DNA of 64,000 nucleotides from contig NZ_JQMQ01000005.1 of the NCBI RefSeq assembly GCF_000744815.1, forward strand, positions 3,356,055 through 3,420,054, in the 5' to 3' direction. Numbering within the stretch: position 1 is the first letter of the stretch; each line of letters begins with the position of its first letter. The stretch is from Phaeacidiphilus oryzae TH49 (GTDB lineage Bacteria > Actinomycetota > Actinomycetes > Streptomycetales > Streptomycetaceae). The notes under the pieces are model-generated. The model did no database searches. It saw nothing but the letters and a program-made list of their open reading frames with translations, and was not told where the DNA came from. Of this stretch, positions 1 through 64,000 are shown in pieces. Made by a program: the position numbers and the translations under genes.

Positions 1-408
1 GAGACCTGGCTGGACCGGGCCCGCCCGGGCGACGAGGACCCGCCGTGGATCGACTTCTACTCCCGGGACCGGCTGGCCGCCGACGCCGCCGAGTGCTACC
101 GGGACCTCGGAGTCCCAGGCAAGGTACGGCAGTTCACCGCGGCCGCGCTGGCCCGCCCGACCGAGGAGTTCGTCCGCTCGCACGGGCTGCGCCTGATCGT
201 CTCGGCCATCGCGGAACTGGACGCCGGGGAGCTGGACGCGGCGGTGGACGCGGGCAGCAGGGCGATCGAGGTGGCCGGCCGGATCTCCTCGCAGCGCACC
301 GACGAGTACGTCCACGCGATGCTGCGCCGGATGGAGCCGCACCGCGCCGAGCGCTCGGTGGCCGAACTCACCGAGCGCGCCCGGCTGGTGCTCGCCACCC
401 CCGCCTGA
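1..408 (+). CDS. C-terminal fragment of a regulator-like helical protein
   Basis: The window opens inside this gene; about 135 codons in frame 1 end at TGA 406-408. The fragment is rich in Ala, Glu and Arg. It has helix-forming segments and an ending ([20 protein letters not shown]) of the kind seen at the C-terminus of TPR-bearing helix-turn-helix regulators of Streptomyces. No DNA-binding part is visible because the N-terminus lies outside. The regulator assignment is inference from the tail pattern; the reading frame itself is well supported by codon bias. Confidence 0.55.
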
Positions 409-567
409 ACCGGGTGGGAGCGGTTCAGTGGTCGCGCCGACCGTCCCGGCGTAGCGCGAAACGCCTCTCACGTGGGACGATCACCGCCGTTCCGGGGGGA
501 GTCGGAGCGAGCGCGGTGCGGGCGCTGTGGGCGCGCGAGCGCGCGCGAGTGCGGAGGTGCGGCCAGG

Positions 568-1788
568 GTGGGTGTGGACTGCGAGGTCGCGGTCGTCGGC
601 GGAGGGATCGTGGGCCTCGCCACGGCGTACGCCATCGGCCGCCGGTCGCCCGGCACCCGGGTGGTGGTCCTGGAGAAGGAGCCGCGGCCGGCGGCCCACC
701 AGACCGGCCGCAACAGCGGGGTGATCCACAGCGGCCTCTACTACCGGCCGGGTTCGCTCAAGGCCAGGTACGCCGTGCGGGGCGCGCGCGAGATGGTCGC
801 CTTCTGCCGGGAGTACGGGGTTCCGCACGAGGTCACCGGAAAGCTCGTGGTCGCGGTGGACCGCGCCGAACTGCCCCGGCTGCACGCGCTGGCCCAGCGC
901 GGGCGGGACAACGGGATCCCGCTGCGCGAGCTGGGCGCCACCCAGATCGCCGACTACGAGCCGCGGGTGGCCGGCGTCGGCGCGCTGCATGTGGAGACCA
1001 CAGGCATCTGCGACTACGCGGCGGCGGCCGAGCGGATGGCCGAGCTGGCGGGCGAGCGGTACGGGATGCGGCTGCGCACCGGCAGCGCGGTGGAGGCGGT
1101 AGCCGTCCGCCCGGACGGGGTGACGGTGGTGACGGGCCTCGCCGAGCTGCGGGCCCGGGTGCTGGTCAACTGCGCCGGGCTGCAGAGCGACCGGGTGGCC
1201 CTGATGGCCGGATACCGCCCGCCGGTGCGGATCCTGCCGTTCCGCGGCGAGTTCTTCGAACTGGCCAAGGAGCGCAGGGAGCTGGTCCGCGGGCTGGTCT
1301 ACCCGGTGCCCGATCCGGCGCTGCCCTTCCTCGGCGTCCACCTCACCCGGGACGTCCACGGCGGCGTCCACGTCGGCCCGAACGCGGTCCCCGCGCTGGC
1401 CCGCGAGGGGTACGGCTGGACCACCGCCCGGCCGCGCGACCTCGCGGAGGAGGCCGCCTGGCCGGGCACCTGGCGGCTGGCCCGCCGGCACTGGCGGGCC
1501 GAACTGGCCGAGCTCCACCACTCGCTGTCCAAGCGGGCCTTCACCCGGGCCGTGCGCAGGCTGCTGCCGGAGATCGCGGCGGAGGACCTGGTGCCGGCCC
1601 CGGCCGGGGTGCGGGCGCAGGCGGTGACCCGGGACGGCGCCCTGCTGGACGACTTCGCCTTCGGCGAGCAGGAGCGCGCGGTGCACGTGCTGAACGCGCC
1701 CTCGCCCGCGGCGACCGCCTCGCTGCCGATCGGCCGCGAGGTGGCGGACCGGGCCCTGGCCGCGCTCGCCGCGCTGGAGGGGCGCTGA
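568..1788 (+). CDS. lhgO: L-2-hydroxyglutarate oxidase (FAD-dependent)
   Basis: A 406-residue FAD-dependent oxidoreductase that oxidises L-2-hydroxyglutarate to 2-oxoglutarate, a metabolite-repair role. The N-terminus has a Rossmann FAD motif GGGIVG (residues 11-16) and an acidic residue at the end of beta-2 (VVVLEKE). The GRNSGVIHSGLYY signature (47-59) is typical of LhgO. The GTG start at 568 is preferred over an upstream in-frame ATG at 472: GGAGG lies 10 nt before the GTG and the protein then starts right at the FAD fold. The gene stands alone, with about 120 nt to trmB. Confidence 0.85.
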   Translation: MGVDCEVAVVGGGIVGLATAYAIGRRSPGTRVVVLEKEPRPAAHQTGRNSGVIHSGLYYRPGSLKARYAVRGAREMVAFCREYGVPHEVTGKLVVAVDRAELPRLHALAQRGRDNGIPLRELGATQIADYEPRVAGVGALHVETTGICDYAAAAERMAELAGERYGMRLRTGSAVEAVAVRPDGVTVVTGLAELRARVLVNCAGLQSDRVALMAGYRPPVRILPFRGEFFELAKERRELVRGLVYPVPDPALPFLGVHLTRDVHGGVHVGPNAVPALAREGYGWTTARPRDLAEEAAWPGTWRLARRHWRAELAELHHSLSKRAFTRAVRRLLPEIAAEDLVPAPAGVRAQAVTRDGALLDDFAFGEQERAVHVLNAPSPAATASLPIGREVADRALAALAALEGR

Positions 1789-1891
1789 CGGGCCGCCCGC
1801 GGCCGGGGCTGCGGGCCCGGACCGGCCGCGCCGACGCCCTCCCAGCTGCGCTGACCCGCTCGGGCCCGCACCGCCCCCCGCCCGGCGCCCT

Positions 1892-1897
1892 TACACT
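1892..1897 (+). promoter_or_regulatory. -10 element of trmB
   Basis: TACACT ends 9 nt before the GTG of trmB, so transcription probably begins at or just before the start codon. No convincing -35 hexamer is seen. Confidence 0.4.
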
Positions 1898-1906
1898 TGT
1901 GTCATT

Positions 1907-2671
1907 GTGACCAGCGCCTTCCCCTCCACGCCCACGCCCGCCGCCCCGGACGTCCCGGATCACCAGCGGGTGCGCAGCTACCACCCGCGCCGCGGCCGGA
2001 TGACGGACGCCCAGCGCACCGCCATGGAGGCGCTCTGGCCGGTCTACGGCCGGGACATCGACGGCGAGCCGCTCGACCTCGCCGAGTTCTTCGGCTCGCC
2101 CCGCCCGGTGGTGCTGGAGATCGGCTTCGGGATGGGCGACGCGACCGCGGCGATGGCCGAGGCCGACCCCGGGACCGGGATCCTCGGCGTGGACATCCAC
2201 ACCCCGGGACACGGCAACCTCCTCCGGCTGGTCGCCGCCAAGGGCCTGGAGAACGTGCGGGTGGCCCAGGGCGACGCGGTGATCCTCCTCCGCGACATGC
2301 TCGAACCCGCCTCGCTGGCCGGCCTCCGGGTCTACTTCCCGGACCCGTGGCCGAAGAAGCGGCACCACAAGCGGCGGCTGATCCAGCCGGAGTTCCTGCG
2401 GCTCGCCGTCTCCCGACTGGCCCCCGGCGCGCTGGTGCACTGCGCCACCGACTGGGAGCCGTACGCCGAGCAGATGCTCGAGGTGCTCTCGGCCGAGCCG
2501 GGCCTGGTGAACGCGTACCCGGAGGGCGACGGCTGGGCGCCGCGCCCCGACTGGCGCCCGATGACCAAGTTCGAGCGCCAGGGCCTGGCCCGCGGCCATG
2601 TCGTCCGCGACCTGCTCTTCCGCCGGGCCGGGGGGCCGGCGCCGTCCGCTCCGCGGCGGCCGTCCGCCTGA
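1907..2671 (+). CDS. trmB: tRNA (guanine-N7-)-methyltransferase TrmB
   Basis: This enzyme transfers a methyl group from SAM to N7 of G46 in the variable loop of tRNAs. The 254-residue protein shows the class I SAM-binding motif EIGFG (71-75), an acidic ribose-binding region (GVDIH, about 94-98) and the family signature FPDPWPKKRH (144-153) with the catalytic Asp. The C-terminal ATDWEPYAEQ segment is also family-typical. Length is normal for actinobacteria, which carry a short disordered N-terminal extension. No Shine-Dalgarno sequence lies before the GTG and a -10 hexamer sits just upstream, suggesting a leaderless mRNA. Confidence 0.95.
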   Translation: MTSAFPSTPTPAAPDVPDHQRVRSYHPRRGRMTDAQRTAMEALWPVYGRDIDGEPLDLAEFFGSPRPVVLEIGFGMGDATAAMAEADPGTGILGVDIHTPGHGNLLRLVAAKGLENVRVAQGDAVILLRDMLEPASLAGLRVYFPDPWPKKRHHKRRLIQPEFLRLAVSRLAPGALVHCATDWEPYAEQMLEVLSAEPGLVNAYPEGDGWAPRPDWRPMTKFERQGLARGHVVRDLLFRRAGGPAPSAPRRPSA

Positions 2672-2716
2672 TTGTCCGGCTTATCGGTCCATCTGCCCGC
2701 TGAGGCACGCGAACGC

Positions 2717-2722
2717 TAGAGT
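2717..2722 (+). promoter_or_regulatory. -10 element of the PrsW-like gene, leaderless
   Basis: TAGAGT lies 6 nt before the GTG at 2729, so the start point would coincide with the start codon. The -35 region is weak. Confidence 0.45.
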
Positions 2723-2728
2723 CATACG

Positions 2729-4567
2729 GTGAGCAGCCCGCCACCCGGAGCACAGCCGGGTCCACTCGCGGAACAGCCGCAGCAGCCGTCGCCGTACCCG
2801 GTGCCCGCGCTGACCGCCGAGCAGCCCAAGTTCACGCTGCCCGCGCGGCTCAGGTACAAGGCGCGGCCGCGAGCCTGGCTGGAGAGCAGGGCGCTGCGGA
2901 TCGGCGCGGTCTTCACCGTCCTGGCCATCTGCGGAGCGGTGATCCTGGCCATCGTCCACCGCCAGACCGGCACCGAGGGCTTCCTGGTCGGGCTGGTGGT
3001 CGCGGTGCTGCCGGTGCCGCTGGTGCTCGGGGTGTTCCTGTGGATCGACCGGGTCGATCCGGAGCCGGTGCCCAACCTCCTCTTCTGCTTCGCCTGGGGG
3101 GCCTGCGCCGCCACCCTGATCGCGATCATCGCCAACAGCTGGACCACCGGGCTGCTGGTCAGTCATCAGGGCGCGGGCGGCCAGCAGGTCGGCGCGAGCT
3201 TCGTGGCCCCGCTGGTCGAGGAGACCTGCAAGGGCACCGCGATCCTGCTGCTCTTCCTGGTCCGCCGGCGGGACTTCGACGGGATCGTGGACGGCATCGT
3301 CTACGCCGGGTTCACCGCCACCGGCTTCGCCTTCACCGAGAACGTGCTGTACATCGGCCGCACGGTGCTGGAGGAGCACGCGGACGGCGGCGGGATAGGC
3401 ATCACCGTCTTCACCTTCCTCCTCCGCGAGGTGATGTCGCCGTTCGCCCACCCGCTCTTCACCGCGATGACCGGGGTCGGCTTCGGCCTGGCCGCGATAG
3501 CCCGCAGGCGGGCGCTGCGGATCCTGGCGCCGATCGGCGGCTGGGTGTGCGCGATGGTGATGCACGGCGCCTGGAACGGCTCCTCCGGCTTCGGCATCCT
3601 CGGCTTCCTCCTCGTCTACCTCTGCTTCATGCTGCCGGTCTTCTGCCTGATGGTCTGGCTGGTGCTGTGGGCGCGGAAGGACGAGCTGAAGGTGATCTCC
3701 CAGCAGCTCCCGGTGTACGCGTGGGCCGGCTGGCTGACCGCCCCCGAGCCGCTGGTCCTCTCCTCGATGGCGACCCGGCGGCACGCCCGCGACCTGGCCC
3801 GCTACACCCAGGGGCCGGTGGGCGAGCGGATCATGCGGGAGTACCAGGCCTTCGCCACCTCGCTGGCCTTCCTCCGGCAGAAGGCCGAGCGCGGCACCAC
3901 CCGCGGCACCGAGTTCACCGAGCGCGAGCAGGAGCTGCTGCACCATCTGTGGAGCCGCAAGGACCAGCTCTCGGAGGTCTTCGCGCAGGTCGGGGCGCGG
4001 GAGTGGTACCGCAGGCAGAACCGTGCCGCCTGGCCGCCGCCGATGCCGTACAACGCGCCGGTGCCGTACCCGGGCGGGCCGGGGCCGTACCCGGGCGGGC
4101 CGGGGCAGGCCGCCTTCCAGGCGATACAGGCGCAGCCGCCGTACTCTCAGCCGCAGCCGCACGGCGGGCCACCGCCCTACCGGCAGGCCGGCCACCCCGC
4201 CGGCTACCCGGCGGGCCCCGCCGAGCGCCGCCCGTGGTCCCCGCCGCACTCCGGCGGCCCGTACCCGCCGGCGCAGGCGTACGGCTACCCGCTGCCGCAG
4301 GCCCAGCCGCAGGCGCATCCGCAGCCGCTGCCGCTGCCGCAGGCCCAGCCGCAGCCGCCGACCCAGCCCGCCGACGCCTGGCCCCCGCCGCAGCAGGCCG
4401 AGCGCAGGGACGGCCGCCCGCCCGCGGCTGACGCTCCGTCAGCCGCCACCGCGCAGCCGGCCCGGCAGCGCGAGCCGGAGCCGGAGCCGGAGCACGAGCA
4501 CGAGCAGAAGCAGGACCGCCCCGCGCCGCCCCGCACCGGCGACCCCTTCGCCCCTCCGGCCCGCTGA
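2729..4567 (+). CDS. PrsW family intramembrane metalloprotease
   Basis: A 612-residue multi-pass membrane protein of the PrsW/CPBP superfamily, relatives of which cut membrane-bound regulators such as anti-sigma factors. Hydrophobic helices run from about residue 57 to 315. Conserved catalytic or metal-binding motifs are present: EETCK (164-168, the EExxK motif), FTEN (202-205), HPLFTA (from 241) and HGAWNG (near 277). After residue about 430 the protein becomes a long Pro/Gln/Gly-rich low-complexity tail followed by a charged end, presumably cytoplasmic. The substrate is unknown; no anti-sigma gene is adjacent. The start is GTG with no ribosome-binding site, consistent with a leaderless transcript. 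Confidence 0.85.
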   Translation: MSSPPPGAQPGPLAEQPQQPSPYPVPALTAEQPKFTLPARLRYKARPRAWLESRALRIGAVFTVLAICGAVILAIVHRQTGTEGFLVGLVVAVLPVPLVLGVFLWIDRVDPEPVPNLLFCFAWGACAATLIAIIANSWTTGLLVSHQGAGGQQVGASFVAPLVEETCKGTAILLLFLVRRRDFDGIVDGIVYAGFTATGFAFTENVLYIGRTVLEEHADGGGIGITVFTFLLREVMSPFAHPLFTAMTGVGFGLAAIARRRALRILAPIGGWVCAMVMHGAWNGSSGFGILGFLLVYLCFMLPVFCLMVWLVLWARKDELKVISQQLPVYAWAGWLTAPEPLVLSSMATRRHARDLARYTQGPVGERIMREYQAFATSLAFLRQKAERGTTRGTEFTEREQELLHHLWSRKDQLSEVFAQVGAREWYRRQNRAAWPPPMPYNAPVPYPGGPGPYPGGPGQAAFQAIQAQPPYSQPQPHGGPPPYRQAGHPAGYPAGPAERRPWSPPHSGGPYPPAQAYGYPLPQAQPQAHPQPLPLPQAQPQPPTQPADAWPPPQQAERRDGRPPAADAPSAATAQPARQREPEPEPEHEHEQKQDRPAPPRTGDPFAPPAR

Positions 4568-4688
4568 ACTCCCCGGAGCCGACCCGGAATCAGGCCTTCG
4601 CACCCCCCTGACCTGCCCGATTCCCGACTCTTCGGCATCTTCTCGCCGACCCTCCGCCGCGGTGGAACCTTTGCCACCGTTCGGCACG

Positions 4689-4716
4689 TTGACTCTCGTA
4701 ACCCGAGCGTTATCCG
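4689..4716 (+). promoter_or_regulatory. Sigma-70-type promoter upstream of the 4755 gene
   Basis: TTGACT (4689-4694), a 16-nt spacer and TATCCG (4711-4716) form a plausible vegetative promoter. It is followed by the ribosome-binding site AGGAGGG at 4741-4747, before the ATG at 4755. Confidence 0.5.
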
Positions 4717-4754
4717 GGAGACGTTGACGCCGACCGCGCCAGGAGGGTCCGCCC

Positions 4755-6455
4755 ATGCCTGACGGCACCTATCGCATGGTGGTCTGCACCGGCCACGGCC
4801 ACGCCGAGAGCATCGCCGTGGCCGAACAGCAGGTCAGGGACTGGCTCAAGGCCCAGCACTACGACTCCTGCCCGGAGTTCGCGGACGCGGACGACGGCCC
4901 GGCCCGCTACCGGGTCGGCGAGCAGGCCGTGCTGGACCGCGACGTGGGGGGCGGCCCGGGCACCGGCATACCCGCCTATGCCCGCTGGCGACTCCGCGAA
5001 TACACCCCCCAGGGCATCTGGCAGACCCTCCTCGTGCTGTGCACTCCGCCGGGCCGCAAGGGCCGCAGTTGGATCCGCCTGGACTCCGAACTGCTGCCCG
5101 CGCAGCGCGGCGGATCGCAGCCGGCGCCCGGCAAGGCCCCCGTACCGCGCCTGGCCCGCGGCCTGCTGGACCGCTTCCCCGCCGTCGACGGGCCGCACCG
5201 CGGGGCCGCCCGCGTCCATGCGATGTCCACCGTCATAGAGCCGGACGACGTCGACGAGGTGCTGGACGAGCTCTGCGACCCCGAGCGGCGGCTCCCGATC
5301 ATCGTCGCCTCCACGCCCTCCCGCACCGACTTCGACGAGTGGCTCTCCGGCACCGTCGACCCCGTCCTGCGCGGCTGCGCCGGCCTCGCCGTCCTCTACG
5401 CCCTCTCCCCGCGCGCCGAACGGGAGTTCAACCGCTCCCTGGAGCACCACCGGGTGTACGGCGGTGCGATACGCACCTATCTGCCGGGCATCGACCCGGC
5501 CTGGCCGGCCGAGGCGCAGCGCCACCGGGTGCTGGCCCGCCGCACCATCGACGAGGACATCAGGCGGGCCGCCGGGCTCGTCGCCTGGGTGCCGAGACGG
5601 CACGCCCTCGACCAGCCTCTGCCGGACGTCCACCTCGAACTCCCCGCCCTGGCCGTGCCGCCCTGCGCGGACTCCCCCGAGCTGCCGGACCTCCCGCCGG
5701 GCGCCCTCTTCGACAACGGGGAGGACCGGGCGGACGCCGGGGAGCGCCGCTCCCGCAACTCCGAACTCCAGGACATGCGGCGGCGGTTGCGCGAGGCGGA
5801 GCGGCAGGAGCAGCTGCTCGCCGCCGACTACGACGACCAGTACAGCGAGCTCAGCGACTCCCGCCGGGCGGTGCGCACGCTGCGCCGCCGGCTGCTCGCG
5901 GCCGGCCAGTCCGGCGACCCCTTCGCGCCCCCGTACGCGGACGAGGAGAGCACGGACGCGGCCGACCGCCCGCCCTCCTCCTTCGCCGAACTCCTGCCCA
6001 GGCTGGACGAGTTCGGCCTCCTCCAGTTCACCGGCGACGCCAAGGAGGCGCTGGACCTGGACGGCCAGACGGACCACCCCACCTGGGTGCGGATGACCTG
6101 GGACGCACTGCTCGCCCTCCAGGACTACGCGGAGGCGGCCGTGGCCGGCACCAGCGGCGGCGACTTCCGCTGGTGGTGCGAGAACACCCCGGGGGACTGC
6201 CATCCGTTCCCACCGCGCAAGGTCATCCGGGACGAGTCGCGGACGGTGAGCACCAACGCCAAGTGGAAGCGCGAGCGCCTCTTCCCGGTGCCGAGCGACG
6301 TGGACCCCACCGGCAGGGTCTTCATGGGCGCCCACCTCCGCATCGGCGGCGGCGGTACGGCGCCCCGGCTCCACTACCGGGACGACTGCTCCGGGACCGG
6401 GCGGATCTACCTCGGCTATATCGGCCTCCACCTGCACAACACCCGGACCAACTGA
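4755..6455 (+). CDS. Conserved uncharacterised three-part protein
   Basis: A 566-residue soluble protein of unknown function. Three parts can be seen. Residues about 1-310 are a mixed alpha/beta region with the segment LPIIVASTPS. About 335-380 is a charged, probably coiled-coil helix rich in Arg/Glu/Gln. About 400-566 is a compact C-terminal domain with GDFRWWCENTP, VSTNAKWKRERLFPV and a final IGLHLHNTRTN. The style of the C-terminal motifs recalls a family spread through actinomycetes, but I cannot name it. The start is firm: AGGAGGG lies 7 nt upstream and a promoter precedes it. There are no membrane segments or signal peptide. A role in sensing or defence is only a guess. Confidence 0.6.
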   Translation: MPDGTYRMVVCTGHGHAESIAVAEQQVRDWLKAQHYDSCPEFADADDGPARYRVGEQAVLDRDVGGGPGTGIPAYARWRLREYTPQGIWQTLLVLCTPPGRKGRSWIRLDSELLPAQRGGSQPAPGKAPVPRLARGLLDRFPAVDGPHRGAARVHAMSTVIEPDDVDEVLDELCDPERRLPIIVASTPSRTDFDEWLSGTVDPVLRGCAGLAVLYALSPRAEREFNRSLEHHRVYGGAIRTYLPGIDPAWPAEAQRHRVLARRTIDEDIRRAAGLVAWVPRRHALDQPLPDVHLELPALAVPPCADSPELPDLPPGALFDNGEDRADAGERRSRNSELQDMRRRLREAERQEQLLAADYDDQYSELSDSRRAVRTLRRRLLAAGQSGDPFAPPYADEESTDAADRPPSSFAELLPRLDEFGLLQFTGDAKEALDLDGQTDHPTWVRMTWDALLALQDYAEAAVAGTSGGDFRWWCENTPGDCHPFPPRKVIRDESRTVSTNAKWKRERLFPVPSDVDPTGRVFMGAHLRIGGGGTAPRLHYRDDCSGTGRIYLGYIGLHLHNTRTN

Positions 6456-6510
6456 GCTCGGGGGCCGGAGTTAGGGTCATCAGCGGATCACTCGCACTGG
6501 AGGTACCGTC

Positions 6511-6813
6511 ATGGCCCGTATCCCCTCGTCCCTGATCGCCGCAGGCGGCCTGCTCGGCGGCTACACCGTGGCCCGTACCACGAAGAAGCGCCAGCTCGGC
6601 GGGCTGGCCTTCGGCGCCGCGCTGGCCGCGGCGACCCCGCAGTGGCGCAAGGCCGCGGGCAACGCGGGCGCGGCGGCACTGGCCGGCCTCTCCGTCGGCG
6701 CCCTCGCCGTCTCCCACCCCCTGGCCAAGAAGATCGGCCCCTGGCCCGCGGTGGCCGCGGTCTCCACCGCCACCGCCGCCGCCTCCTGGCTCATCGCCGA
6801 CCGCAGGGCCTGA
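6511..6813 (+). CDS. Small hydrophobic protein, unknown function
   Basis: A 100-residue protein rich in Ala, Gly and Leu, with stretches that could form two or three short membrane helices (residues about 8-17, 28-40 and 52-100) separated by basic residues. A good ribosome-binding site (GGAGGT) precedes the ATG. It lies 55 nt after the 4755 gene and may be co-transcribed. A strong hairpin at 6835-6872 closes the unit. I recognise no family. Confidence 0.6.
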   Translation: MARIPSSLIAAGGLLGGYTVARTTKKRQLGGLAFGAALAAATPQWRKAAGNAGAAALAGLSVGALAVSHPLAKKIGPWPAVAAVSTATAAASWLIADRRA

Positions 6814-6834
6814 CCCAGCGGCAGGAAACAGACC

Positions 6835-6872
6835 GACGGCCCCGGTGTCGGGGGGTTTCCACCGGGGCCGTC
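6835..6872. terminator. Bidirectional terminator hairpin
   Basis: A perfect 13-bp stem (6835-6847 with 6860-6872; arm GACGGCCCCGGTG) with a 12-nt loop sits between convergent genes. It can serve the small hydrophobic protein on plus and the M23 gene on minus. Confidence 0.75.
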
Positions 6873-6950
6873 GGGATCGTGGGGGCGCGGGTCACCGCAG
6901 ACGGGATCGCGCCCGGAGAAAGAGAAGGAAGAACGAGCCGGCGAGAGCGG

Positions 6951-8036
6951 TCAGATCGACAGGCCGTGCCGGGCCAGCCACGCCGACGCGTCCTGCGGCT
7001 CCCCGCCGCCCGTCCGCACCTCGAGATGGAGGCGTGAGGACGCCAGCCCGCCGGTCGCCCCGACCCGCCCCACCGGCTGCCCCGCACTGACCGACCCGGT
7101 CCCGGCGACCGCGGCCAGGTGGCAGTACCAGATCTGCGTCCCGTCCCGGAGCGTCTGCACCACGCGGTACCCGTGCGAACCGGCCCAGGCCGCCGAGGTG
7201 ATCTCCCCGTCGCCGATGGCCCGGACGACCGTCCCCGACTTCGCCGCGATGTCCTTGCCCGGGTTGAGGTGCGACCAGTAGCCGGCGCGCGTGGCGACGG
7301 CCCGCCCCTCGCTCTTCTCGACCGGCGCCACCAGCTCTCCGACCTCGGAGGCCTCCGTCCCGGCCTCGGCCGCAGCCGCAGCCGCCACCGCGGTCCCGGA
7401 TGCGGAGTCGGCCGCCGCCGCGGACGCGGCCGCCCGCGCCCTCGCCTCCTCGGCCGCCCGCAGCCGCGCCTCCTGCGCACCGCGGTTCGCGGCCTCCGCG
7501 TGCCCGCTCAGCCGGGCGGCGAGCGCCAGCCCCGGATCCTGCCGATCCTCCTGCTGGGCAAGGGGGTTGGAGGCGGTGTCCTCCGCCGCGACGCCGGCCC
7601 GGCCGCCACCGGCGGCCGCCGAGGGCTCCGCCGCGTACGCGCTGGAGGCGGTCGCACCGCCCACCGCGGCCATCGCCGCCAGTCCGAGCATGGCCGCCGA
7701 TCCCGGCCGCGAGGCCCACCGCCGCCCCTGCGCGGGCACCTGGGCGCCCGGCGCGGAGTCCGGCGCGAAGCCCGGCCCGGTTCCGATTCCGATGCCGTCG
7801 AGGGCGTTGCGGGCGTCGAGGGCGGGATCGTGGTCCACCACGGGCAGCGCCTGCGTCGGCAGCGCCGCTCCTGCGGGGCCGGCCATCGCGGGGTCCTGGA
7901 CCATCAGCATCGGCCGGGTCGACGACCAGTCGCCCGACCCGTCGCCCGGCTCGTCAAAGCCCGTGGGACCCTCGGGAAGCACCTCGGTTCCGGCTGTCGC
8001 CGAATCGGCACCCCAGGTCACGCGGTACGACGCCAT
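6951..8036 (-). CDS. M23-family cell-wall peptidase, apparently catalytically degenerate
   Basis: A 361-residue protein with a long N-terminal region, a hydrophobic segment near residues 113-135 ending SSAYAAEP (an internal signal or anchor), an Ala-rich helical stretch and a C-terminal M23/LytM domain. The domain keeps HLNPGKD (in place of the usual HxxxD) and YCHL. The canonical HLH motif is changed to SSRLHLEV (R335-L336-H337), so the first catalytic His is Arg. M23 domains lacking this His are often regulators of amidases rather than enzymes. AGGAG precedes the ATG, and the 5' leader carries a c-di-AMP riboswitch, linking the gene to cell-wall remodelling. Confidence 0.85.
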   Translation of the reverse strand: MASYRVTWGADSATAGTEVLPEGPTGFDEPGDGSGDWSSTRPMLMVQDPAMAGPAGAALPTQALPVVDHDPALDARNALDGIGIGTGPGFAPDSAPGAQVPAQGRRWASRPGSAAMLGLAAMAAVGGATASSAYAAEPSAAAGGGRAGVAAEDTASNPLAQQEDRQDPGLALAARLSGHAEAANRGAQEARLRAAEEARARAAASAAAADSASGTAVAAAAAAEAGTEASEVGELVAPVEKSEGRAVATRAGYWSHLNPGKDIAAKSGTVVRAIGDGEITSAAWAGSHGYRVVQTLRDGTQIWYCHLAAVAGTGSVSAGQPVGRVGATGGLASSRLHLEVRTGGGEPQDASAWLARHGLSI

Positions 8037-8053
8037 GACGGCGTACTCCTCTC

Positions 8054-8212
8054 CTTCCGTTCGCCGACCGGGTTAGCTGACGGGTTCGGAGCGGGAAGGT
8101 CTCCTACCGCCTCCACCGTGCCCGCGGGCACGGCTTCCGCGGATTCACCCCAAGGACGTGGGTCCCCGGCTCTTCCGGACGCCGTCGACGGTTCGTCAAC
8201 TGCGCCCGGGCG
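8054..8212 (-). promoter_or_regulatory. ydaO/yuaA-type c-di-AMP riboswitch
   Basis: Read on the minus strand, the leader carries the conserved blocks of this riboswitch in order. These are GTTGACGAACC, then CCGGGGACCCA, then TTGGGGTGAATCC, then GAACCCGTCAGCTAACC followed by CGGTCGGCGAACGGAAGG. The aptamer ends just before the ribosome-binding site of the M23 gene, as is usual in Streptomyces, where it switches off wall-hydrolase genes when c-di-AMP is high. Outer boundaries are approximate. Confidence 0.9.
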
Positions 8213-8240
8213 ATTAGGCGATGCGGCACGGCGCCGTTCG

Positions 8241-8927
8241 TCGAACGGCCTGGCGACCGCGCTGCGTTATCAGAAGGTAATACTTCGCCGCCCCGATTCC
8301 AAGCGGTTCAAGGGGACTGATGTTCCGGATGTGGCGCGTCGTCCACCCCAGATGCCCCCAGAACCGGTCCGGTGTCACTCGCCGCACCCACCCTGACCAG
8401 CAACGAACTCCTGGCCCCCGGCCTCAAACCCGGGCTGCGAAATCCTTCACGCCCCGCTCGCGCGACCGCGCGCCCACCGCACCCAGAAGCACGGGCCGAC
8501 TACTCACCGTGGCCGCCCGACGCCTCGGCGGCGCTTCGACAGCACCCCGACAGCCCCCCACAAAAACGCGCACGGCCTCGCCAGGCCCGGGCAGCGCCAC
8601 GGCGAGGACGTACGCGAGGACCATGATCCACAGAAACCGCCGCCACGGCAACGGCCATACGTGCGAACGTTATCGGCCAGTCCCGTTCGGTACGCAGGGG
8701 TTCAGAGCAACCACGGAAGCGTCCGCGCCGGTTCCGCCACCGCGATTCCGGCCATCCGGTACGGGCGATTGCCTTGCCGGACACCGGAGCTGACGCTCCC
8801 TCGCAATCCAGCCCAAGCCCCGTCGCGAACGCGCAAGCCCCGCAACCGGCCGGCGGCCCGCAACGCCGCTCGCACGGCCTCGGCCGCCCCGCACGGCCCG
8901 GCCGCCCCCGCCGCTCCGGCCGTCCGC
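8241..8927. other. Intergenic region with no supported gene
   Basis: About 690 nt between the riboswitch and the end of the LuxR-type gene. It should hold the promoter for the riboswitch-controlled transcript (minus strand, beyond about 8215). A 75-codon minus-strand frame at 8424-8651 starts with a hydrophobic stretch but has no ribosome-binding site. Nothing else was recognised. Confidence 0.5.
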
Positions 8928-11900
8928 TCAGCCCGAACTCCGTTGCCAGGCCTCCGCGTCCTCGTCCGGCGCCTCCCGCTGCGGTATCACCAGGCCACCG
9001 CCACCCGCTCCGGCAGCGCCGAGACCACCGAGACCGCCGCGGCCACCGGGGCCGTCCCCCGCCGCTCGTCCGAGCCCCGAGACACCGCCGCGCCCGCTGT
9101 TGCCGTCCGAGTCCTCCGCCTCCTCGACCTCGTCGTCCTCCTCGGCGATCTCCGCCAGCCGCCCCAGCGCCCGGGAGAGTCCGCTCGGCCCGGCGCCGAC
9201 CTTCCGGTGGGCCGCCGCCAGCAGCTGCACGGCGTCCCGCACCTCGACCCCGAGCCGGTCGGCGATCTGCGCCGCCGGCATCCCCGAGGAGGCCATCCCG
9301 GCCACCTCGCGCTCCAGCTCGGTGAGCGGCTCGGCGCTGACCGGCCGCCGCCGGAACGCCCCGAGTCCGGCCGCCGCCAGCTCGGACCTGGCCCGCCTGG
9401 CCAGCCCGTCGGCCCCGCACTCCATCGCCAGCTCCAGCCCCATGTACAGGGGTTCGCCGGCCTCCTGGGGCCGCCCGGCCCGGCGCAGCGCACCGCCCTG
9501 GTCGACCAGCGCCAGCGCGTACTCGTACCCCGTCGGGGACTGGCCCAGCGACTCCACCGCCTGCTCCAGCAGGACCAGCTGGTCCTCCGTCCGGTCGGCC
9601 ATCTCCGCGCACTGCCGCAGCGCGCCGCCGACCGCCGAGCGGGTGCCGAACCGCTCAGCCCGCTTGAGCAGTTGGGCGGTCAGCGCCCGCGCCCGGTCCG
9701 GCTGCTGCTTGCGGATGGCCCGCGCCAGGTGGCCCGGCCAGGGCGCCCAGACGGGGTTGTGCTGCCCGCGGGCGTCCAGCCGCTCACCCGCCTGGAGGAG
9801 GACCTCGGCGGCCTCCTTGGGCCGGTTGCGGAGCAGCAGCATGCGGCCGTACAGGGTGGGCGCGTCCGGCAGCACCATGGACGCCGGGTACGGCGGCCCG
9901 AACTGGTACTCCTCGGCGACCTCCAACGCGGCCTTGGTCTTGCCCCGGGCCAGCAGGTGTCGATCAGGAGGCCTACGGTGTCCCACTGCAGCGGCGTGCC
10001 GCGCCCGAGCCGGTCGGACTTCCGCAGCGCCTCGCGCAGCAGCTGCTCGGCCGCCCTGAGGTGGCCCCAGCGGCGCGCGACCAGGCCCTGCGACATGGTG
10101 GCGAAGGCCAGATGGGCGCCGGACCAGCCGAGCAGCTCGAACTCCGCCGCGGCTCCGTTGAACAGCTCGGAGGCGATGTCCAGCCGGTCGTTGTAGATGT
10201 AGCTGAAGCCCAGCACGGTGGGGATCTCGAAGCCCCAGAAATCGTTGCTCCAGCCGATCCCCGGCGCGGGCCGGCCGTCCTGGAGCCCGAGTTCGGCGTG
10301 GGCGAGCGCCTCGGTGGTGTGCTCCCCGCGCAGGGTGAGGTCCCAGGCGCGCATGGCCATCACCGCGCGCTCCCAGGCGTCCCGCCCGGTGCGCCCCCGG
10401 GCCAGCTCGGCCAGCCGGCGGGAACGTTCCCTCGCGTCGTCCTCGTCGCCCGAGAAGACCCGCCACATGGCGTGGGCGGCGAGCAGCCGCATCCGCTGCG
10501 GGCCCGGCGGGGTGCGGTCGGCCTCCTCGGCCACCACCCGGGCCGCCTCGCCCAATTGATTGGTATGACTCAGCGCCTGAGCCAAGCGCTGAGTGGCGTA
10601 CACCCGGCGTTCCTGGTCCAGCCCCGGCGTGGCGGCCAGGGCGGCCCGCAGGTGGTTGACGGTCACCGGCGGGTTGGTCAGCAGGGTCGCGCAGCCGAGT
10701 TCGTACAGCACCCCGGCCCGGTCCTCCGGCGCCGGCGGCTCGGCCAGGGCCCGCTCCAGGCAGCGCCTGGCCGCCTCCGGGGCGCCGACCGCGAGATGCT
10801 CCGCCGCCGCCTCGCGCAGCTGGCGGACGAGCTCCAGATCGTCGTCCGGGTGGACCTCCAGCAGATGCCGGGAGGCCGCCGCCACGCCCTTACCCGCGTC
10901 CAGCACCGCCTGGGCCGCGATGCCGTGCATCCCCGTCCTGGTGGCCGGCGGAATGGCCTGGTAGACGGTGGTGGCGATGGTCGGGTGGACGAACTCCAGG
11001 GTCCGGCCGCCGCTCAGGATGCGCTCCTCGCGCAGCTGGTCGATGGCGGCCGCTGCGTCCGCCGGGCCGAGCGCGGCGATGTTGGCGCACAGCTGCGGAT
11101 CGATCTCGGTGCCGAGGACGGCGGCGGCCCAGGCGAACCGGAAGGCGGCGGGACCGAACTTCTCCAGCCGCCGGATCAGCGCCGGGCCCTTGCCGGAGGC
11201 CACCAGATCGCGCAGCCGCGGCGCCGAGTCCTCGACCGGGGCGATCCCGCGGTCCCGCACCTTGGCCAGCAACTCGACGACCTCGTACGGGTTTCCGGCG
11301 GTGACCGCCCACACCTCGCGGCAGAAGGCGTCGTCCGGCGCGCCCACCGAGTCCGCCAGTTCGCGGCGGGCCAGCGCGGCCACCGCGTCCGGGCTGAGGT
11401 CGCGCAGCGGGATGGGACGGGTGAGATGCCCGTCCACCAGGTGCACCGCCGGCTCCGGCGCGTCGGCCAGCTCCTCCGGCCGGTAGGCGAGGACGACCAG
11501 GGCCGGCAGCTCCCTTATCCGCACCAGGAAGGAGTCGAGCCAGCGCAGCGACTCCGCGTCCGCCCAGTGGAGGTCGTCGACTATCAGCGTCAACGGGGCG
11601 TTGCGGACGGCGAGTTGGGTGACCACCCAGTCCAGCCCGTCCAGCACGCCGGTGGGGTCGGAGGGCATCTGGGTGGACGGCGGGGCCATCCCGACCGCGG
11701 GCGCGGCGACGTCGTACCAGTTGCCGAAGAGCTCGCGCCGTTCCTGGTCGGTGAGCCGGGCCAGCGGCGGCTGCAGCAATTGCCGGATCACCCCGAACGG
11801 GACCGTCCCCTGCTGTTCCGCGCCACGGGCGAACAGCACCGTGCAGCCGTGCTGCCCGGCGGAGCGCCGGACCTCGGCCAGCAGACTGGTCTTCCCGCTG

Positions 11901-12031
11901 CCCGCCCGGCCGTTGTAGAGCAGCAGGTCACCCAGCTCGGTGCCGCCGGACTCGAAACGCCGGCAGACCCCGCGGATCGACTCCTCGGCGTGCGTCAGCT
12001 CTTGATCGCGTTCGTACAGGCCCCGCGTCAC
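8928..12031 (-). pseudogene. LuxR-family ATP-binding (LAL) regulator, frameshifted
   Basis: A large LAL regulator. The N-terminal AAA/STAND ATPase has Walker A GRAGSGKT and Walker B LTLIVDDLHWAD. A long TPR-like helical middle follows, then a C-terminal LuxR-type helix-turn-helix (LTELEREVAGMASSG, then AQIADRLGV). The start is GTG 12031, with AGGAGGGG just upstream. The frame is broken near 9956-9962: the upstream part reads LLIDT then goes out of frame, and the downstream part resumes as LLARGKTKAALEV one frame over. One missing base (or a 4-base deletion) would restore a protein of about 1,030 residues. It may be a true pseudogene or an assembly indel. The gene diverges from the terpene synthase. 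Confidence 0.85.
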
Positions 12032-12340
12032 AGCCGGCCCCTCCTGCCTGTCCTGCCCGGACCTTCCCGGCGCCGCCCCACCCGCTACCCCGTCGCCACC
12101 CAGGCTATCCGCGCCGGGGGCCGCAGGTGTCCCGCCCGAGGGAAGAGCCGCAAGTAGGGGTCCGCTGCCACAATGGCTGGAATACGATGGCTGAGTCATC
12201 GTCAAACACTTGGCCGGTGATCGGCTCACATTACGTTGATCTCTTCCGGTAGCGTCGATTGCCCGCGAGTCGAGCCGGACTCCGGACCCCCTTGGATCAG
12301 CGACAACCGGGTCCGGGTCCCGCAGGGAGGGGAAAGGCAG
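12032..12340. other. Divergent promoter region between LAL regulator and terpene synthase
   Basis: A 309-nt region that must hold promoters in both directions. It contains the regulator's ribosome-binding site near 12040 and GGGAGGGGAAAGG just before the terpene synthase ATG. No convincing operator dyad was found by eye. Confidence 0.5.
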
Positions 12341-13396
12341 ATGGTCACGTCCGCGCTGCCGCAGCCGCCGCGCCACAGCCTCGAAGTGCCGTATCCGCCC
12401 CGCAGCAACAAACACCTGGACGCCGCAGCCGCCCGGCACATCGACTGGCTCACGGGGCACGGCATGCTCGGCGGCCAGGACGCGGTCGACCTCTACGAGG
12501 CCTGGGGCGTAGAGGACCTGACGGCCCGTCTGTTCCCGGAGACGGACGAGGACGGCCTGACCCTGGCCTTCGACCTCTTCGGCTTCTACTTCCTCTTCGA
12601 CGACCAGTTCGACGGCGAGGTCGGCATCCGCCCCCGGCTGGCCGCCGAGGTCTGCCAGCCGCTGATCGAGATCACCCACGGGGACTACACCGGGGCCGGC
12701 CGCTCCCCGGTCACCGCCTCCTTCGCCGACCTCTGGCAGCGCCTCACCCGCGGGATGTCCCCGCGCTGGAGCGCCCGGGCGGCCGCCAACTGGGAGTGGT
12801 ATCTGGCCAGTCACGCCAACGAGGCGGCGGGCCGCTCGCTCGCCGCGGAGCAGCGCGCGGCCGGCAAGCGGGTGGTCTTCCCGGACCGTTCGAGCTTCAT
12901 GATCGTGCGTCATGGCGCCTCCGGGGCGGAGACGGTGATGGACGCGATCGAGCGGATCAACCGGATAGAGGTCCCGCCGGCCGCGTTCCACAGCCCCCAG
13001 CTGCGCCTGCTCCGCCAACTGGCCGGCGACATCCCCGGCATCTGCAACGACGTCTGCTCGTACGCCAAGGAGCTGCCGCGCGGCGACGTCTACAACATGG
13101 TCGCCGTGGTCCAGCACCAGCAGCAGTGCACGCTGGAGGAGGCGTACAAGATCGTGCTGGCCGAGTGCCAGTGGATGATCGACCAGTGCTGGCGGCTCTC
13201 CCGCCAGGTCCCCGCGCTCTGCCGGCGCCTCGGCCTCAACGAGGAGGAGACCGACGCCGTCGTCCGCTACGCCGACGGCATGGGCGACTGGATCCGCGGC
13301 TACCTCGACTGGGAGCCGAGCACGCCCCGCTACCAGCTCGACGGCATGCTCCCGGTCGACCGCCCCAACTACCTGGAAGACCTTCTGGGGGCGTAG
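12341..13396 (+). CDS. Class I terpene synthase
   Basis: A 351-residue enzyme of the bacterial class I terpene cyclase family, which ionises a prenyl diphosphate (probably farnesyl diphosphate) and cyclises it. Both metal-binding motifs are intact: DDQFD (87-91, aspartate-rich) and NDVCSYAKE (236-244, the NSE triad). A C-terminal Arg-Tyr pair is present in STPRY, and length is typical of sesquiterpene synthases. The ATG at 12341 is chosen for its strong ribosome-binding site. No prenyltransferase or P450 is adjacent, so the product cannot be predicted. The divergent regulator could control it. Confidence 0.9.
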   Translation: MVTSALPQPPRHSLEVPYPPRSNKHLDAAAARHIDWLTGHGMLGGQDAVDLYEAWGVEDLTARLFPETDEDGLTLAFDLFGFYFLFDDQFDGEVGIRPRLAAEVCQPLIEITHGDYTGAGRSPVTASFADLWQRLTRGMSPRWSARAAANWEWYLASHANEAAGRSLAAEQRAAGKRVVFPDRSSFMIVRHGASGAETVMDAIERINRIEVPPAAFHSPQLRLLRQLAGDIPGICNDVCSYAKELPRGDVYNMVAVVQHQQQCTLEEAYKIVLAECQWMIDQCWRLSRQVPALCRRLGLNEEETDAVVRYADGMGDWIRGYLDWEPSTPRYQLDGMLPVDRPNYLEDLLGA

Positions 13397-13415
13397 CCGG
13401 CAGCGGCGCCGCGGC

Positions 13416-13465
13416 AGGCGCGCGTAAGGGGCGTGGGGCCTTCCCCGCGCCCCTTACGCGCGCCT
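13416..13465 (+). terminator. Strong terminator after the terpene synthase
   Basis: A perfect 18-bp stem (13416-13433 with 13448-13465) with a 14-nt loop that itself contains a GGGG/CCCC pairing, 20 nt after the stop codon. Confidence 0.8.
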
Positions 13466-13615
13466 ACGGCGGCGGCGTTGCGGCGCTGGGGCGCTGGGGC
13501 AGGCGCTGAGGCAGGCGCTGTGGCAGAAAAAAACGACCCCTCGCCCAAACCCCACCGTTCGTGTTACCTTGCAAGCGGCCGCGTCGAGGCAGCAGAACTC
13601 CGCAGCCGAATCCCC

Positions 13616-13634
13616 GGACTCATCCGATGAGTCC
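13616..13634 (+). promoter_or_regulatory. 19-bp palindrome in the leader of the Rho paralogue
   Basis: GGACTCATC and GATGAGTCC flank one base. As DNA it could be an operator; as RNA, a 6-bp stem with a 7-nt loop. It lies about 120 nt before the rho-like ATG and downstream of a TTACCTTGC promoter-like stretch near 13563. Confidence 0.35.
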
Positions 13635-13753
13635 CCACCCCGCGCTCCGCGCGGACCCGCTTCACGACCCGCCTCCGGCATCCGTATGCGCCCACCTGTC
13701 GCAGCGCCCGCCGTCGAGGCCCACTCTCCAGTCCGGAAGGACGGTGGACCACC

Positions 13754-14971
13754 ATGTCCGCACCCACCCTCGAACGCCCCACCCGCACCGAACCCGAGCC
13801 CACGCCGGTGGCCGGCGTCCTCGACCTGAGGAGCACCAACCCGAAGCCGAACCCGAACGCGAACCCGAACAAGCACGGCAACGGCAGACGCCCCGCCCCC
13901 GCCGGCGGCACCCTCCGCACCTCGGCCCGGGAGAGCTACCTCCCGAGCCGGCAGGACCTCCGCGTCCCGCCCGAGCTGATCCGCCGCCACCGCCTCCGCC
14001 CCGGCGACACCCTGAACGGCACCACCACCGACGGCCGCACCCTGGCCACCGTCGAGCTGATCAACCACCTCCCCCCGGCCGCCTCCGCCGCCCGCCCGGC
14101 GTTCGCGGACCTGACCCCCCTCCACCCCCACCGCCGCCTCCGTCTGGAGACCGCCCCCGACCGGCTCACGACCCGGGCCATCGACCTCCTCACCCCCCTC
14201 GGCAAGGGCCAGCGCGGCCTGATCGTGGCCCCGCCCAAGACCGGCAAGACGGTCATCCTCCAGCAGCTGGCGCAGGCGATCTCGACCAACCACCCCGAGT
14301 GCCGCCTGCTGGTCGTCCTGCTGGACGAGCGCCCCGAGGAGGTCACCGACTTCCGCCGCCGCGTCGACCCCTCCGCCGAGGTCCTGGCGTCCACCTTCGA
14401 CCACCCCGCCGAGCAGCACACCGCCCTCGCCGAACTGGCCGTCGAGCGGGCCAAGCGCCTCGCCGAGACCGGCACAGACGTGGTGATCCTGCTGGACTCC
14501 CTGACCCGGCTCTGCCGGGCGTACAACACCCAGGCGCCGGCCGGCGGCAAGACCCTCAGCGGCGGCGTCGACGCCCACGCCGTACTGGGCCCGAAGCGCT
14601 TCTTCGGCGCCGCCCGGGAGACCGAGGAGGCCGGCTCGATCACCATCCTGGCGTCCGCCCTGGTGGACACCGGCTCCCGCGGCGACGACTACTGGTTCGA
14701 GGAGCTGAAGAGCACCGGCAACATGGAGCTGCGGCTGGACCGCCTCCTCGCCGACCGCCGCGTCCACCCGGCCCTCGACATCGCCGCCTCCGGCACCCGC
14801 CGCGAGGAGCTGCTGACCACCCCGGACGAGCTGGCCGCGATCCACCGCCTGCGCCGCGCCCTCGCCGGGCAGAACCCCCAGCAGGCCGGTGAGCTGCTGG
14901 TCGAGCACCTCCGCCGGACCGGCAGTAACGCAGAGTTGCTGCTTCAGGTGACCCGTACCACGCCGGCATGA
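13754..14971 (+). CDS. rho: Transcription termination factor Rho, short paralogue
   Basis: A 405-residue hexameric RNA-dependent ATPase of the Rho family. The primary RNA-binding part includes ESYLPSRQDLRVPPELIRRH. The RecA-like core has Walker A APPKTGKT, Walker B VVILLDSLTRL, the catalytic-Glu region LDERPEEVTDF and the R-loop/allosteric segment GDDYWFEELKSTGNMEL. All core motifs look intact. It lacks the long N-terminal extension of the main actinobacterial Rho (usually over 600 residues), having instead a Pro/Asn/Lys-rich linker. It is therefore probably a second Rho. The ATG at 13754 follows GGAAGGACGG. Role unknown; neighbouring genes give little help. Confidence 0.9.
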   Translation: MSAPTLERPTRTEPEPTPVAGVLDLRSTNPKPNPNANPNKHGNGRRPAPAGGTLRTSARESYLPSRQDLRVPPELIRRHRLRPGDTLNGTTTDGRTLATVELINHLPPAASAARPAFADLTPLHPHRRLRLETAPDRLTTRAIDLLTPLGKGQRGLIVAPPKTGKTVILQQLAQAISTNHPECRLLVVLLDERPEEVTDFRRRVDPSAEVLASTFDHPAEQHTALAELAVERAKRLAETGTDVVILLDSLTRLCRAYNTQAPAGGKTLSGGVDAHAVLGPKRFFGAARETEEAGSITILASALVDTGSRGDDYWFEELKSTGNMELRLDRLLADRRVHPALDIAASGTRREELLTTPDELAAIHRLRRALAGQNPQQAGELLVEHLRRTGSNAELLLQVTRTTPA

Positions 14972-15025
14972 TCGTTCCCGCCGCGGCCCCCCGTTCCCAC
15001 ATCCGGGTGACTTAGACTCCGCAGC

Positions 15026-15745
15026 ATGGACTCCGCCCTCCCGTTCAGGGTCGTACGCGCCGCGGTCTTCGCCGCGCTCGCGCTCGCCCTGTCCGCAGGC
15101 GGCCAGATCCTGGTCACCGGAGCGCCCCTGCCGCTGGCCACCGTCGCCCTGGCCGGCGTGGCGATCATCGCCGTCGCCTCCGTGCTGACCGCCCGCGAGC
15201 GCGGCTTCCTGCCGATCGCGGCCCTCCTCGTCCCGCTCGAACTGGGGCTGAACGCGACCTACAACGTCAGCCAGACGGACTGCCCGGCCGACCACCATGC
15301 GGCGGCCGGCCTGCCGAGCCTGCTGCTCTGCGGCGACGGCCCGGTACGCGGAGCCGTTCTCGGCTTCATCGGCCCGGAGGCACCGCATCCGGCCATCGGC
15401 GTCCTGCCGTCCGCGCTGACCACCGCCCAGCTCCTCTTCCTCCTCGGCGCCCACCTGGGCGCGGGCCTCCTCGGCGCGGCCTGGCTGCGGCTCGGCGAGG
15501 ACGCGGTCTTCCGCGCCCTGCGCTCCCTCAGCACGCTGGCCGCGTCGGTGGCCGAGGCGGCGGGGGCGGCGCTGCGGCTGTTCGCCGTCCTGCGGGCGGC
15601 GCTGCTCGGCGACGACCTCCGCGATGCCCTCCGGCCCCCGGAGCCGCCCGAGCCCTGGCGCCCGGCCCCTCGCGACGTCCTGCTCCGCACCGCCCGCCGG
15701 CGCGGCCCCCCGGCCCGGACCGCGGCCGTCCCCGCCTGCGCCTGA
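15026..15745 (+). CDS. Integral membrane protein, unknown function
   Basis: A 239-residue protein with about four membrane helices (residues about 8-28, 32-52, 57-75 and 130-152), an extracellular-looking Cys/His loop (QTDCPADHHAAAG) between helices three and four, and an Arg/Pro-rich cytoplasmic tail. TAGACT sits 7 nt before the ATG, so the mRNA is probably leaderless. I do not recognise a named family. Confidence 0.7.
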   Translation: MDSALPFRVVRAAVFAALALALSAGGQILVTGAPLPLATVALAGVAIIAVASVLTARERGFLPIAALLVPLELGLNATYNVSQTDCPADHHAAAGLPSLLLCGDGPVRGAVLGFIGPEAPHPAIGVLPSALTTAQLLFLLGAHLGAGLLGAAWLRLGEDAVFRALRSLSTLAASVAEAAGAALRLFAVLRAALLGDDLRDALRPPEPPEPWRPAPRDVLLRTARRRGPPARTAAVPACA

Positions 15746-15820
15746 CCTCGGCACACCCGGACGGCCCTCTCCCCCTCAGCCGTCCAACCGTTGTCACGCC
15801 CAGCCGGGAGCATCAGCATC

Positions 15821-16645
15821 ATGTCCGGAATGTCCGATAACCAGATCAGCAACAACCAGAACAAGAACGCCAAGAAGCGCGCCGCCCGCGAGCGGATGAT
15901 GGCCGAGCGCGCGGCCCAGGAGCGCAGGTCCCGCCGCAACAAGATCATCGCGATCACGGTCGCCGCCGTGGTCGTGGTCGGCGGCGGCGTCGGCGCCGCG
16001 GTCGGCCTGGCCGGCGGCTCGGGCTCCGGCTCGGGCTCCTCCGCCTCCTCCGGGAAGCTGGTCGTCCCGAAGAACGCCACCGGCACCGACGGCACCGTGA
16101 TCGTCTACGGCAGGGCGACCGCCAAGAACACCCTGCAGATGTACGAGGACTTCCGCTGCCCGGTCTGCGACGGCCTGGAGAAGTCCGCCGGCACCACCAT
16201 CCAGTCGATGGCGGACAACGGCACGTACAAGATCGAGTACCACATGGGGACGTTCCTGGACAACAACAACGGCGGCAACGGCTCGATGAACGCGCTGGCC
16301 GCCGCCGGTGCCGCGCTCAACGAGAGCCCGACGATGTTCAAGAAGTTCCACGACGTCCTCTACGCCAACCAGCCGGAGGAGACCGTCGACAAGTTCGGCG
16401 ACACCAACTACCTGCTGGAGCTGGCCGGCAAGGTGCCGGGCCTGAAGACCACGGCCTTCGTCGACGAGGTCAAGAGCGGCACCTTCAAGCCCTGGGCCCA
16501 GAAGGTCTCCGACGCCTTCAACTCCAGCGGCGTCAGCGCCACCCCGACCGCCATCCTCAACGGCACCAAGCTGAACGTCGGCGGCACCACCACCTCCGCG
16601 CAGTGGACCTCCGCGGTGAACCAGGCGCTGGGGACCAAGAAGTGA
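15821..16645 (+). CDS. DsbA-family thiol-disulfide oxidoreductase, membrane-anchored
   Basis: A 274-residue protein with a basic N-terminus, one membrane anchor (about 41-65) and an extracytoplasmic thioredoxin-like DsbA domain. The active site is CPVC (113-116) in the segment YEDFRCPVCDGLEK. It should introduce disulfides into secreted proteins. The ATG at 15821 is preferred because GGGAG lies 11 nt upstream. Its stop codon overlaps the GTG of the VKOR gene, the expected reoxidation partner, so the two are translationally coupled. Confidence 0.9.
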   Translation: MSGMSDNQISNNQNKNAKKRAARERMMAERAAQERRSRRNKIIAITVAAVVVVGGGVGAAVGLAGGSGSGSGSSASSGKLVVPKNATGTDGTVIVYGRATAKNTLQMYEDFRCPVCDGLEKSAGTTIQSMADNGTYKIEYHMGTFLDNNNGGNGSMNALAAAGAALNESPTMFKKFHDVLYANQPEETVDKFGDTNYLLELAGKVPGLKTTAFVDEVKSGTFKPWAQKVSDAFNSSGVSATPTAILNGTKLNVGGTTTSAQWTSAVNQALGTKK

Positions 16646-17358
16646 CCGCGACCGGCGCCGAGGGCACCGGGAGGCAGGACGCCCCGGGCGCGACCGCGCC
16701 CGCGGCCTCCGCCACGGCCTCCGCCACGCCCACGGCCTCCGCCCGGACCGGCTGGGCCGCCCGCCTGGCCGGCCCGGTGGACACCGGCCGCGCCTACCGC
16801 TGGCTGCTGCTGATCGCCGGCGTGGTGGGCCTGATCGGCTCGACCGTCCTCACCCTGGACGAGATCAAGCTGCTGAAGAACCCGAACTACGTGCCGAGTT
16901 GCAGCATCAACCCGGTGATCAGCTGCGGTTCGGTGATGAAGAGCGCCCAGGCGCACGTCTTCGGGTTCCCCAATCCGCTGCTCGGCCTGGCCTGCTTCGC
17001 GGTCGTGGCCACCGTCGCCGTGGTGGTGCTGTCCGGGGCCGAGCTGCCCGGCTGGATCTGGCTCGGCCTGCAGGCGGGGACGCTCTTCGGCGCCGGCTTC
17101 ATCACCTGGCTGATGGACCAGACGCTGTACTCGATCGGCGCCCTCTGCCCGTACTGCATCGCGGTGTGGCTCGCCACCATCGCGCTCTTCTGGTACACGC
17201 TGCTGCACAACATCCGGCACGGCGTCCTCCCGGCCCCCGCCTGGGCCAGGGCCTTCGCCGGCTCCTGGTACCACTGGGTGGTCCCGGCCCTGTGGTACTT
17301 CGTGATCGCGATGCTGATCCTCAACCGCTTCTGGTATTACTGGCGGACCCTGATCTGA
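16642..17358 (+). CDS. Vitamin K epoxide reductase (VKOR) family protein
   Basis: A 238-residue integral membrane protein with four to five helices. It carries the four VKOR cysteines: a loop pair C87 and C95, and the CxxC pair C169-P-Y-C172 in ALCPYCIAVW. In actinobacteria VKOR takes electrons from DsbA and passes them to menaquinone, replacing DsbB. The start is the GTG at 16642, which overlaps the DsbA stop (GTGA). The first 45 residues are Ala/Thr-rich and probably cytoplasmic. A hairpin terminator follows within 15 nt. Confidence 0.9.
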   Translation: MTATGAEGTGRQDAPGATAPAASATASATPTASARTGWAARLAGPVDTGRAYRWLLLIAGVVGLIGSTVLTLDEIKLLKNPNYVPSCSINPVISCGSVMKSAQAHVFGFPNPLLGLACFAVVATVAVVVLSGAELPGWIWLGLQAGTLFGAGFITWLMDQTLYSIGALCPYCIAVWLATIALFWYTLLHNIRHGVLPAPAWARAFAGSWYHWVVPALWYFVIAMLILNRFWYYWRTLI

Positions 17359-17369
17359 GCAGCACGAGC

Positions 17370-17405
17370 CAGACCCCTGCCGGGGAAGCTTCCGGCAGGG
17401 GTCTG
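17370..17405 (+). terminator. Terminator after the DsbA-VKOR pair
   Basis: CAGACCCCTGCCGG pairs with CCGGCAGGGGTCTG around a centre that includes AAGCTT; a U-containing tail follows. Confidence 0.75.
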
Positions 17406-17520
17406 TCTGCTGCCAGGAAGGGTCCGCAAGGCCCTAGGTCCGACCCCGGCACGGCGTCAGCATGGAGCGCACAGCCCGGTTGGCGCGCAGCCAGGCGGCC
17501 GCAGACGGAGGGGGCATGTG

Positions 17521-17958
17521 ATGGACCAGATCGTCGTGACAGCAGGGAACGCCCTGGTCACAGCGATGTCCACGGATGCGTGGCGTCAAGCCCAGGCCGC
17601 GGTGAAGCGGATGTGGTCACGTGTACGCCCAGCACAGCAGGCCAAGGTGGTGAGTGGAGAACTGGAGTCCTTGCGGACCGACCTCCTGGACGCCCGCGAT
17701 GCGGGCGACGCTGACGTCGCTCCAGTTCTCCGCGGTGTCTGGAGCCGACGTCTGCAGCGGTTGGTGGACGAGGATGGCCCATCAATCCACGAACTCTTGG
17801 TGGATCTGGTTGAGCAGCTCAACGCGCTGCTGCCTGCGGACGCCCGGAACGGCGTCGTTGCGCAGGTACAGGTTGCCAAGGCCGACGACCACAGCGTCGC
17901 CATCACCGCAGGCCAAGACGCCGTCTACCGTGAATCTGGAAGATCGAGCAAACGATGA
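17521..17958 (+). CDS. Small partner protein of a STAND NTPase cassette
   Basis: A 145-residue, mainly helical protein. Residues 1-30 (DQIVVTAGNALVTAMSTDAW) resemble a family of small proteins often encoded just before NB-ARC/TPR proteins in Streptomyces. The C-terminus (DDHSVAITAGQDAVY) looks like the beta-strand element that recurs in such partners. GGAGGGGG lies 6 nt before the ATG. The stop overlaps the next start (ATGA), indicating coupled translation and probably a shared complex. Base composition is less GC-rich at third positions than nearby genes. The function, perhaps an adaptor or effector-linked module, is inference. Confidence 0.65.
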   Translation: MDQIVVTAGNALVTAMSTDAWRQAQAAVKRMWSRVRPAQQAKVVSGELESLRTDLLDARDAGDADVAPVLRGVWSRRLQRLVDEDGPSIHELLVDLVEQLNALLPADARNGVVAQVQVAKADDHSVAITAGQDAVYRESGRSSKR

Positions 17959-20780
17959 GCGCGGTCCCACAGGACACACGATGCGTACAGTCTCAGTATG
18001 CAACTGCTGAACAGAACAGCACGAACTTGTTGAGCGGCAAGAAGGCCACGTACAAGCCACAGACAAACATCTATCTCTTTGGCCCCATGGGCCCCCCTCA
18101 AGTGCCGGCGGAGCCCTCCGGACGCCGCCGTTTCCAGTCTGCAGACATCCCAAGAGCGGCCATGCACTACCAGCGTCGCCGCGTGGCTATTGAGCTCGCC
18201 GACGCCTTAGCGGCCACGAATGCGGCATGGCAGATCCTCACCGGCACGAGCGGCGTCGGAAAGACGCAGATCGCAGCAGAATACGCCCGCACCCAGTGGG
18301 ACGAGAGGGCTGTGGAGATCTTGATGTGGGTCACTGCTAGGAGGGATCAGGTGATCACCGCCTATGCGAGGCTCGCGGATCAAGTACTGCATACCGGCGG
18401 TGACAGCCACGAGGAGAATGCCCAGAGGTTCCGCGACTGGTTGGGGGCACAGGGCGCAGACTGGCGCTGGCTGATGGTGCTGGACGACCTGGTGGACATG
18501 GATGAGCTAGCCGGCCTCTGGCCCCCCTCGTCGCCGTACGGCAAGGTCATCATCACCACCAAGCGCCGCGATGCCGCTCTGATCGGCCAGGGCGACCTGC
18601 TGCCCGTGGGCCTGTTCGAGGAGGAGCAAGCCGGGAAATATCTGGACCAGATCCTGCTGGACGGGAGTCTGACCGTCCACCAGTGCGAGCACCATGCGAC
18701 TGAAGTGCTCGAACTCGTCAAGGATTTGGGATGCCTGCCCTTGGCACTGTGGCAAGCGGCAGGCTTCCTGATCAACCACCACGGCTTGGACTGCCGTGCC
18801 TACCGCGAGCGTCTCGCCCAACGCCGCATGAGTGACGCAGTCGAGTCCCGGGAGGACCCGCACGGCCCGCTCGCCGGCGTCTGGCACCTGTCCATCGAAC
18901 AGGCTGACATGATCCCTCCGGCTGGGTTGGCCCGCCCAATGCTGGAGCTAATCAGCATGCTCGCTCCCGAAGGCATCCCGACTCCGGTCCTGACCAGTTC
19001 CTCTGCGCGCGTGTATCTCGGCGACAGCCTTGCCCGAAACCGGGCCGAGAACGCACTGGTCCAGGTTGAAGACGCCCTCGATGCCCTGCATTGCCTGCAC
19101 CGCTGGAACCTGATCGATTTCGCTCCTCAGGACACGACTGATCGCAACGTCCGGGTCCACCTGCTGACCCAGCGTGCGACCCGCGAGGAACTCTCCCCTG
19201 AGACAGTGCGGCGCCTGGCCCGCGCCGCAGCTGACGCGTTGTTCGACATCTGGCCAAAGGGCGACCGGGCCACACCGTTGACCAGCGTTCTCCGCGCCAA
19301 CTGCACGGCTCTCCAACTCGTCGCAGAGAAACTTCTGATCGAGCCCGGAGTACACCCCGTGCTCCTGCGCGCGGGAGGAAGTCTGGAGGCGACCGGACGC
19401 GCCGCCGACGCTGTCGAGTACTGGCGGAACCTCCGAGCCGCTGTTGAACGGGATCTGACGCCAGATCATCTGGATGTGCTCTCCGTGCGTAAACGGCTCG
19501 GTGAGGCACTCATGGAGGCCGACCAACTCAAGGAGGCGGAAACCGAGCTCAAGGAGGTGTTCGCCGCACGACTGCGTCTGCTGGGCGCCTTCCATAGGGA
19601 CACTCTCGACGCCCAAGGGGAGATCGCTGTCCTCCGCTGGGCTCAAGGCCGGACCGCCGAGGCTGAGGCTCAGTACCGGGCACTCCTCGAGCTCGAGCGC
19701 GTAGTACTGCCGATGGACGATCCATTGGTTCTGATCACCCGCTACAACCTCGCCAGCCGCGCTGAGGACAATGGCAAGCTGGAGGAGGCGGAGAGCCAAT
19801 TTCAGGAGGTATTCGCGGTCGAAACCGTGGTGAGCGGGCCCGATGCACCCGAGACTTTGGGTACCCGTGGCCGCCTGGCCTTCGTGAGATACCGACTCGG
19901 GCGCCTCGACGAGGAACAGACCATCGACGAGTTGAGAGCGATCCTCACCGCCCAACTGCACGTGCTCAAACGTCCGCACCGGGACGTGATCTCTACCGAG
20001 TCCTACCTCGCGAACGCCTTGCACGGCCGCGGATGGCGGCTCAGCGAAACTGCCCAGAATCTGCTCCACCGCACGGAGACAGGGGGATCCAACATGTCCG
20101 AAAACACGGGCACCGAGCGCGCCAAGACGCTGTTGGAGCAGGCCGTTGCCGCTTTCGAGGAAGCACGCGATCTGATCGACGGCGAAGCCAAGCCCGGGTA
20201 CTACGGCGTCATCCTGCACGACCTGGCCGACTCGCAGCAGGCCATGGGCCGCCTTGAGGATGCTGTCACCAACTTCCGGGAAGCGGTCGAGTACAAGCGC
20301 AAGGCCAACCGCAGCCATGACCTCACTGTGAGCCTGATCGCACTCGGCGGATGCCTCATCGAGTCTGGCGATCAGGAGGAGGCTGGCACCACTCTGCACG
20401 AGGTCGGGGATCGGCTGTCGCTGGAGAATGAACAGCACCCGCAGTCGGCGGCCTCGCGGGCGGTCCTGTACCACGAGTTGGGGCAGAACTGGGAGCAGCT
20501 CGGAGACAAAGGCCGCTCGGAGGCGTACCAGGACGCTTTGGCCGCGTATCGGCACGCCCTCGAACTGGTCGATGCAGACACAGATCCCGGCTCCTACGGT
20601 GCGGTGCTGAACTCGATGGGAGACGTCTACAAGGCCACTGGTGATCTGGACGAGTCGGCCTCGGCGTACGCAAGAGCAGTGGAGTACATGCGCCGCTTGG
20701 GCGAAGCGGAGCAAGCACTACCCTCCTACCTCGTGGACCTCGGGCGAACGCTCCGCCGGCTGGCGGACAAGACCGGCTGA
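17955..20780 (+). CDS. STAND (NB-ARC-like) NTPase with C-terminal TPR repeats
   Basis: A 941-residue signal-transduction ATPase. The N-terminal 60 residues are low-complexity with a strand TNIYLFG. The NTPase has Walker A GTSGVGKT (97-104), Walker B LMVLDDL (173-179), a sensor-like VIITTKR (near 200) and the GLPL-like GCLPLAL. A winged-helix-like region follows, then many tetratricopeptide repeats from about residue 470 to the end. STAND proteins act as ligand-triggered switches in regulation, defence or cell death. No effector domain is fused, so the 145-residue upstream partner may link to one. Codon usage is less GC-biased than neighbours, suggesting acquisition. Confidence 0.85.
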   Translation: MSAVPQDTRCVQSQYATAEQNSTNLLSGKKATYKPQTNIYLFGPMGPPQVPAEPSGRRRFQSADIPRAAMHYQRRRVAIELADALAATNAAWQILTGTSGVGKTQIAAEYARTQWDERAVEILMWVTARRDQVITAYARLADQVLHTGGDSHEENAQRFRDWLGAQGADWRWLMVLDDLVDMDELAGLWPPSSPYGKVIITTKRRDAALIGQGDLLPVGLFEEEQAGKYLDQILLDGSLTVHQCEHHATEVLELVKDLGCLPLALWQAAGFLINHHGLDCRAYRERLAQRRMSDAVESREDPHGPLAGVWHLSIEQADMIPPAGLARPMLELISMLAPEGIPTPVLTSSSARVYLGDSLARNRAENALVQVEDALDALHCLHRWNLIDFAPQDTTDRNVRVHLLTQRATREELSPETVRRLARAAADALFDIWPKGDRATPLTSVLRANCTALQLVAEKLLIEPGVHPVLLRAGGSLEATGRAADAVEYWRNLRAAVERDLTPDHLDVLSVRKRLGEALMEADQLKEAETELKEVFAARLRLLGAFHRDTLDAQGEIAVLRWAQGRTAEAEAQYRALLELERVVLPMDDPLVLITRYNLASRAEDNGKLEEAESQFQEVFAVETVVSGPDAPETLGTRGRLAFVRYRLGRLDEEQTIDELRAILTAQLHVLKRPHRDVISTESYLANALHGRGWRLSETAQNLLHRTETGGSNMSENTGTERAKTLLEQAVAAFEEARDLIDGEAKPGYYGVILHDLADSQQAMGRLEDAVTNFREAVEYKRKANRSHDLTVSLIALGGCLIESGDQEEAGTTLHEVGDRLSLENEQHPQSAASRAVLYHELGQNWEQLGDKGRSEAYQDALAAYRHALELVDADTDPGSYGAVLNSMGDVYKATGDLDESASAYARAVEYMRRLGEAEQALPSYLVDLGRTLRRLADKTG

Positions 20781-20913
20781 CCGGCGTTGTCTGCGCCAGG
20801 TCCACCCGTCACCCACCCTGCGTCTCGGGGGAGCTTCAAGCTGGCGATCCACCAGCCCTCTACGGGAACCTGAAGCCCCCCGACAGGACGCGTGAGACAC
20901 CACCGCCGTCCCA

Positions 20914-20940
20914 CCGCCTTCGCCGTGTGGACAAAGGCGG
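20914..20940 (-). terminator. Possible terminator hairpin after argG
   Basis: CCGCCTT (20914-20920) pairs with AAGGCGG (20934-20940), giving a short 7-bp stem downstream of argG on the minus strand. Weak evidence. Confidence 0.3.
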
Positions 20941-20970
20941 CGGCACAAGCGGCGCCGGTTTTCCCGCGTA

Positions 20971-22465
<1,495 letters not shown>

Positions 22466-22627
22466 CGGTTCCGGAGCCGTCCCTACCGGTCGCGGATTCC
22501 GGCAGGCCGACTCGCCATCAGATGAGGGATGAGGAAGGTACGACAGGGGAGGCAGCGAGGAACTCGCCGGGGGGCCGCGGCGGCAGGGGACGTCCCCACC
22601 CTGCCCGCGCGGCTGCTGTCCGTTCTG

Positions 22628-22700
22628 TGGGCCGCCAGGGGCTCGAACCCTGAACCTACGGATTAAAAGTCCGCAGCTCTGCCAATTGAGCTAGCGGCCC
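22628..22700 (-). tRNA. tRNA-Lys (anticodon UUU)
   Basis: A 73-nt cloverleaf on the minus strand with acceptor stem GGGCCGC/GCGGCCC, anticodon loop CTTTTAA and T-loop TTCGAGC. No CCA is encoded. It reads AAA/AAG. Confidence 0.95.
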
Positions 22701-22898
22701 GCGGCCGACCGGTCCCCTGGAGTGGTGCCAGCGGTTCCGGGTGGCCGAACCGTAGCCTACCTGCTGTGTCGCACAGGTGTGAGGGGCTTCGGCTTCCGGC
22801 GATCACCGCGGGCGGCGGACCGGAACGCGAAACGGCCGGAGCCGCCCCCCGAAGCAGGGGGACGGCTCCGGCCGTTCGGCCGTCACGCTGACGCGGCG

Positions 22899-25394
22899 TC
22901 AGCCGTTGCGCTTCCAGCGGGGCTTGCGGTCGCCGTCCGGGCGGTCGAAGCCGCGCGGGCCGCGGTCGTCGCGCCGCTCGAAGCCGCGCCCGCCCCGGTC
23001 GTCCCGACGCCCGTACGGACGGTTGCTGCTGCGGTCCCGGTCACCGAAGGCCGGACGCGCGCCGCGCTCGCGGTCGCCGCCGTAGGGGCGGGACTGGGAG
23101 TGCGGGCGGGCCGGACGGTCGTCCCGGCGGTCGAAGGAGCGCCCGCCGCGGTCGTCGCGGTTGTAGGAACGGTCCCGGTCGAACGGACGCCCGCCGCGGT
23201 CGTCCCGGCGGTCGAACGAACGGCCGCCGCGGTCCTCGCGGTTGAAGGAGCGGTCCCGGTCGAAGGAACGCCCGCCGCGGTCGTCCCGCCGGTCGTCCCG
23301 ACGGTCGAAGGAACGGCCACCGCGGTCGTCCCGGCGGTCGAACGAGCGCCCGCCGCGGTCCTCGCGGTTGTACGAGCGGTCACGGTCGAACGGACGCCCG
23401 CCACGGTCGTCCCGCCGGTCGTCCCGACGGTCGAAGGAACGGCCACCGCGGTCGTCCCGACGGTCGAACGAACGGCCGCCGCGGTCCTCGCGGTTGAAGG
23501 AGCGGTCCCGATCGAAGGAACGCCCACCACGGTCGTCCCGCCGGTCATCCCGACGGTCACGGTCACGGTCCCGGTCGCGGTCGAAGGTGCGGGACTGCCC
23601 GCGCATCTCGCGCACGGACTGCCCGGCCGACTCCGGACGCTCGCCCCGCGACGCCTCCGGCGCCGAGCCCTCGACGGCCTCCGCGGACCCGGCGGGGGCA
23701 GCCGCGGCAGCGGCGACCGGCCCGGTCGAAGCCTCGACCTGGCCCTGGCCCTCCACCTGCTCAGCGGTCGAGGCCCCGGTGTCCGCCTCGTCCTCGATCC
23801 CCATCTCGGCCCGGTCCCGGGCGGCCCGCGCGGAGAGCCGGTCGGCCTCCTCGCGCAGCTCGACCGCGCGCCGCTGCAGCTTCTCCAGGTCCCGCTGCAG
23901 CCGGACCACGTCCTGCTCCGCCTGCTGGGCGGCGGACGCGGCCGACTCGGCCTGGATCTCGCTCAGCGAGCGGGCGCCGGTGATCCGTGCCACGTCCGCG
24001 TCGAAGGCGTTGCCGACGATGTGCCGCGAGGCGTCCACGCCCGCGTCCTCCATCAGCCGGAAGATGCCGCGGCGCTGGTGCGGCAGCGCCAGGGTGACGA
24101 CGGTGCCGGAGCGGCCGGCCCGCGCGGTGCGGCCGGAGCGGTGGAGGTAGTCCTTGTGGTCGCCGGCCGGGTCCACGTTCAGCACCAGGTCGATGTCGTC
24201 CACGTGGATGCCGCGGGCCGCGACGTCCGTCGCGACCAGGGCGTTGACGTAGCCGTCCTTGAAGTCCGCGAGGGTGCGGGTACGCGCGCCCTGGGTCATC
24301 CCGCCGTGCAGCGCGTCGGCCTTGATCCCGGCGTCGCGCAGCTGGTCGGCGACCCGGTCGGCGCCCAGCTGGGTGCGGACGAAGATGATCGTGCGGCCCT
24401 TGCGGGCGGCGATCGCGTTGGTGACCGGCGCCTTGTCCTTGGGCTTCACGACCAGGATGTGGTGGGTCATGGTGGTGACCGCACCGGCCGAGGGGTCGAC
24501 CTCGTGGGTGACCGGCTTGTTCAGGTACCGCTTCACCAGGGTGTCGATCTCGTTCTCCAGCGTGGCGGAGAAGAGCATCCGCTGGCCGCCGGCCGGCACC
24601 AGGTCGAGGATCTCGGTGACCTCGGGCAGGAAGCCCATGTCGGCCATCTGGTCCGCCTCGTCCAGCACCGCGACCTCGACCTCGTCGAGCACGGCGGCGC
24701 CGCGGTCGATCAGGTCCCGCAGCCGGCCGGGGGTGGCGACCAGGACGTCGACCCCGCGCTCCAGCGCGTAGATCTGGCGGGGCATCGAGGTGCCGCCGCA
24801 GACCACCTTGAGGTTGAGGCCGAGCACCGAGCCGTACGGCTCCAGCGCGTCGGAGACCTGCATGGCGAGCTCGCGGGTGGGGGTGAGGATGAGGCCGCGC
24901 GGGCGCTTCGGCTTGGTGCGGCCCTCGGCGAGCCGGGTCAGCAGCGGCAGGCCGAAGCTCAGGGTCTTGCCGGAGCCGGTGCGGCCACGGCCCAGGACGT
25001 CCCGTCCGGCGAGCGCGTCCGGGATGGTCGCGGCCTGGATCGGGAACGGGGTGGAGACCCCGCGCTTCTGCAGGGCGCGGACGATGTCGTCCGGCAGCCC
25101 CAGGTCGCCGAAGGTGGGCTCGGCGGGAGCGGCGGCCTCGGGAGCCTCGGCGGCGTCCTCGTCGGCGGCGACGCCGGTCTCGGTGTGGACGTCGGTGTCG
25201 GTGTCGTTCTCGGCGATCTCGGTGCTCTGCTGAGCGCTCTCCGCGTGGTCGGCCTGGTGGGCCTTGTCGGCGCTCTCGGTGATCTCAGCGATCTCGGTGA
25301 TCCGGGCGAGCTCGATGGGCTCGGCGCCCGTGGCAGCCAGCTCCGCCTCCCCGTTTTCGGGCAGGGTGATGCGGCCGTCGTCAACCATGGACAT
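22899..25394 (-). CDS. DEAD-box ATP-dependent RNA helicase with repetitive RG/D-rich tail
   Basis: An 831-residue RNA helicase. The core has the Q-motif region (STPFPIQAATIP), motif I GRTGSGKT, motif II DEAD (AVLDEADQM), motif III SAT and motif VI HRSGRTARAG. A coiled-coil stretch (EQDVVRLQRDLEKLQRR) follows, then a C-terminal tail of imperfect repeats built on SFDRRDDRGG and FDRDRSFNRED. Such basic, RG-rich tails bind RNA and promote condensates in cold-shock or ribosome-assembly helicases. The start ATG 25394 has GGAAGG 6 nt upstream. The frame stays open upstream for a further 900 nt, but that belongs to the neighbouring lipoprotein. Confidence 0.95.
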   Translation of the reverse strand: MSMVDDGRITLPENGEAELAATGAEPIELARITEIAEITESADKAHQADHAESAQQSTEIAENDTDTDVHTETGVAADEDAAEAPEAAAPAEPTFGDLGLPDDIVRALQKRGVSTPFPIQAATIPDALAGRDVLGRGRTGSGKTLSFGLPLLTRLAEGRTKPKRPRGLILTPTRELAMQVSDALEPYGSVLGLNLKVVCGGTSMPRQIYALERGVDVLVATPGRLRDLIDRGAAVLDEVEVAVLDEADQMADMGFLPEVTEILDLVPAGGQRMLFSATLENEIDTLVKRYLNKPVTHEVDPSAGAVTTMTHHILVVKPKDKAPVTNAIAARKGRTIIFVRTQLGADRVADQLRDAGIKADALHGGMTQGARTRTLADFKDGYVNALVATDVAARGIHVDDIDLVLNVDPAGDHKDYLHRSGRTARAGRSGTVVTLALPHQRRGIFRLMEDAGVDASRHIVGNAFDADVARITGARSLSEIQAESAASAAQQAEQDVVRLQRDLEKLQRRAVELREEADRLSARAARDRAEMGIEDEADTGASTAEQVEGQGQVEASTGPVAAAAAAPAGSAEAVEGSAPEASRGERPESAGQSVREMRGQSRTFDRDRDRDRDRRDDRRDDRGGRSFDRDRSFNREDRGGRSFDRRDDRGGRSFDRRDDRRDDRGGRPFDRDRSYNREDRGGRSFDRRDDRGGRSFDRRDDRRDDRGGRSFDRDRSFNREDRGGRSFDRRDDRGGRPFDRDRSYNRDDRGGRSFDRRDDRPARPHSQSRPYGGDRERGARPAFGDRDRSSNRPYGRRDDRGGRGFERRDDRGPRGFDRPDGDRKPRWKRNG
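22960..23590 (-). repeat. Tandem imperfect repeats coding the helicase tail
   Basis: About 630 nt of in-frame imperfect repeats, 30-33 nt per short unit nested in longer 130-150-nt blocks. They encode SFDRRDDRGG-like units alternating with FDRDRSFNRED-like units. Copy number is likely to vary between strains by recombination or slippage. Confidence 0.8.
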
Positions 25395-25623
25395 GAAGAA
25401 CCTTCCGGGTGTGGCACGCGCCAAAGTCCGCAGGTTCAGTAACGACCGCCTCTGTGCGGTCGGCCGACGGATCACCGGAACGCGCCAAGGGCGCCGCGTG
25501 GAGTCGTATCGCGAGGGCGCCGGGCAGATGTAGTCAAGCGATCTGCCAAGATAGCCCATTCGGCGATCACGGGGCAAACGCCCCACTCCAGACAGGGTGC
25601 CGGTCAGCCGAACAGGGTGCCGC

Positions 25624-26297
25624 TCAGCCGGCGACGGGGCTCGAACCGGTGGTGCCGCCCGCGGCGCCCGAGTCCGTCGCGGTGTCCCGGCTCGCCATCC
25701 GGGTCGAGGTGCCGGTACCCGGCGAGGAACCGCCGGAGGGGGACGGGCTCGCGGCGGTCGGCGAGGAGGAGGGCGAGGGGCTGGACGGCGGCGGGGTGGT
25801 CGGCGGCTGGGCGGGCGCACTCGGCCCCCCGGCGCCGCCGCCCCGCCGGACCCCCCGGCGGAACCGGACGTCCCCGAGGAGCCGGACGAGGAGGACCCGC
25901 CGCCGGCCCCCGAGGAGCCCCCGGCGCCGGAGCCCGAGGCGCCCGCGGCCCCGCCGGACCCGCCCGCGGCGCCGGCCGCCCCGCCGCCCGCGCCGCCGCC
26001 GGCCGCACCGGTGGCCCCGGCCGCCGCGCCGGCCCGGCCGGTGCCGACCACGGTGTCCGACGACCCGTCATGCCGCCCGCCGGCCCTGCCGATCGAGCCG
26101 AAGGCCCCGCTGCTTCCGCCGTGCCCGCCGTCGCCGCCGGAGACCGCGTCCCCGGAGCCCGGCGTGGGCGAGCTGTGGGACACCGGACTCGCGTCCCCCG
26201 ACACGTCCATGCACCCGGCCACCGACCCGAGCAGCACCGTCCCCAGCACTACCGCCGTCGCGGCCCGTGCGACGGCCCCCTTGCTTCCCGTAACCAC
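25624..26297 (-). pseudogene. Ser/Gly/Pro-rich lipoprotein gene with an apparent frameshift
   Basis: The start encodes a lipoprotein signal (a basic n-region, then VLGTVLLGSVAGC with lipobox Cys), followed by a Gly/Ser-rich spacer. At a run of six C on the plus strand (25825-25830) the frame breaks. One extra base would continue into a Pro/Ser/Thr-rich tail (PPTTPPPSSPSPSSSP) ending with SSPVAG and a TGA at 25624-25626. Without it the frame runs on into the helicase gene. No enzymatic domain is seen; this looks like a cell-surface or wall-spanning stalk. An assembly indel in the homopolymer is as likely as real decay. Confidence 0.6.
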
Positions 26298-26453
26298 CAG
26301 GCATCCTCACTGTGTCAGCACCGTGCCGGCCGCCTCCCGGCCGCTTGCGCGCCCCGGTCTGCTCAACGGGCACGCCCCAGTGAGGACACGGCCAAGAACG
26401 CCGGAGAACGGTCCGGCCGGTGCCCGGCGGCGCCTCCTCGGCCCCCGGCCGGG

Positions 26454-26810
26454 TCAGCCGTAGCCCAGTTCGTGCAGCCTGCCCTCGTCCATCCCGAAGT
26501 GGTGGCCGATCTCGTGGACCACGGTGATCTCCACCTCGCGGACCAGGTCCTCCTCGCTTCCGCACATCCGCAGCAGCGGGTTCCGGAAGACGGTGACGCG
26601 GTCCGGCAACACGCCCGCGTAGTCGCCCCAGCGCTCGGTGAGCGGCGTCCCCTCGTAGAGTCCGAGGAGCCCCGGATCCCCCTGCTCCTCCGGGACCTCG
26701 TCCTCGACCAGCACCACCACGTTGTCCATCAGCCGGGCGAGCTCGGCCGGGATCCGGTCCAGCGCGTCGCCGACCAGTTCCTCGAAGCGCTCCCTGGACA
26801 CCTTCAGCAC
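26454..26810 (-). CDS. Small zincin-like metallopeptidase family protein
   Basis: A 118-residue cytoplasmic protein of the minimal zincin family common in actinobacteria. The zinc site HEIGHHFGM lies near the C-terminus, with His, Glu and His of HExxH and a downstream His intact. The rest is a short alpha/beta fold. Its substrate is unknown. The start is GTG at 26810, with GGGAG 5 nt upstream. It is a single gene between the lipoprotein and the tRNA cluster. Confidence 0.85.
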   Translation of the reverse strand: MLKVSRERFEELVGDALDRIPAELARLMDNVVVLVEDEVPEEQGDPGLLGLYEGTPLTERWGDYAGVLPDRVTVFRNPLLRMCGSEEDLVREVEITVVHEIGHHFGMDEGRLHELGYG

Positions 26811-26938
26811 TCACGCTCCCGCAGGTCGGGCGGTAACCGTTTTGGCGTTCCCGCCCACCATCCCATATGCTTCTCGACGTCCCCGACGGGCCATGGAAGT
26901 CTCCGCGCAAGCAGAGGGTTCCGCCGGTTGGGCCATCA

Positions 26939-27011
26939 GCCCTCATCGTCTAGTGGCCCAGGACGCCGCCCTTTCAAGGCGGTAGCACGGGTTCGAATCC
27001 CGTTGGGGGCA
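26939..27011 (+). tRNA. tRNA-Glu (anticodon UUC)
   Basis: A 73-nt cloverleaf with acceptor GCCCTCA pairing TGGGGGC (one G-U), anticodon loop CTTTCAA and T-loop TTCGAAT. It is first of three tRNAs within 290 nt, probably one transcript. Confidence 0.95.
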
Positions 27012-27050
27012 CGGCAGTTGACAGTTCTCGGACTGTGCGGCTGCAAGCAA

Positions 27051-27124
27051 GGCCTCGTGGAGCAGTTGGTTAGCTCGCCACCCTGTCAAGGTGGAGGTCG
27101 CGGGTTCAAGTCCCGTCGAGGTCG
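27051..27124 (+). tRNA. tRNA-Asp (anticodon GUC), copy 1
   Basis: A 74-nt cloverleaf with acceptor GGCCTCG/CGAGGTC, anticodon loop CTGTCAA and T-loop TTCAAGT. It is identical in sequence to the copy at 30823-30896. Confidence 0.95.
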
Positions 27125-27150
27125 CTGGACCCGCCGTTCGCGGCGGGCCC

Positions 27151-27224
27151 GGCCAGGTAGCTCAGTTGGTACGAGCGTCCGCCTGAAAAGCGGAAGGTCG
27201 CCGGTTCGACCCCGGCCCTGGCCA
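27151..27224 (+). tRNA. tRNA-Phe (anticodon GAA)
   Basis: A 74-nt cloverleaf with acceptor GGCCAGG/CCTGGCC, anticodon loop CTGAAAA and T-loop TTCGACC. It is last of the Glu-Asp-Phe cluster. Confidence 0.95.
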
Positions 27225-27241
27225 CAACGCCTGAGCAGCGC

Positions 27242-27274
27242 AAAGCCCCCGGAGGGATCTTCCCCGGGGGCTTT
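27242..27274 (+). terminator. Terminator after the Glu-Asp-Phe tRNA cluster
   Basis: AAAGCCCCCGG (27242-27252) pairs with CCGGGGGCTTT (27264-27274), an 11-bp stem with an 11-nt loop. Confidence 0.8.
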
Positions 27275-27372
27275 CGTACGCCCACGTGACGGCAGTGCGA
27301 CGGCGATAGGCCCTACTCCAGCAGCCCGGAAGCCAAGGATGGTCTGTCCTCCCGCTCAGTAGGCTCACCGAC

Positions 27373-27549
27373 ATGAGCGCACCCCGGATCAAGGTGTACG
27401 GCTCCGGTCAGGAGATCACCGTCACGGCCGACGCTCCCGGTCTACGGCTTCTCGGCGAGTTGCTGATGGATCTTGCAAGCACGGGGCATGACGGTGGCCA
27501 CCACGTGCACTTCGAGCCGGGGATCAACGGTTTCCTGACGACGGTCTGA
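27373..27549 (+). CDS. Imm32-like small immunity-family protein
   Basis: A 58-residue protein starting MSAPRIKVYGSGQEITV, with HHVHFEPGING near its end. The order of a short beta-strand with GSG, a helix (LRLLGELLMDLAS) and a HxHFEP strand resembles the Imm32 family. In polymorphic toxin systems that family protects against a cognate toxin. No toxin gene is next to it, so here it may be an orphan immunity protein or have been recruited to another role. The family call is from memory of the motif pattern and is moderate. It follows the tRNA-cluster terminator. Confidence 0.5.
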   Translation: MSAPRIKVYGSGQEITVTADAPGLRLLGELLMDLASTGHDGGHHVHFEPGINGFLTTV

Positions 27550-27659
27550 TGACGAGGAGGCGTTCTTGGCGTTGCCGTACGCCGACGCGTACGCCGACTC
27601 CTCCTTGCGAGCCGCGCCGAAGACCGCCTGCCCCGACGCCGGCCGGCCACAGGGACGGC

Positions 27660-28097
27660 TCAACGGCCGTACAAGTGCCTCCGCACGAGCGGATCGTTCT
27701 CCAGGATGAAGTCGCTGACCTCCCAGAACTCGGCAAGCCGTGGGTGCCGCAGAGCTTCCTCGCGGGCGAGCTTGGTACCGAACAACGGACTGTCCGGGCC
27801 GGCCAGGCCACCGGTCACCAAGGTCGAGGCAGGAGCAGGAGAACCCATCACCGGTCCGACACGACAGCCGAACGTGACGTGGTCATCCCATGCAGCCGGA
27901 GACACACCCCAGGTGCCGAAGACGACATCTATCCACGCGTCGTGATCACGGTCCTGGTGGTGGTAGCAGTTGGCGTAGTACACAGCATGCGGAGACCCAT
28001 CCACCAAGATGACGTTCCACGCCCTCTCGATCGGGGCGTTGCAGCAGTCACACGCGTACTCACGGGTCTGGCGTTCATCACCGAAAGAGAGCTTCAC
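27660..28097 (-). CDS. Conserved hypothetical protein with Cys/His-rich N-terminus
   Basis: A 145-residue protein whose N-terminus has a CDCC cluster (YACDCCNAPIERAW), followed by HHQDRDHDAWIDVVFGTWG and HVTFGCRVGP. It ends with REEALRHPRLAEFWEVSDF. These motifs recur in uncharacterised actinomycete proteins. The close Cys residues could bind a metal in this version. The start is taken as GTG 28097, the first in-frame start that keeps the conserved region; no clear ribosome-binding site is seen. GC is lower than in neighbouring genes. Function unknown. Confidence 0.6.
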   Translation of the reverse strand: MKLSFGDERQTREYACDCCNAPIERAWNVILVDGSPHAVYYANCYHHQDRDHDAWIDVVFGTWGVSPAAWDDHVTFGCRVGPVMGSPAPASTLVTGGLAGPDSPLFGTKLAREEALRHPRLAEFWEVSDFILENDPLVRRHLYGR

Positions 28098-28201
28098 GCG
28101 GTCATCATGCCGGGCCCGCCGGCACCTCTGCCGAGGAGCCCGCGCCGTCGGAGAGCGGCCCCGGGCGCCGAAAAGCGGGTGCGGGTATGGGGGTCGAGCC
28201 G

Positions 28202-28207
28202 GACACT
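28202..28207 (+). promoter_or_regulatory. -10 element of the TOPRIM gene, leaderless
   Basis: GACACT lies 7 nt before the GTG at 28215, so the transcription start should coincide with the start codon. Confidence 0.4.
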
Positions 28208-28214
28208 TGCGGGT

Positions 28215-28898
28215 GTGAGCCAAGTGGACGGAGCGGAGCGGCGGGTCTTTCCTGACCCCCGGAGCGTGCGGCGGGCCGCCGGGGGCGCCGGGTCGCCGGT
28301 CGCCGCCGCGCTGGCCGACGAGCTCGCGGCCGGGCCCAGCCCGCGCACCGTCGTCCTGGTCGAGGGGATCAGCGACCAGGTGGCCGTGCGGACCCTGGCC
28401 GCCCGGCAGGGCCGCGACCTCCGGGCGGAGGGCACCGCCGTGCTCCCGATGGGCGGGGCCACCAGCATCGCCAGATTCCTCGAGGTGCTCGGCCCCGCGC
28501 CCGGCGTCGCGCTGGCGGGCCTGTGCGACGCCGCCGAGGAGGACTACTTCCGGCGCGGTCTGGAACGGGCCGGCCTCCTCGCGGCCGGCCTGCCGCCAAC
28601 CCGCGCGACCCTGGCCGGCCTCGGCTTCTTCGTCTGCGAGGCGGACCTGGAAGAGGAGTTGATCCGCGCACTCGGCGCCGACCGCGTCGTCCGGGTGGTG
28701 GAGGCCGAGGGCGACCTGCCCCCGCTGCGCACCTTCCGCAAGCAGCCCGCCCAGCAGGGCCGCACGCTGGAGCAGCAACTGCGCCGATTCCTCGGCACCA
28801 CCAGCGGTCGCAAGATCCACTACGCCCGGGTCCTGGTCGAGCAGCTCGACCCGGCCGACCCGCCCCCGCCGCTGCGCGGACTCCTGGCGCACCTCTGA
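28215..28898 (+). CDS. OLD-type TOPRIM domain protein (stand-alone)
   Basis: A 227-residue protein made almost wholly of a TOPRIM nucleotidyl-transferase/hydrolase domain like the one at the C-terminus of OLD nucleases. The conserved Glu is in VVLVEGISDQVA, and the acidic second motif is LAGLCDAAEEDYF. LGFFVCEADLEEELIRALG matches the OLD-like extension. No ABC-type ATPase domain is fused or adjacent, so it is a solo TOPRIM, common in actinobacteria, possibly a nuclease or DNA-repair factor. The start is GTG 28215, with no ribosome-binding site. Confidence 0.75.
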   Translation: MSQVDGAERRVFPDPRSVRRAAGGAGSPVAAALADELAAGPSPRTVVLVEGISDQVAVRTLAARQGRDLRAEGTAVLPMGGATSIARFLEVLGPAPGVALAGLCDAAEEDYFRRGLERAGLLAAGLPPTRATLAGLGFFVCEADLEEELIRALGADRVVRVVEAEGDLPPLRTFRKQPAQQGRTLEQQLRRFLGTTSGRKIHYARVLVEQLDPADPPPPLRGLLAHL

Positions 28899-29030
28899 GG
28901 CCCCGCCGACAGGCCCCCAGCTCCCCCGGCCGCCCCCGCGCCCACGTCCGTCCACCCATCTGCCCGTCCGCCTCACCGGTTCCGCGCGTCGCCGCCGCAA
29001 CCGGCGCGGGATTCCGGGCAGACTCAGCGC

Positions 29031-29774
29031 GTGAGCGACACGCCGGAAACCCCGCACGGCTCCTTTCCGGAGCCCGAGCACTTCGAGCCCCATCACAACG
29101 GCCTCGGCTCGCGGCTGAACTGGCTGCGGGCCGGCGTCCTCGGCGCCAACGACGGCGTGGTCTCCACGGCCGGCCTGGTGGTCGGCGTCGCCGGCGCCTC
29201 CGCCGACTCCCAGGCCCTGCTGGTCGCGGGCCTGGCCGGACTCCTCTCCGGCTCCATCTCGATGGCGGCGGGCGAGTACGTCTCGGTCTCCACCCAGCGC
29301 GACTCGGAGCGCGCCGCCCTCGCCCAGGAGCGCCGCGAACTCGCCGAGACCCCGGAGTACGAGCTGCGGGAGCTGACCGCCCTCTACCGGGACAAGGGCC
29401 TCACCCCGGAGCTCGCCACCGAGGTCGCCCGGCAGCTCACCGCACACGACGCCCTCGCCGCCCATGCCGAGACCGAACTCGGCATCGACCCCGACGAGTT
29501 GACCAGCCCCTGGCAGGCCGCCGTGGCCAGCTTCATCTCCTTCACGGTCGGCGCCCTGCTGCCGCTGCTCGCCATCACCCTGCCGCCCGCCTCGGTACGG
29601 GTCTGGATCACCGTCGGCTCGGTCCTGGTCGCTTTGGTGGCGACCGGCTGGTCCAGCGCGCGCCTGGGCGACGCGCCGCCCGGCCGGGCCGTACTGCGCA
29701 ACGTGGCCGGCGGGGCGATCGCGATGGCCGTCACCTATGCCGCGGGCGCCCTGCTGCACACCATGGGCGCCTGA
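29031..29774 (+). CDS. VIT1/CCC1-type iron/manganese transporter
   Basis: A 247-residue membrane protein of the VIT family, which moves Fe2+ or Mn2+ out of the cytosol. LRAGVLGANDGVVSTAGLVVG forms the first helix pair with the family's conserved Asp. SISMAAGEYVSVSTQRD ends helix two. A cytoplasmic helical domain rich in Glu (metal-binding in this family) spans about 95-165, and three more helices follow. CAGACT lies 6 nt before the GTG, pointing to another leaderless transcript. Confidence 0.9.
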   Translation: MSDTPETPHGSFPEPEHFEPHHNGLGSRLNWLRAGVLGANDGVVSTAGLVVGVAGASADSQALLVAGLAGLLSGSISMAAGEYVSVSTQRDSERAALAQERRELAETPEYELRELTALYRDKGLTPELATEVARQLTAHDALAAHAETELGIDPDELTSPWQAAVASFISFTVGALLPLLAITLPPASVRVWITVGSVLVALVATGWSSARLGDAPPGRAVLRNVAGGAIAMAVTYAAGALLHTMGA

Positions 29775-29884
29775 CGCCTGAGGCCTGACGCGGCGTCAAC
29801 CCCCGTGCGCCGCCCGGAAAGCACCGGGCCGTCGCCCCGAGGCGGGGTTGACCGGCCCGAAAAGCCCGTGTTTCACTCCGATCC

Positions 29885-29977
29885 ATGGCCAAGCAGGGCA
29901 AGCACTGGGCGCTCACGCGCCGCCGCCACGTCGATCTCGCGCGGGTCACCACCGCCGCGTGTCCGACCTCGCGCTGA
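29885..29977 (+). CDS. Cysteine-containing leader peptide upstream of the SsuE-like gene
   Basis: A 30-residue peptide with RRRHVDLARVTTAAC near its end, one Cys codon (TGT 29960-29962) four codons from the stop. Peptides of this pattern (RxHVDLxRVxxAxC) precede sulfur-assimilation genes in Streptomyces and are annotated as putative leader peptides. Translation stalling at the Cys codon is thought to control the downstream operon. Here it lies 149 nt before the FMN reductase gene, tying that gene to cysteine or sulfur supply. Too short for most gene finders. Confidence 0.75.
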   Translation: MAKQGKHWALTRRRHVDLARVTTAACPTSR

Positions 29978-30126
29978 GCGCATCCCGCCGCAGTAGCCAG
30001 CAGCGGGCCGTCCGCCCCTCCCCCCGCAGCCGCGCCGTACGCGCGACCGGGGACGCCATCCGGCCGGGGCCCGGCCGTATGCGCTGGTCCAGCCGCCCGC
30101 ACGCCATCGCCCAGAGGTGCCCGCCC

Positions 30127-30681
30127 ATGTCCCAGATCGTGTCCGTCTCCGGCAGTCCCTCCGCCACCTCGCGCACCGCCCGCCTGCTCCGGCACGTGGA
30201 CGCGCGGCTCACCGCCCACGGCCACGTGGTCACCCCGCTCGCCGTCCGCGAGCTCCCGGCCGGCCCCCTGCTGGCCGGCGACACCTCCGATCCGGAGATA
30301 GCCGCCGCGGCCGAACTCGTCTCGCGCGCCGACGGCCTGGTCATCGGCACCCCGATCTACAAGGCCTCCTACTCGGGCCTGCTGAAGACCCTCCTCGACC
30401 TGCTGCCGCAGTACGCCCTGGCGGAGAAGACGGTGCTGCCGCTCGCCACCGGCGGCTCCACGGCCCACGTGCTGGCCATCGACTATGCGCTGCGCCCGGT
30501 CCTCACCTCGATGGGCGCCGGCCACGTCCTCCCCGGCTGGTTCGTCCTGGACCGGGAGATCGCCCACGCCCCGGCCCTGCCGGTGGTGACCGCTTCGGAG
30601 ACCGAACGGCAGCTGCACGGGGTGGTGGACCGGTTCTCGGCGGCCCTCCCCGGGGCCCCGCTGCTGGCCGCCAGCGCCTGA
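30127..30681 (+). CDS. ssuE: NADPH-dependent FMN reductase, SsuE-like
   Basis: A 184-residue flavodoxin-like reductase that supplies reduced FMN to two-component monooxygenases, in this family mostly for sulfonate desulfonation. The FMN phosphate loop is VSGSPSATSRTARLL. GTPIYKASYSGLLKTLLD and PLATGGSTAHVLAIDYALRP are SsuE-type signatures. No alkanesulfonate monooxygenase or transporter is adjacent, so the partner must lie elsewhere. The upstream cysteine leader peptide supports a sulfur role. Confidence 0.85.
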   Translation: MSQIVSVSGSPSATSRTARLLRHVDARLTAHGHVVTPLAVRELPAGPLLAGDTSDPEIAAAAELVSRADGLVIGTPIYKASYSGLLKTLLDLLPQYALAEKTVLPLATGGSTAHVLAIDYALRPVLTSMGAGHVLPGWFVLDREIAHAPALPVVTASETERQLHGVVDRFSAALPGAPLLAASA

Positions 30682-30738
30682 CCACCGGCTGACCGCCGCC
30701 TGACCACCGCCCGCACCCGAGGGGCTGCCCCGAGGCGG

Positions 30739-30769
30739 TTCGACCAGGACGCCTCGTATGCAGTAGAGT
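30739..30769 (+). promoter_or_regulatory. Promoter of the second tRNA-Asp gene
   Basis: TTCGAC (30739-30744), a 19-nt spacer and TAGAGT (30764-30769), about 54 nt before the mature tRNA. The spacing is slightly long. Confidence 0.4.
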
Positions 30770-30822
30770 TCCGGTGTCGCCGTCGGCCGGGCCCCGCCCG
30801 AAACCGTTCGGCGCACCGTCAA

Positions 30823-30896
30823 GGCCTCGTGGAGCAGTTGGTTAGCTCGCCACCCTGTCAAGGTGGAGGTCGCGGGTTCAAGTCCCGTCGAGGTCG
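30823..30896 (+). tRNA. tRNA-Asp (anticodon GUC), copy 2
   Basis: Identical over all 74 nt to copy 1 at 27051-27124. It is followed directly by a strong terminator. Confidence 0.95.
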
Positions 30897-30902
30897 CCGG
30901 AT

Positions 30903-30932
30903 ACGGCCCGGATCCTGAAGGATCCGGGCCGT
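30903..30932 (+). terminator. Terminator after tRNA-Asp copy 2
   Basis: A perfect 13-bp stem, ACGGCCCGGATCC pairing GGATCCGGGCCGT, with loop TGAA and a T-containing tail. Confidence 0.85.
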
Positions 30933-31085
30933 TTCGCGTGTGCGCGCCCCCCGATGAATGTGGCGGGCATCACAGTCCTATTCTTGAGACGCCCGGGTCC
31001 GCTGGGACCGGTGGGGCTCACGCATTTTAAATATTGTCTTCAATCGAAGATCCGCAGGTTCTGGATCAATGCCCTGAACAGCGAA

Positions 31086-31126
31086 AAGGGGCCGCACTGG
31101 ACCCGGCGGAGTCCAGTGCAGCCCCT
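31086..31126 (-). terminator. Terminator hairpin downstream of bldC
   Basis: AAGGGGC plus GCACTGGAC pairs with GTCCAGTGC plus GCCCCTT, with one internal mismatch, just past the bldC stop. An AT-rich patch (about 31023-31045) lies beyond. Confidence 0.65.
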
Positions 31127-31161
31127 TCGGCTACACCTGAGAAATAAGCGGAATGCGTGAT

Positions 31162-31368
31162 TCAGGCCTCGCCGCGCTGCTGCGGAATACCGGCGAGCAG
31201 GGCGCGAACCTCGGCCTCGCGGTACCGGCGGTGCCCGCCGAGCGTTCGAATAGACGTCAGCTTGCCCGCCTTGGCCCAGCGCGTCACGGTCTTGGGGTCG
31301 ACCCTGAACATGGTGGCGACCTCAGCCGGGGTCAGCAGCGGCTCGGCATCAGGGGTGCGAGCGGTCAT
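31162..31368 (-). CDS. bldC: Developmental regulator BldC (MerR-like, DNA-binding only)
   Basis: A 68-residue protein consisting of a single winged-helix MerR-type DNA-binding domain (LLTPAEVATMFRVDPKTVT, then TLGGHRRYREAEVRALLAG). BldC binds direct repeats cooperatively as head-to-tail oligomers and holds Streptomyces in vegetative growth, controlling entry to development and antibiotic genes. Length and sequence match the family closely. GAGGAGG lies just before the ATG. A perfect dyad sits immediately upstream of that ribosome-binding site, and a long gene-free region precedes it. Confidence 0.97.
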   Translation of the reverse strand: MTARTPDAEPLLTPAEVATMFRVDPKTVTRWAKAGKLTSIRTLGGHRRYREAEVRALLAGIPQQRGEA

Positions 31369-31384
31369 GAGCGGCCTCCTCGGG

Positions 31385-31405
31385 AGAACCGAACAGCACG
31401 GTTCT
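31385..31405 (-). promoter_or_regulatory. Inverted repeat in the bldC 5' leader
   Basis: AGAACCG and CGGTTCT arms (7 bp) with a 7-nt spacer lie only a few nucleotides upstream of the bldC ribosome-binding site. It could be an operator or an RNA hairpin affecting translation. Confidence 0.4.
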
Positions 31406-32914
31406 TTCCTTCAAATTCTGCACCTTGGCCCGCGATGCCCGAAATGGCGCACCCGGACCGAGTCGGTAATAGGACGAACGGCTTGTCCTCGGCACTACAA
31501 CTACACCATCCGTCCAGCCCCATCGGCCAAACCGCCGGAATTGGTTCCGCAGGGGACCAACTTCGCCGGATGGCGATGGAACGTGTCATAGCGGACAGTC
31601 ACCCGCAGATGACGATCAGTCACGACATAACCAGGCCCCCCGCTCCCCCGCGAAGACTCTCATCCCCCGCAGATCCTTCTCCGAGGAGATGATCCGCAGT
31701 GGGGCTGGTTGTCCTATTTTGGCCCACAGAGGGGGGTTCGCGTCAACGGTGAGGAGCATCACCTTTGTTGGGTATTGACCCGGTTCGGGACGTTCATCCC
31801 GGCTAGGCGGGAGAAGGTCCCTCCGGATGCCTGAGGGAAGGATGCCACGGCTGTCCGCCAACGCCCGTGTTCGGCCTTGGCGTAAATCCGTCCTGGCGGA
31901 ACTCCGCCAGTCATATGACAAGCCTACGGACAGTCACCACAGGGGGCCTGAACAGGCCTCATCGACACCGCATCGACACGCGGCGGCCGCAGGGGCAGCA
32001 CGGGACGCCAGAAGACCCGTCTCCAAGGTTTGAAGCCACCGAGGCCACCCGCGGGGCCCGGAAGCCCCCGCAGAGGCGCCAGGACCCGACCAGAGCCCCT
32101 GCCGAACGCGGCCACGCCTCCGCCGGCGGCCGGCCCATCCGCAACCGCTTCCGGGGCGCCGGCGCCCCGGACCGGACCGGGTCTTCCCTCAGGCTTTCCC
32201 CCGAAGCCCCGCTCCCCTTGGCTCCTCCCGATGCTTCCCGGGCACCGTCTGGCTCGTCGCGGCGCCTGCCACGCGCCTCCCGCTACCCTCCGCGCGCCTT
32301 CGAGGGCTCCCCGACGCCCCCTGGCGTTTTTCCAGCGCCCGCCGCCCCTTGCGCTTCCGAGCCCTTCCCGCCACCCCGTGGTCCACCCGAAGCCCCGCGA
32401 CGCCCCCTGCGCCTCCGAGGCTCCCCGACGCCCGATGGCCTTGCCCACGCTCCCCGGCCCCTGCACCTCCGGGCGCTCCCTCCGACCGCTGCGCCCTCCG
32501 AGGGCTCCCCGGAAGCCCGAGGCCACCCCCAACGCTCCCCGGCCCCTGCGCCTCCGAGGCTCCCCGGCGCCCGTCGCTTCTCGAAGCTCCCCGATTGCCT
32601 CTGCGTCTCCGAGGGCTCCCCGGCAGCCCGAGGCGTCCCCCAACGCTCCCCGGCCCCCTGTGGCTCCCAGCGATCCGCCGCCCCGTGGCTTCCCCCGAGC
32701 CCCCCGACGCCCCCGAGCGTCCGAGCACTCCCGGCACCCCGTGGCTTCTCCCGAAGCTCCCCGACCGCCTCTGCGCCTGTCTGCGGTCTCCGCGCGCGCT
32801 TCCGCGCGCCCCGGGCGTGGGCGCCCGCCAGGCGGCTGCGGTCCCGCGCGGGGACGCAGGGCCGGCGTCTTCACGGACGTTCCGAGCGCCGCGTGCGCCG
32901 CCCGTCCCGGCGGC
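31406..32914. other. Long gene-free region upstream of bldC
   Basis: About 1.5 kb with no supported gene. The first 500 nt (31406-31930) are less GC-rich and probably hold the bldC promoter on the minus strand; TTGACG-like and TAGGAC-like elements occur near 31711-31738. From about 31930 to 32880 the sequence is very GC-rich, with open frames on both strands that lack ribosome-binding sites and family resemblance. It contains an array of degenerate repeats. Confidence 0.6.
32290..32760. repeat. Degenerate GCTCCCCG-type repeat array
   Basis: The core CTCCGAGGCTCCCCG (sometimes with one extra G) recurs near 32298, 32413, 32496, 32552 and 32607. A second element CGCTCCCCGGCCCCTG recurs near 32450, 32533 and 32644. 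Core spacings (83, 56 and 55 nt) are not all multiples of three, so this is not a protein repeat. Confidence 0.65.
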
Positions 32915-33985
32915 TCAGTTCGCGTAGAGGAGTTCCTGGACTCGGCGCCAGCGTTCGGTGAGCCGGCGGTACGTGGCTCCCGCCCGGGCACCGTCGCCCT
33001 CCCGGAGGGCGGCCACCCCGTCGGCCACCTCGGCGGCCGAGCGGTCGGCCGCCAGGCGGCTCTCCGGCACCACGTGCACCAGGCCGCCGTAGTCCAGCTC
33101 CACCACCGAGCGCGGGTGGAACTCCTCCAGCCAGCGGCCGATCTCCTCGACCCCGGAGACGAGGTCCCCCTCGTCGAGGTTCTCCCGCAGCACGCGGTAG
33201 CCCCTGGCCACCCTCCGGCGGGCCTGCGCCATCGGCGTCCGGTAGCGCAGGGAGGGCGCGCTGCGCCGCTTCACTCCGTCACCGCGCTCCCCTGCTTCGA
33301 CCGACTCACGCGCCTCACGGGCCCCGGGCGTCGACTTCCCCGTCTCGGCCCGCCCATTCCCGTCGGCACCCTCGGCACCTTCAGGTCCCTCGCCGGCCTC
33401 GCCACCCTCGACGCCGTCGCCACGCTCAGCGCCGTCCGCCGTCCCCTGCTCGCCCTCGGTCTCCCGCTCCAGCCACTCGGAGGGCTCGAACTCCCGGTCC
33501 TCCTCGCCGAAGAGCAGGAACCAGCGGACCGGGATGTTCCAGGTGCTGGTCAGGATCCACGGCCGGGCGTCCGGATGCTCCGACCGCCAGCGCTGCCAGT
33601 CGGTCTCGACCTGACCGCGCACCACCGGCGGCACCACGGCGTTCAGCAGCGACTCCGGCAGCTCCTTCGTGAGCTCGCCCATCGCCAGCCAGCTGCGCAG
33701 CCTGGTCCGCCACGGGCACAGATAGACGACCCCGTCCTGCTCGTGGACGAACGCCTCCCCGCTCTCCTCCTCGGGAACCGCCTTGGGCGGCACGGCGATC
33801 AGGTCGGCGAGGCGGCTGCGCCGTTCGTCGACCGCGGCGGGGGCCTCCTCCGGGCCGGCCTGCCGCACCTGGGCGGCGTACCCGGTCCAGTAGGCGCGCT
33901 CGCGCTCGGGGAAGGCGGCCAGCGGCTCGTACACCCGCAGGTAGGCGGCGTAGGGGGGCAGCACCGAAGTCCGAAGGATAGGCAC
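32915..33985 (-). CDS. Conserved actinomycete hypothetical protein beside valine dehydrogenase
   Basis: A 356-residue soluble protein conserved between bldC and vdh in Streptomyces as I recall it. The first half contains [20 protein letters not shown] and [19 protein letters not shown] Glu/Gly-rich disordered insertion occupies about residues 180-240, then a helical C-terminal half ([19 protein letters not shown], then [15 protein letters not shown]). The GTG at 33985 is chosen because conserved sequence ([18 protein letters not shown]) begins there; upstream codons are Arg-rich noise. Function unknown. Confidence 0.75.
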
Positions 33986-34219
33986 CTCGGCATCGTCGCA
34001 CGCCCGCCCCCGCGCGCGGGCGGGAACCCGTCCGTCGACCGACGCCGGCCGCGCCACGGCCGCGCCACGATTGCCACCCCGGCCTCGCCCCGGCCGCGAT
34101 CGCAGAACGCTGCCTTCCGGAGGAGCGCACGGCATACGCTTCGTACGCCCCCGGCCCCGGACAAGGCGGGGGCCAAGAGATCCTGCCGATCCACGCGACA
34201 CAGGACTGGAGTCACCACC

Positions 34220-35392
34220 GTGACCGACGTCAGTGAGCAGTCCAGCAGCTCCGGCACCGATGGCACCCGAGACGTGCTCCGCCGGATCTTCTCCACGGAC
34301 TCAGACACCGCCCCGGGCGACAGCCACGAGCAGGTCGTCCTCTGCCGAGACCGCGACAGCGGCCTCCAGGCCGTCATCGCCATCCACTCCACCGCTCTCG
34401 GCCCCGCCCTGGGCGGGACCCGCTTCCACCCCTACGCCACCCCCGACGAGGCCGTCCAGGACGCCCTGAACCTCGCCCGCGGCATGTCCTACAAGAACGC
34501 CCTGGCCGGGCTCGACCACGGCGGCGGCAAGGCCGTGATCATCGGGGACCCGGCCCGCGACAAGAGCGAGCCGCTGCTCCGCGCCTACGGCCGCTTCGTG
34601 CAGTCCCTGGCCGGCCGCTACATCACGGCCTGCGACGTCGGCACCTACGTCGCCGACATGGACGTGATCGCCCGCGAGTGCTCCTTCGTCACCGGCCGCT
34701 CCCCCGCCCACGGCGGCGCCGGGGACTCCTCGGTCCTCACCGCCTTCGGCGTCTACCAGGGGATGCGTGCCTCCGCGCAGCACCTCTGGGGCAGCCCGGA
34801 GCTCGGCGGCCGGACCGTCGGCATCGCCGGCGTCGGCAAGGTCGGCCACCATCTGACGCGCCATCTGGTCGAGGAGGGCGCCCGGGTGGTGATCACCGAC
34901 GTCCGGGACGAGGCGGTGCAGCGGGTGCTGGCCGCCCACCGGGACGATCACCCGGGGTCGGTCACCGCCGTCCCGGACGCCGACGCGCTGATCCGCGCCG
35001 GCCTGGACGTCTACGCCCCCTGCGCGCTCGGCGGAGCGCTGAACGACACGACCGTCCCCGCGCTGACCGCGCAGGTGGTCTGCGGTGCGGCCAACAACCA
35101 ACTGGCCCACCCGGGTGTCGAGAAGGACCTCGCCGACCGCGGGATCCTCTACGCGCCGGACTACGTCGTCAACGCCGGCGGGGTCATCCAGGTGGCCGAG
35201 GAGATCGAGGGCTTCGACTTCGACCGGGCCAGGGCCAAGGCCGAGCGGATCTACGACACCACGCTGGCGATCTTCGAGCAGGCCGCGGCGGACGGCGTCC
35301 CGCCCGCCGCCGCCGCCGACCGGCTCGCCGAGAAGCGGATGGCGGGGGTCGGGCGGCTGCGCTCGATCCTGCTCCCCCGACCGCGCGGCTGA
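34220..35392 (+). CDS. vdh: Valine (branched-chain/Phe-type) dehydrogenase
   Basis: An NAD-dependent amino-acid dehydrogenase that deaminates valine and other branched-chain amino acids, supplying precursors for branched fatty acids and polyketides. The substrate domain has [11 protein letters not shown] with the catalytic Lys and [15 protein letters not shown]. The NAD domain has [23 protein letters not shown] and [14 protein letters not shown] complete the signature. At 390 residues it is about 25 longer than typical Streptomyces Vdh, through a Ser-rich N-terminus. The GTG start at 34220 has GGAG 8 nt upstream. Confidence 0.93.
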
Positions 35393-35771
35393 CACGCTGT
35401 CAGCCGCGCCGGCCGCGCCCCGCCGGAACCCCGGCCCGAATCAAGAACCGGATTCTCAATCCGGCCCGCCGATTCGGGCCGACCGGGGGATCGGCACGGC
35501 TCTTACGAGGGATAATCGACGGCGGGCGGGCCCGGCGCCAGCGCCTCCGCCCGCCGCGAACAGGGCATCCGCTACCCTGGTGACCTGCAACGACAAGGTC
35601 ACGAGCCGGGGTATCCTGCGCCACGTCGTACGGGCGGCGTACCGTATGGCGCTGGAAGCAGGTACCGTTGATGCTCTACGGAGCGGTCCTCTCAAACGAG
35701 AGAGGCCGGTCTTCAACATGAACGCGTGTCAGACTCGGGGCCGTGAGCCCCGTCGTTGAGGGGGTCGAGCC
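35393..35771 (+). promoter_or_regulatory. Structured leader region upstream of the DUF3073 gene
   Basis: A 379-nt gap. From about 35580 it holds several perfect hairpins: GTGACCT/AGGTCAC (35580-35602), CCTCTC/GAGAGG (about 35691-35708) and CGGGGC/GCCCCG (about 35738-35754). A promoter-like GCTACCCT lies just upstream. A 37-codon frame (35646-35759, ATG to TGA) spans the last two hairpins and ends 12 nt before the DUF3073 ATG. The layout suggests a regulatory leader or upstream peptide. Confidence 0.45.
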
Positions 35772-36026
35772 ATGGGGCGCGGCCGGGCCAAGGCCAAGCA
35801 GACGAAGGTCGCCCGCCAGCTGAAGTACAGCAGCGGCGGGACGGACCTCTCACGTCTGGCCGAAGAGCTGGGCGCATCGTCAGAGCAGAGTTCGGTGAAC
35901 ACCGAGCCCTTCGAGGACGATGACGAAGAGGATGACCCTTACGCGCGGTACGCCGAACTCTACGACGTCGATGACGACGAAGAGGACGAGGAGAACGGTG
36001 GCGGCCAGGCCCGTCGCCGGGCCTGA
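35772..36026 (+). CDS. DUF3073 family protein
   Basis: An 84-residue protein with a basic, Lys/Arg-rich N-terminus (MGRGRAKAKQTKVARQLKY) followed by a strongly acidic Asp/Glu-rich C-terminal half. This is the organisation of DUF3073, a small actinobacterial family found next to purM and vdh. Function unknown; the charge pattern suggests binding to nucleic acid or a basic partner. GAGGGGG lies before the ATG. Confidence 0.85.
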   Translation: MGRGRAKAKQTKVARQLKYSSGGTDLSRLAEELGASSEQSSVNTEPFEDDDEEDDPYARYAELYDVDDDEEDEENGGGQARRRA

Positions 36027-36240
36027 TACTCGTCGCGACCGCGACCCGGGTGCACGACCGAATCACCGGTTCGAGAGCTGATCTCGGACCGGTCTTCGGC
36101 GTATCCGGGCGGCGGCCGCCACTGAGCCTCTGACCGCCGCCGAGCCCCAGGCAAGCCGCTGCCGCAGCGACGCGGACGCCCCCGCAGAGGCGCGGCGCCC
36201 CCGCAGCGGCGACGCCGCTCCGAGCGGACCCGAACGGGGA

Positions 36241-37317
36241 TCAGGCGTACTCGCCGTACAGCGCCGCGCCCTCGTCGCTCTCCGCCGTGGCGGCGTCGAC
36301 GACGTCGCCCAGCAGCCAGGACTCGACGTCCCGGTCCTCCAGCACCGCGAGCACCGCGTCCACCGACTCCTGCGGCACCACGGCGACCATCCCCACGCCC
36401 ATGTTGAGGGTCTTCTCCAGCTCGATCCCGGCCACCTGGCCGACCTCGCCGACGGTGGAGAAGACCGGCAGCGGCGTCCAGGTGCCGCGGTCGAGCCGGG
36501 CGTGGAGGCCGTCCGGGATGACCCGGGCCAGGTTGGCCGCGAGTCCGCCGCCGGTGATGTGGGAGAAGGCGTGCACCTCGGCCGCCCGGGCCACCGCGAG
36601 GCAGTCCAGCGAGTAGATCCGGGTCGGCTCCAGCAGTTCCTCGCCGAGGGTGCGGCCGAACTCCGGGACCTCCCGGTCGAGCTTCCAGCCGGCCCGCTCC
36701 AGCAGCACGTGGCGGACCAGCGAGTAGCCGTTGGAGTGCAGGCCGGAGGCGGCCATCGCGATCACCGCGTCGCCGGCCCGCACCCGGTCCGCGCCGAGGA
36801 GGGCGTCCGCCTCGACCACGCCGGTGCCGGCGCCGGCCACGTCGTACTCGTCGGCGGCCAGCAGGCCCGGGTGCTCGGCGGTCTCGCCGCCGACCAGGGC
36901 GCAGCCGGCCAGCACGCAGCCCTCCGCGATGCCCTTGACGATGTCCGCGATCCGCTCCGGCACGACCTTGCCGGTGGCGATGTAGTCGGTCATGAAGAGC
37001 GGCTCGGCTCCGCACACCACCAGGTCGTCGACGACCATGCCGACCAGGTCGCGGCCGATGGTGTCGTGCTTGTCCATGGCCTGGGCGACGGCGACCTTGG
37101 TGCCCACGCCGTCGGTGGAGGTGGCCAGCATCGGGCGCTCGTAGCGCTTGAAAGCGCTGGCGTCGAAGAGGCCCGCGAAGCCGCCGAGGCCGCCGACCAC
37201 CTCGGGCCGCTTGGCCTTGCCGACCCAGCTCTTCATCAGCTCGACGGCGCGGTCGCCCGCGTCGATGTCGACGCCGGCGGCCGCGTAGGTCGCTCCGGTG
37301 GAATCGTGGTCAGTCAC
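36241..37317 (-). CDS. purM: Phosphoribosylformylglycinamidine cyclo-ligase (AIR synthetase)
   Basis: ATP-dependent closure of FGAM to AIR, step five of purine synthesis. The 358-residue protein shows YAAAGVDIDAGDRAVELMK at the start, DGVGTKV, VGGETAEHPG and HITGGGLAANLARV, all PurM signatures of the PurM/PurL ATP-binding superfamily. Length is normal. The start is GTG at 37317. It lies 149 nt downstream of purF on the same strand, so the pair probably forms one unit. Confidence 0.96.
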   Translation of the reverse strand: MTDHDSTGATYAAAGVDIDAGDRAVELMKSWVGKAKRPEVVGGLGGFAGLFDASAFKRYERPMLATSTDGVGTKVAVAQAMDKHDTIGRDLVGMVVDDLVVCGAEPLFMTDYIATGKVVPERIADIVKGIAEGCVLAGCALVGGETAEHPGLLAADEYDVAGAGTGVVEADALLGADRVRAGDAVIAMAASGLHSNGYSLVRHVLLERAGWKLDREVPEFGRTLGEELLEPTRIYSLDCLAVARAAEVHAFSHITGGGLAANLARVIPDGLHARLDRGTWTPLPVFSTVGEVGQVAGIELEKTLNMGVGMVAVVPQESVDAVLAVLEDRDVESWLLGDVVDAATAESDEGAALYGEYA

Positions 37318-37466
37318 GGGGACGGCCCTCTCGGGTCAGGGGATCGGGTGGCGCACCCCGGGGCCCCGCTGGTTCGCAGGGGGCCTCGGGGGGACTTCTG
37401 GGGGACTTCTGTGGGGGGCGGGGCGCTCTGGGGGTGCCGGACCGCCGCCTCTAGGGGATCACGCGG

Positions 37467-39059
37467 TCAGGGGCGGCGCAGCGCGTCCGACCCGCCGACG
37501 CCGCCGAAGAGCGAGCGGACGCCGTCCAGGTCGGCCGGGGAGCCGGCCCGGGGGGTGCGCTCGGCGTTGCCTGAGGCGGCGGAGCCGGAGGCGATCTCGG
37601 CCTCAAGCAGGTGCTTGCCCAGCAGCCCGGGGTCCGGCAGCTCCATCGGGTACTCGCCGTCGAAGCAGGCCCGGCAGAGCCGCTCCTTGGGCTGGTCGGT
37701 GGCCTCCACCATGCCCTCGATGGAGATGTACGCCAGCGAGTCGGCGCCCAGCGACTTGCCGATCTCCTCGACCGAGAGGCCGTTGGCGATCAGCTCGGCG
37801 CGGGTGGCGAAGTCGATGCCGAAGAAGCAGGGCCACTTGATCGGCGGCGAGGAGATCCGGATGTGCACCTCGGCGGCGCCCGCCTCGCGGAGCATCCGGA
37901 CCAGCGCCCGCTGGGTGTTGCCCCGGACGATCGAGTCGTCCACGACGACCAGCCGCTTGCCCTGGATGACCTCGCGCAGCGGGTTGAGCTTGAGCCGGAT
38001 GCCGAGCTGGCGGATGGTCTGGCTGGGCTGGATGAAGGTGCGGCCCACATAGGCGTTCTTCACCAGGCCGGAGCCGTACGGGATCCCGCTGGCCTCGGCG
38101 TAGCCGATGGCGGCCGGGGTGCCGGACTCCGGGGTCGCTATCACCAGGTCGGCCTCGGCCGGGGCCTCGGCGGCGAGCTTGCGGCCCATCTCCACCCGGG
38201 CGAGGTGGACGTTGCGGCCGTTGATGCTGGTGTCCGGACGGGCCAGGTAGACGTACTCGAAGACGCAGCCCTTGGGGCGGGCCTCGGCGAACCGGGAGGC
38301 GCGGAGGCCCTCCTGGTCGATGGCGACCATCTCGCCGGGCTCGACCTCGCGGATGAAGCTGGCGCCGACGATGTCCAGCGCCGCCGTCTCGGAGGCGACC
38401 ACCCAGCCGCGCTCCAGGCGGCCGAGGACCAGCGGGCGGATGCCCTGCGGGTCGCGGGCCGCGTAGAGGGTGTTCTCGTCCATGAAGACGAGGGAGAAGG
38501 CGCCCTTGACCGAGGGCAGGATCTGCCGGGCGGTCTCCTCCACGGTCCACTCGGGGTGGCCCGCGAGGAGGGCGGTGACCAGGTCGGAGTCGTTGGTGGC
38601 CGAGCCCCGGCCGTCGCGGGAGACGTGCTCCTCGCCGGGGAGTTCGGCCACCAGCCGGGCCAGCTCGGCGGTGTTGACCAGGTTTCCGTTGTGGCCCAGG
38701 GCGAGCGAGCCGTGGGCGGTCGCCCGGAAGGTGGGCTGGGCGTTCTCCCAGACCGAGGAGCCGGTCGTGGAGTAGCGCGCGTGGCCGATCGCGATATGGC
38801 CGGTGAGCGCACCGAGCGAGGTCTCGTCGAAGACCTGCGAGACCAGACCCATGTCCTTGTAGACGAGGATCTGGGAGCCGTTGCTCACTGCGATGCCCGC
38901 GGACTCCTGTCCCCGGTGCTGCAGCGCGTACAGCCCGTAGTAGGTGAGTTTGGCGACCTCTTCACCCGGGGCCCAGACGCCGAAGACGCCGCAGGCGTCC
39001 TGGGGGCCCTTCTCACCCGGGAGGAGGTCGTGGCTGAGTCGTCCGTCACCACGTGGCAC
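37467..39059 (-). CDS. purF: Amidophosphoribosyltransferase
   Basis: Catalyses the first committed purine step, PRPP plus glutamine to phosphoribosylamine. The 530-residue protein has a short propeptide before the N-terminal nucleophile Cys in DACGVFGVW. It then has a class II glutaminase domain (GLYALQHRGQESAG), and a phosphoribosyltransferase domain with the PRPP motif VVVDDSIVRGNT. CRACFDGEYP provides Cys residues typical of the iron-sulfur type of PurF. TAGACT is 7 nt before the GTG start, with no ribosome-binding site, so it is probably leaderless. Confidence 0.96.
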   Translation of the reverse strand: MPRGDGRLSHDLLPGEKGPQDACGVFGVWAPGEEVAKLTYYGLYALQHRGQESAGIAVSNGSQILVYKDMGLVSQVFDETSLGALTGHIAIGHARYSTTGSSVWENAQPTFRATAHGSLALGHNGNLVNTAELARLVAELPGEEHVSRDGRGSATNDSDLVTALLAGHPEWTVEETARQILPSVKGAFSLVFMDENTLYAARDPQGIRPLVLGRLERGWVVASETAALDIVGASFIREVEPGEMVAIDQEGLRASRFAEARPKGCVFEYVYLARPDTSINGRNVHLARVEMGRKLAAEAPAEADLVIATPESGTPAAIGYAEASGIPYGSGLVKNAYVGRTFIQPSQTIRQLGIRLKLNPLREVIQGKRLVVVDDSIVRGNTQRALVRMLREAGAAEVHIRISSPPIKWPCFFGIDFATRAELIANGLSVEEIGKSLGADSLAYISIEGMVEATDQPKERLCRACFDGEYPMELPDPGLLGKHLLEAEIASGSAASGNAERTPRAGSPADLDGVRSLFGGVGGSDALRRP

Positions 39060-39066
39060 GCCACCG

Positions 39067-39072
39067 AGTCTA
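39067..39072 (-). promoter_or_regulatory. -10 element of purF, leaderless
   Basis: TAGACT on the minus strand ends 7 nt before the purF GTG; the -35 region is not consensus. Confidence 0.45.
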
Positions 39073-39161
39073 GGGCAGGCGATCCGGGTGGTTCGAACGA
39101 GATGGCAACGGTCGTGCGCGGTCCGGAAGCTGACGCCGCCTCGGACGCGCGTAGACCGCCC

Positions 39162-39989
39162 TCAGGCCATTACAGGGAGTAGCGCGGAGAGATCGCTGCG
39201 CTCCCCACTGGCCGTGAGTTCCGCCACTTCCACCGCGTCTTCCCAGGTCAGACGCCCGGTGGCGAGCCGGACCCAGACCAGCGGAGAGGTCTCCACCACA
39301 TTCGGCGGGGTGCCGCGGGTGTGCCGGGGGCCCTCGACGCACTGGACGACCGCGAACGGGGGGATCCGCAGTTCGACGGAGCCGCCCGGGGCCTGTTCCG
39401 CGAGGGTGTCGGCGAGCAGCCGGACCACGGCGGCCAGGGCCTGCCGGTCGTGCGGGAAGTCCGGCCTCTCGGGGTCGGCGGCCTGGAGGGCGGCGGTGAG
39501 GTCGTCGGCGTGGACCACGGACTCGACGAGGCGGGTGACCAGGAAGTCGGCCAGCCGGAGGGTGCCGAGCCGGGTCGGGACGAGGAGGGACTCCTGTCCG
39601 GCCAGGTCGGGGAGTTGGCCCAGGAGGTGGTCGATCGCGGCGACCGGGTCGTAGGCGCCGCCCGCGGCCCGCTCCCGGACCGTCTCGTCGATGGCCTGGG
39701 CGGCCTCGGCGGCGCCGCGGACCCAGCCCGTCAGGTCGAGCGGGCGGGCGGCGGCGCCGGCCGGCGGGGTGTCCCGGGCGGCGGTGAGGGCGCGCTCCAC
39801 CGCGTCCGCGGCGAAGCCGAGGTGGACGGCGAGCTCGCGGACGGTCCAGTCGCCGAGGCGGGTGGGGAGGAGGAGTTGATCCTCCGTCAGCCCGGCGAGC
39901 TGTTCGCGGATCGCGGTGAACTCGGCGGCGAGCGCCGAGCGCACCGCGGCGGGGTGGTAGGTCCTGGCGCGGCGACTGGTCTGCGGCAT
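39162..39989 (-). CDS. Mycothiol-dependent maleylpyruvate isomerase-like / sterol-carrier fold protein
   Basis: A 275-residue protein with an N-terminal DinB-like four-helix domain (LTEDQLLLPTRLGDWTVREL, with a His in VHLGFAADAVE). Such domains use mycothiol in maleylpyruvate isomerase relatives. The C-terminal part is a sterol-carrier-like alpha/beta domain (VWVRLATGRLTWEDAVEVAE). The natural substrate is unknown; relatives beside purF are conserved in Streptomyces. The start is ATG 39989. The DUF4097 lipoprotein gene lies 20 nt upstream in the same direction. Confidence 0.8.
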   Translation of the reverse strand: MPQTSRRARTYHPAAVRSALAAEFTAIREQLAGLTEDQLLLPTRLGDWTVRELAVHLGFAADAVERALTAARDTPPAGAAARPLDLTGWVRGAAEAAQAIDETVRERAAGGAYDPVAAIDHLLGQLPDLAGQESLLVPTRLGTLRLADFLVTRLVESVVHADDLTAALQAADPERPDFPHDRQALAAVVRLLADTLAEQAPGGSVELRIPPFAVVQCVEGPRHTRGTPPNVVETSPLVWVRLATGRLTWEDAVEVAELTASGERSDLSALLPVMA

Positions 39990-40009
39990 GCCGGAAGCGT
40001 AACCGGGCC

Positions 40010-40846
40010 TCAGAAGGTGCCGAGGGCGATGTTCCCGGTGACGGTGTGGACGGTCAGGGTGTCGGCGGCGGCGGAGTCGTTCGGCAGGCCGCTGGTGACC
40101 GAGCCGGTCACCGTGTGGGCGTCCACCCGGTAGGCGTGGCGGGGCAGGGTGAGCCGGATGCCGCCCGCGGCGGCGGTGGCCGAGATCCGGTGCGGGGCGG
40201 ACGAGAAGACCACCTGCTGGCTGCCGGCGCCGGAGGCCAGGTCGGCGGTGGCGGAGGAGACGTCCCGGCCGGTGATGGTGCCGGAGAGGGCGGTCACGAT
40301 CAGCGGTCCGCCGATCCCGTCCAGATCGACGTCGCCCGAGCCGACGTTGACGGTCACCGCCCCGGCCGCCCGGTTCACCCGCACCGTCCCGGCGCCGCCG
40401 CGGACCTGGACGGTGTCGGCGCCGGTCACACTGACCGGACCGGCGGCGGAGTCCACGGTGACGGCGGGGCCCGGCGGGGTGGTGATCCGGTAGTCGATCG
40501 AGCAGTCGCAGCCGGAGCCGAGGGTCAGCGAGCCGCCTGAGGTGCTGCCGGGGACGGCCGCCGGCTTGTCGCCGTGGTACTCGATGTCGCGGTGCACGGT
40601 GGTGGCCGAGGTGCCGGACGGGCCCGCGGTGATCTCCACCGAGCCGGCCCCGCCGCGCACGGTGATCTTGTTCAGCTGACCGTGGACGGTGGTGTCGTCC
40701 GAGGCGTGCGCGGCCGAGCCGCCGACGTCCACCGAGATGGACGGCGTGGAGCTGGAGCACCCGCTCAGCGCGAGCGCGACGGAGGCGAGGACGGCGGCGG
40801 CCGCGGCACCGAGCGCGGTACGCCGCCGATGGATCGGAGCCGGCAT
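40010..40846 (-). CDS. DUF4097-type putative lipoprotein with beta-helix repeats
   Basis: A 278-residue surface protein. Residues 1-30 are a lipoprotein signal with lipobox LALSGC. The remainder consists of short repeated beta-strands (SVEITAGPS, PVSVTGADTVQVRGGAG, DVDLDGIGG), typical of DUF4097 putative adhesins that form a right-handed beta-helix. A CDCS pair near residue 113 could form a disulfide. It shares direction with the mycothiol-linked gene 20 nt downstream. Confidence 0.8.
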   Translation of the reverse strand: MPAPIHRRRTALGAAAAAVLASVALALSGCSSSTPSISVDVGGSAAHASDDTTVHGQLNKITVRGGAGSVEITAGPSGTSATTVHRDIEYHGDKPAAVPGSTSGGSLTLGSGCDCSIDYRITTPPGPAVTVDSAAGPVSVTGADTVQVRGGAGTVRVNRAAGAVTVNVGSGDVDLDGIGGPLIVTALSGTITGRDVSSATADLASGAGSQQVVFSSAPHRISATAAAGGIRLTLPRHAYRVDAHTVTGSVTSGLPNDSAAADTLTVHTVTGNIALGTF

Positions 40847-40926
40847 GTCTCCCCCTGGATGCAGCTTCTGCGCGGTTCGTCCCCCGCCCTCTTCCTGCCC
40901 CCGGCGGGAGGACTACTCACAGCTTG

Positions 40927-41373
40927 TCACCCTCGGGTGACGGTGCGCGTCAACTCCCGGTGCAGGGGCCGCGCGGTGGCCAGGACGAAGCAGCCGAAGA
41001 GGGTGATGACCGGCAGTCCGTAGGGGCGGAGGAGGACGCCCGCCGGGTCGCCGGCGAGGAGCGGCGCGTCGGCCCACCAGTTGGCCGCCACGTCCAGCGC
41101 CATCACCGCGGCCCCGATCGGGGCGGCGGACGGGCGGCGGCGCAGGAGGAGGACGACCACCAGCGGGTCGAGCAGCAGCAGGGCGTGGAAGAGGAGCTGC
41201 GCGGGCAGCGGCGCCGAGCGGTAGGCGTGGAGGCCGCCGGTGCCGACGTCCCACAGGTGGGCGCCGAGGCCCTCGGCGAAGCCGATCACCCAGATCCAGC
41301 GGGCCCAGCGGATCCAGCGGGGCGCGGGGAGCTCGGTCGGAAGGGGTGCGGCGGGCTGAGTCTTGGCTGTCAT
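40927..41373 (-). CDS. Small integral membrane protein, unknown function
   Basis: A 148-residue protein with four predicted membrane helices (about residues 25-45, 55-75, 82-100 and 115-133) and a short basic tail. Acidic and tryptophan residues lie in the loops (GLGAHLWDVGTGGLHAY, then DVAANWWADAP). The start is ATG 41373. I do not recognise the family. Confidence 0.65.
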   Translation of the reverse strand: MTAKTQPAAPLPTELPAPRWIRWARWIWVIGFAEGLGAHLWDVGTGGLHAYRSAPLPAQLLFHALLLLDPLVVVLLLRRRPSAAPIGAAVMALDVAANWWADAPLLAGDPAGVLLRPYGLPVITLFGCFVLATARPLHRELTRTVTRG

Positions 41374-41506
41374 GGCGCTTCGAAGGTAACCGGCGCCGAA
41401 CGCCGTGGCACTCGTTCGGGTGATCGCGGCGGCTTCCGGACGGTTCGTCCGCGTACCGGGCCTACGCTGCCGATTCCTGCAGGCCGTACTGGGGTGGGGG
41501 TGCCGG

Positions 41507-41794
41507 ATGGGGCAGCGGACGACAGGGCGGATGGGACGGCGGGCCGAGGTGTTCGGCCTGGCGGACCGACTCCGGGCGCTGGCCGCGGAGTTGGAGGGGC
41601 ACGCCGGGCAGCTCCGGCTGCGGACCGGCGCGATGCGGTGGGAGGGCGAGGCGGCGAACGCGTTCCGGCGGCGGATCCGGCGCCGGGTCGGCGAGGCGCT
41701 GCTCGGCGCGGACGGCCTGAGAGCGGCGGCGGCCGCGCTGGAGCGCTACGCACGCGGCCTCGCGCTCCCGGCCGGCGAGGGGATCGCCCGGTGA
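41507..41794 (+). CDS. WXG100-like small helical protein
   Basis: A 95-residue all-helical protein with the WxG turn (MRWEGEAANAFRR, W45-E-G47) between two Ala/Leu/Glu/Arg-rich helices, as in WXG100/ESAT-6-like substrates of type VII secretion. It is more basic and shorter at the C-terminus than classical EsxA. The ATG at 41507 follows a G-rich stretch. Its stop overlaps the GTG of the next gene (GTGA), so the two proteins are probably made and act together. Confidence 0.65.
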   Translation: MGQRTTGRMGRRAEVFGLADRLRALAAELEGHAGQLRLRTGAMRWEGEAANAFRRRIRRRVGEALLGADGLRAAAAALERYARGLALPAGEGIAR

Positions 41795-43170
41795 GCGCCC
41801 CCGACCTGCGGGTGGACGCCGAAGAACTGGCAGGGCTGCGCGCCGAGTTGGCGACCGCCGCGGAACGGGTCCAGCGGACGCTGAGCGCCGCGCGCCGGCT
41901 GCTCGCGGCCGTCGGCGCGGAACCGGACGCGGCCCCGGAGGCCCGGGCGCTGCTGGCCGGGACGCTGGACGGGCTGCACCTCCTCGGCCCCGACCTGGAG
42001 CGGGACGCTGCCGCCCTGGCGGGGGTGGCGGAGGCGTATCGGCGTACGGAGGAGGAGACGACGGCGGCGCTGCGCGCGCTGGCGGTGCGGCTCGGAGGGC
42101 GCGCGGCCCACGCGGGGCACGCAGGGCTCGCGAGTCGCGCGAGGCGCGCGGAAAGATATCCACAGGTTGTGGACGAACCGTCCGCGTACGGCCCGCTCGC
42201 CCCCTCCGGTCGTCCGGCGTCGGCCGGGGGCCGGCCGCAGGGCCGGGGCGAGGCGCCGAGGCAGCGGTCGCACACCGCGCATCGGATGCCTGCCGCCCGC
42301 GCGGCGCATCTGACCCACCTCGCCTATCTGGCGCACTGCGCCCACCACGCCCACGGCGTTCATCTCGCCCACCGGGCGCACGCCGAGCGGTCGGCCCGGC
42401 ACGGCAGGCGGTGGTCCGGCCCGCACGGCGGGGCGGGCGCCACGGGGCTGGCGCACTGGCACGCGCCGGGCGCCGGAGCCCACGGCGCGGGGCAGCCGCG
42501 CCCGTGCGCGACCGCGCGCCCCACGGCGCCGGCCGGTCCCGGCGGATCCTCCGGACTGCCGCCGCTGCTCGGGCCCTGGCCGCTGGGGCCCTGTCGGCAG
42601 ACCAGCGGCAGCGGATGGCCGGCGGCCGGGCGGCCGCATCAGCCGGGTCGGCCGCACCAGCCCGGGCGCCCTCGCCGCCCGGGCCATCCGCATCGGCCGC
42701 GACCGACCCGTCCGCAGGGCCACGCTCCGGGCCGTCCGCACGGCCATGCCCCCGGCCGGGGATCGCTCGGCTCCCCCGCTCGCGAGACCATCCTCCGCCG
42801 CGCCGCGCGCTGGGCCGCGCACCCGGTGCCGTACAGCATGGCGGCCCGCCACCATGGGTGGCGGGCCGACTGCTCGGGGTTCCTCTCGATGGCCTGGGGT
42901 CTCGACCGCTCATACACCACGGTGACCCTGCCGCGCGTCGCCCATCGCATCCGCAAAGCCGAACTCCGGCCCGGGGACGCGCTGTTGAACAGATCCCCGG
43001 GCCGATACGGCCATGTGGTGCTCTTCGAGCGCTGGGCGGACTCCGCACACACCGCGTACTACGGGTACGAACAGTCCCCTGGCGGGACGAAGCACCGGCG
43101 CATCCCGTACCCGTACTTCCCGGGGCACGGGCGCTTCGTCCCCTACCGCCTCAACCGGCTGGGGCGGTGA
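41791..43170 (+). CDS. Helical-N-terminus / His-rich linker / NlpC-P60 protein
   Basis: A 459-residue three-part protein. Residues 1-105 are a helical hairpin like the partner WXG-type protein. Residues about 140-325 are a low-complexity linker extremely rich in His, Gly, Pro and Arg, including an alternating Ala-His stretch (167-200) and Gly-Arg-Pro-His units. Residues 330-459 are an NlpC/P60-like hydrolase with Cys361 in RADCSGFLSMAW and His408 in YGHVVLFERW, so the core catalytic residues are present. There is no signal peptide. Secretion through a type VII-like route with the upstream partner is a reasonable inference. It converges on purL, 1 nt away, with no terminator. Confidence 0.75.
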   Translation: MSAPDLRVDAEELAGLRAELATAAERVQRTLSAARRLLAAVGAEPDAAPEARALLAGTLDGLHLLGPDLERDAAALAGVAEAYRRTEEETTAALRALAVRLGGRAAHAGHAGLASRARRAERYPQVVDEPSAYGPLAPSGRPASAGGRPQGRGEAPRQRSHTAHRMPAARAAHLTHLAYLAHCAHHAHGVHLAHRAHAERSARHGRRWSGPHGGAGATGLAHWHAPGAGAHGAGQPRPCATARPTAPAGPGGSSGLPPLLGPWPLGPCRQTSGSGWPAAGRPHQPGRPHQPGRPRRPGHPHRPRPTRPQGHAPGRPHGHAPGRGSLGSPARETILRRAARWAAHPVPYSMAARHHGWRADCSGFLSMAWGLDRSYTTVTLPRVAHRIRKAELRPGDALLNRSPGRYGHVVLFERWADSAHTAYYGYEQSPGGTKHRRIPYPYFPGHGRFVPYRLNRLGR

Positions 43171-43171
43171 C

Positions 43172-45454
43172 TCAGCCGAAGAGCCCCTCCAGAACGCCGG
43201 TGCTCGCCTCGCGCAGCTCCGCCAGCGGCAGCGTGAACTGCCCCTGGACCTCCAGCGCGTCGCCGTCCAGCACGCCGATCCGCGCCGCCGGGAGGCCGCG
43301 CGCCGAGCACATCTCGCTGAACCGCAGCTCCTCGCTGCGCGGGACGGAGACGATCGCCCGGCCCGCCGACTCGGAGAAGAGGAAGACGAACGGGTCCACG
43401 TCCGCCGGCGGAACGATCCGCGCGCCCTGGCCGCCCTTGACCAGGCTCTCCACCAGGGCCTGGGCCAGGCCGCCGTCGGAGAGGTCGTGGGCCGCGTCGA
43501 TCATCCCGTCCCGGGAGGCGGCGATCAGGATGTCGGCGAGCAGCCGCTCCCGCTCCAGGTCCACCTTGGGCGGCAGGCCGCCCAGGTGGCCGTGGGCGAC
43601 CTGGGTCCAGACCGAGCCGCCGAACTCGTCCTCGGTGTCCCCGAGGAGGTAGACCAGCTGGCCCTCCTGGGCGAAGGCCATCGGCGTCCGGCGGGACACG
43701 TCGTCGATGACGCCGAGGACGCCGACCACCGGGGTCGGGTGGATGGCCACGTCCCCGGTCTGGTTGTAGAGCGAGACGTTGCCGCCGGTCACCGGGGTGC
43801 CCAGGATCTGGCAGGCGTCCGCGAGCCCGCGGGTCGCCTCGGCGAACTGCCACATCACGTCCGGGTCCTCGGGGGAGCCGAAGTTGAGGCAGTCGGTGAC
43901 CGCCAGCGGCTTGGCCCCGGTCGCGGCGACGTTGCGGTACGCCTCGGCCAGCGCCAGCTGGGCACCGGCGTACGGGTCGAGCTTGGCGTAGCGGCCGTTG
44001 CCGTCGGTGGCGATGGCCACGCCGAGCCCGGTCTCCTCGTCGACCCGGATCATCCCGGAGTCCTCCGGCTGGGCCAGCACGGTGTTGCCCAGCACGAAGC
44101 GGTCGTACTGGTCGGTGACCCAGCTCTTGGACGCCTGGTTCGGCGAGGAGGCGACCTCCAGCACGACGGCCCGGAGTTCGTCACCGCTGGCCGGGCGCTT
44201 GAGCCGCTCGGCGGTCGGCGCGTCGGCCTGCAGCCCGTCCTGCCACTCCGGCCGGGCGAACGGCCGCTGGTAGGTGGGGCCCTCGTGGGCGACGGTCCGC
44301 GGCGGGACGTCGACGATCTGCTCGCCGTGCCAGAAGATCTCCAGCCGCTCGCCCTCCGTCACCTCGCCGATGACGGTGGCGATGACGTCCCACTTCTCGC
44401 AGATCTCCAGGAAGCGGTCGACATTCTCGGGCGTGACGACCGCGCACATCCGCTCCTGCGACTCGCTCATCAGGATCTCCTCGGGGGAGAGCGAGGAGTC
44501 GCGGAGCGGCACGGTGTCCAGCTCGACCCGCATGCCGCCGGAGCCGGCCGAGGCCAACTCGCTGGTGGCGCAGGAGAGTCCGGCGCCGCCGAGGTCCTGG
44601 ATGCCGACCACGAGGTCCTCCTTGAAGACCTCGAGGGTGCACTCGATCAGCAGCTTCTCCTGGAAGGGGTCGCCGACCTGGACCGCGGGGCGCTTGGTCG
44701 GACCGCCGTCCGCGAAGGTCTCCGAGGCGAGCACGGAGACGCCGCCGATGCCGTCGCCGCCGGTGCGGGCGCCGTAGAGGATCACCTTGTTGCCGGCCCC
44801 CGAGGCCTTGGCGAGGTGGATGTCCTCGTGCTTCATCACGCCCACACACAGCGCGTTGACCAGCGGGTTGCCCTGGTAGCAGTCGTCGAAGACGATCTCG
44901 CCGCCGATGTTCGGCAGGCCCAGGCAGTTGCCGTAGCCGCCGATCCCGGAGACCACGCCGGGCAGCACCCGCCTGGTGTCCGGGTGGTCCGCCGCGCCGA
45001 AGCGCAGCGGGTCCATCACGGCGACCGGGCGGGCGCCCATCGCCAGGATGTCCCGGACGATGCCGCCGATCCCGGTGGCCGCGCCCTGGTAGGGCTCGAT
45101 GTACGAGGGGTGGTTGTGCGACTCGACCTTGAAGGTCACCGCGTAGCCCTGGCCGACGTCGACCACGCCGGCGTTCTCGCCGATGCCGACCAGCATCGCG
45201 TCGTTGGCCGGGGCCTTCTCGCCGAACTGCTTGAGGTGGACCTTGCTGCTCTTGTACGAGCAGTGCTCGGACCACATCACCGAGTACATCGCCAGCTCGG
45301 CGCCGGTGGGGCGGCGGCCGAGGATGTCGCGGATCCGCTGGTACTCGTCCGGCTTGAGGCCGAGCTCGGCCCAGGGCTGCTCGTCCTCGGGCGTCCCGGC
45401 GGCCCGCGCCACGGTGTCCAGCTGCTTGTGAGTGCTCATCGGATACTCGCTCAT
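43172..45454 (-). CDS. purL: Phosphoribosylformylglycinamidine synthase subunit PurL
   Basis: The large catalytic subunit of FGAM synthase, which converts FGAR, glutamine-derived ammonia and ATP into FGAM. The 760-residue protein is of the small PurL type that needs PurQ and PurS. It shows [37 protein letters not shown] and a second ATP-grasp-like half with [12 protein letters not shown]. The start at 45454 overlaps the purQ stop (ATGA); a second ATG is five codons on. Translation should be coupled to purQ. Confidence 0.96.
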
Positions 45455-46134
45455 CGGACGCTGACCAGACGCTTCAGTACGGAGGTGAAGAAGCCGAGGC
45501 CGTCGGTGCCGCCGGTACCGATGCCGGGCTCCACGGCGTGCTCGGGGTGCGGCATCAGGCCGACCACGTTGCCCGCCTCGTTGGTGATGCCGGCGATGTC
45601 GTTCACCGAGCCGTTGGGGTTGACGTCGAGGTAGCGGAAGACCACCCGGCCCTCGGCCTCCAGCTGCTCCACGGTGCGGCGGTCCGCGGTGTACCGGCCG
45701 TCCATGTTCTTCAGCGGGACCGAGATCTCCTGGCCGGCGTCGTAGTCCGCGGTCCAGGCGGTGTCCCCGTTCTCCACCCGCAGCTTCTGGTCGCGGCAGA
45801 TGAAGTGGAGGTGGTTGTTGCGGAGCATGGCGCCGGGCAGCAGGTGCGACTCGGTCAGCACCTGGAAGCCGTTGCAGATGCCGAGCACCGGCATCCCGGC
45901 CCGGGCCTGCTCGATGACCGTCTCCATCACCGGGGAGAACCGGGAGATGGCGCCGGCCCGCAGATAGTCGCCGTAGGAGAAGCCGCCGGGCAGCACCACC
46001 GCGTCGACCCCGTGGACGTCCTTCTCGCGGTGCCAGAGGGCGACCGGCTCGGCGCCCGCCCGCTGCACCGCGCGCTGGGCGTCGCGGTCGTCGAGGGATC
46101 CGGGGAAGGTGACGACGCCGATCCGCGCGGTCAC
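45451..46134 (-). CDS. purQ: Phosphoribosylformylglycinamidine synthase glutaminase subunit PurQ
   Basis: A class I glutamine amidotransferase that releases ammonia for PurL. In the 227-residue protein the nucleophile Cys is in [11 protein letters not shown] and the His-Glu pair is in [23 protein letters not shown] is also conserved. The GTG start overlaps the purS stop by four bases, and the stop overlaps the purL start. Confidence 0.96.
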
Positions 46135-46397
46135 ACCGCACCGCCAGCGGAGTCGGACTCCACCCGGACGGTGAAGTCCTCGATCACGGTGTTGGCGAGG
46201 AAGGTCTCGGCGGCCTTCCTGATCATGGAAAGGGCGGCTTCGTCGACCGGCCCGTCCAGTTCGAGTTCAAAGCGCTTGCCCTGGCGGACATCCGCGATCC
46301 CGTCGAATCCCAGACGAGGCAGTGCGCGCTGCACCGCCTGTCCCTGGGGGTCGAGGATCTCCGGCTTGAGCATGACGTCGACCACGACGCGTGCCAC
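46131..46397 (-). CDS. purS: Phosphoribosylformylglycinamidine synthase subunit PurS
   Basis: The small structural subunit that bridges PurQ and PurL. The 88-residue protein has [19 protein letters not shown] at the N-terminus, as expected for PurS. The start is GTG 46397, with GGGAG upstream. A -10-like TATTCT (46440-46435 on the minus strand) would give a leader of about 30 nt. It is first gene of purSQL. Confidence 0.93.
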
Positions 46398-46812
46398 GGG
46401 TACTCCCGGTGATGTTGGTGCGGTGGAGATGCCCAGAATACCGGGGCCCGGAGGGGCTCGGACCCGCCGCTCCCGGCGACGCGCGTAGACGCTCCGCGTA
46501 GACGGGGAGCGGCCGGCGCGGCCCCTCCGCCCGGCTTCCCGAACTCCGGGGAACGGGAGGTAATTCACCGCTTTCCGCATATTAGGCACCGAGTTCCCGG
46601 CGGGACCGCAATACCAGCCCGAAGCGCTGCCGTCCAGTCCTCGCAGAGGTGCACAGAAGCCCTCGCGGAAGCGACACGGAAAATGTTTTGGAAATGGTCT
46701 TAGTTATATGGCCTACCCGGGTGCAGAATGGCAGCATCGACCCGTTGCGCCAACCCGGGCAGGGGCCATGGCGGGGGTCGGTGTTCGTCCCGCCCCGAGA
46801 GGATTGACGCCC
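46398..46812. other. Divergent region between purS and the Lsr2 paralogue
   Basis: 415 nt with no gene. The purS side holds the TATTCT element. The Lsr2 side has an unusually AT-rich patch (about 46678-46710, including TGTTTTGG and TAGTTATAT). This may be the promoter and a candidate site for Lsr2-type autoregulation, since these proteins prefer AT-rich DNA. Confidence 0.5.
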
Positions 46813-47130
46813 ATGGCTCAGCGCGTAGTGGTCACGCTCTTCGACGATCTGGACGGCGGAGAAGCGGCCGAGACGATCTCCTTCGCTCTGGACGGGAAGT
46901 CCTACGAGATCGACCTGTCCGGCGGCAACGCGCAGAAGCTGCGCGACGTCCTCGCGCCGTACATCCAGGCCGGCCGCAAGCAGAGCCGATCCGGCAAGAC
47001 GTTCCGGCGCACGGCGGTCGCCCCCGATCCGGCGACGGTCCGGGCCTGGGCGCAGTCCCGCGGAATGGACCTGCCGGCCCGCGGCCGGATCCCCAAGCAC
47101 GTCTACGAGGCCTTCGCCGAGGCGAGCTGA
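46813..47130 (+). CDS. Lsr2-family nucleoid-associated protein (LsrL-like paralogue)
   Basis: A 105-residue H-NS-like protein. The N-terminal dimerisation domain (RVVVTLFDDLDGGEAAETIS) is followed by a C-terminal DNA-binding domain with the AT-hook-like RGRIPKHVYEAF. Lsr2 proteins silence AT-rich, often acquired DNA and secondary-metabolite clusters. By position beside purSQL this matches the second Streptomyces copy, LsrL, rather than the main Lsr2; that is inference from remembered gene order. The ATG at 46813 has GAGAGG 9 nt upstream. Confidence 0.92.
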   Translation: MAQRVVVTLFDDLDGGEAAETISFALDGKSYEIDLSGGNAQKLRDVLAPYIQAGRKQSRSGKTFRRTAVAPDPATVRAWAQSRGMDLPARGRIPKHVYEAFAEAS

Positions 47131-47171
47131 AGAATTTTCCCGATCTTCGTGATGAATCGGACAAAACACCC

Positions 47172-47196
47172 CCCGGCGGTGATCACAGCCGCCGGG
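47172..47196 (+). terminator. Terminator after the Lsr2 paralogue
   Basis: CCCGGCGG (47172-47179) pairs with CCGCCGGG (47189-47196), an 8-bp stem with a 9-nt loop, 41 nt after the stop. Confidence 0.6.
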
Positions 47197-47283
47197 ATCG
47201 GGTAATGTTCTTCTCGTCGCCGGGACGGAGCGCCGAAACCGGAGGTCGCAAGACCGAAGGGGCAGGCACGAAGGACCGAACGC

Positions 47284-47358
47284 GCGGGTGTAGCTCAGTA
47301 GTAGAGCGCCCCCTTTCCAAGGGGGAGGCGCAGTGTGCGATTCCTGTCACCCGCTCCA
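47284..47358 (+). tRNA. tRNA-Gly (anticodon UCC), non-canonical D- and T-arms, CCA encoded
   Basis: Acceptor GCGGGTG/CACCCGC and anticodon stem CCCCC/GGGGG are perfect; the anticodon loop is TTTCCAA. The D-loop AGTAGTA has A where G18 is expected, and the T-loop TGCGATT has G where U55 is expected. In the standard 72-nt layout the T-stem (CAGTG/CCTGT) pairs poorly; it pairs well only with one bulged base. CCA is encoded at 47356-47358. A promoter-like TAATGT lies at 47203-47208. Confidence 0.8.
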
Positions 47359-47472
47359 CTCCACCTCGACTCGCCGAGGGTGGCACGACCACCCCGAGGG
47401 ATCAGGTAGAGTAGAGCCCGCCGGAAGGGACCGACGGCCGAGAGGCCGGAAGAACCGGACGGTGGACACCAT

Positions 47473-47548
47473 GCGGACGTGGCTCAGCTGGTAGAGCATC
47501 ACCTTGCCAAGGTGAGGGTCGCGGGTTCGAATCCCGTCGTCCGCTCCA
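47473..47548 (+). tRNA. tRNA-Gly (anticodon GCC), CCA encoded
   Basis: A canonical cloverleaf with acceptor GCGGACG/CGTCCGC, anticodon loop TTGCCAA, a D-loop with GG and T-loop TTCGAAT; CCA lies at 47546-47548. TAGAGT at 47407-47412 may be its own promoter. Confidence 0.95.
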
Positions 47549-47551
47549 CAA

Positions 47552-47584
47552 CCGAAGGGCCCGCTCATCGAGCGGGCCCTTCGG
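47552..47584 (+). terminator. Terminator after the tRNA-Gly pair
   Basis: A 14-15-bp perfect stem (47552-47566 with 47570-47584; arm CCGAAGGGCCCGCT) followed by CGTTTT. Confidence 0.9.
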
Positions 47585-47615
47585 CGTTTTCGCCTGCCGG
47601 TTCTTTGACACACCG

Positions 47616-47644
47616 TTGACAGGCAGTCCTTCCCTCCCTACGTT
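47616..47644 (+). promoter_or_regulatory. Consensus-like promoter of the MFS transporter gene
   Basis: TTGACA (47616-47621), a 17-nt spacer and TACGTT (47639-47644). The expected transcription start near 47651 leaves a 30-nt leader. Confidence 0.65.
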
Positions 47645-47680
47645 CCTCCTGCTGATCACATCCATCGCCAGGGGGCGCTG

Positions 47681-48940
47681 ATGCTCAAGGTCATAAGAGA
47701 TCAGGCCGGCGGCCTGACGAAGGATCAACGGAACGCCTTCGTGGCGGCCTATCTGGGCTGGGCGATGGACGCGTTCGACTACTTCCTGGTCGTGCTGGTC
47801 TACGCGGACATCGCCCAGGACTTCCACAAGTCGCTGACCGACATGGCCTTCCTCACCACGGTGACGCTGGCGATGCGGCCGGTCGGCGCCTTCATCTTCG
47901 GCTGGTGGGCGGACCGCAAGGGCCGCCGGCTTCCGCTGATGGTCGACGTGGTCTTCTACTCGATCGTCGGTTTCGCCTGCGCCTTCGCGCCCAACTACGC
48001 GGTGCTGATGGTGCTTCGGCTGCTCTACGGCATCGGCATGGGCGGCGAGTGGGGCCTCGGCGCGGCGCTCGCCATGGAGAAGATCCCCAGCCAGAAGCGC
48101 GGATTCTGGTCCGGGGTGCTCCAGGGCGGCTACTCCATGGGTTATTTGGTCGCGGCCCTGGCCTATCTCTTCATCAAGCCGGAGTTCGGCTGGCGCGGGC
48201 TCTTCGCCTTCTCGATCCTGCCGGCGCTGATCTCGCTGCTGGTCCGGTCCCGGGTGCGGGAGTCCGAGGTCTGGGAACGGAACGTCAAGCTCACCAGGAC
48301 CTCGCCGGGCCAGGTCTTCCGGGACCCGAAGGTGCTCCGACGGTTCGTGTACCTGGTACTGCTGATGACGGCCTTCAACCTGATGTCGCACGGCACCCAG
48401 GACGTGTATCCGACGTTCATCAAGAAGGGCCTCGGCTTCTCGCCGGACACCGCGACCCTGATCGCCATCGTCTACAACCTCGGGGCCATCCTCGGCGGAA
48501 TGGTCCTCGGGGCGTACTCCGAGCGGCTGGGGCGGCGGCGGACCATCATGTGGGTGGCCGGGCTCGGCATTCTGGTGGTGCCGTTCTTCGCGCTCTCCAC
48601 CACGGCCGGGCTGCTCGCGGTCAGCTCGTTCCTCATGCAGTTCTGCGTCCAGGGCGCCTGGGGCGTCATCCCGGCGCATCTCACCGAGCTGAGCCCGGAC
48701 GCGATCCGCGGCTTCTACCCGGGCGTCACCTACCAGTTGGGCAACCTGATCGCGGCGCTGAACCTGCCGCTGCAGGAGACCATCGCCAAGGGGCACGGCT
48801 ATCCGGCGGCCCTGATGTGGACGGTCTTCCCGACGCTGGCGCTGACCATCCTGCTGACGGCGATCGGCAAGGAGGCCAAGGGCGTCGAGTTCGGCACGGC
48901 GGCGACCACGACGGCGCCGGCCACCTCGACCGCGAGCTGA
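47681..48940 (+). CDS. MFS transporter (organic/sialic acid:H+ symporter type)
   Basis: A 419-residue, 12-helix major facilitator. GWAMDAFDYFLVVLVY in helix one and the loop GWWADRKGRRLPL are typical of the carboxylate/sialate/aromatic-acid symporter branch. YGIGMGGEWGLG in helix four and SERLGRRRTIMW in the second-half loop also fit. The substrate cannot be fixed from sequence alone; no catabolic genes are adjacent. It has its own strong promoter, AGGGGG before the ATG and a terminator after. Confidence 0.85.
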   Translation: MLKVIRDQAGGLTKDQRNAFVAAYLGWAMDAFDYFLVVLVYADIAQDFHKSLTDMAFLTTVTLAMRPVGAFIFGWWADRKGRRLPLMVDVVFYSIVGFACAFAPNYAVLMVLRLLYGIGMGGEWGLGAALAMEKIPSQKRGFWSGVLQGGYSMGYLVAALAYLFIKPEFGWRGLFAFSILPALISLLVRSRVRESEVWERNVKLTRTSPGQVFRDPKVLRRFVYLVLLMTAFNLMSHGTQDVYPTFIKKGLGFSPDTATLIAIVYNLGAILGGMVLGAYSERLGRRRTIMWVAGLGILVVPFFALSTTAGLLAVSSFLMQFCVQGAWGVIPAHLTELSPDAIRGFYPGVTYQLGNLIAALNLPLQETIAKGHGYPAALMWTVFPTLALTILLTAIGKEAKGVEFGTAATTTAPATSTAS

Positions 48941-48993
48941 CCGCGAGCCGCTGACGCCGAACCGACGGCGAACTGACGGCCCGCAGAACGGAG

Positions 48994-49025
48994 AACGGGG
49001 GCGCCGGCCTCGCCGCGCCCCCGTT
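48994..49025. terminator. Bidirectional terminator between MFS gene and purC
   Basis: AACGGGGGCG (48994-49003) pairs with CGCCCCCGTT (49016-49025), serving both convergent genes. Confidence 0.8.
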
Positions 49026-49037
49026 GCGGCTCAGGGC

Positions 49038-49952
<915 letters not shown>

Positions 49953-50048
49953 GGCTCTGCCCTTTTTCTGGAGGCCATCGTTGGGCCCGAGTCTTTCACG
50001 CACTCCGGCCGCGGGCCCGGCCGGGACCGTTGCCGGGGGCGAGGAGGC

Positions 50049-51674
50049 TCAGGCCAGCTTGCAGATCCGGTCCAGGAGGTTGGCCGTCGCCCGCTGGACC
50101 CGGGCGTCCGTGTGTCCCGGCCGGTCCAGCGCCGGCGACCAGGCGAAGGTCCCCGAGGCGAAGACCCAGGCCCCGCTGGGGGCCCGGTAGAGGGAGGTCT
50201 CCTGGTGCCGGGTCGCCCCCCGGACGTCCTGGTACGGCGAGTGGGCGAGCAGCAGCCGCTCGCTGCTCTCCGGCAGCGGGGCCCGCGGGTGGTACCGGTC
50301 GGCCTCGCCGGCGACCAGGCCCTCCAGCGGCTCGTGCTCGCGGACCCCGGTGCCCTCCCACAGCCAGTGGTCGGCGTTACGGACCACCAGCGGGGCCGGC
50401 TCCGGCACCCGGCCGGCGTACTGGATGCCGAGCAGCCGCTGCTCGGCCCCGGAGGCGGACGCGGTCTCGCCGCCCGGGCCGGCGCCCGCTCCCCCGGCGC
50501 CCGCTCCCCCGGCTGCCGCGCTGCCGGACCCGCCGGAGTCCCGCCACAGCGAGGTGCGGGGGCTGCCCGGGGGGAGCGGGATCGGCCGCTGCCGCTTGCG
50601 GCAGCTGATCAGCCGGTCCGGGTCGCCGGACGGTCCCGGCTCCAGCTCGACCTTCCAGTACATGGTGTTGGCGCTGAGGAAGACCAGCGAGGTGCCGGCG
50701 TCCCGGGCGGTCTCCACGGACCGCCGCATCGGCTCGGACCAGTACTCGTCGTGGCCGGGGAAGATCAGCCCGCGGTGCCGGGACGGGTCCACCCGGCCGG
50801 CGTGGAGGTCGGTGGCGTTGGCGTAGGCCAGGTCGTAGCCGTAGCGCTCGGCCCAGCGGATCACGTCGTAGGCGTGGCCGACGTGCAGCGGCAGGCCGGC
50901 CCCCGCGTACGGGCGGTCGAAGGAGACGGTGATCGCGGCCTCGGACTCGCCGAGCAGCCGGCCCTTCTCGTCCCAGGCGTGGTAGAGGCTCGCGCCGTTC
51001 CGCCCGTCCTCCGGGAACATGTTGTAGGCCTGCCAGGTGACGTCCGGCAGCAGCAGCATCAGATCGGCGGCCCGGGCGGGGCTACGCACGGTGAACGGGA
51101 TGTGGCTGCGGTAGCGGTTGTCCGCCGTGGTGAGCACCGCGACATAGGCCCCCGGCGGCCAGTGGCCGGGGATCTGCAGCCGCCAGGACATCCACCAGTG
51201 GTGGCAGCTGACCGTGCGCCCGGCCACCATCGGGGCCGGCTGGCGAAGGCCGGAGACCTGGGGGCTGGCCGCCATGTGGCGGGCGCCGGCGCCGCCGTAG
51301 TGGCCGATCCGGTAGACGTCGACGGTGAACTCCTGCGGCGGGTTCACCGAGACCCTGAGGTCGAGGGCACCGCCGGGGAGGACGCCGGAGGCCGCCGCGA
51401 AGCCCTTGATCTGTCCGGTGACGTCGTCCGCCGTGCTCGGCCGGTCCAGGCCGGAGCGGAGCTGCTCGGTGCCCGGAGCGGTCCGCGCGTTCGGGACCCG
51501 GCCCTGGTTGCCCTGGCCTTCGGTCAGATCCACGTACCACGGCACCTTCAGCCCGGTGTCGTCGAAGTAGAGGTCCGCCCCGCGCAGCCACGGGAGCGGC
51601 CCCTGGCCGAAGGGGTCGGTCACGCCGTGAGCGAGCGCTCCGGACTCCCAGCGGTGGATCTGCCCGGTACCCAC
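50049..51674 (-). CDS. N,N-dimethylformamidase beta-subunit-like protein
   Basis: A 541-residue protein whose large central part matches the fold of the dimethylformamidase large subunit. Features include DVYRIGHYGGAGARHM, LPDVTWQAYNMFPEDGR, YDLAYANATDLHAG and FPGHDEYWSEPMRR, followed by VFLSANTMYWKVE. The Tyr and Glu residues of the known mononuclear iron site may lie in these blocks, but I cannot confirm them. A Gly/Ala-rich linker (near 375-405) interrupts the C-terminal third. No small subunit is adjacent. The substrate in Streptomyces is unknown; family members sit between purC and purD in related genomes. Confidence 0.75.
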   Translation of the reverse strand: MGTGQIHRWESGALAHGVTDPFGQGPLPWLRGADLYFDDTGLKVPWYVDLTEGQGNQGRVPNARTAPGTEQLRSGLDRPSTADDVTGQIKGFAAASGVLPGGALDLRVSVNPPQEFTVDVYRIGHYGGAGARHMAASPQVSGLRQPAPMVAGRTVSCHHWWMSWRLQIPGHWPPGAYVAVLTTADNRYRSHIPFTVRSPARAADLMLLLPDVTWQAYNMFPEDGRNGASLYHAWDEKGRLLGESEAAITVSFDRPYAGAGLPLHVGHAYDVIRWAERYGYDLAYANATDLHAGRVDPSRHRGLIFPGHDEYWSEPMRRSVETARDAGTSLVFLSANTMYWKVELEPGPSGDPDRLISCRKRQRPIPLPPGSPRTSLWRDSGGSGSAAAGGAGAGGAGAGPGGETASASGAEQRLLGIQYAGRVPEPAPLVVRNADHWLWEGTGVREHEPLEGLVAGEADRYHPRAPLPESSERLLLAHSPYQDVRGATRHQETSLYRAPSGAWVFASGTFAWSPALDRPGHTDARVQRATANLLDRICKLA

Positions 51675-51866
51675 GCCGTCCTCGCTCCCCTCGCACGCTC
51701 CCTGGAACCGACCCGGGTCGCCCGCCGGACGAGGCGTCCGCGGGCGGCCGGATACGCACTGTCCGATGCCCTGCGGCTACCCGGTGTGCTGCATCGTATG
51801 TGCTGATCCGCCGAACGGCCCCGGAGTTGGCGCGGTTGGTGTCGCCGGGGCTGCGGCAGCCGTGGC

Positions 51867-53665
51867 TCAGGCCGGTCGGAGGGGCGCGTCGGCCCGTATC
51901 CCCGCCCCGGCGAGCCAGCCGCGGAGCGCCTTGGTGTCGCCGTGCTCCACCGCCCGGGCGACCGCCGGGGCCAGGTCGCTCCGGCGCACCCCGTCCACCA
52001 GCAGCACCGGTCCGTCCAGCCAGTCCAGTCCGGGGCGGGCCGCTCCGGCCTCCATGGCGGCGCAGCAGACCAGGGCGGCGAGGTGCTCGCCGAGGGGCTC
52101 AGGGGCCTGCTCGGGGCCTGGCCGGTGGGGGCCTGGCCGGCGCCGGCGGCGCGGCCGTCGGGCAGCGGCAGGCTCCGGACCAGCAGCTCTCCCCGGCCGC
52201 CGGCCAGCAGGTCGAGCACCCGGCCGACGGCGGGCGCGAAGGGCCCCTCGAAGGGCTCCTCCCCCGAGTCGGGGGCGCCAGGGCCGGCACTCGCGCCGTC
52301 GGCGGCGACCGGGCCGCCGGAGCCGGCGTTCGCGGACCGCGCGGCGGAGCGCCGTACGTGGTCCACGTGGTCGGTGCGGCCGGCCGGCCCGGTCGGATCG
52401 GCCCGGTCGGCCGGACCGGTGTGCCGGCCGGCCTGTGCGGAGAGGCCGGAGAGCCCGCCGGAGCCGGCCGCGGGCCGCCGCTCCGCCGCGGCGTCCAGCG
52501 CCCGCAGCGCCGAGAGCAGGACCGCGGCCCTGGTCCGCCAGGTCCGGGCGACGACCTCCTCCGGGTACTTCTCCCAGCTGACCGGGGCCAGCTCGGACGG
52601 GGGGCCGTAGAAGAGGCCGGCGGCGAGGTCGGAGATCCGCCGGTCCACCTCACCCGGATCCTCCAGCAGATCGCAGGCGGGGCGTTCGCTGAGCCGGCTC
52701 TCGTAGCCGTCGGCCAGCCGGTCCCGGCGGGAGAGCTCGGTGAGGGCGGAGACCGCGCCGGCGTTCAGCCGCTCCGGGCTGCGGCCGATCCGCCAGGCGG
52801 GGAGGGCCACCCGGTCGAGCATCCGATCCCAGCCCGCGTAGGCCAGGCCGACCTGCTCCTGGGCGGCGATCCGCCGGCCGTAGTCGACCAGCTGGGCCCG
52901 TTCGGCGGCCCCGGCGGCGACCGCCCGCTCCAGGGCGGCGGCGGGCTGCCGGGCCCGGCGGAGGAGCGCCCGGGCGGGCCTGGCCAGGATCCGGTCCAGG
53001 CGGCTGCCGGCGGGGGCGGCAGGCGCGGGGGCGGCAGGGCCCTCGGCGGACCCGCCGAGGGCTCCGTCGGGGCGGCCGAGGGCCAGCGCGTCCAGGCCGC
53101 GGACGAAGCGGCGGGCCGCGGTGATCTCCCGGTCGGCGGTGGCGGCGCCGCCCGCGACCACCGGGGCGAGCAGCGCGCGCAGCTCGTCCACCCGCATCCA
53201 CCACAGGAACGGGGAGCCGATCACCAGCGCGGGCGGCCCGCCCGCCGTGGCGTCGTCCTCCAGCCAGCTGTCGCAGTCCGGGGCCAGCGCGATCCGGGAC
53301 GGGGCCGGCACCTCCAGGCGCTCGGCCAGCTCCCTGACCAGCCGGTAGAGCTCGGGGGCCGCCCGTTCGGCGATCGGCGCGGAGAGCGGGGCGGGCGGGG
53401 GCACCCGGCGGACCCGCAGCGCGAAGAGGCCGGCGGCGAGCAGCATCAGCAGCGCGATCCCGGTGACCGCCCAGCGGGCCGCCCCCCAGGCGCCGGCGTC
53501 GGGCGCGCCGGCCGCTCCCATCCGGCCGGTCAGCCGGCCCGCCCAGAGCACCACGGCGACGGCGGCCGGCAGCACCGCCAGGCCGAGCGCCGTGCCGCGC
53601 ACGCGCAGCACGGCCTGGGCTCGGGCCCGTGCTTGTGCCATCTCGGTACCAGCCACTGCTCGCAT
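51867..53665 (-). pseudogene. Degenerate M48-like membrane protein with a late frameshift
   Basis: Starts with one or two membrane helices (about residues 25-42 and 63-80). A region arranged like an M48 peptidase follows (ELYRLVRELAERLEVPAP, then WWMRVDELRALLAPVVAGG). Where HELGH is expected the sequence is APVVAG, so zinc ligands are absent and it is probably not a peptidase. A helical middle and an Ala/Gly-rich linker follow. The frame breaks in a G/C-rich stretch near 52085-52140; the proper end resumes one frame over as LDWLDGPVLLVDGVRRSDLA and finishes at 51867. One base restores a roughly 600-residue protein. Confidence 0.65.
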
Positions 53666-54341
53666 CACCCCTGTTCGCCTGCGCGTCTGGCTCCGGCGCG
53701 GGTCGTACGGCTCAGCTTTCCGCTGCGTCGGGTCGGTCGGTCGGGTGGGTCTTGCGGTCGGAATCCGCCAGAAACCGCCACGGGCTTCGCCGGGTTCCGA
53801 TGGGAACCGGCTGCGCTCCGATCCGGGTGCGGTCTCCAAGTGGACTGACGAACCGTCGGACGAGCGTCGTTCCACGGCATCCGCCGATTCACCCGGACCG
53901 GTGGTTCCCGAGGGAATCCGGACGCGGACCTCCGGTGAACGAACAGAATGCCCACCCCCAGACTGCCCCGGCCGGCCTCCCCTGGCTGGTCGGCGCGCGT
54001 TTCGGAACCCGCGACCGGCTTCCCCGCACGCCCGTACGGGATGCGGTTCTGGGCACCATAAGACGCCGGTCCGACAATCGTCAGCCGGATCCGCCCGGAG
54101 TCACCCGAAGGAATGTGCGGTTGGCTCGATTCGCCCATCGCACCCGCCGCGACCTTTCCGTTCGCCGCGCGTAGCGGATTCGCCGCAGCACGCCCGGGAT
54201 CCCCCCGAACAGCCGTCCCCCGCGCGGCCGTTGCTCTCCTGCGCCCCTCGGGCGCGGCAAGCGCCGACGGGCGTCCGCGCCCCGCGTCCGGCCGGAGGCG
54301 CGGACGGGGGCGCGGACGCCCGTCGGTAGGTAGGGGTGCCG
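53666..54341. other. 676-nt intergenic region
   Basis: Lies between the M48-like gene's start and the purD end, both on minus. It contains the purD terminator at 54264-54326. The rest (53666-54260) has overlapping open frames on both strands with no ribosome-binding site or recognisable family. The M48-like promoter is presumably near 53670-53760. Confidence 0.5.
54264..54326 (-). terminator. Strong terminator after purD
   Basis: A perfect 20-bp stem (54264-54283 with 54307-54326) with an inner loop that can itself pair, 15 nt past the purD stop codon. Confidence 0.9.
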
Positions 54342-55601
54342 TCAGCCCGCCTCGGCGGCCGCGCGCTCGGCGATGTCGCCCCGGTGGTGGGAGCCGCGCA
54401 GCCGGATCGCGCCGACCCCGCGGTACGCCCGCTCCCGGGCCGCCGCCAGGGTCTCGCCGAGGGCCGTCACCGAGAGGACCCGCCCGCCGGCGCTGAGCAC
54501 CGTCTCGCCGTCCTCGGCCAGCCTGGTGCCGGCGTGGAGGACGTAGCTGCTGCCGTCGGCCGCCTCGGCCTCGGCCAGGCCCTCGATCGGGTCGCCGGTG
54601 CGCGGCGAGACCGGGTAGCCCTCGGAGGCGATCACCACGGTCACCGCGGCGCCGTCCGCCCAGCGCAGCGGCTCGATCTCGGCCAGCCGCCCGGTGGCCG
54701 CCGCGTGCAGCAGGCCGGCCAGCGGGGTGCGCAGCCGGGCCAGCACGACCTGGGTCTCCGGGTCGCCGAAGCGGGCGTTGAACTCGATCACCCGGATCCC
54801 GCGCGAGGTGACCGCGAGGCCGGCGTAGAGGAGGCCGGAGAACGGGGTGCCGCGGCGGCGCAGCTCGTCCACGGTCGGCTGGAGGACGCTCTCCATGACC
54901 TCGTCGACCAGCTTGGGGTCCGCCCAGGGCAGCGGCGAGTAGGCGCCCATCCCCCCGGTGTTGGGCCCGGTGTCCCCGTCGCCCGCCCGCTTGAAGTCCT
55001 GCGCGGGCTGCAGCGGGACCACGGTGGTGCCGTCGGTGACGGCGAAGAGGGAGACCTCCGGGCCGTCCAGGAACTCCTCGATCACCACGCGGTCGCAGCC
55101 GCGGGCGTGTGCCCGGGCCGCCGCCACGTCCTCGGTGACCACCACGCCCTTGCCGGCCGCCAGGCCGTCGTCCTTCACCACGTACGGCGGGCCGAAGGCG
55201 TCCAGCGCGCGGTCCACCTCCTCGGCGGTGGTGCAGACGTAGGAGCGGGCGGTGGGGACGTTGGCCGCGGCCATCACCTCCTTGGCGAAGGCCTTGGAGC
55301 CCTCCAGCCGGGCCGCCTCCGCGCCCGGGCCGAAGACCGGGACGCCGCGCTCGCGGACGGCGTCCGCGACGCCCGCCACCAGCGGGGCCTCCGGGCCGAC
55401 CACCACCAGCTCGGCGCCCAGCCGCTCGGCCAGCCCGGCGACGGCGGAGCCGTCCAGCTGGTCGACGGGGTGCAGCCGGGCCACAGCCGCGATCCCGGCG
55501 TTGCCCGGGGCGCAGTGCAGTTCGGTGACGTCGGGGTCGAGCGAGAGCGCACGGCACAGAGCGTGCTCGCGGGCGCCGTTTCCGATGACGAGGACCTTCA
55601 C
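54342..55601 (-). CDS. purD: Phosphoribosylamine-glycine ligase (GAR synthetase)
   Basis: An ATP-grasp enzyme joining phosphoribosylamine and glycine. The 419-residue protein begins [14 protein letters not shown] and contains [14 protein letters not shown] (ATP-binding Lys), [10 protein letters not shown] and [13 protein letters not shown]. The start is GTG 55601; TAGGCT lies 7 nt upstream and no ribosome-binding site is seen, so it is probably leaderless. It is separate from the purM-purF and purSQL groups. Confidence 0.96.
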
Positions 55602-55939
55602 GCACCCGAGCCTACTGGTCCGCCCGGCCGCCCCCGCCCGACGGGGCGGGGGTACCGCGGATGCGGCGGTCCACCGGCCGGGTGAGAGGGTGGGCCGCCG
55701 AGACCACCCCCGGGGGGCGGCGGAGCCCCGTGCGGGGTGTGCCTCGTACGGGTGATTCCCCGGCGGGCCGGGGGGAGCCGCCGCGGGGCCTCGCGAGGGC
55801 GGTGACCTCGGGCGGCGCTCCCGTACCGGCTCACACTCGGGCAACATCCGTGGGGAAACCGTAAGGAACCGCCCCCGCAGTCAGCCATTTGGCGGTAAGA
55901 AGTGGTGATTGGCCAGTCGTCCGACAGGGAGCCCCGCGA
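55602..55939. other. Divergent region between purD and the SLATT gene
   Basis: 338 nt. The purD -10 (TAGGCT on the minus strand, 55614-55609) is at one end. On the other side, AGGGAG (55925-55930) precedes the SLATT GTG. The middle is very GC-rich, with overlapping short palindromes (GGCCGGGG/CCCCGGCG type) and no gene. Confidence 0.5.
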
Positions 55940-56785
55940 GTGAGCCAGCCCGACATGCAGCCCGAAGAGCCCTCATGGGCGCAGGAGGGCGGTGGTCCCG
56001 AGGAGGATCCGGCGCCGGCCATGGCCGCCGCCCGGGCCCGGCATCCGTCCGGTCGTGCCGGGGGCGGCGAGCGCGAGCGCGCCGAGCGGGACCTGTCGGC
56101 CCGCCAGTTCCCGCTGGGTGACTGGGGCGAGCCGGCCGAGCGCCTGGAAGAGCTGTACCGCTGGTCCGAGGAGCGGGCCGTGGAGGCCATCACCTGGTAC
56201 CAGCGGGACCGCAGGTGGAAACGGTTCGGCGCGCGGGCGCTGCGGCTGGCCGCGGCGCTGCTGGCGGCGGCCGGCGCGGCGATGCCGCTGGTCTCGCTGG
56301 CGGACGCGGCCGCGGCGGGCTCCTGGGCGCACCAGCTGGCGCCCTGGGGGTACGTGGCCCTGCTGCTGGCCGCGGCCTGCCTGGCCGCGGACCGGGTGTT
56401 CGGGCTCACCAGCGGGTGGATGCGGGACGTCTCCACCGCGCATGCGCTGCAGCGGCGGCTGGAGGCCTTCCAGTTCGACTGGGCCTCGGAGTGCGTGCGC
56501 GAGGTGCTCGGGCCGACCGAGGGCACGGCGGGCGAGGCCGCGGAGCGCTGCCTCGGGGTGCTGCGGCGGTTCTGCGAGGACGTCTCGGAGATGGTCCGGG
56601 CCGAGACCTCGCAGTGGATGCTGGAGTTCCGCGCGGCGATGACGGCCCTGCCGACGCAGGCCGCCGGGGCATGGGGCGAGCGCCGCGAGCCCGGCGGCGG
56701 GGCGGGCTCCGCCGCGCAGGTCCGCATCCTCCCCCCGGCGAGCGGCCGCGCGACGATGCCGAGGCAGCGCCCTCCGGAGCGCTGA
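55940..56785 (+). CDS. SLATT-domain two-helix membrane protein
   Basis: A 281-residue protein. An acidic, disordered N-terminus precedes LEELYRWSEERAVEAITWY. Two membrane helices follow (about 100-125 and 138-158), then an amphipathic helical region (FGLTSGWMRDVSTAHALQRR, then LEAFQFDWASE). This order is that of the SLATT domain, a membrane module linked to nucleotide-signal and defence systems in other settings. Here it is beside purD, where relatives are conserved in Streptomyces, so a housekeeping role is possible. The GTG at 55940 is chosen for AGGGAG 9 nt upstream. Confidence 0.75.
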   Translation: MSQPDMQPEEPSWAQEGGGPEEDPAPAMAAARARHPSGRAGGGERERAERDLSARQFPLGDWGEPAERLEELYRWSEERAVEAITWYQRDRRWKRFGARALRLAAALLAAAGAAMPLVSLADAAAAGSWAHQLAPWGYVALLLAAACLAADRVFGLTSGWMRDVSTAHALQRRLEAFQFDWASECVREVLGPTEGTAGEAAERCLGVLRRFCEDVSEMVRAETSQWMLEFRAAMTALPTQAAGAWGERREPGGGAGSAAQVRILPPASGRATMPRQRPPER

Positions 56786-56907
56786 GGGCCGCCGCCCGCC
56801 CGCGCCGCCCCGGACGGGAGCGGGCGGGGCGGGGCGGACGGAGCGGGCCGGGCCGGAGCGCGCGGCGGCAGGCGAGCCCGAGGCGCACGTCCGCGGGGGA
56901 CGACGCG

Positions 56908-57555
56908 TCAGGCGAAGACCACCATCGAGCCCTGCCCCAGGGCCTGGACCGCCGCGGCATGGAGACCGGTCCAGGCGTGGCGCTCCTTCGCGAAGGGACC
57001 GTCTTCGGCGGGCGGCGGGTAGGCGGGCCCCTCCAGGGAGGTCGGCGCCACCGGGCGCACCGGGCGGGGAGCCTGCCGGGGGTCGATGCCGATCGCCGGG
57101 GCGACCTTCTCCAACTCGCGCAGCAGGCCCTGGACGGAGCCCAGCGGGCCGCCGGCCGACAGCAGCTCGTCGGTGACGATCGGCCGCTCGAAGTCGATCG
57201 GCACATACGCCCCGGCGTGGTCGAAGTGCCAGACCAGATGCGAGAGTTCGGCGCTGCTCTCGAACATCTCCAGCAACTGCTCGTAGTCCCCGCCGAGTTC
57301 GTCCACCGGCGTGATCTCGAGACCGGTGAGCTGCAGCAGGTAGACCCGTCGCAGGAAGTGCAGCGAGTCGTAGTCGAAGGCGGCTATCGGCTCGACGTCC
57401 CCGCTCAGTCCCGGCATGTAGTGGTAGACCGGCACCTCGGGCAGCCCGTGCTCGGCGAGCGCGGCGTTGTACACATCCAAGTCGTCCCGGAACGGGTTCT
57501 CCGGGCTGTGGCAGAGCACGTCGACGAGCGGGACGAGCCAGATGTCACAGGCCAC
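56908..57555 (-). CDS. Conserved hypothetical protein
   Basis: A 215-residue soluble protein beginning MACDIWLVPLVDVLCHSPEN, with acidic and aromatic segments (HLVWHFDHAGAYVPIDF) and a Pro-rich stretch before an Ala-rich end. It looks like an uncharacterised actinomycete family and no catalytic motif stands out. GGAGG precedes the GTG at 57555, so it is clearly expressed. It shares direction with the GntR gene upstream, 63 nt away. Confidence 0.65.
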   Translation of the reverse strand: MACDIWLVPLVDVLCHSPENPFRDDLDVYNAALAEHGLPEVPVYHYMPGLSGDVEPIAAFDYDSLHFLRRVYLLQLTGLEITPVDELGGDYEQLLEMFESSAELSHLVWHFDHAGAYVPIDFERPIVTDELLSAGGPLGSVQGLLRELEKVAPAIGIDPRQAPRPVRPVAPTSLEGPAYPPPAEDGPFAKERHAWTGLHAAAVQALGQGSMVVFA

Positions 57556-57618
57556 TGACGAATCCTCCTGGTGGGTGCGCGGACCGACGGACCAGCAACC
57601 CTAGCGCCCACCGGGCGT

Positions 57619-58392
57619 TCAGGAACGGGGATCGCGCTGCCCGGGCACGCGGGACGGCCCGTCACCCGGATACCCCGGCGCGGAGACCACGACGCCCTCG
57701 GCGCTCTCCCCGCACAGCTCGGCCATCAGCCCCGCCGACCGCCGGTGGTAGTCGCCCAGCAGTTCCCGCACCCCGGCCAGGTCGGCGGCCGCCACCCGGT
57801 CCACCAGTGCCAGGTGGCCGGTCCACAGCCGCTCGGCCAGATCGTCCCGGCCGCGAAGGTACGGGGCGGAGAACATCCAGGCCTGCACCCGCAGCCAGTC
57901 CAGGTAGTCCACCACCCGGGGGCTGCCGACCAGCCCGCCCAGCTCGGCCCAGAACCGCCGGTCGCAGCCGACCACCAGATGGAGCTCGCCCGCCTCGGCG
58001 GACCGCTGGGCCGCCTCGGCCCGGCGGCGGACGGAGGCCAGCCGTTCCTGGTCGGGCAGCCGCAGCCGGCGCCGGAGGTGGCGGAAGATCCCGTCGATGA
58101 CCAGCACCCGGGTCTCGACGATCTCGACGAAGTCCTCCCAGGTGAGGGCGGGGACGGTGAAGCCGCGGTGGTGCTCGATCCGGAGGAGGCCCTGGGCGGT
58201 GAGGTCGACCAGCGCCTCCCGGACCGGGGTGGCGGAGACGCCGTACTGCTCGGCGACCTCCTTGACCGTGAGGTCCTGGCCGGCGGGCAGCCGTCCGGTC
58301 ATCATCTCCTCGCGCAGCGCGTTGGCGATCTGCTCGCGGAGGCTGCTGCGGCGCACTTTCGGGGAGGAGGCAGGGGCGTCGGCACCCACCAT
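57619..58392 (-). CDS. GntR-family (FCD-domain) transcriptional regulator
   Basis: A 257-residue repressor-type protein. The N-terminal winged helix has SLREQIANALREEMMTGRLP and LTVKEVAEQYGVSATPVREAL. The C-terminal all-helical FCD domain binds a small acid, often through a metal held by Asp and His residues. It lies downstream of a class III aminotransferase on the same strand, and an inverted repeat in its own promoter region may be its operator. The effector is unknown. GGAGGAG precedes the ATG. Confidence 0.88.
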   Translation of the reverse strand: MVGADAPASSPKVRRSSLREQIANALREEMMTGRLPAGQDLTVKEVAEQYGVSATPVREALVDLTAQGLLRIEHHRGFTVPALTWEDFVEIVETRVLVIDGIFRHLRRRLRLPDQERLASVRRRAEAAQRSAEAGELHLVVGCDRRFWAELGGLVGSPRVVDYLDWLRVQAWMFSAPYLRGRDDLAERLWTGHLALVDRVAAADLAGVRELLGDYHRRSAGLMAELCGESAEGVVVSAPGYPGDGPSRVPGQRDPRS

Positions 58393-58455
58393 GTCCGTTC
58401 TCCTCCCGCACGGGGCGTTCCGGGGCTCCTGCCGGATACACCCGCTTCATCGGTT

Positions 58456-58492
58456 CTGCCGAGAATGCCGGTGTTGTCCCGGTTCTCGGCAG
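58456..58492 (-). promoter_or_regulatory. Inverted repeat upstream of the GntR gene
   Basis: CTGCCGAGAA (58456-58465) and TTCTCGGCAG (58483-58492) are perfect 10-bp arms with a 17-nt spacer, 64 nt before the gntR start. It is a candidate operator; a hairpin role cannot be excluded. Confidence 0.45.
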
Positions 58493-58582
58493 GATCCTAG
58501 TCCATCGGGCGAGCTGACATACCGTACGCGAAATGGCCCGTGCGCAGGGACTTTTCACTTTTCCCGTGCCCCGGGGAACGCG

Positions 58583-58626
58583 AACGGGCGCGGTCCGCAC
58601 CCTCTCCGGTGCGGGCCGCGCCCGTT
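58583..58626 (-). terminator. Terminator after the aminotransferase gene
   Basis: AACGGGCGCGG and CCGCACC pair with GGTGCGG and CCGCGCCCGTT around loop CTCT, with one mismatch, just past the aminotransferase stop. Confidence 0.8.
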
Positions 58627-58647
58627 GCCGCGGTGGTCAGCCGGCGG

Positions 58648-60009
58648 TCACCCGGTGTACCGGTCGGCGACGGCGAGTGCCTCGTCCAGGATCGCCAGGC
58701 CCTCCTTGGCCTCCGCCTCCGAGGTGGTGCACGGCGGGACCACGTGGAGCCGGTTCATGTTGGTCATCGGCCACAGCCCGCGCTGCTTGCAGGCCGCCGC
58801 CAGCTCGGCGATCGGCTTGTTCTGCTCCCCGCTCGGGTTGTACGGGACCAGCGCCTCGCGGGTCTCCTTGCTCTTGACCAGGTCCAGCGCCCAGAAGACG
58901 CCGAGGCCGCGGACCTCGCCGACGGACGGGTGGCGCTCCGCCAGCTCGCGCAGCCCGGGCCCGAGGACGTTCTCGCCGAGCGCCCTGGCGTGCTCGACGA
59001 TGCCCTCCTCGGCCATGGCGTTGATCGTCGCCACGGCGGAGGCGCAGGCCAGCGGGTGACCGGAGTAGGTCAGGCCGCCGGGGAAGGGCCGCTCGTCGAA
59101 GATCGCCGCGATCCTCTCGCTGATCGCCACGCCGCCGAGCGGCACATAGCCGGAGTTGACGCCCTTGGCGAAGGTCAGCAGGTCCGGGGTGACACCCCAG
59201 TGGTCGGCGGCGAACCACTCGCCGGTGCGGCCGAAGCCGGCCATCACCTCGTCCAGGATGAAGACGATCCCGTAGCGGTCGCAGATCTCCCGGACGCCGG
59301 CCAGGTAGCCCGGCGGCGGGACCAGGACGCCGGCGGTGCCGACGATCGTCTCCAGGATCACCGCGGCGACCGTTCCTGGGCCCTCGAAGGCGATGGTCTC
59401 CTCCAGGTGCTGGAGGGCGCGCTCGCACTCCTGCTGCTCGGAGGTGGAGTGGAACGGCGAGCGGTAGGGGTAGGGGCCCCAGAAGTGGCTGACGCCGCCC
59501 ACCCCGATCTCGTTCTGCCAGCGGCGGGGGTCCCCGGTGAGCATGATCGCGTTGGCGGTGGCGCCGTGGTACGAGCGGTAGGTGGAGAGCACCTTGTGCC
59601 GGCCGGTGTACTGCCGGGCCAGGCGGATGGCGTTCTCGTTGGCCTCGGCGCCGCCGTTGGTGAAGAAGATCTTGTTGAGGTCGCCGGGGGTGCGCTCGGC
59701 GATCAGCCGGGCCGCCTCGCTGCGCGACTCCAGCGCGAAGGCCGGCGCGAAGGTCACCAGCTTTCCGGCCTGCTCCTGGATCGCGGCGACCACCTTCGGG
59801 TGCTGGTAGCCGATGTTGGCGTTGACCAGGCCCGAGGTGAAGTCGAGGTAGCGGTTGCCGTCGAAGTCCCAGAAGTACGAACCCTCCGCGCCGGCCACGG
59901 GCAGCGGGTCGATCAGGGCCTGGGCGGACCAGGAGTGGAAGACGTGGGCTCGGTCCGCTGCTTTCACGGCTGCGCCGAGGGTGGGATCCGGGGTGGGCGA
60001 GCTGCTCAT
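58648..60009 (-). CDS. Class III PLP-dependent aminotransferase
   Basis: A 453-residue omega-type aminotransferase. It shows FTNGGAEANENAIRLAR (PLP phosphate site), STYRSYHGATANA, FILDEVMAGFGRTGEW (the Asp to the PLP ring) and the Schiff-base Lys in LTFAKGVNSGYVPLG. The family covers taurine-, beta-alanine- and diamine-pyruvate transaminases. The variant GYVPLGGVAIS is common in beta-amino-acid and taurine types, but the substrate is not certain. The GntR gene downstream on the same strand could be its regulator. ATG start. Confidence 0.88.
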   Translation of the reverse strand: MSSSPTPDPTLGAAVKAADRAHVFHSWSAQALIDPLPVAGAEGSYFWDFDGNRYLDFTSGLVNANIGYQHPKVVAAIQEQAGKLVTFAPAFALESRSEAARLIAERTPGDLNKIFFTNGGAEANENAIRLARQYTGRHKVLSTYRSYHGATANAIMLTGDPRRWQNEIGVGGVSHFWGPYPYRSPFHSTSEQQECERALQHLEETIAFEGPGTVAAVILETIVGTAGVLVPPPGYLAGVREICDRYGIVFILDEVMAGFGRTGEWFAADHWGVTPDLLTFAKGVNSGYVPLGGVAISERIAAIFDERPFPGGLTYSGHPLACASAVATINAMAEEGIVEHARALGENVLGPGLRELAERHPSVGEVRGLGVFWALDLVKSKETREALVPYNPSGEQNKPIAELAAACKQRGLWPMTNMNRLHVVPPCTTSEAEAKEGLAILDEALAVADRYTG

Positions 60010-60195
60010 GGGTTGATCGTAGGCTTGCCCGCCTGCGTACCGGGACTTCCACCTTGGCAGGGGGTTGGCGGCTGCGCCGACAGGCTGTCAGGGCCTGCTA
60101 TCCCCGTGGCCCTTCCCGCACCGGGGGGTCGCACACCGGGGAGGGCGGACCGGGCCGTCGGCGGGCGCGGGTGGGGGTCGGCTGATCGCGCAGTT

Positions 60196-60237
60196 CCCCG
60201 CGCCCCTGATTCGCTGCGCGAATCCTGGGGCGCGGGG
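60196..60237 (-). terminator. Terminator after purA
   Basis: CCCCGCGCCCC pairs with GGGGCGCGGGG, extended inside by GATTCG/CGAATC, immediately past the purA stop (60244). Confidence 0.85.
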
Positions 60238-60243
60238 GCCTAC

Positions 60244-62653
<2,410 letters not shown>

Positions 62654-62713
62654 CGCCGGGGGCCGGCCGGCAGCGACAGGGCCGACGGCTCGGCCGGGGC
62701 GGTTTCTCCGCGG

Positions 62714-62772
62714 CCCCCGCGGCCCCCGGGGCTCGCACGCCCGGGGGCGCCTCCCCAGGGGCCGCGGGGGGA
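62714..62772. terminator. GC-rich double hairpin between convergent genes
   Basis: GCCCCCGGG (62722-62730) pairs with CCCGGGGGC (62740-62748). An alternative outer pairing of CCCCGCGGCCCC with GGGGCCGCGGGG is also possible. It lies between the 62653 and 62776 gene ends. Confidence 0.6.
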
Positions 62773-62775
62773 CCG

Positions 62776-63189
62776 TCAGCTCAGCGTCGAGGCCGCGGTC
62801 GGAGAGCTCTCCTTGAGGAAGGTGGCGCAGCGCTCGGCCTCGTCCTTCTCGCCGATGGCCCCCGCCGCCCGCCCGAGGGCGTGCAGCGAGCGGAGGAAGC
62901 CGCGGTTGGGCTCGTGCTCCCACGGCACCGGGCCGTGGCCCTTCCAGCCGTTGCGGCGGAGGGCGTCCAGACCGCGGTGGTAGCCGGTGCGGGCGTAGGC
63001 GTAGGAGGCGATCACGTCGCCGGCGGTGTACGCGTCGTCCGCGAGCTGGGCCCAGGCCAGCGAGGAGGCCGGGAACTTGGCCGCGACCTCGGCCGGGGAG
63101 GCGCCGCCGGCGAGGAGCTCCAGCGGCTCCGACTCGATGGGCAGCTGGGTCGGGGGCGGGTCCCCCAACAGGTTCTGGTGGGTACTCAT
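62776..63189 (-). CDS. DUF3151 family protein
   Basis: A 137-residue soluble, mostly helical protein. ASSLAWAQLADDAYTAG and GYHRGLDALRRNGWKGHGPV are hallmarks of DUF3151, an actinobacterial family of unknown function usually encoded beside fba. Probable helix-turn-helix pairs suggest a TPR-like fold. It shares direction with fbaA upstream, 99 nt away. Confidence 0.85.
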   Translation of the reverse strand: MSTHQNLLGDPPPTQLPIESEPLELLAGGASPAEVAAKFPASSLAWAQLADDAYTAGDVIASYAYARTGYHRGLDALRRNGWKGHGPVPWEHEPNRGFLRSLHALGRAAGAIGEKDEAERCATFLKESSPTAASTLS

Positions 63190-63288
63190 CCCACCAGTGT
63201 GCCGGGTGGCCGCCGCCGTTCCACCAGCGCGGAGGCGGCGGAACGGCGGCGGGACCGCGGGAGCGGCGGGACCGCGGGAGCGGCGCGA

Positions 63289-64000
63289 CTACTTGGTGTG
63301 CGAGCCGGCGGAGCGCAGCATCTCGGTGGCCTCGACCACCCGGGCGGCCATCCCGGCCTCGGCCAGCTTGCCGTAGGTCCGCGGGTCGTAGGCCTTCTTG
63401 TTGCCCACCTCGCCGTCGACCTTGAGGACGCCGTCGTAGTTCTTGAAGAAGTGGTCCACCTGCGGGCGGGTGAACGCGTACTGGGTGTCGGTGTCCAGGT
63501 TCATCTTCACCACGCCGTGCTCCAGCGCGGTGCGGATCTCCTCCAGGGTGGAGCCGGAGCCGCCGTGGAAGACGAAGTCGAAGGGGTCGGTCTTGCCGTA
63601 CTTGGCGCCGACCGCCTCCTGGAGGTCCTTCAGCAGCTCCGGGCGGAGCTGGACGTTGCCCGGCTTGTAGACGCCGTGGACGTTGCCGAAGGAGGCGGCC
63701 AGCAGGTACCGGCCCTTGTCGCCGAGGCCGACCGCCTCGGCGGTGCGCAGCGCGTCCTCGGTGGTGGTGTAGAGGTTGTCGTTGATCTCGTGGGAGACGC
63801 CGTCCTCCTCGCCGCCGGTCGGCGTGATCTCCATTTCGAGGATGATGTGCGCCTTGACCGCCTCGGCGAGCAGCTCCTGGGCGATCGCCAGGTTGTCGGC
63901 GAGGTTCTCGGCCGAGCCGTCCCACATGTGCGACTGGAAGAGCGGGTTCTGGCCCTTCGCGACGCGCTCCTGAGAGACCTTCAGCAGCGGGCGGACATAG
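63289..64000 (-). CDS. fbaA: Class II fructose-bisphosphate aldolase (N-terminus outside window)
   Basis: A zinc aldolase cleaving fructose 1,6-bisphosphate. About 237 C-terminal residues are visible. EMEITPTGGEEDGV, FVFHGGSGSTLEEI (the HGGSGS phosphate-binding loop) and KMNLDTDTQYAFTRP are class IIa signatures. The zinc-binding HAD/H region of the N-terminus lies beyond the window edge. The upstream part still in the window reads LLKVSQERVAKGQNPLFQSH. Confidence 0.93.
   Translation of the reverse strand, partial: YVRPLLKVSQERVAKGQNPLFQSHMWDGSAENLADNLAIAQELLAEAVKAHIILEMEITPTGGEEDGVSHEINDNLYTTTEDALRTAEAVGLGDKGRYLLAASFGNVHGVYKPGNVQLRPELLKDLQEAVGAKYGKTDPFDFVFHGGSGSTLEEIRTALEHGVVKMNLDTDTQYAFTRPQVDHFFKNYDGVLKVDGEVGNKKAYDPRTYGKLAEAGMAARVVEATEMLRSAGSHTK

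Follow-up and report, generated by a model that had tools for sequence, protein, structure and literature searches.

PE/PPE heterodimers are encoded bicistronically and consist of helical hairpins carrying WxG and YxxxD/E motifs. The same layout is described for EsxB/EsxA (CFP-10/ESAT-6) in the sections of PMC3935865 drawn on here, which give the type VII secretion system (T7SS) signal as an exactly spaced YxxxD/E together with WxG on the partner. In the papers we found, neither family has an NlpC/P60 cargo. In Mycobacterium tuberculosis, the WXG100 genes for EsxE and EsxF share an operon with CpnT, a larger effector whose C-terminal part is an enzyme, and are needed for its export, according to PMC7810871; that operon places two WXG100 proteins before the effector and an immunity gene after it. 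The same paper reports that mutating YxxxE of EsxF left export of the toxin intact, so YxxxD/E by itself is no proof of export. A peptidoglycan hydrolase of the Cys/His kind, EssH, is tied to the T7SSb of S. aureus and required for secretion by it (excerpts of PMC13059805). EssH has a CHAP domain, a Sec signal and a place in the ess cluster, and is a helper, not a substrate.

The window (the whole 64,000-nucleotide stretch of DNA analysed) encodes a pair of proteins that combines elements of these systems (Table 1). In contrast to EsxE/EsxF-CpnT, a single WxG partner (P0001) is followed by an enzyme with a hairpin built into it (P0002), and no immunity gene is seen; unlike the hairpins of EsxB/EsxA and PE/PPE, that of P0002 has no WxG of its own. 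Our preferred reading, which we hold at a probability of about 0.68, is that P0001 and P0002 would form a heterodimer co-exported by a T7SSa machine, and that the NlpC/P60 domain would then cut the cell's own peptidoglycan.

Table 1. Features of the gene pair, in window positions
Feature	Position	Strand	Remarks
P0001, WxG partner, 95 aa, ATG start	41507-41794	+	ORF; W45-E46-G47 at turn
GTGA stop/start overlap of P0001 and P0002, 4 nt	41791-41794	+	
P0002, hairpin-linker-NlpC/P60 protein, 459 aa, GTG start	41791-43170	+	
N-terminal helical hairpin of P0002, residues 10-100	41818-42090	+	AlphaFold2 helices 10-42 and 49-100
Y83-R-R-T-E87, YxxxD/E export motif (putative), hairpin end	42037-42051	+	
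Low-complexity His/Gly/Pro/Arg linker, about residues 123-328	42157-42774	+	
HxxHxxH-type His-rich stretch of linker, residues 160-205	42268-42405	+	
NlpC/P60 domain, residues 329-459	42775-43167	+	C361, H408, E427

The ORF coordinates bear out the original prediction of a 95-aa WxG frame overlapping a 459-aa frame by GTGA, an arrangement through which the two genes are probably translationally coupled; a second ATG at 41531 offers P0001 an alternative start. On the 5' side lies a divergent 148-aa ORF (40927-41373, minus strand) that gave no match in a Pfam search, and beyond it an ORF at 39162-39989, called the MPI gene below, that matches SCP_3 and MDMPI_N (Pfam). A single nucleotide separates the end of P0002 (43170) from that of the convergent purL frame (43172); purL, like purF, purM, purQ and purS, is a name we assigned by eye from the sequences. 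Promoter and terminator scans found nothing. Ab initio gene calling recovered only the 3' end of P0002, and the linker contains short GC-rich repeats, so the gene cannot be found by composition alone. That the linker frame is spurious is unlikely, because homologous hairpin and NlpC domains flank it within one open frame. The pair is not a chance arrangement, since its overlap and motifs recur in 16 other genomes.

Both proteins were modelled with AlphaFold2 from shallow alignments of 12 sequences. P0001 is predicted to form the helical hairpin on which the original prediction depended, with helices at residues 4-41 and 48-84, W45 in the turn between them and a mean pLDDT of 87.9. The W-x-G-x-A-A-x-x-F motif is invariant in 12/12 aligned partners, partly by construction since its W.G..A..F portion was a selection criterion. 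P0001 scores 27.9 bits against the Pfam T7SS_signal model PF21725, narrowly above the cut-off of 27, and passes none of the WXG100 models of Pfam or NCBIfam; PF06013 is matched at E <= 0.01 by three of the twelve partners (best 4.8e-8). Foldseek places EsxA (3zbh) and EsxEF (4i0x) first among its matches, at E 0.04; most of its Esx matches have a target TM of about 0.7-0.9, and all have E >= 0.04. Against the sequences of solved structures P0001 gives weak Esx matches, EsxEF 4i0x (E 3.8e-5) ranking below a designed coiled coil.

The model of P0002 (mean pLDDT 62.3) likewise contains the N-terminal hairpin originally proposed for it, and has a folded domain from about residue 329; confidence is very low at residues 126-166 and 205-326. 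Foldseek matches the hairpin to EsxA 2vrz_B with a target TM of 0.86, yet at E 1.2, and the hairpin matches none of the WXG family models. Y83 is invariant, with D/E at +4, in 12/12 aligned enzymes, five of which are close Catenulispora-type sequences, so that the set amounts to about four lineages rather than twelve independent cases. In all twelve, YxxxD/E occurs once upstream of the catalytic domain and at the same aligned position, the motif occupying positions 83-92. Pairs were selected by partner motif and overlap; the shared locus, the hairpin and YxxxD/E were no part of that selection. The hairpin has a dN/dS of 0.06-0.51 in five pairs compared and of 1.06 between the window and its Mangrovactinospora relative (L070).

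C361 and H408 are where the original prediction put them, and E427 can be added as a candidate third member of the triad; all three residues are invariant in 12/12 aligned members. P0002 itself scores 13.8 bits against Pfam NLPC_P60, below the cut-off of 23, so the assignment rests on its relatives and its fold: NLPC_P60 is matched by 8/12 members at E <= 0.1 (best 2.6e-4), and the best Foldseek match of the C-terminal domain is Spr (2k1g; E 3.5e-4, target TM 0.69). Nothing strong was found among the sequences of solved structures, where the best NlpC match has E 0.16. The domain is thus at most a divergent member, NlpC/P60-like by fold and residues. Its dN/dS is 0.08-0.40 in all six pairs compared, the value of 0.40 being based on a very low dS.

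At about 205 to 235 residues, depending on where it is cut, the linker exceeds the roughly 185 first given for it, and it contains 25 His in 234 residues (10.7%). His makes up 15% of the Mangrovactinospora linker and 0-5.1% of the other ten of the twelve aligned linkers; a metal-binding or pH-sensitive linker, as originally proposed, is therefore rejected as a property of the family, high His content being confined to the window and that one relative. Only these two share a 20-residue core with His at each third residue. In this comparison, which involves one genome pair and a repeat stretch of uncertain register, six of seven His columns are His in both, and five of the six differ only by a CAC/CAT codon; this hints that the His-rich stretch may be under selection for His in the window/Mangrovactinospora clade. 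AlphaFold2 places a helix at residues 168-203 with low confidence. Across the linker dN/dS is 0.21-0.65, for aligned codons only.

Matches to P0002 were found in 41 of the 61 genomes searched. Many of the matched NlpC proteins differ at the N-terminus, which is hydrophobic; a distinct subset has an overlapping WxG ORF upstream and a hairpin in place of the signal peptide. A second genome scan yielded 68 loci, 63 of which were tested automatically for a W.G..A..F ORF ending NTGA over the enzyme start: 11 have the overlapping pair and 52 do not, including L077, which ends at a contig edge. The 11 comprise one Mangrovactinospora, two Yinghuangia, two Embleya, Streptomyces sp. SID3343 (by eye closest to Embleya in its pair sequences) and five Catenulispora/Catenulisporales. 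Five further pair genomes (G003, G038, G041, G043 and G046) bring the total to 17 including the window, and the NTGA overlap is present in the 11 relatives and, going by gene coordinates, in 15 pair-bearing genomes of the 61-genome set, ten of them common to both. When conservation of the pair was checked, as had been proposed, it was found to adjoin purL in 11/11 loci having it, and to lie between the MPI gene and purL in all nine that reach far enough. A mobile cassette is rejected, since the pair stands beside purL in all 11 loci and the 33 pattern matches in viral contigs include no relatives of it.

Nor is the pair common across the family: in 38 other genomes, the three forward frames of the purL-purF side contain no W.G..A..F ORF; the scan covered this locus only, and in L188, L189, L197, L216 and L224 the purF end was not located. 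Its absence from the pur locus of most relatives examined indicates that the pair is dispensable, and we suggest that it may be an ancient module that has been lost repeatedly. At the pur locus of three same-genus (g11) genomes (G010, G024 and G033) there are hairpin-like ORFs without WxG or NlpC (L193 4502-4825, L200 5571-5822 and L204 4871-5452; turned, with purL at the right), which are possibly relics of the pair. G010, G020 and G033 have, at another locus, a second, more distant pair of a WxG protein and a hairpin-NlpC protein (L156, L155 and L138; 3/20 stretches); its upstream partner carries WHGxAADAF, and YAAxD/E precedes the NlpC domain. This second pair differs from the window pair in that its genes do not overlap, its locus is another one and its NlpC domain is more distant. 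G035 holds a possible fourth case, with YEQAE but nothing upstream that strictly matches WxG, and in L042 a second-type pair adjoins an ORF that we take to resemble the GTPase Era.

A search of the genome for ESX genes, one of the checks originally proposed, found an ESX locus (L050, G000:C5:2255000-2274999) encoding EccB (258 bits), EccD, EccE, an FtsK/SpoIIIE EccC-like ATPase, a subtilase and two WXG100 proteins, about 1.1 Mb from the pair. All 16 pair holders of the 61-genome set have EccB, yet so do 50/61 genomes overall; EccB, being nearly universal in the family, is a necessary condition only and its co-occurrence says little. P0002 carries no signal peptide, as predicted and as judged by hydropathy only: its 15-residue maximum upstream of the domain is 1.08. 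Sec-type signals in homologues, which the original prediction counted against itself, are found mostly in cousins lacking a partner, 39 of 51 of which have a 15-residue stretch above 1.9 (14 have YxxxD/E anywhere before the domain); among the pair members of the 11 relatives only L076 has a hydrophobic stretch (2.11, at its first residues). The Sec-type proteins of related actinomycetes (for example L026 and L096) have the closest NlpC domain sequences and differ in their hydrophobic N-terminus and in having no WxG partner. Several such cousins carry C-terminal repeats that by eye resemble peptidoglycan-binding modules. Four of the secreted-type cousins (L026, L027, L034 and L036) have a Cys-rich start (for example CGCEECAR) before the hydrophobic segment, possibly a small metal site.

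The split WxG/YxxxD/E signal, the ESX locus and the orthologous pair at one locus strengthen the core reading of a T7SS-exported pair with a wall-hydrolase domain. The contrary view, that P0002 stays inside the cell or is released by lysis and its hairpin merely pairs with P0001, draws on the absence of a Sec-type segment from P0002; we consider it very unlikely, as the cousins of P0002 mostly look secreted and we know of no intracellular role for an invariant YxxxD/E and WxG. An EssH-like part, in which P0002 would open the wall for assembly of the ESX machine or release of its cargo, appears unlikely too. It has the precedents of EssH itself and of a mycobacterial plasmid T7SSa cluster, which two NLP/P60 hydrolases adjoin (PMC13059805, in the excerpts cited); P0002, however, has neither the Sec signal nor the cluster position of EssH and lies far from the ESX locus, and most EccB-bearing relatives are without the pair at the pur locus.

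LXG toxins of Bacillota attack competitors, and an N-terminal export module joined to a C-terminal enzyme is a toxin layout; P0002 could accordingly be read as an antibacterial T7SS toxin whose NlpC/P60 domain attacks competitors' walls. Tox-NLPC/P60 is indeed listed as a toxin domain by Zhang et al. 2012 (PMC3482391), in the portion cited with T6SS, PVC and TcdB/TcaC export routes and not with T7SS. Against this stands the lack of a linked immunity gene. The pair in the window ends directly before purL. In five of the 11 relatives, 67-131 nt separate the pair from purL, too little for such a gene downstream, and the gap from the MPI match to the partner's estimated start measures about 85-364 nt. 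The locus is chromosomal and fixed, and NlpC is the C-terminal domain of each pair read: no swapping was seen in 12/12 aligned members, which were collected by NlpC similarity. We therefore regard a toxin as improbable and favour an enzyme acting on the cell's own wall, as no immunity gene is linked to the pair. Of the secreted wall hydrolase or toxin pair originally proposed, the T7SS and wall-hydrolase half has gained strength and the toxin half finds no support, with no linked immunity gene and an invariable C-terminal domain.

Under the favoured reading of an exported own-wall hydrolase, P0001 and P0002 would be made together from the overlapping genes, and their hairpins would associate into an Esx-type heterodimer, a four-helix bundle, that the cell's own ESX-type (T7SSa) machine would export. 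The export signal would be split, the WxG turn coming from P0001 and Y83xxxE87, at the end of helix 2, from P0002; with helix 2 of P0002 beginning at residue 49 and a 38-residue helix 1 in the partner, the length of the bundle would bring Y83xxxE87 close to the WxG turn of P0001. Beyond the membrane, the NlpC/P60 domain would be kept apart from the bundle by the flexible linker and would cut peptide stems of the cell's own peptidoglycan with C361 as nucleophile, together with H408 and E427. A bolder proposal, which we think unlikely as a whole, is that ESX systems of monoderm actinomycetes export an own-wall hydrolase by a two-protein signal, and that in the window/Mangrovactinospora clade the HxxHxxH linker helix gates the enzyme through metal or pH.

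In the open-licence papers we searched, no NlpC/P60 substrate of an ESX system is described for this group. The EccB count shows that such systems are common among these actinomycetes, and the pair offers a conserved candidate for a substrate, at a fixed locus and with an activity that can be assayed. It makes testable what these systems export and, with that, a possible job of type VII secretion, as well as whether WxG and YxxxD/E can form a single signal from different chains, only one of which has the cargo fused to it.

Elsewhere in the window, a 941-aa protein with NB-ARC (39.5 bits) and TPR regions is encoded at 17955-20780 on the plus strand, gene calling finding it coding-like only from 18474. 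A c-di-AMP riboswitch (8047-8200, minus strand; 71.7 bits) directly precedes a 361-aa ORF (6951-8036, minus strand) with a Peptidase_M23 domain (58.3 bits), probably a second wall enzyme in the window that is controlled differently.
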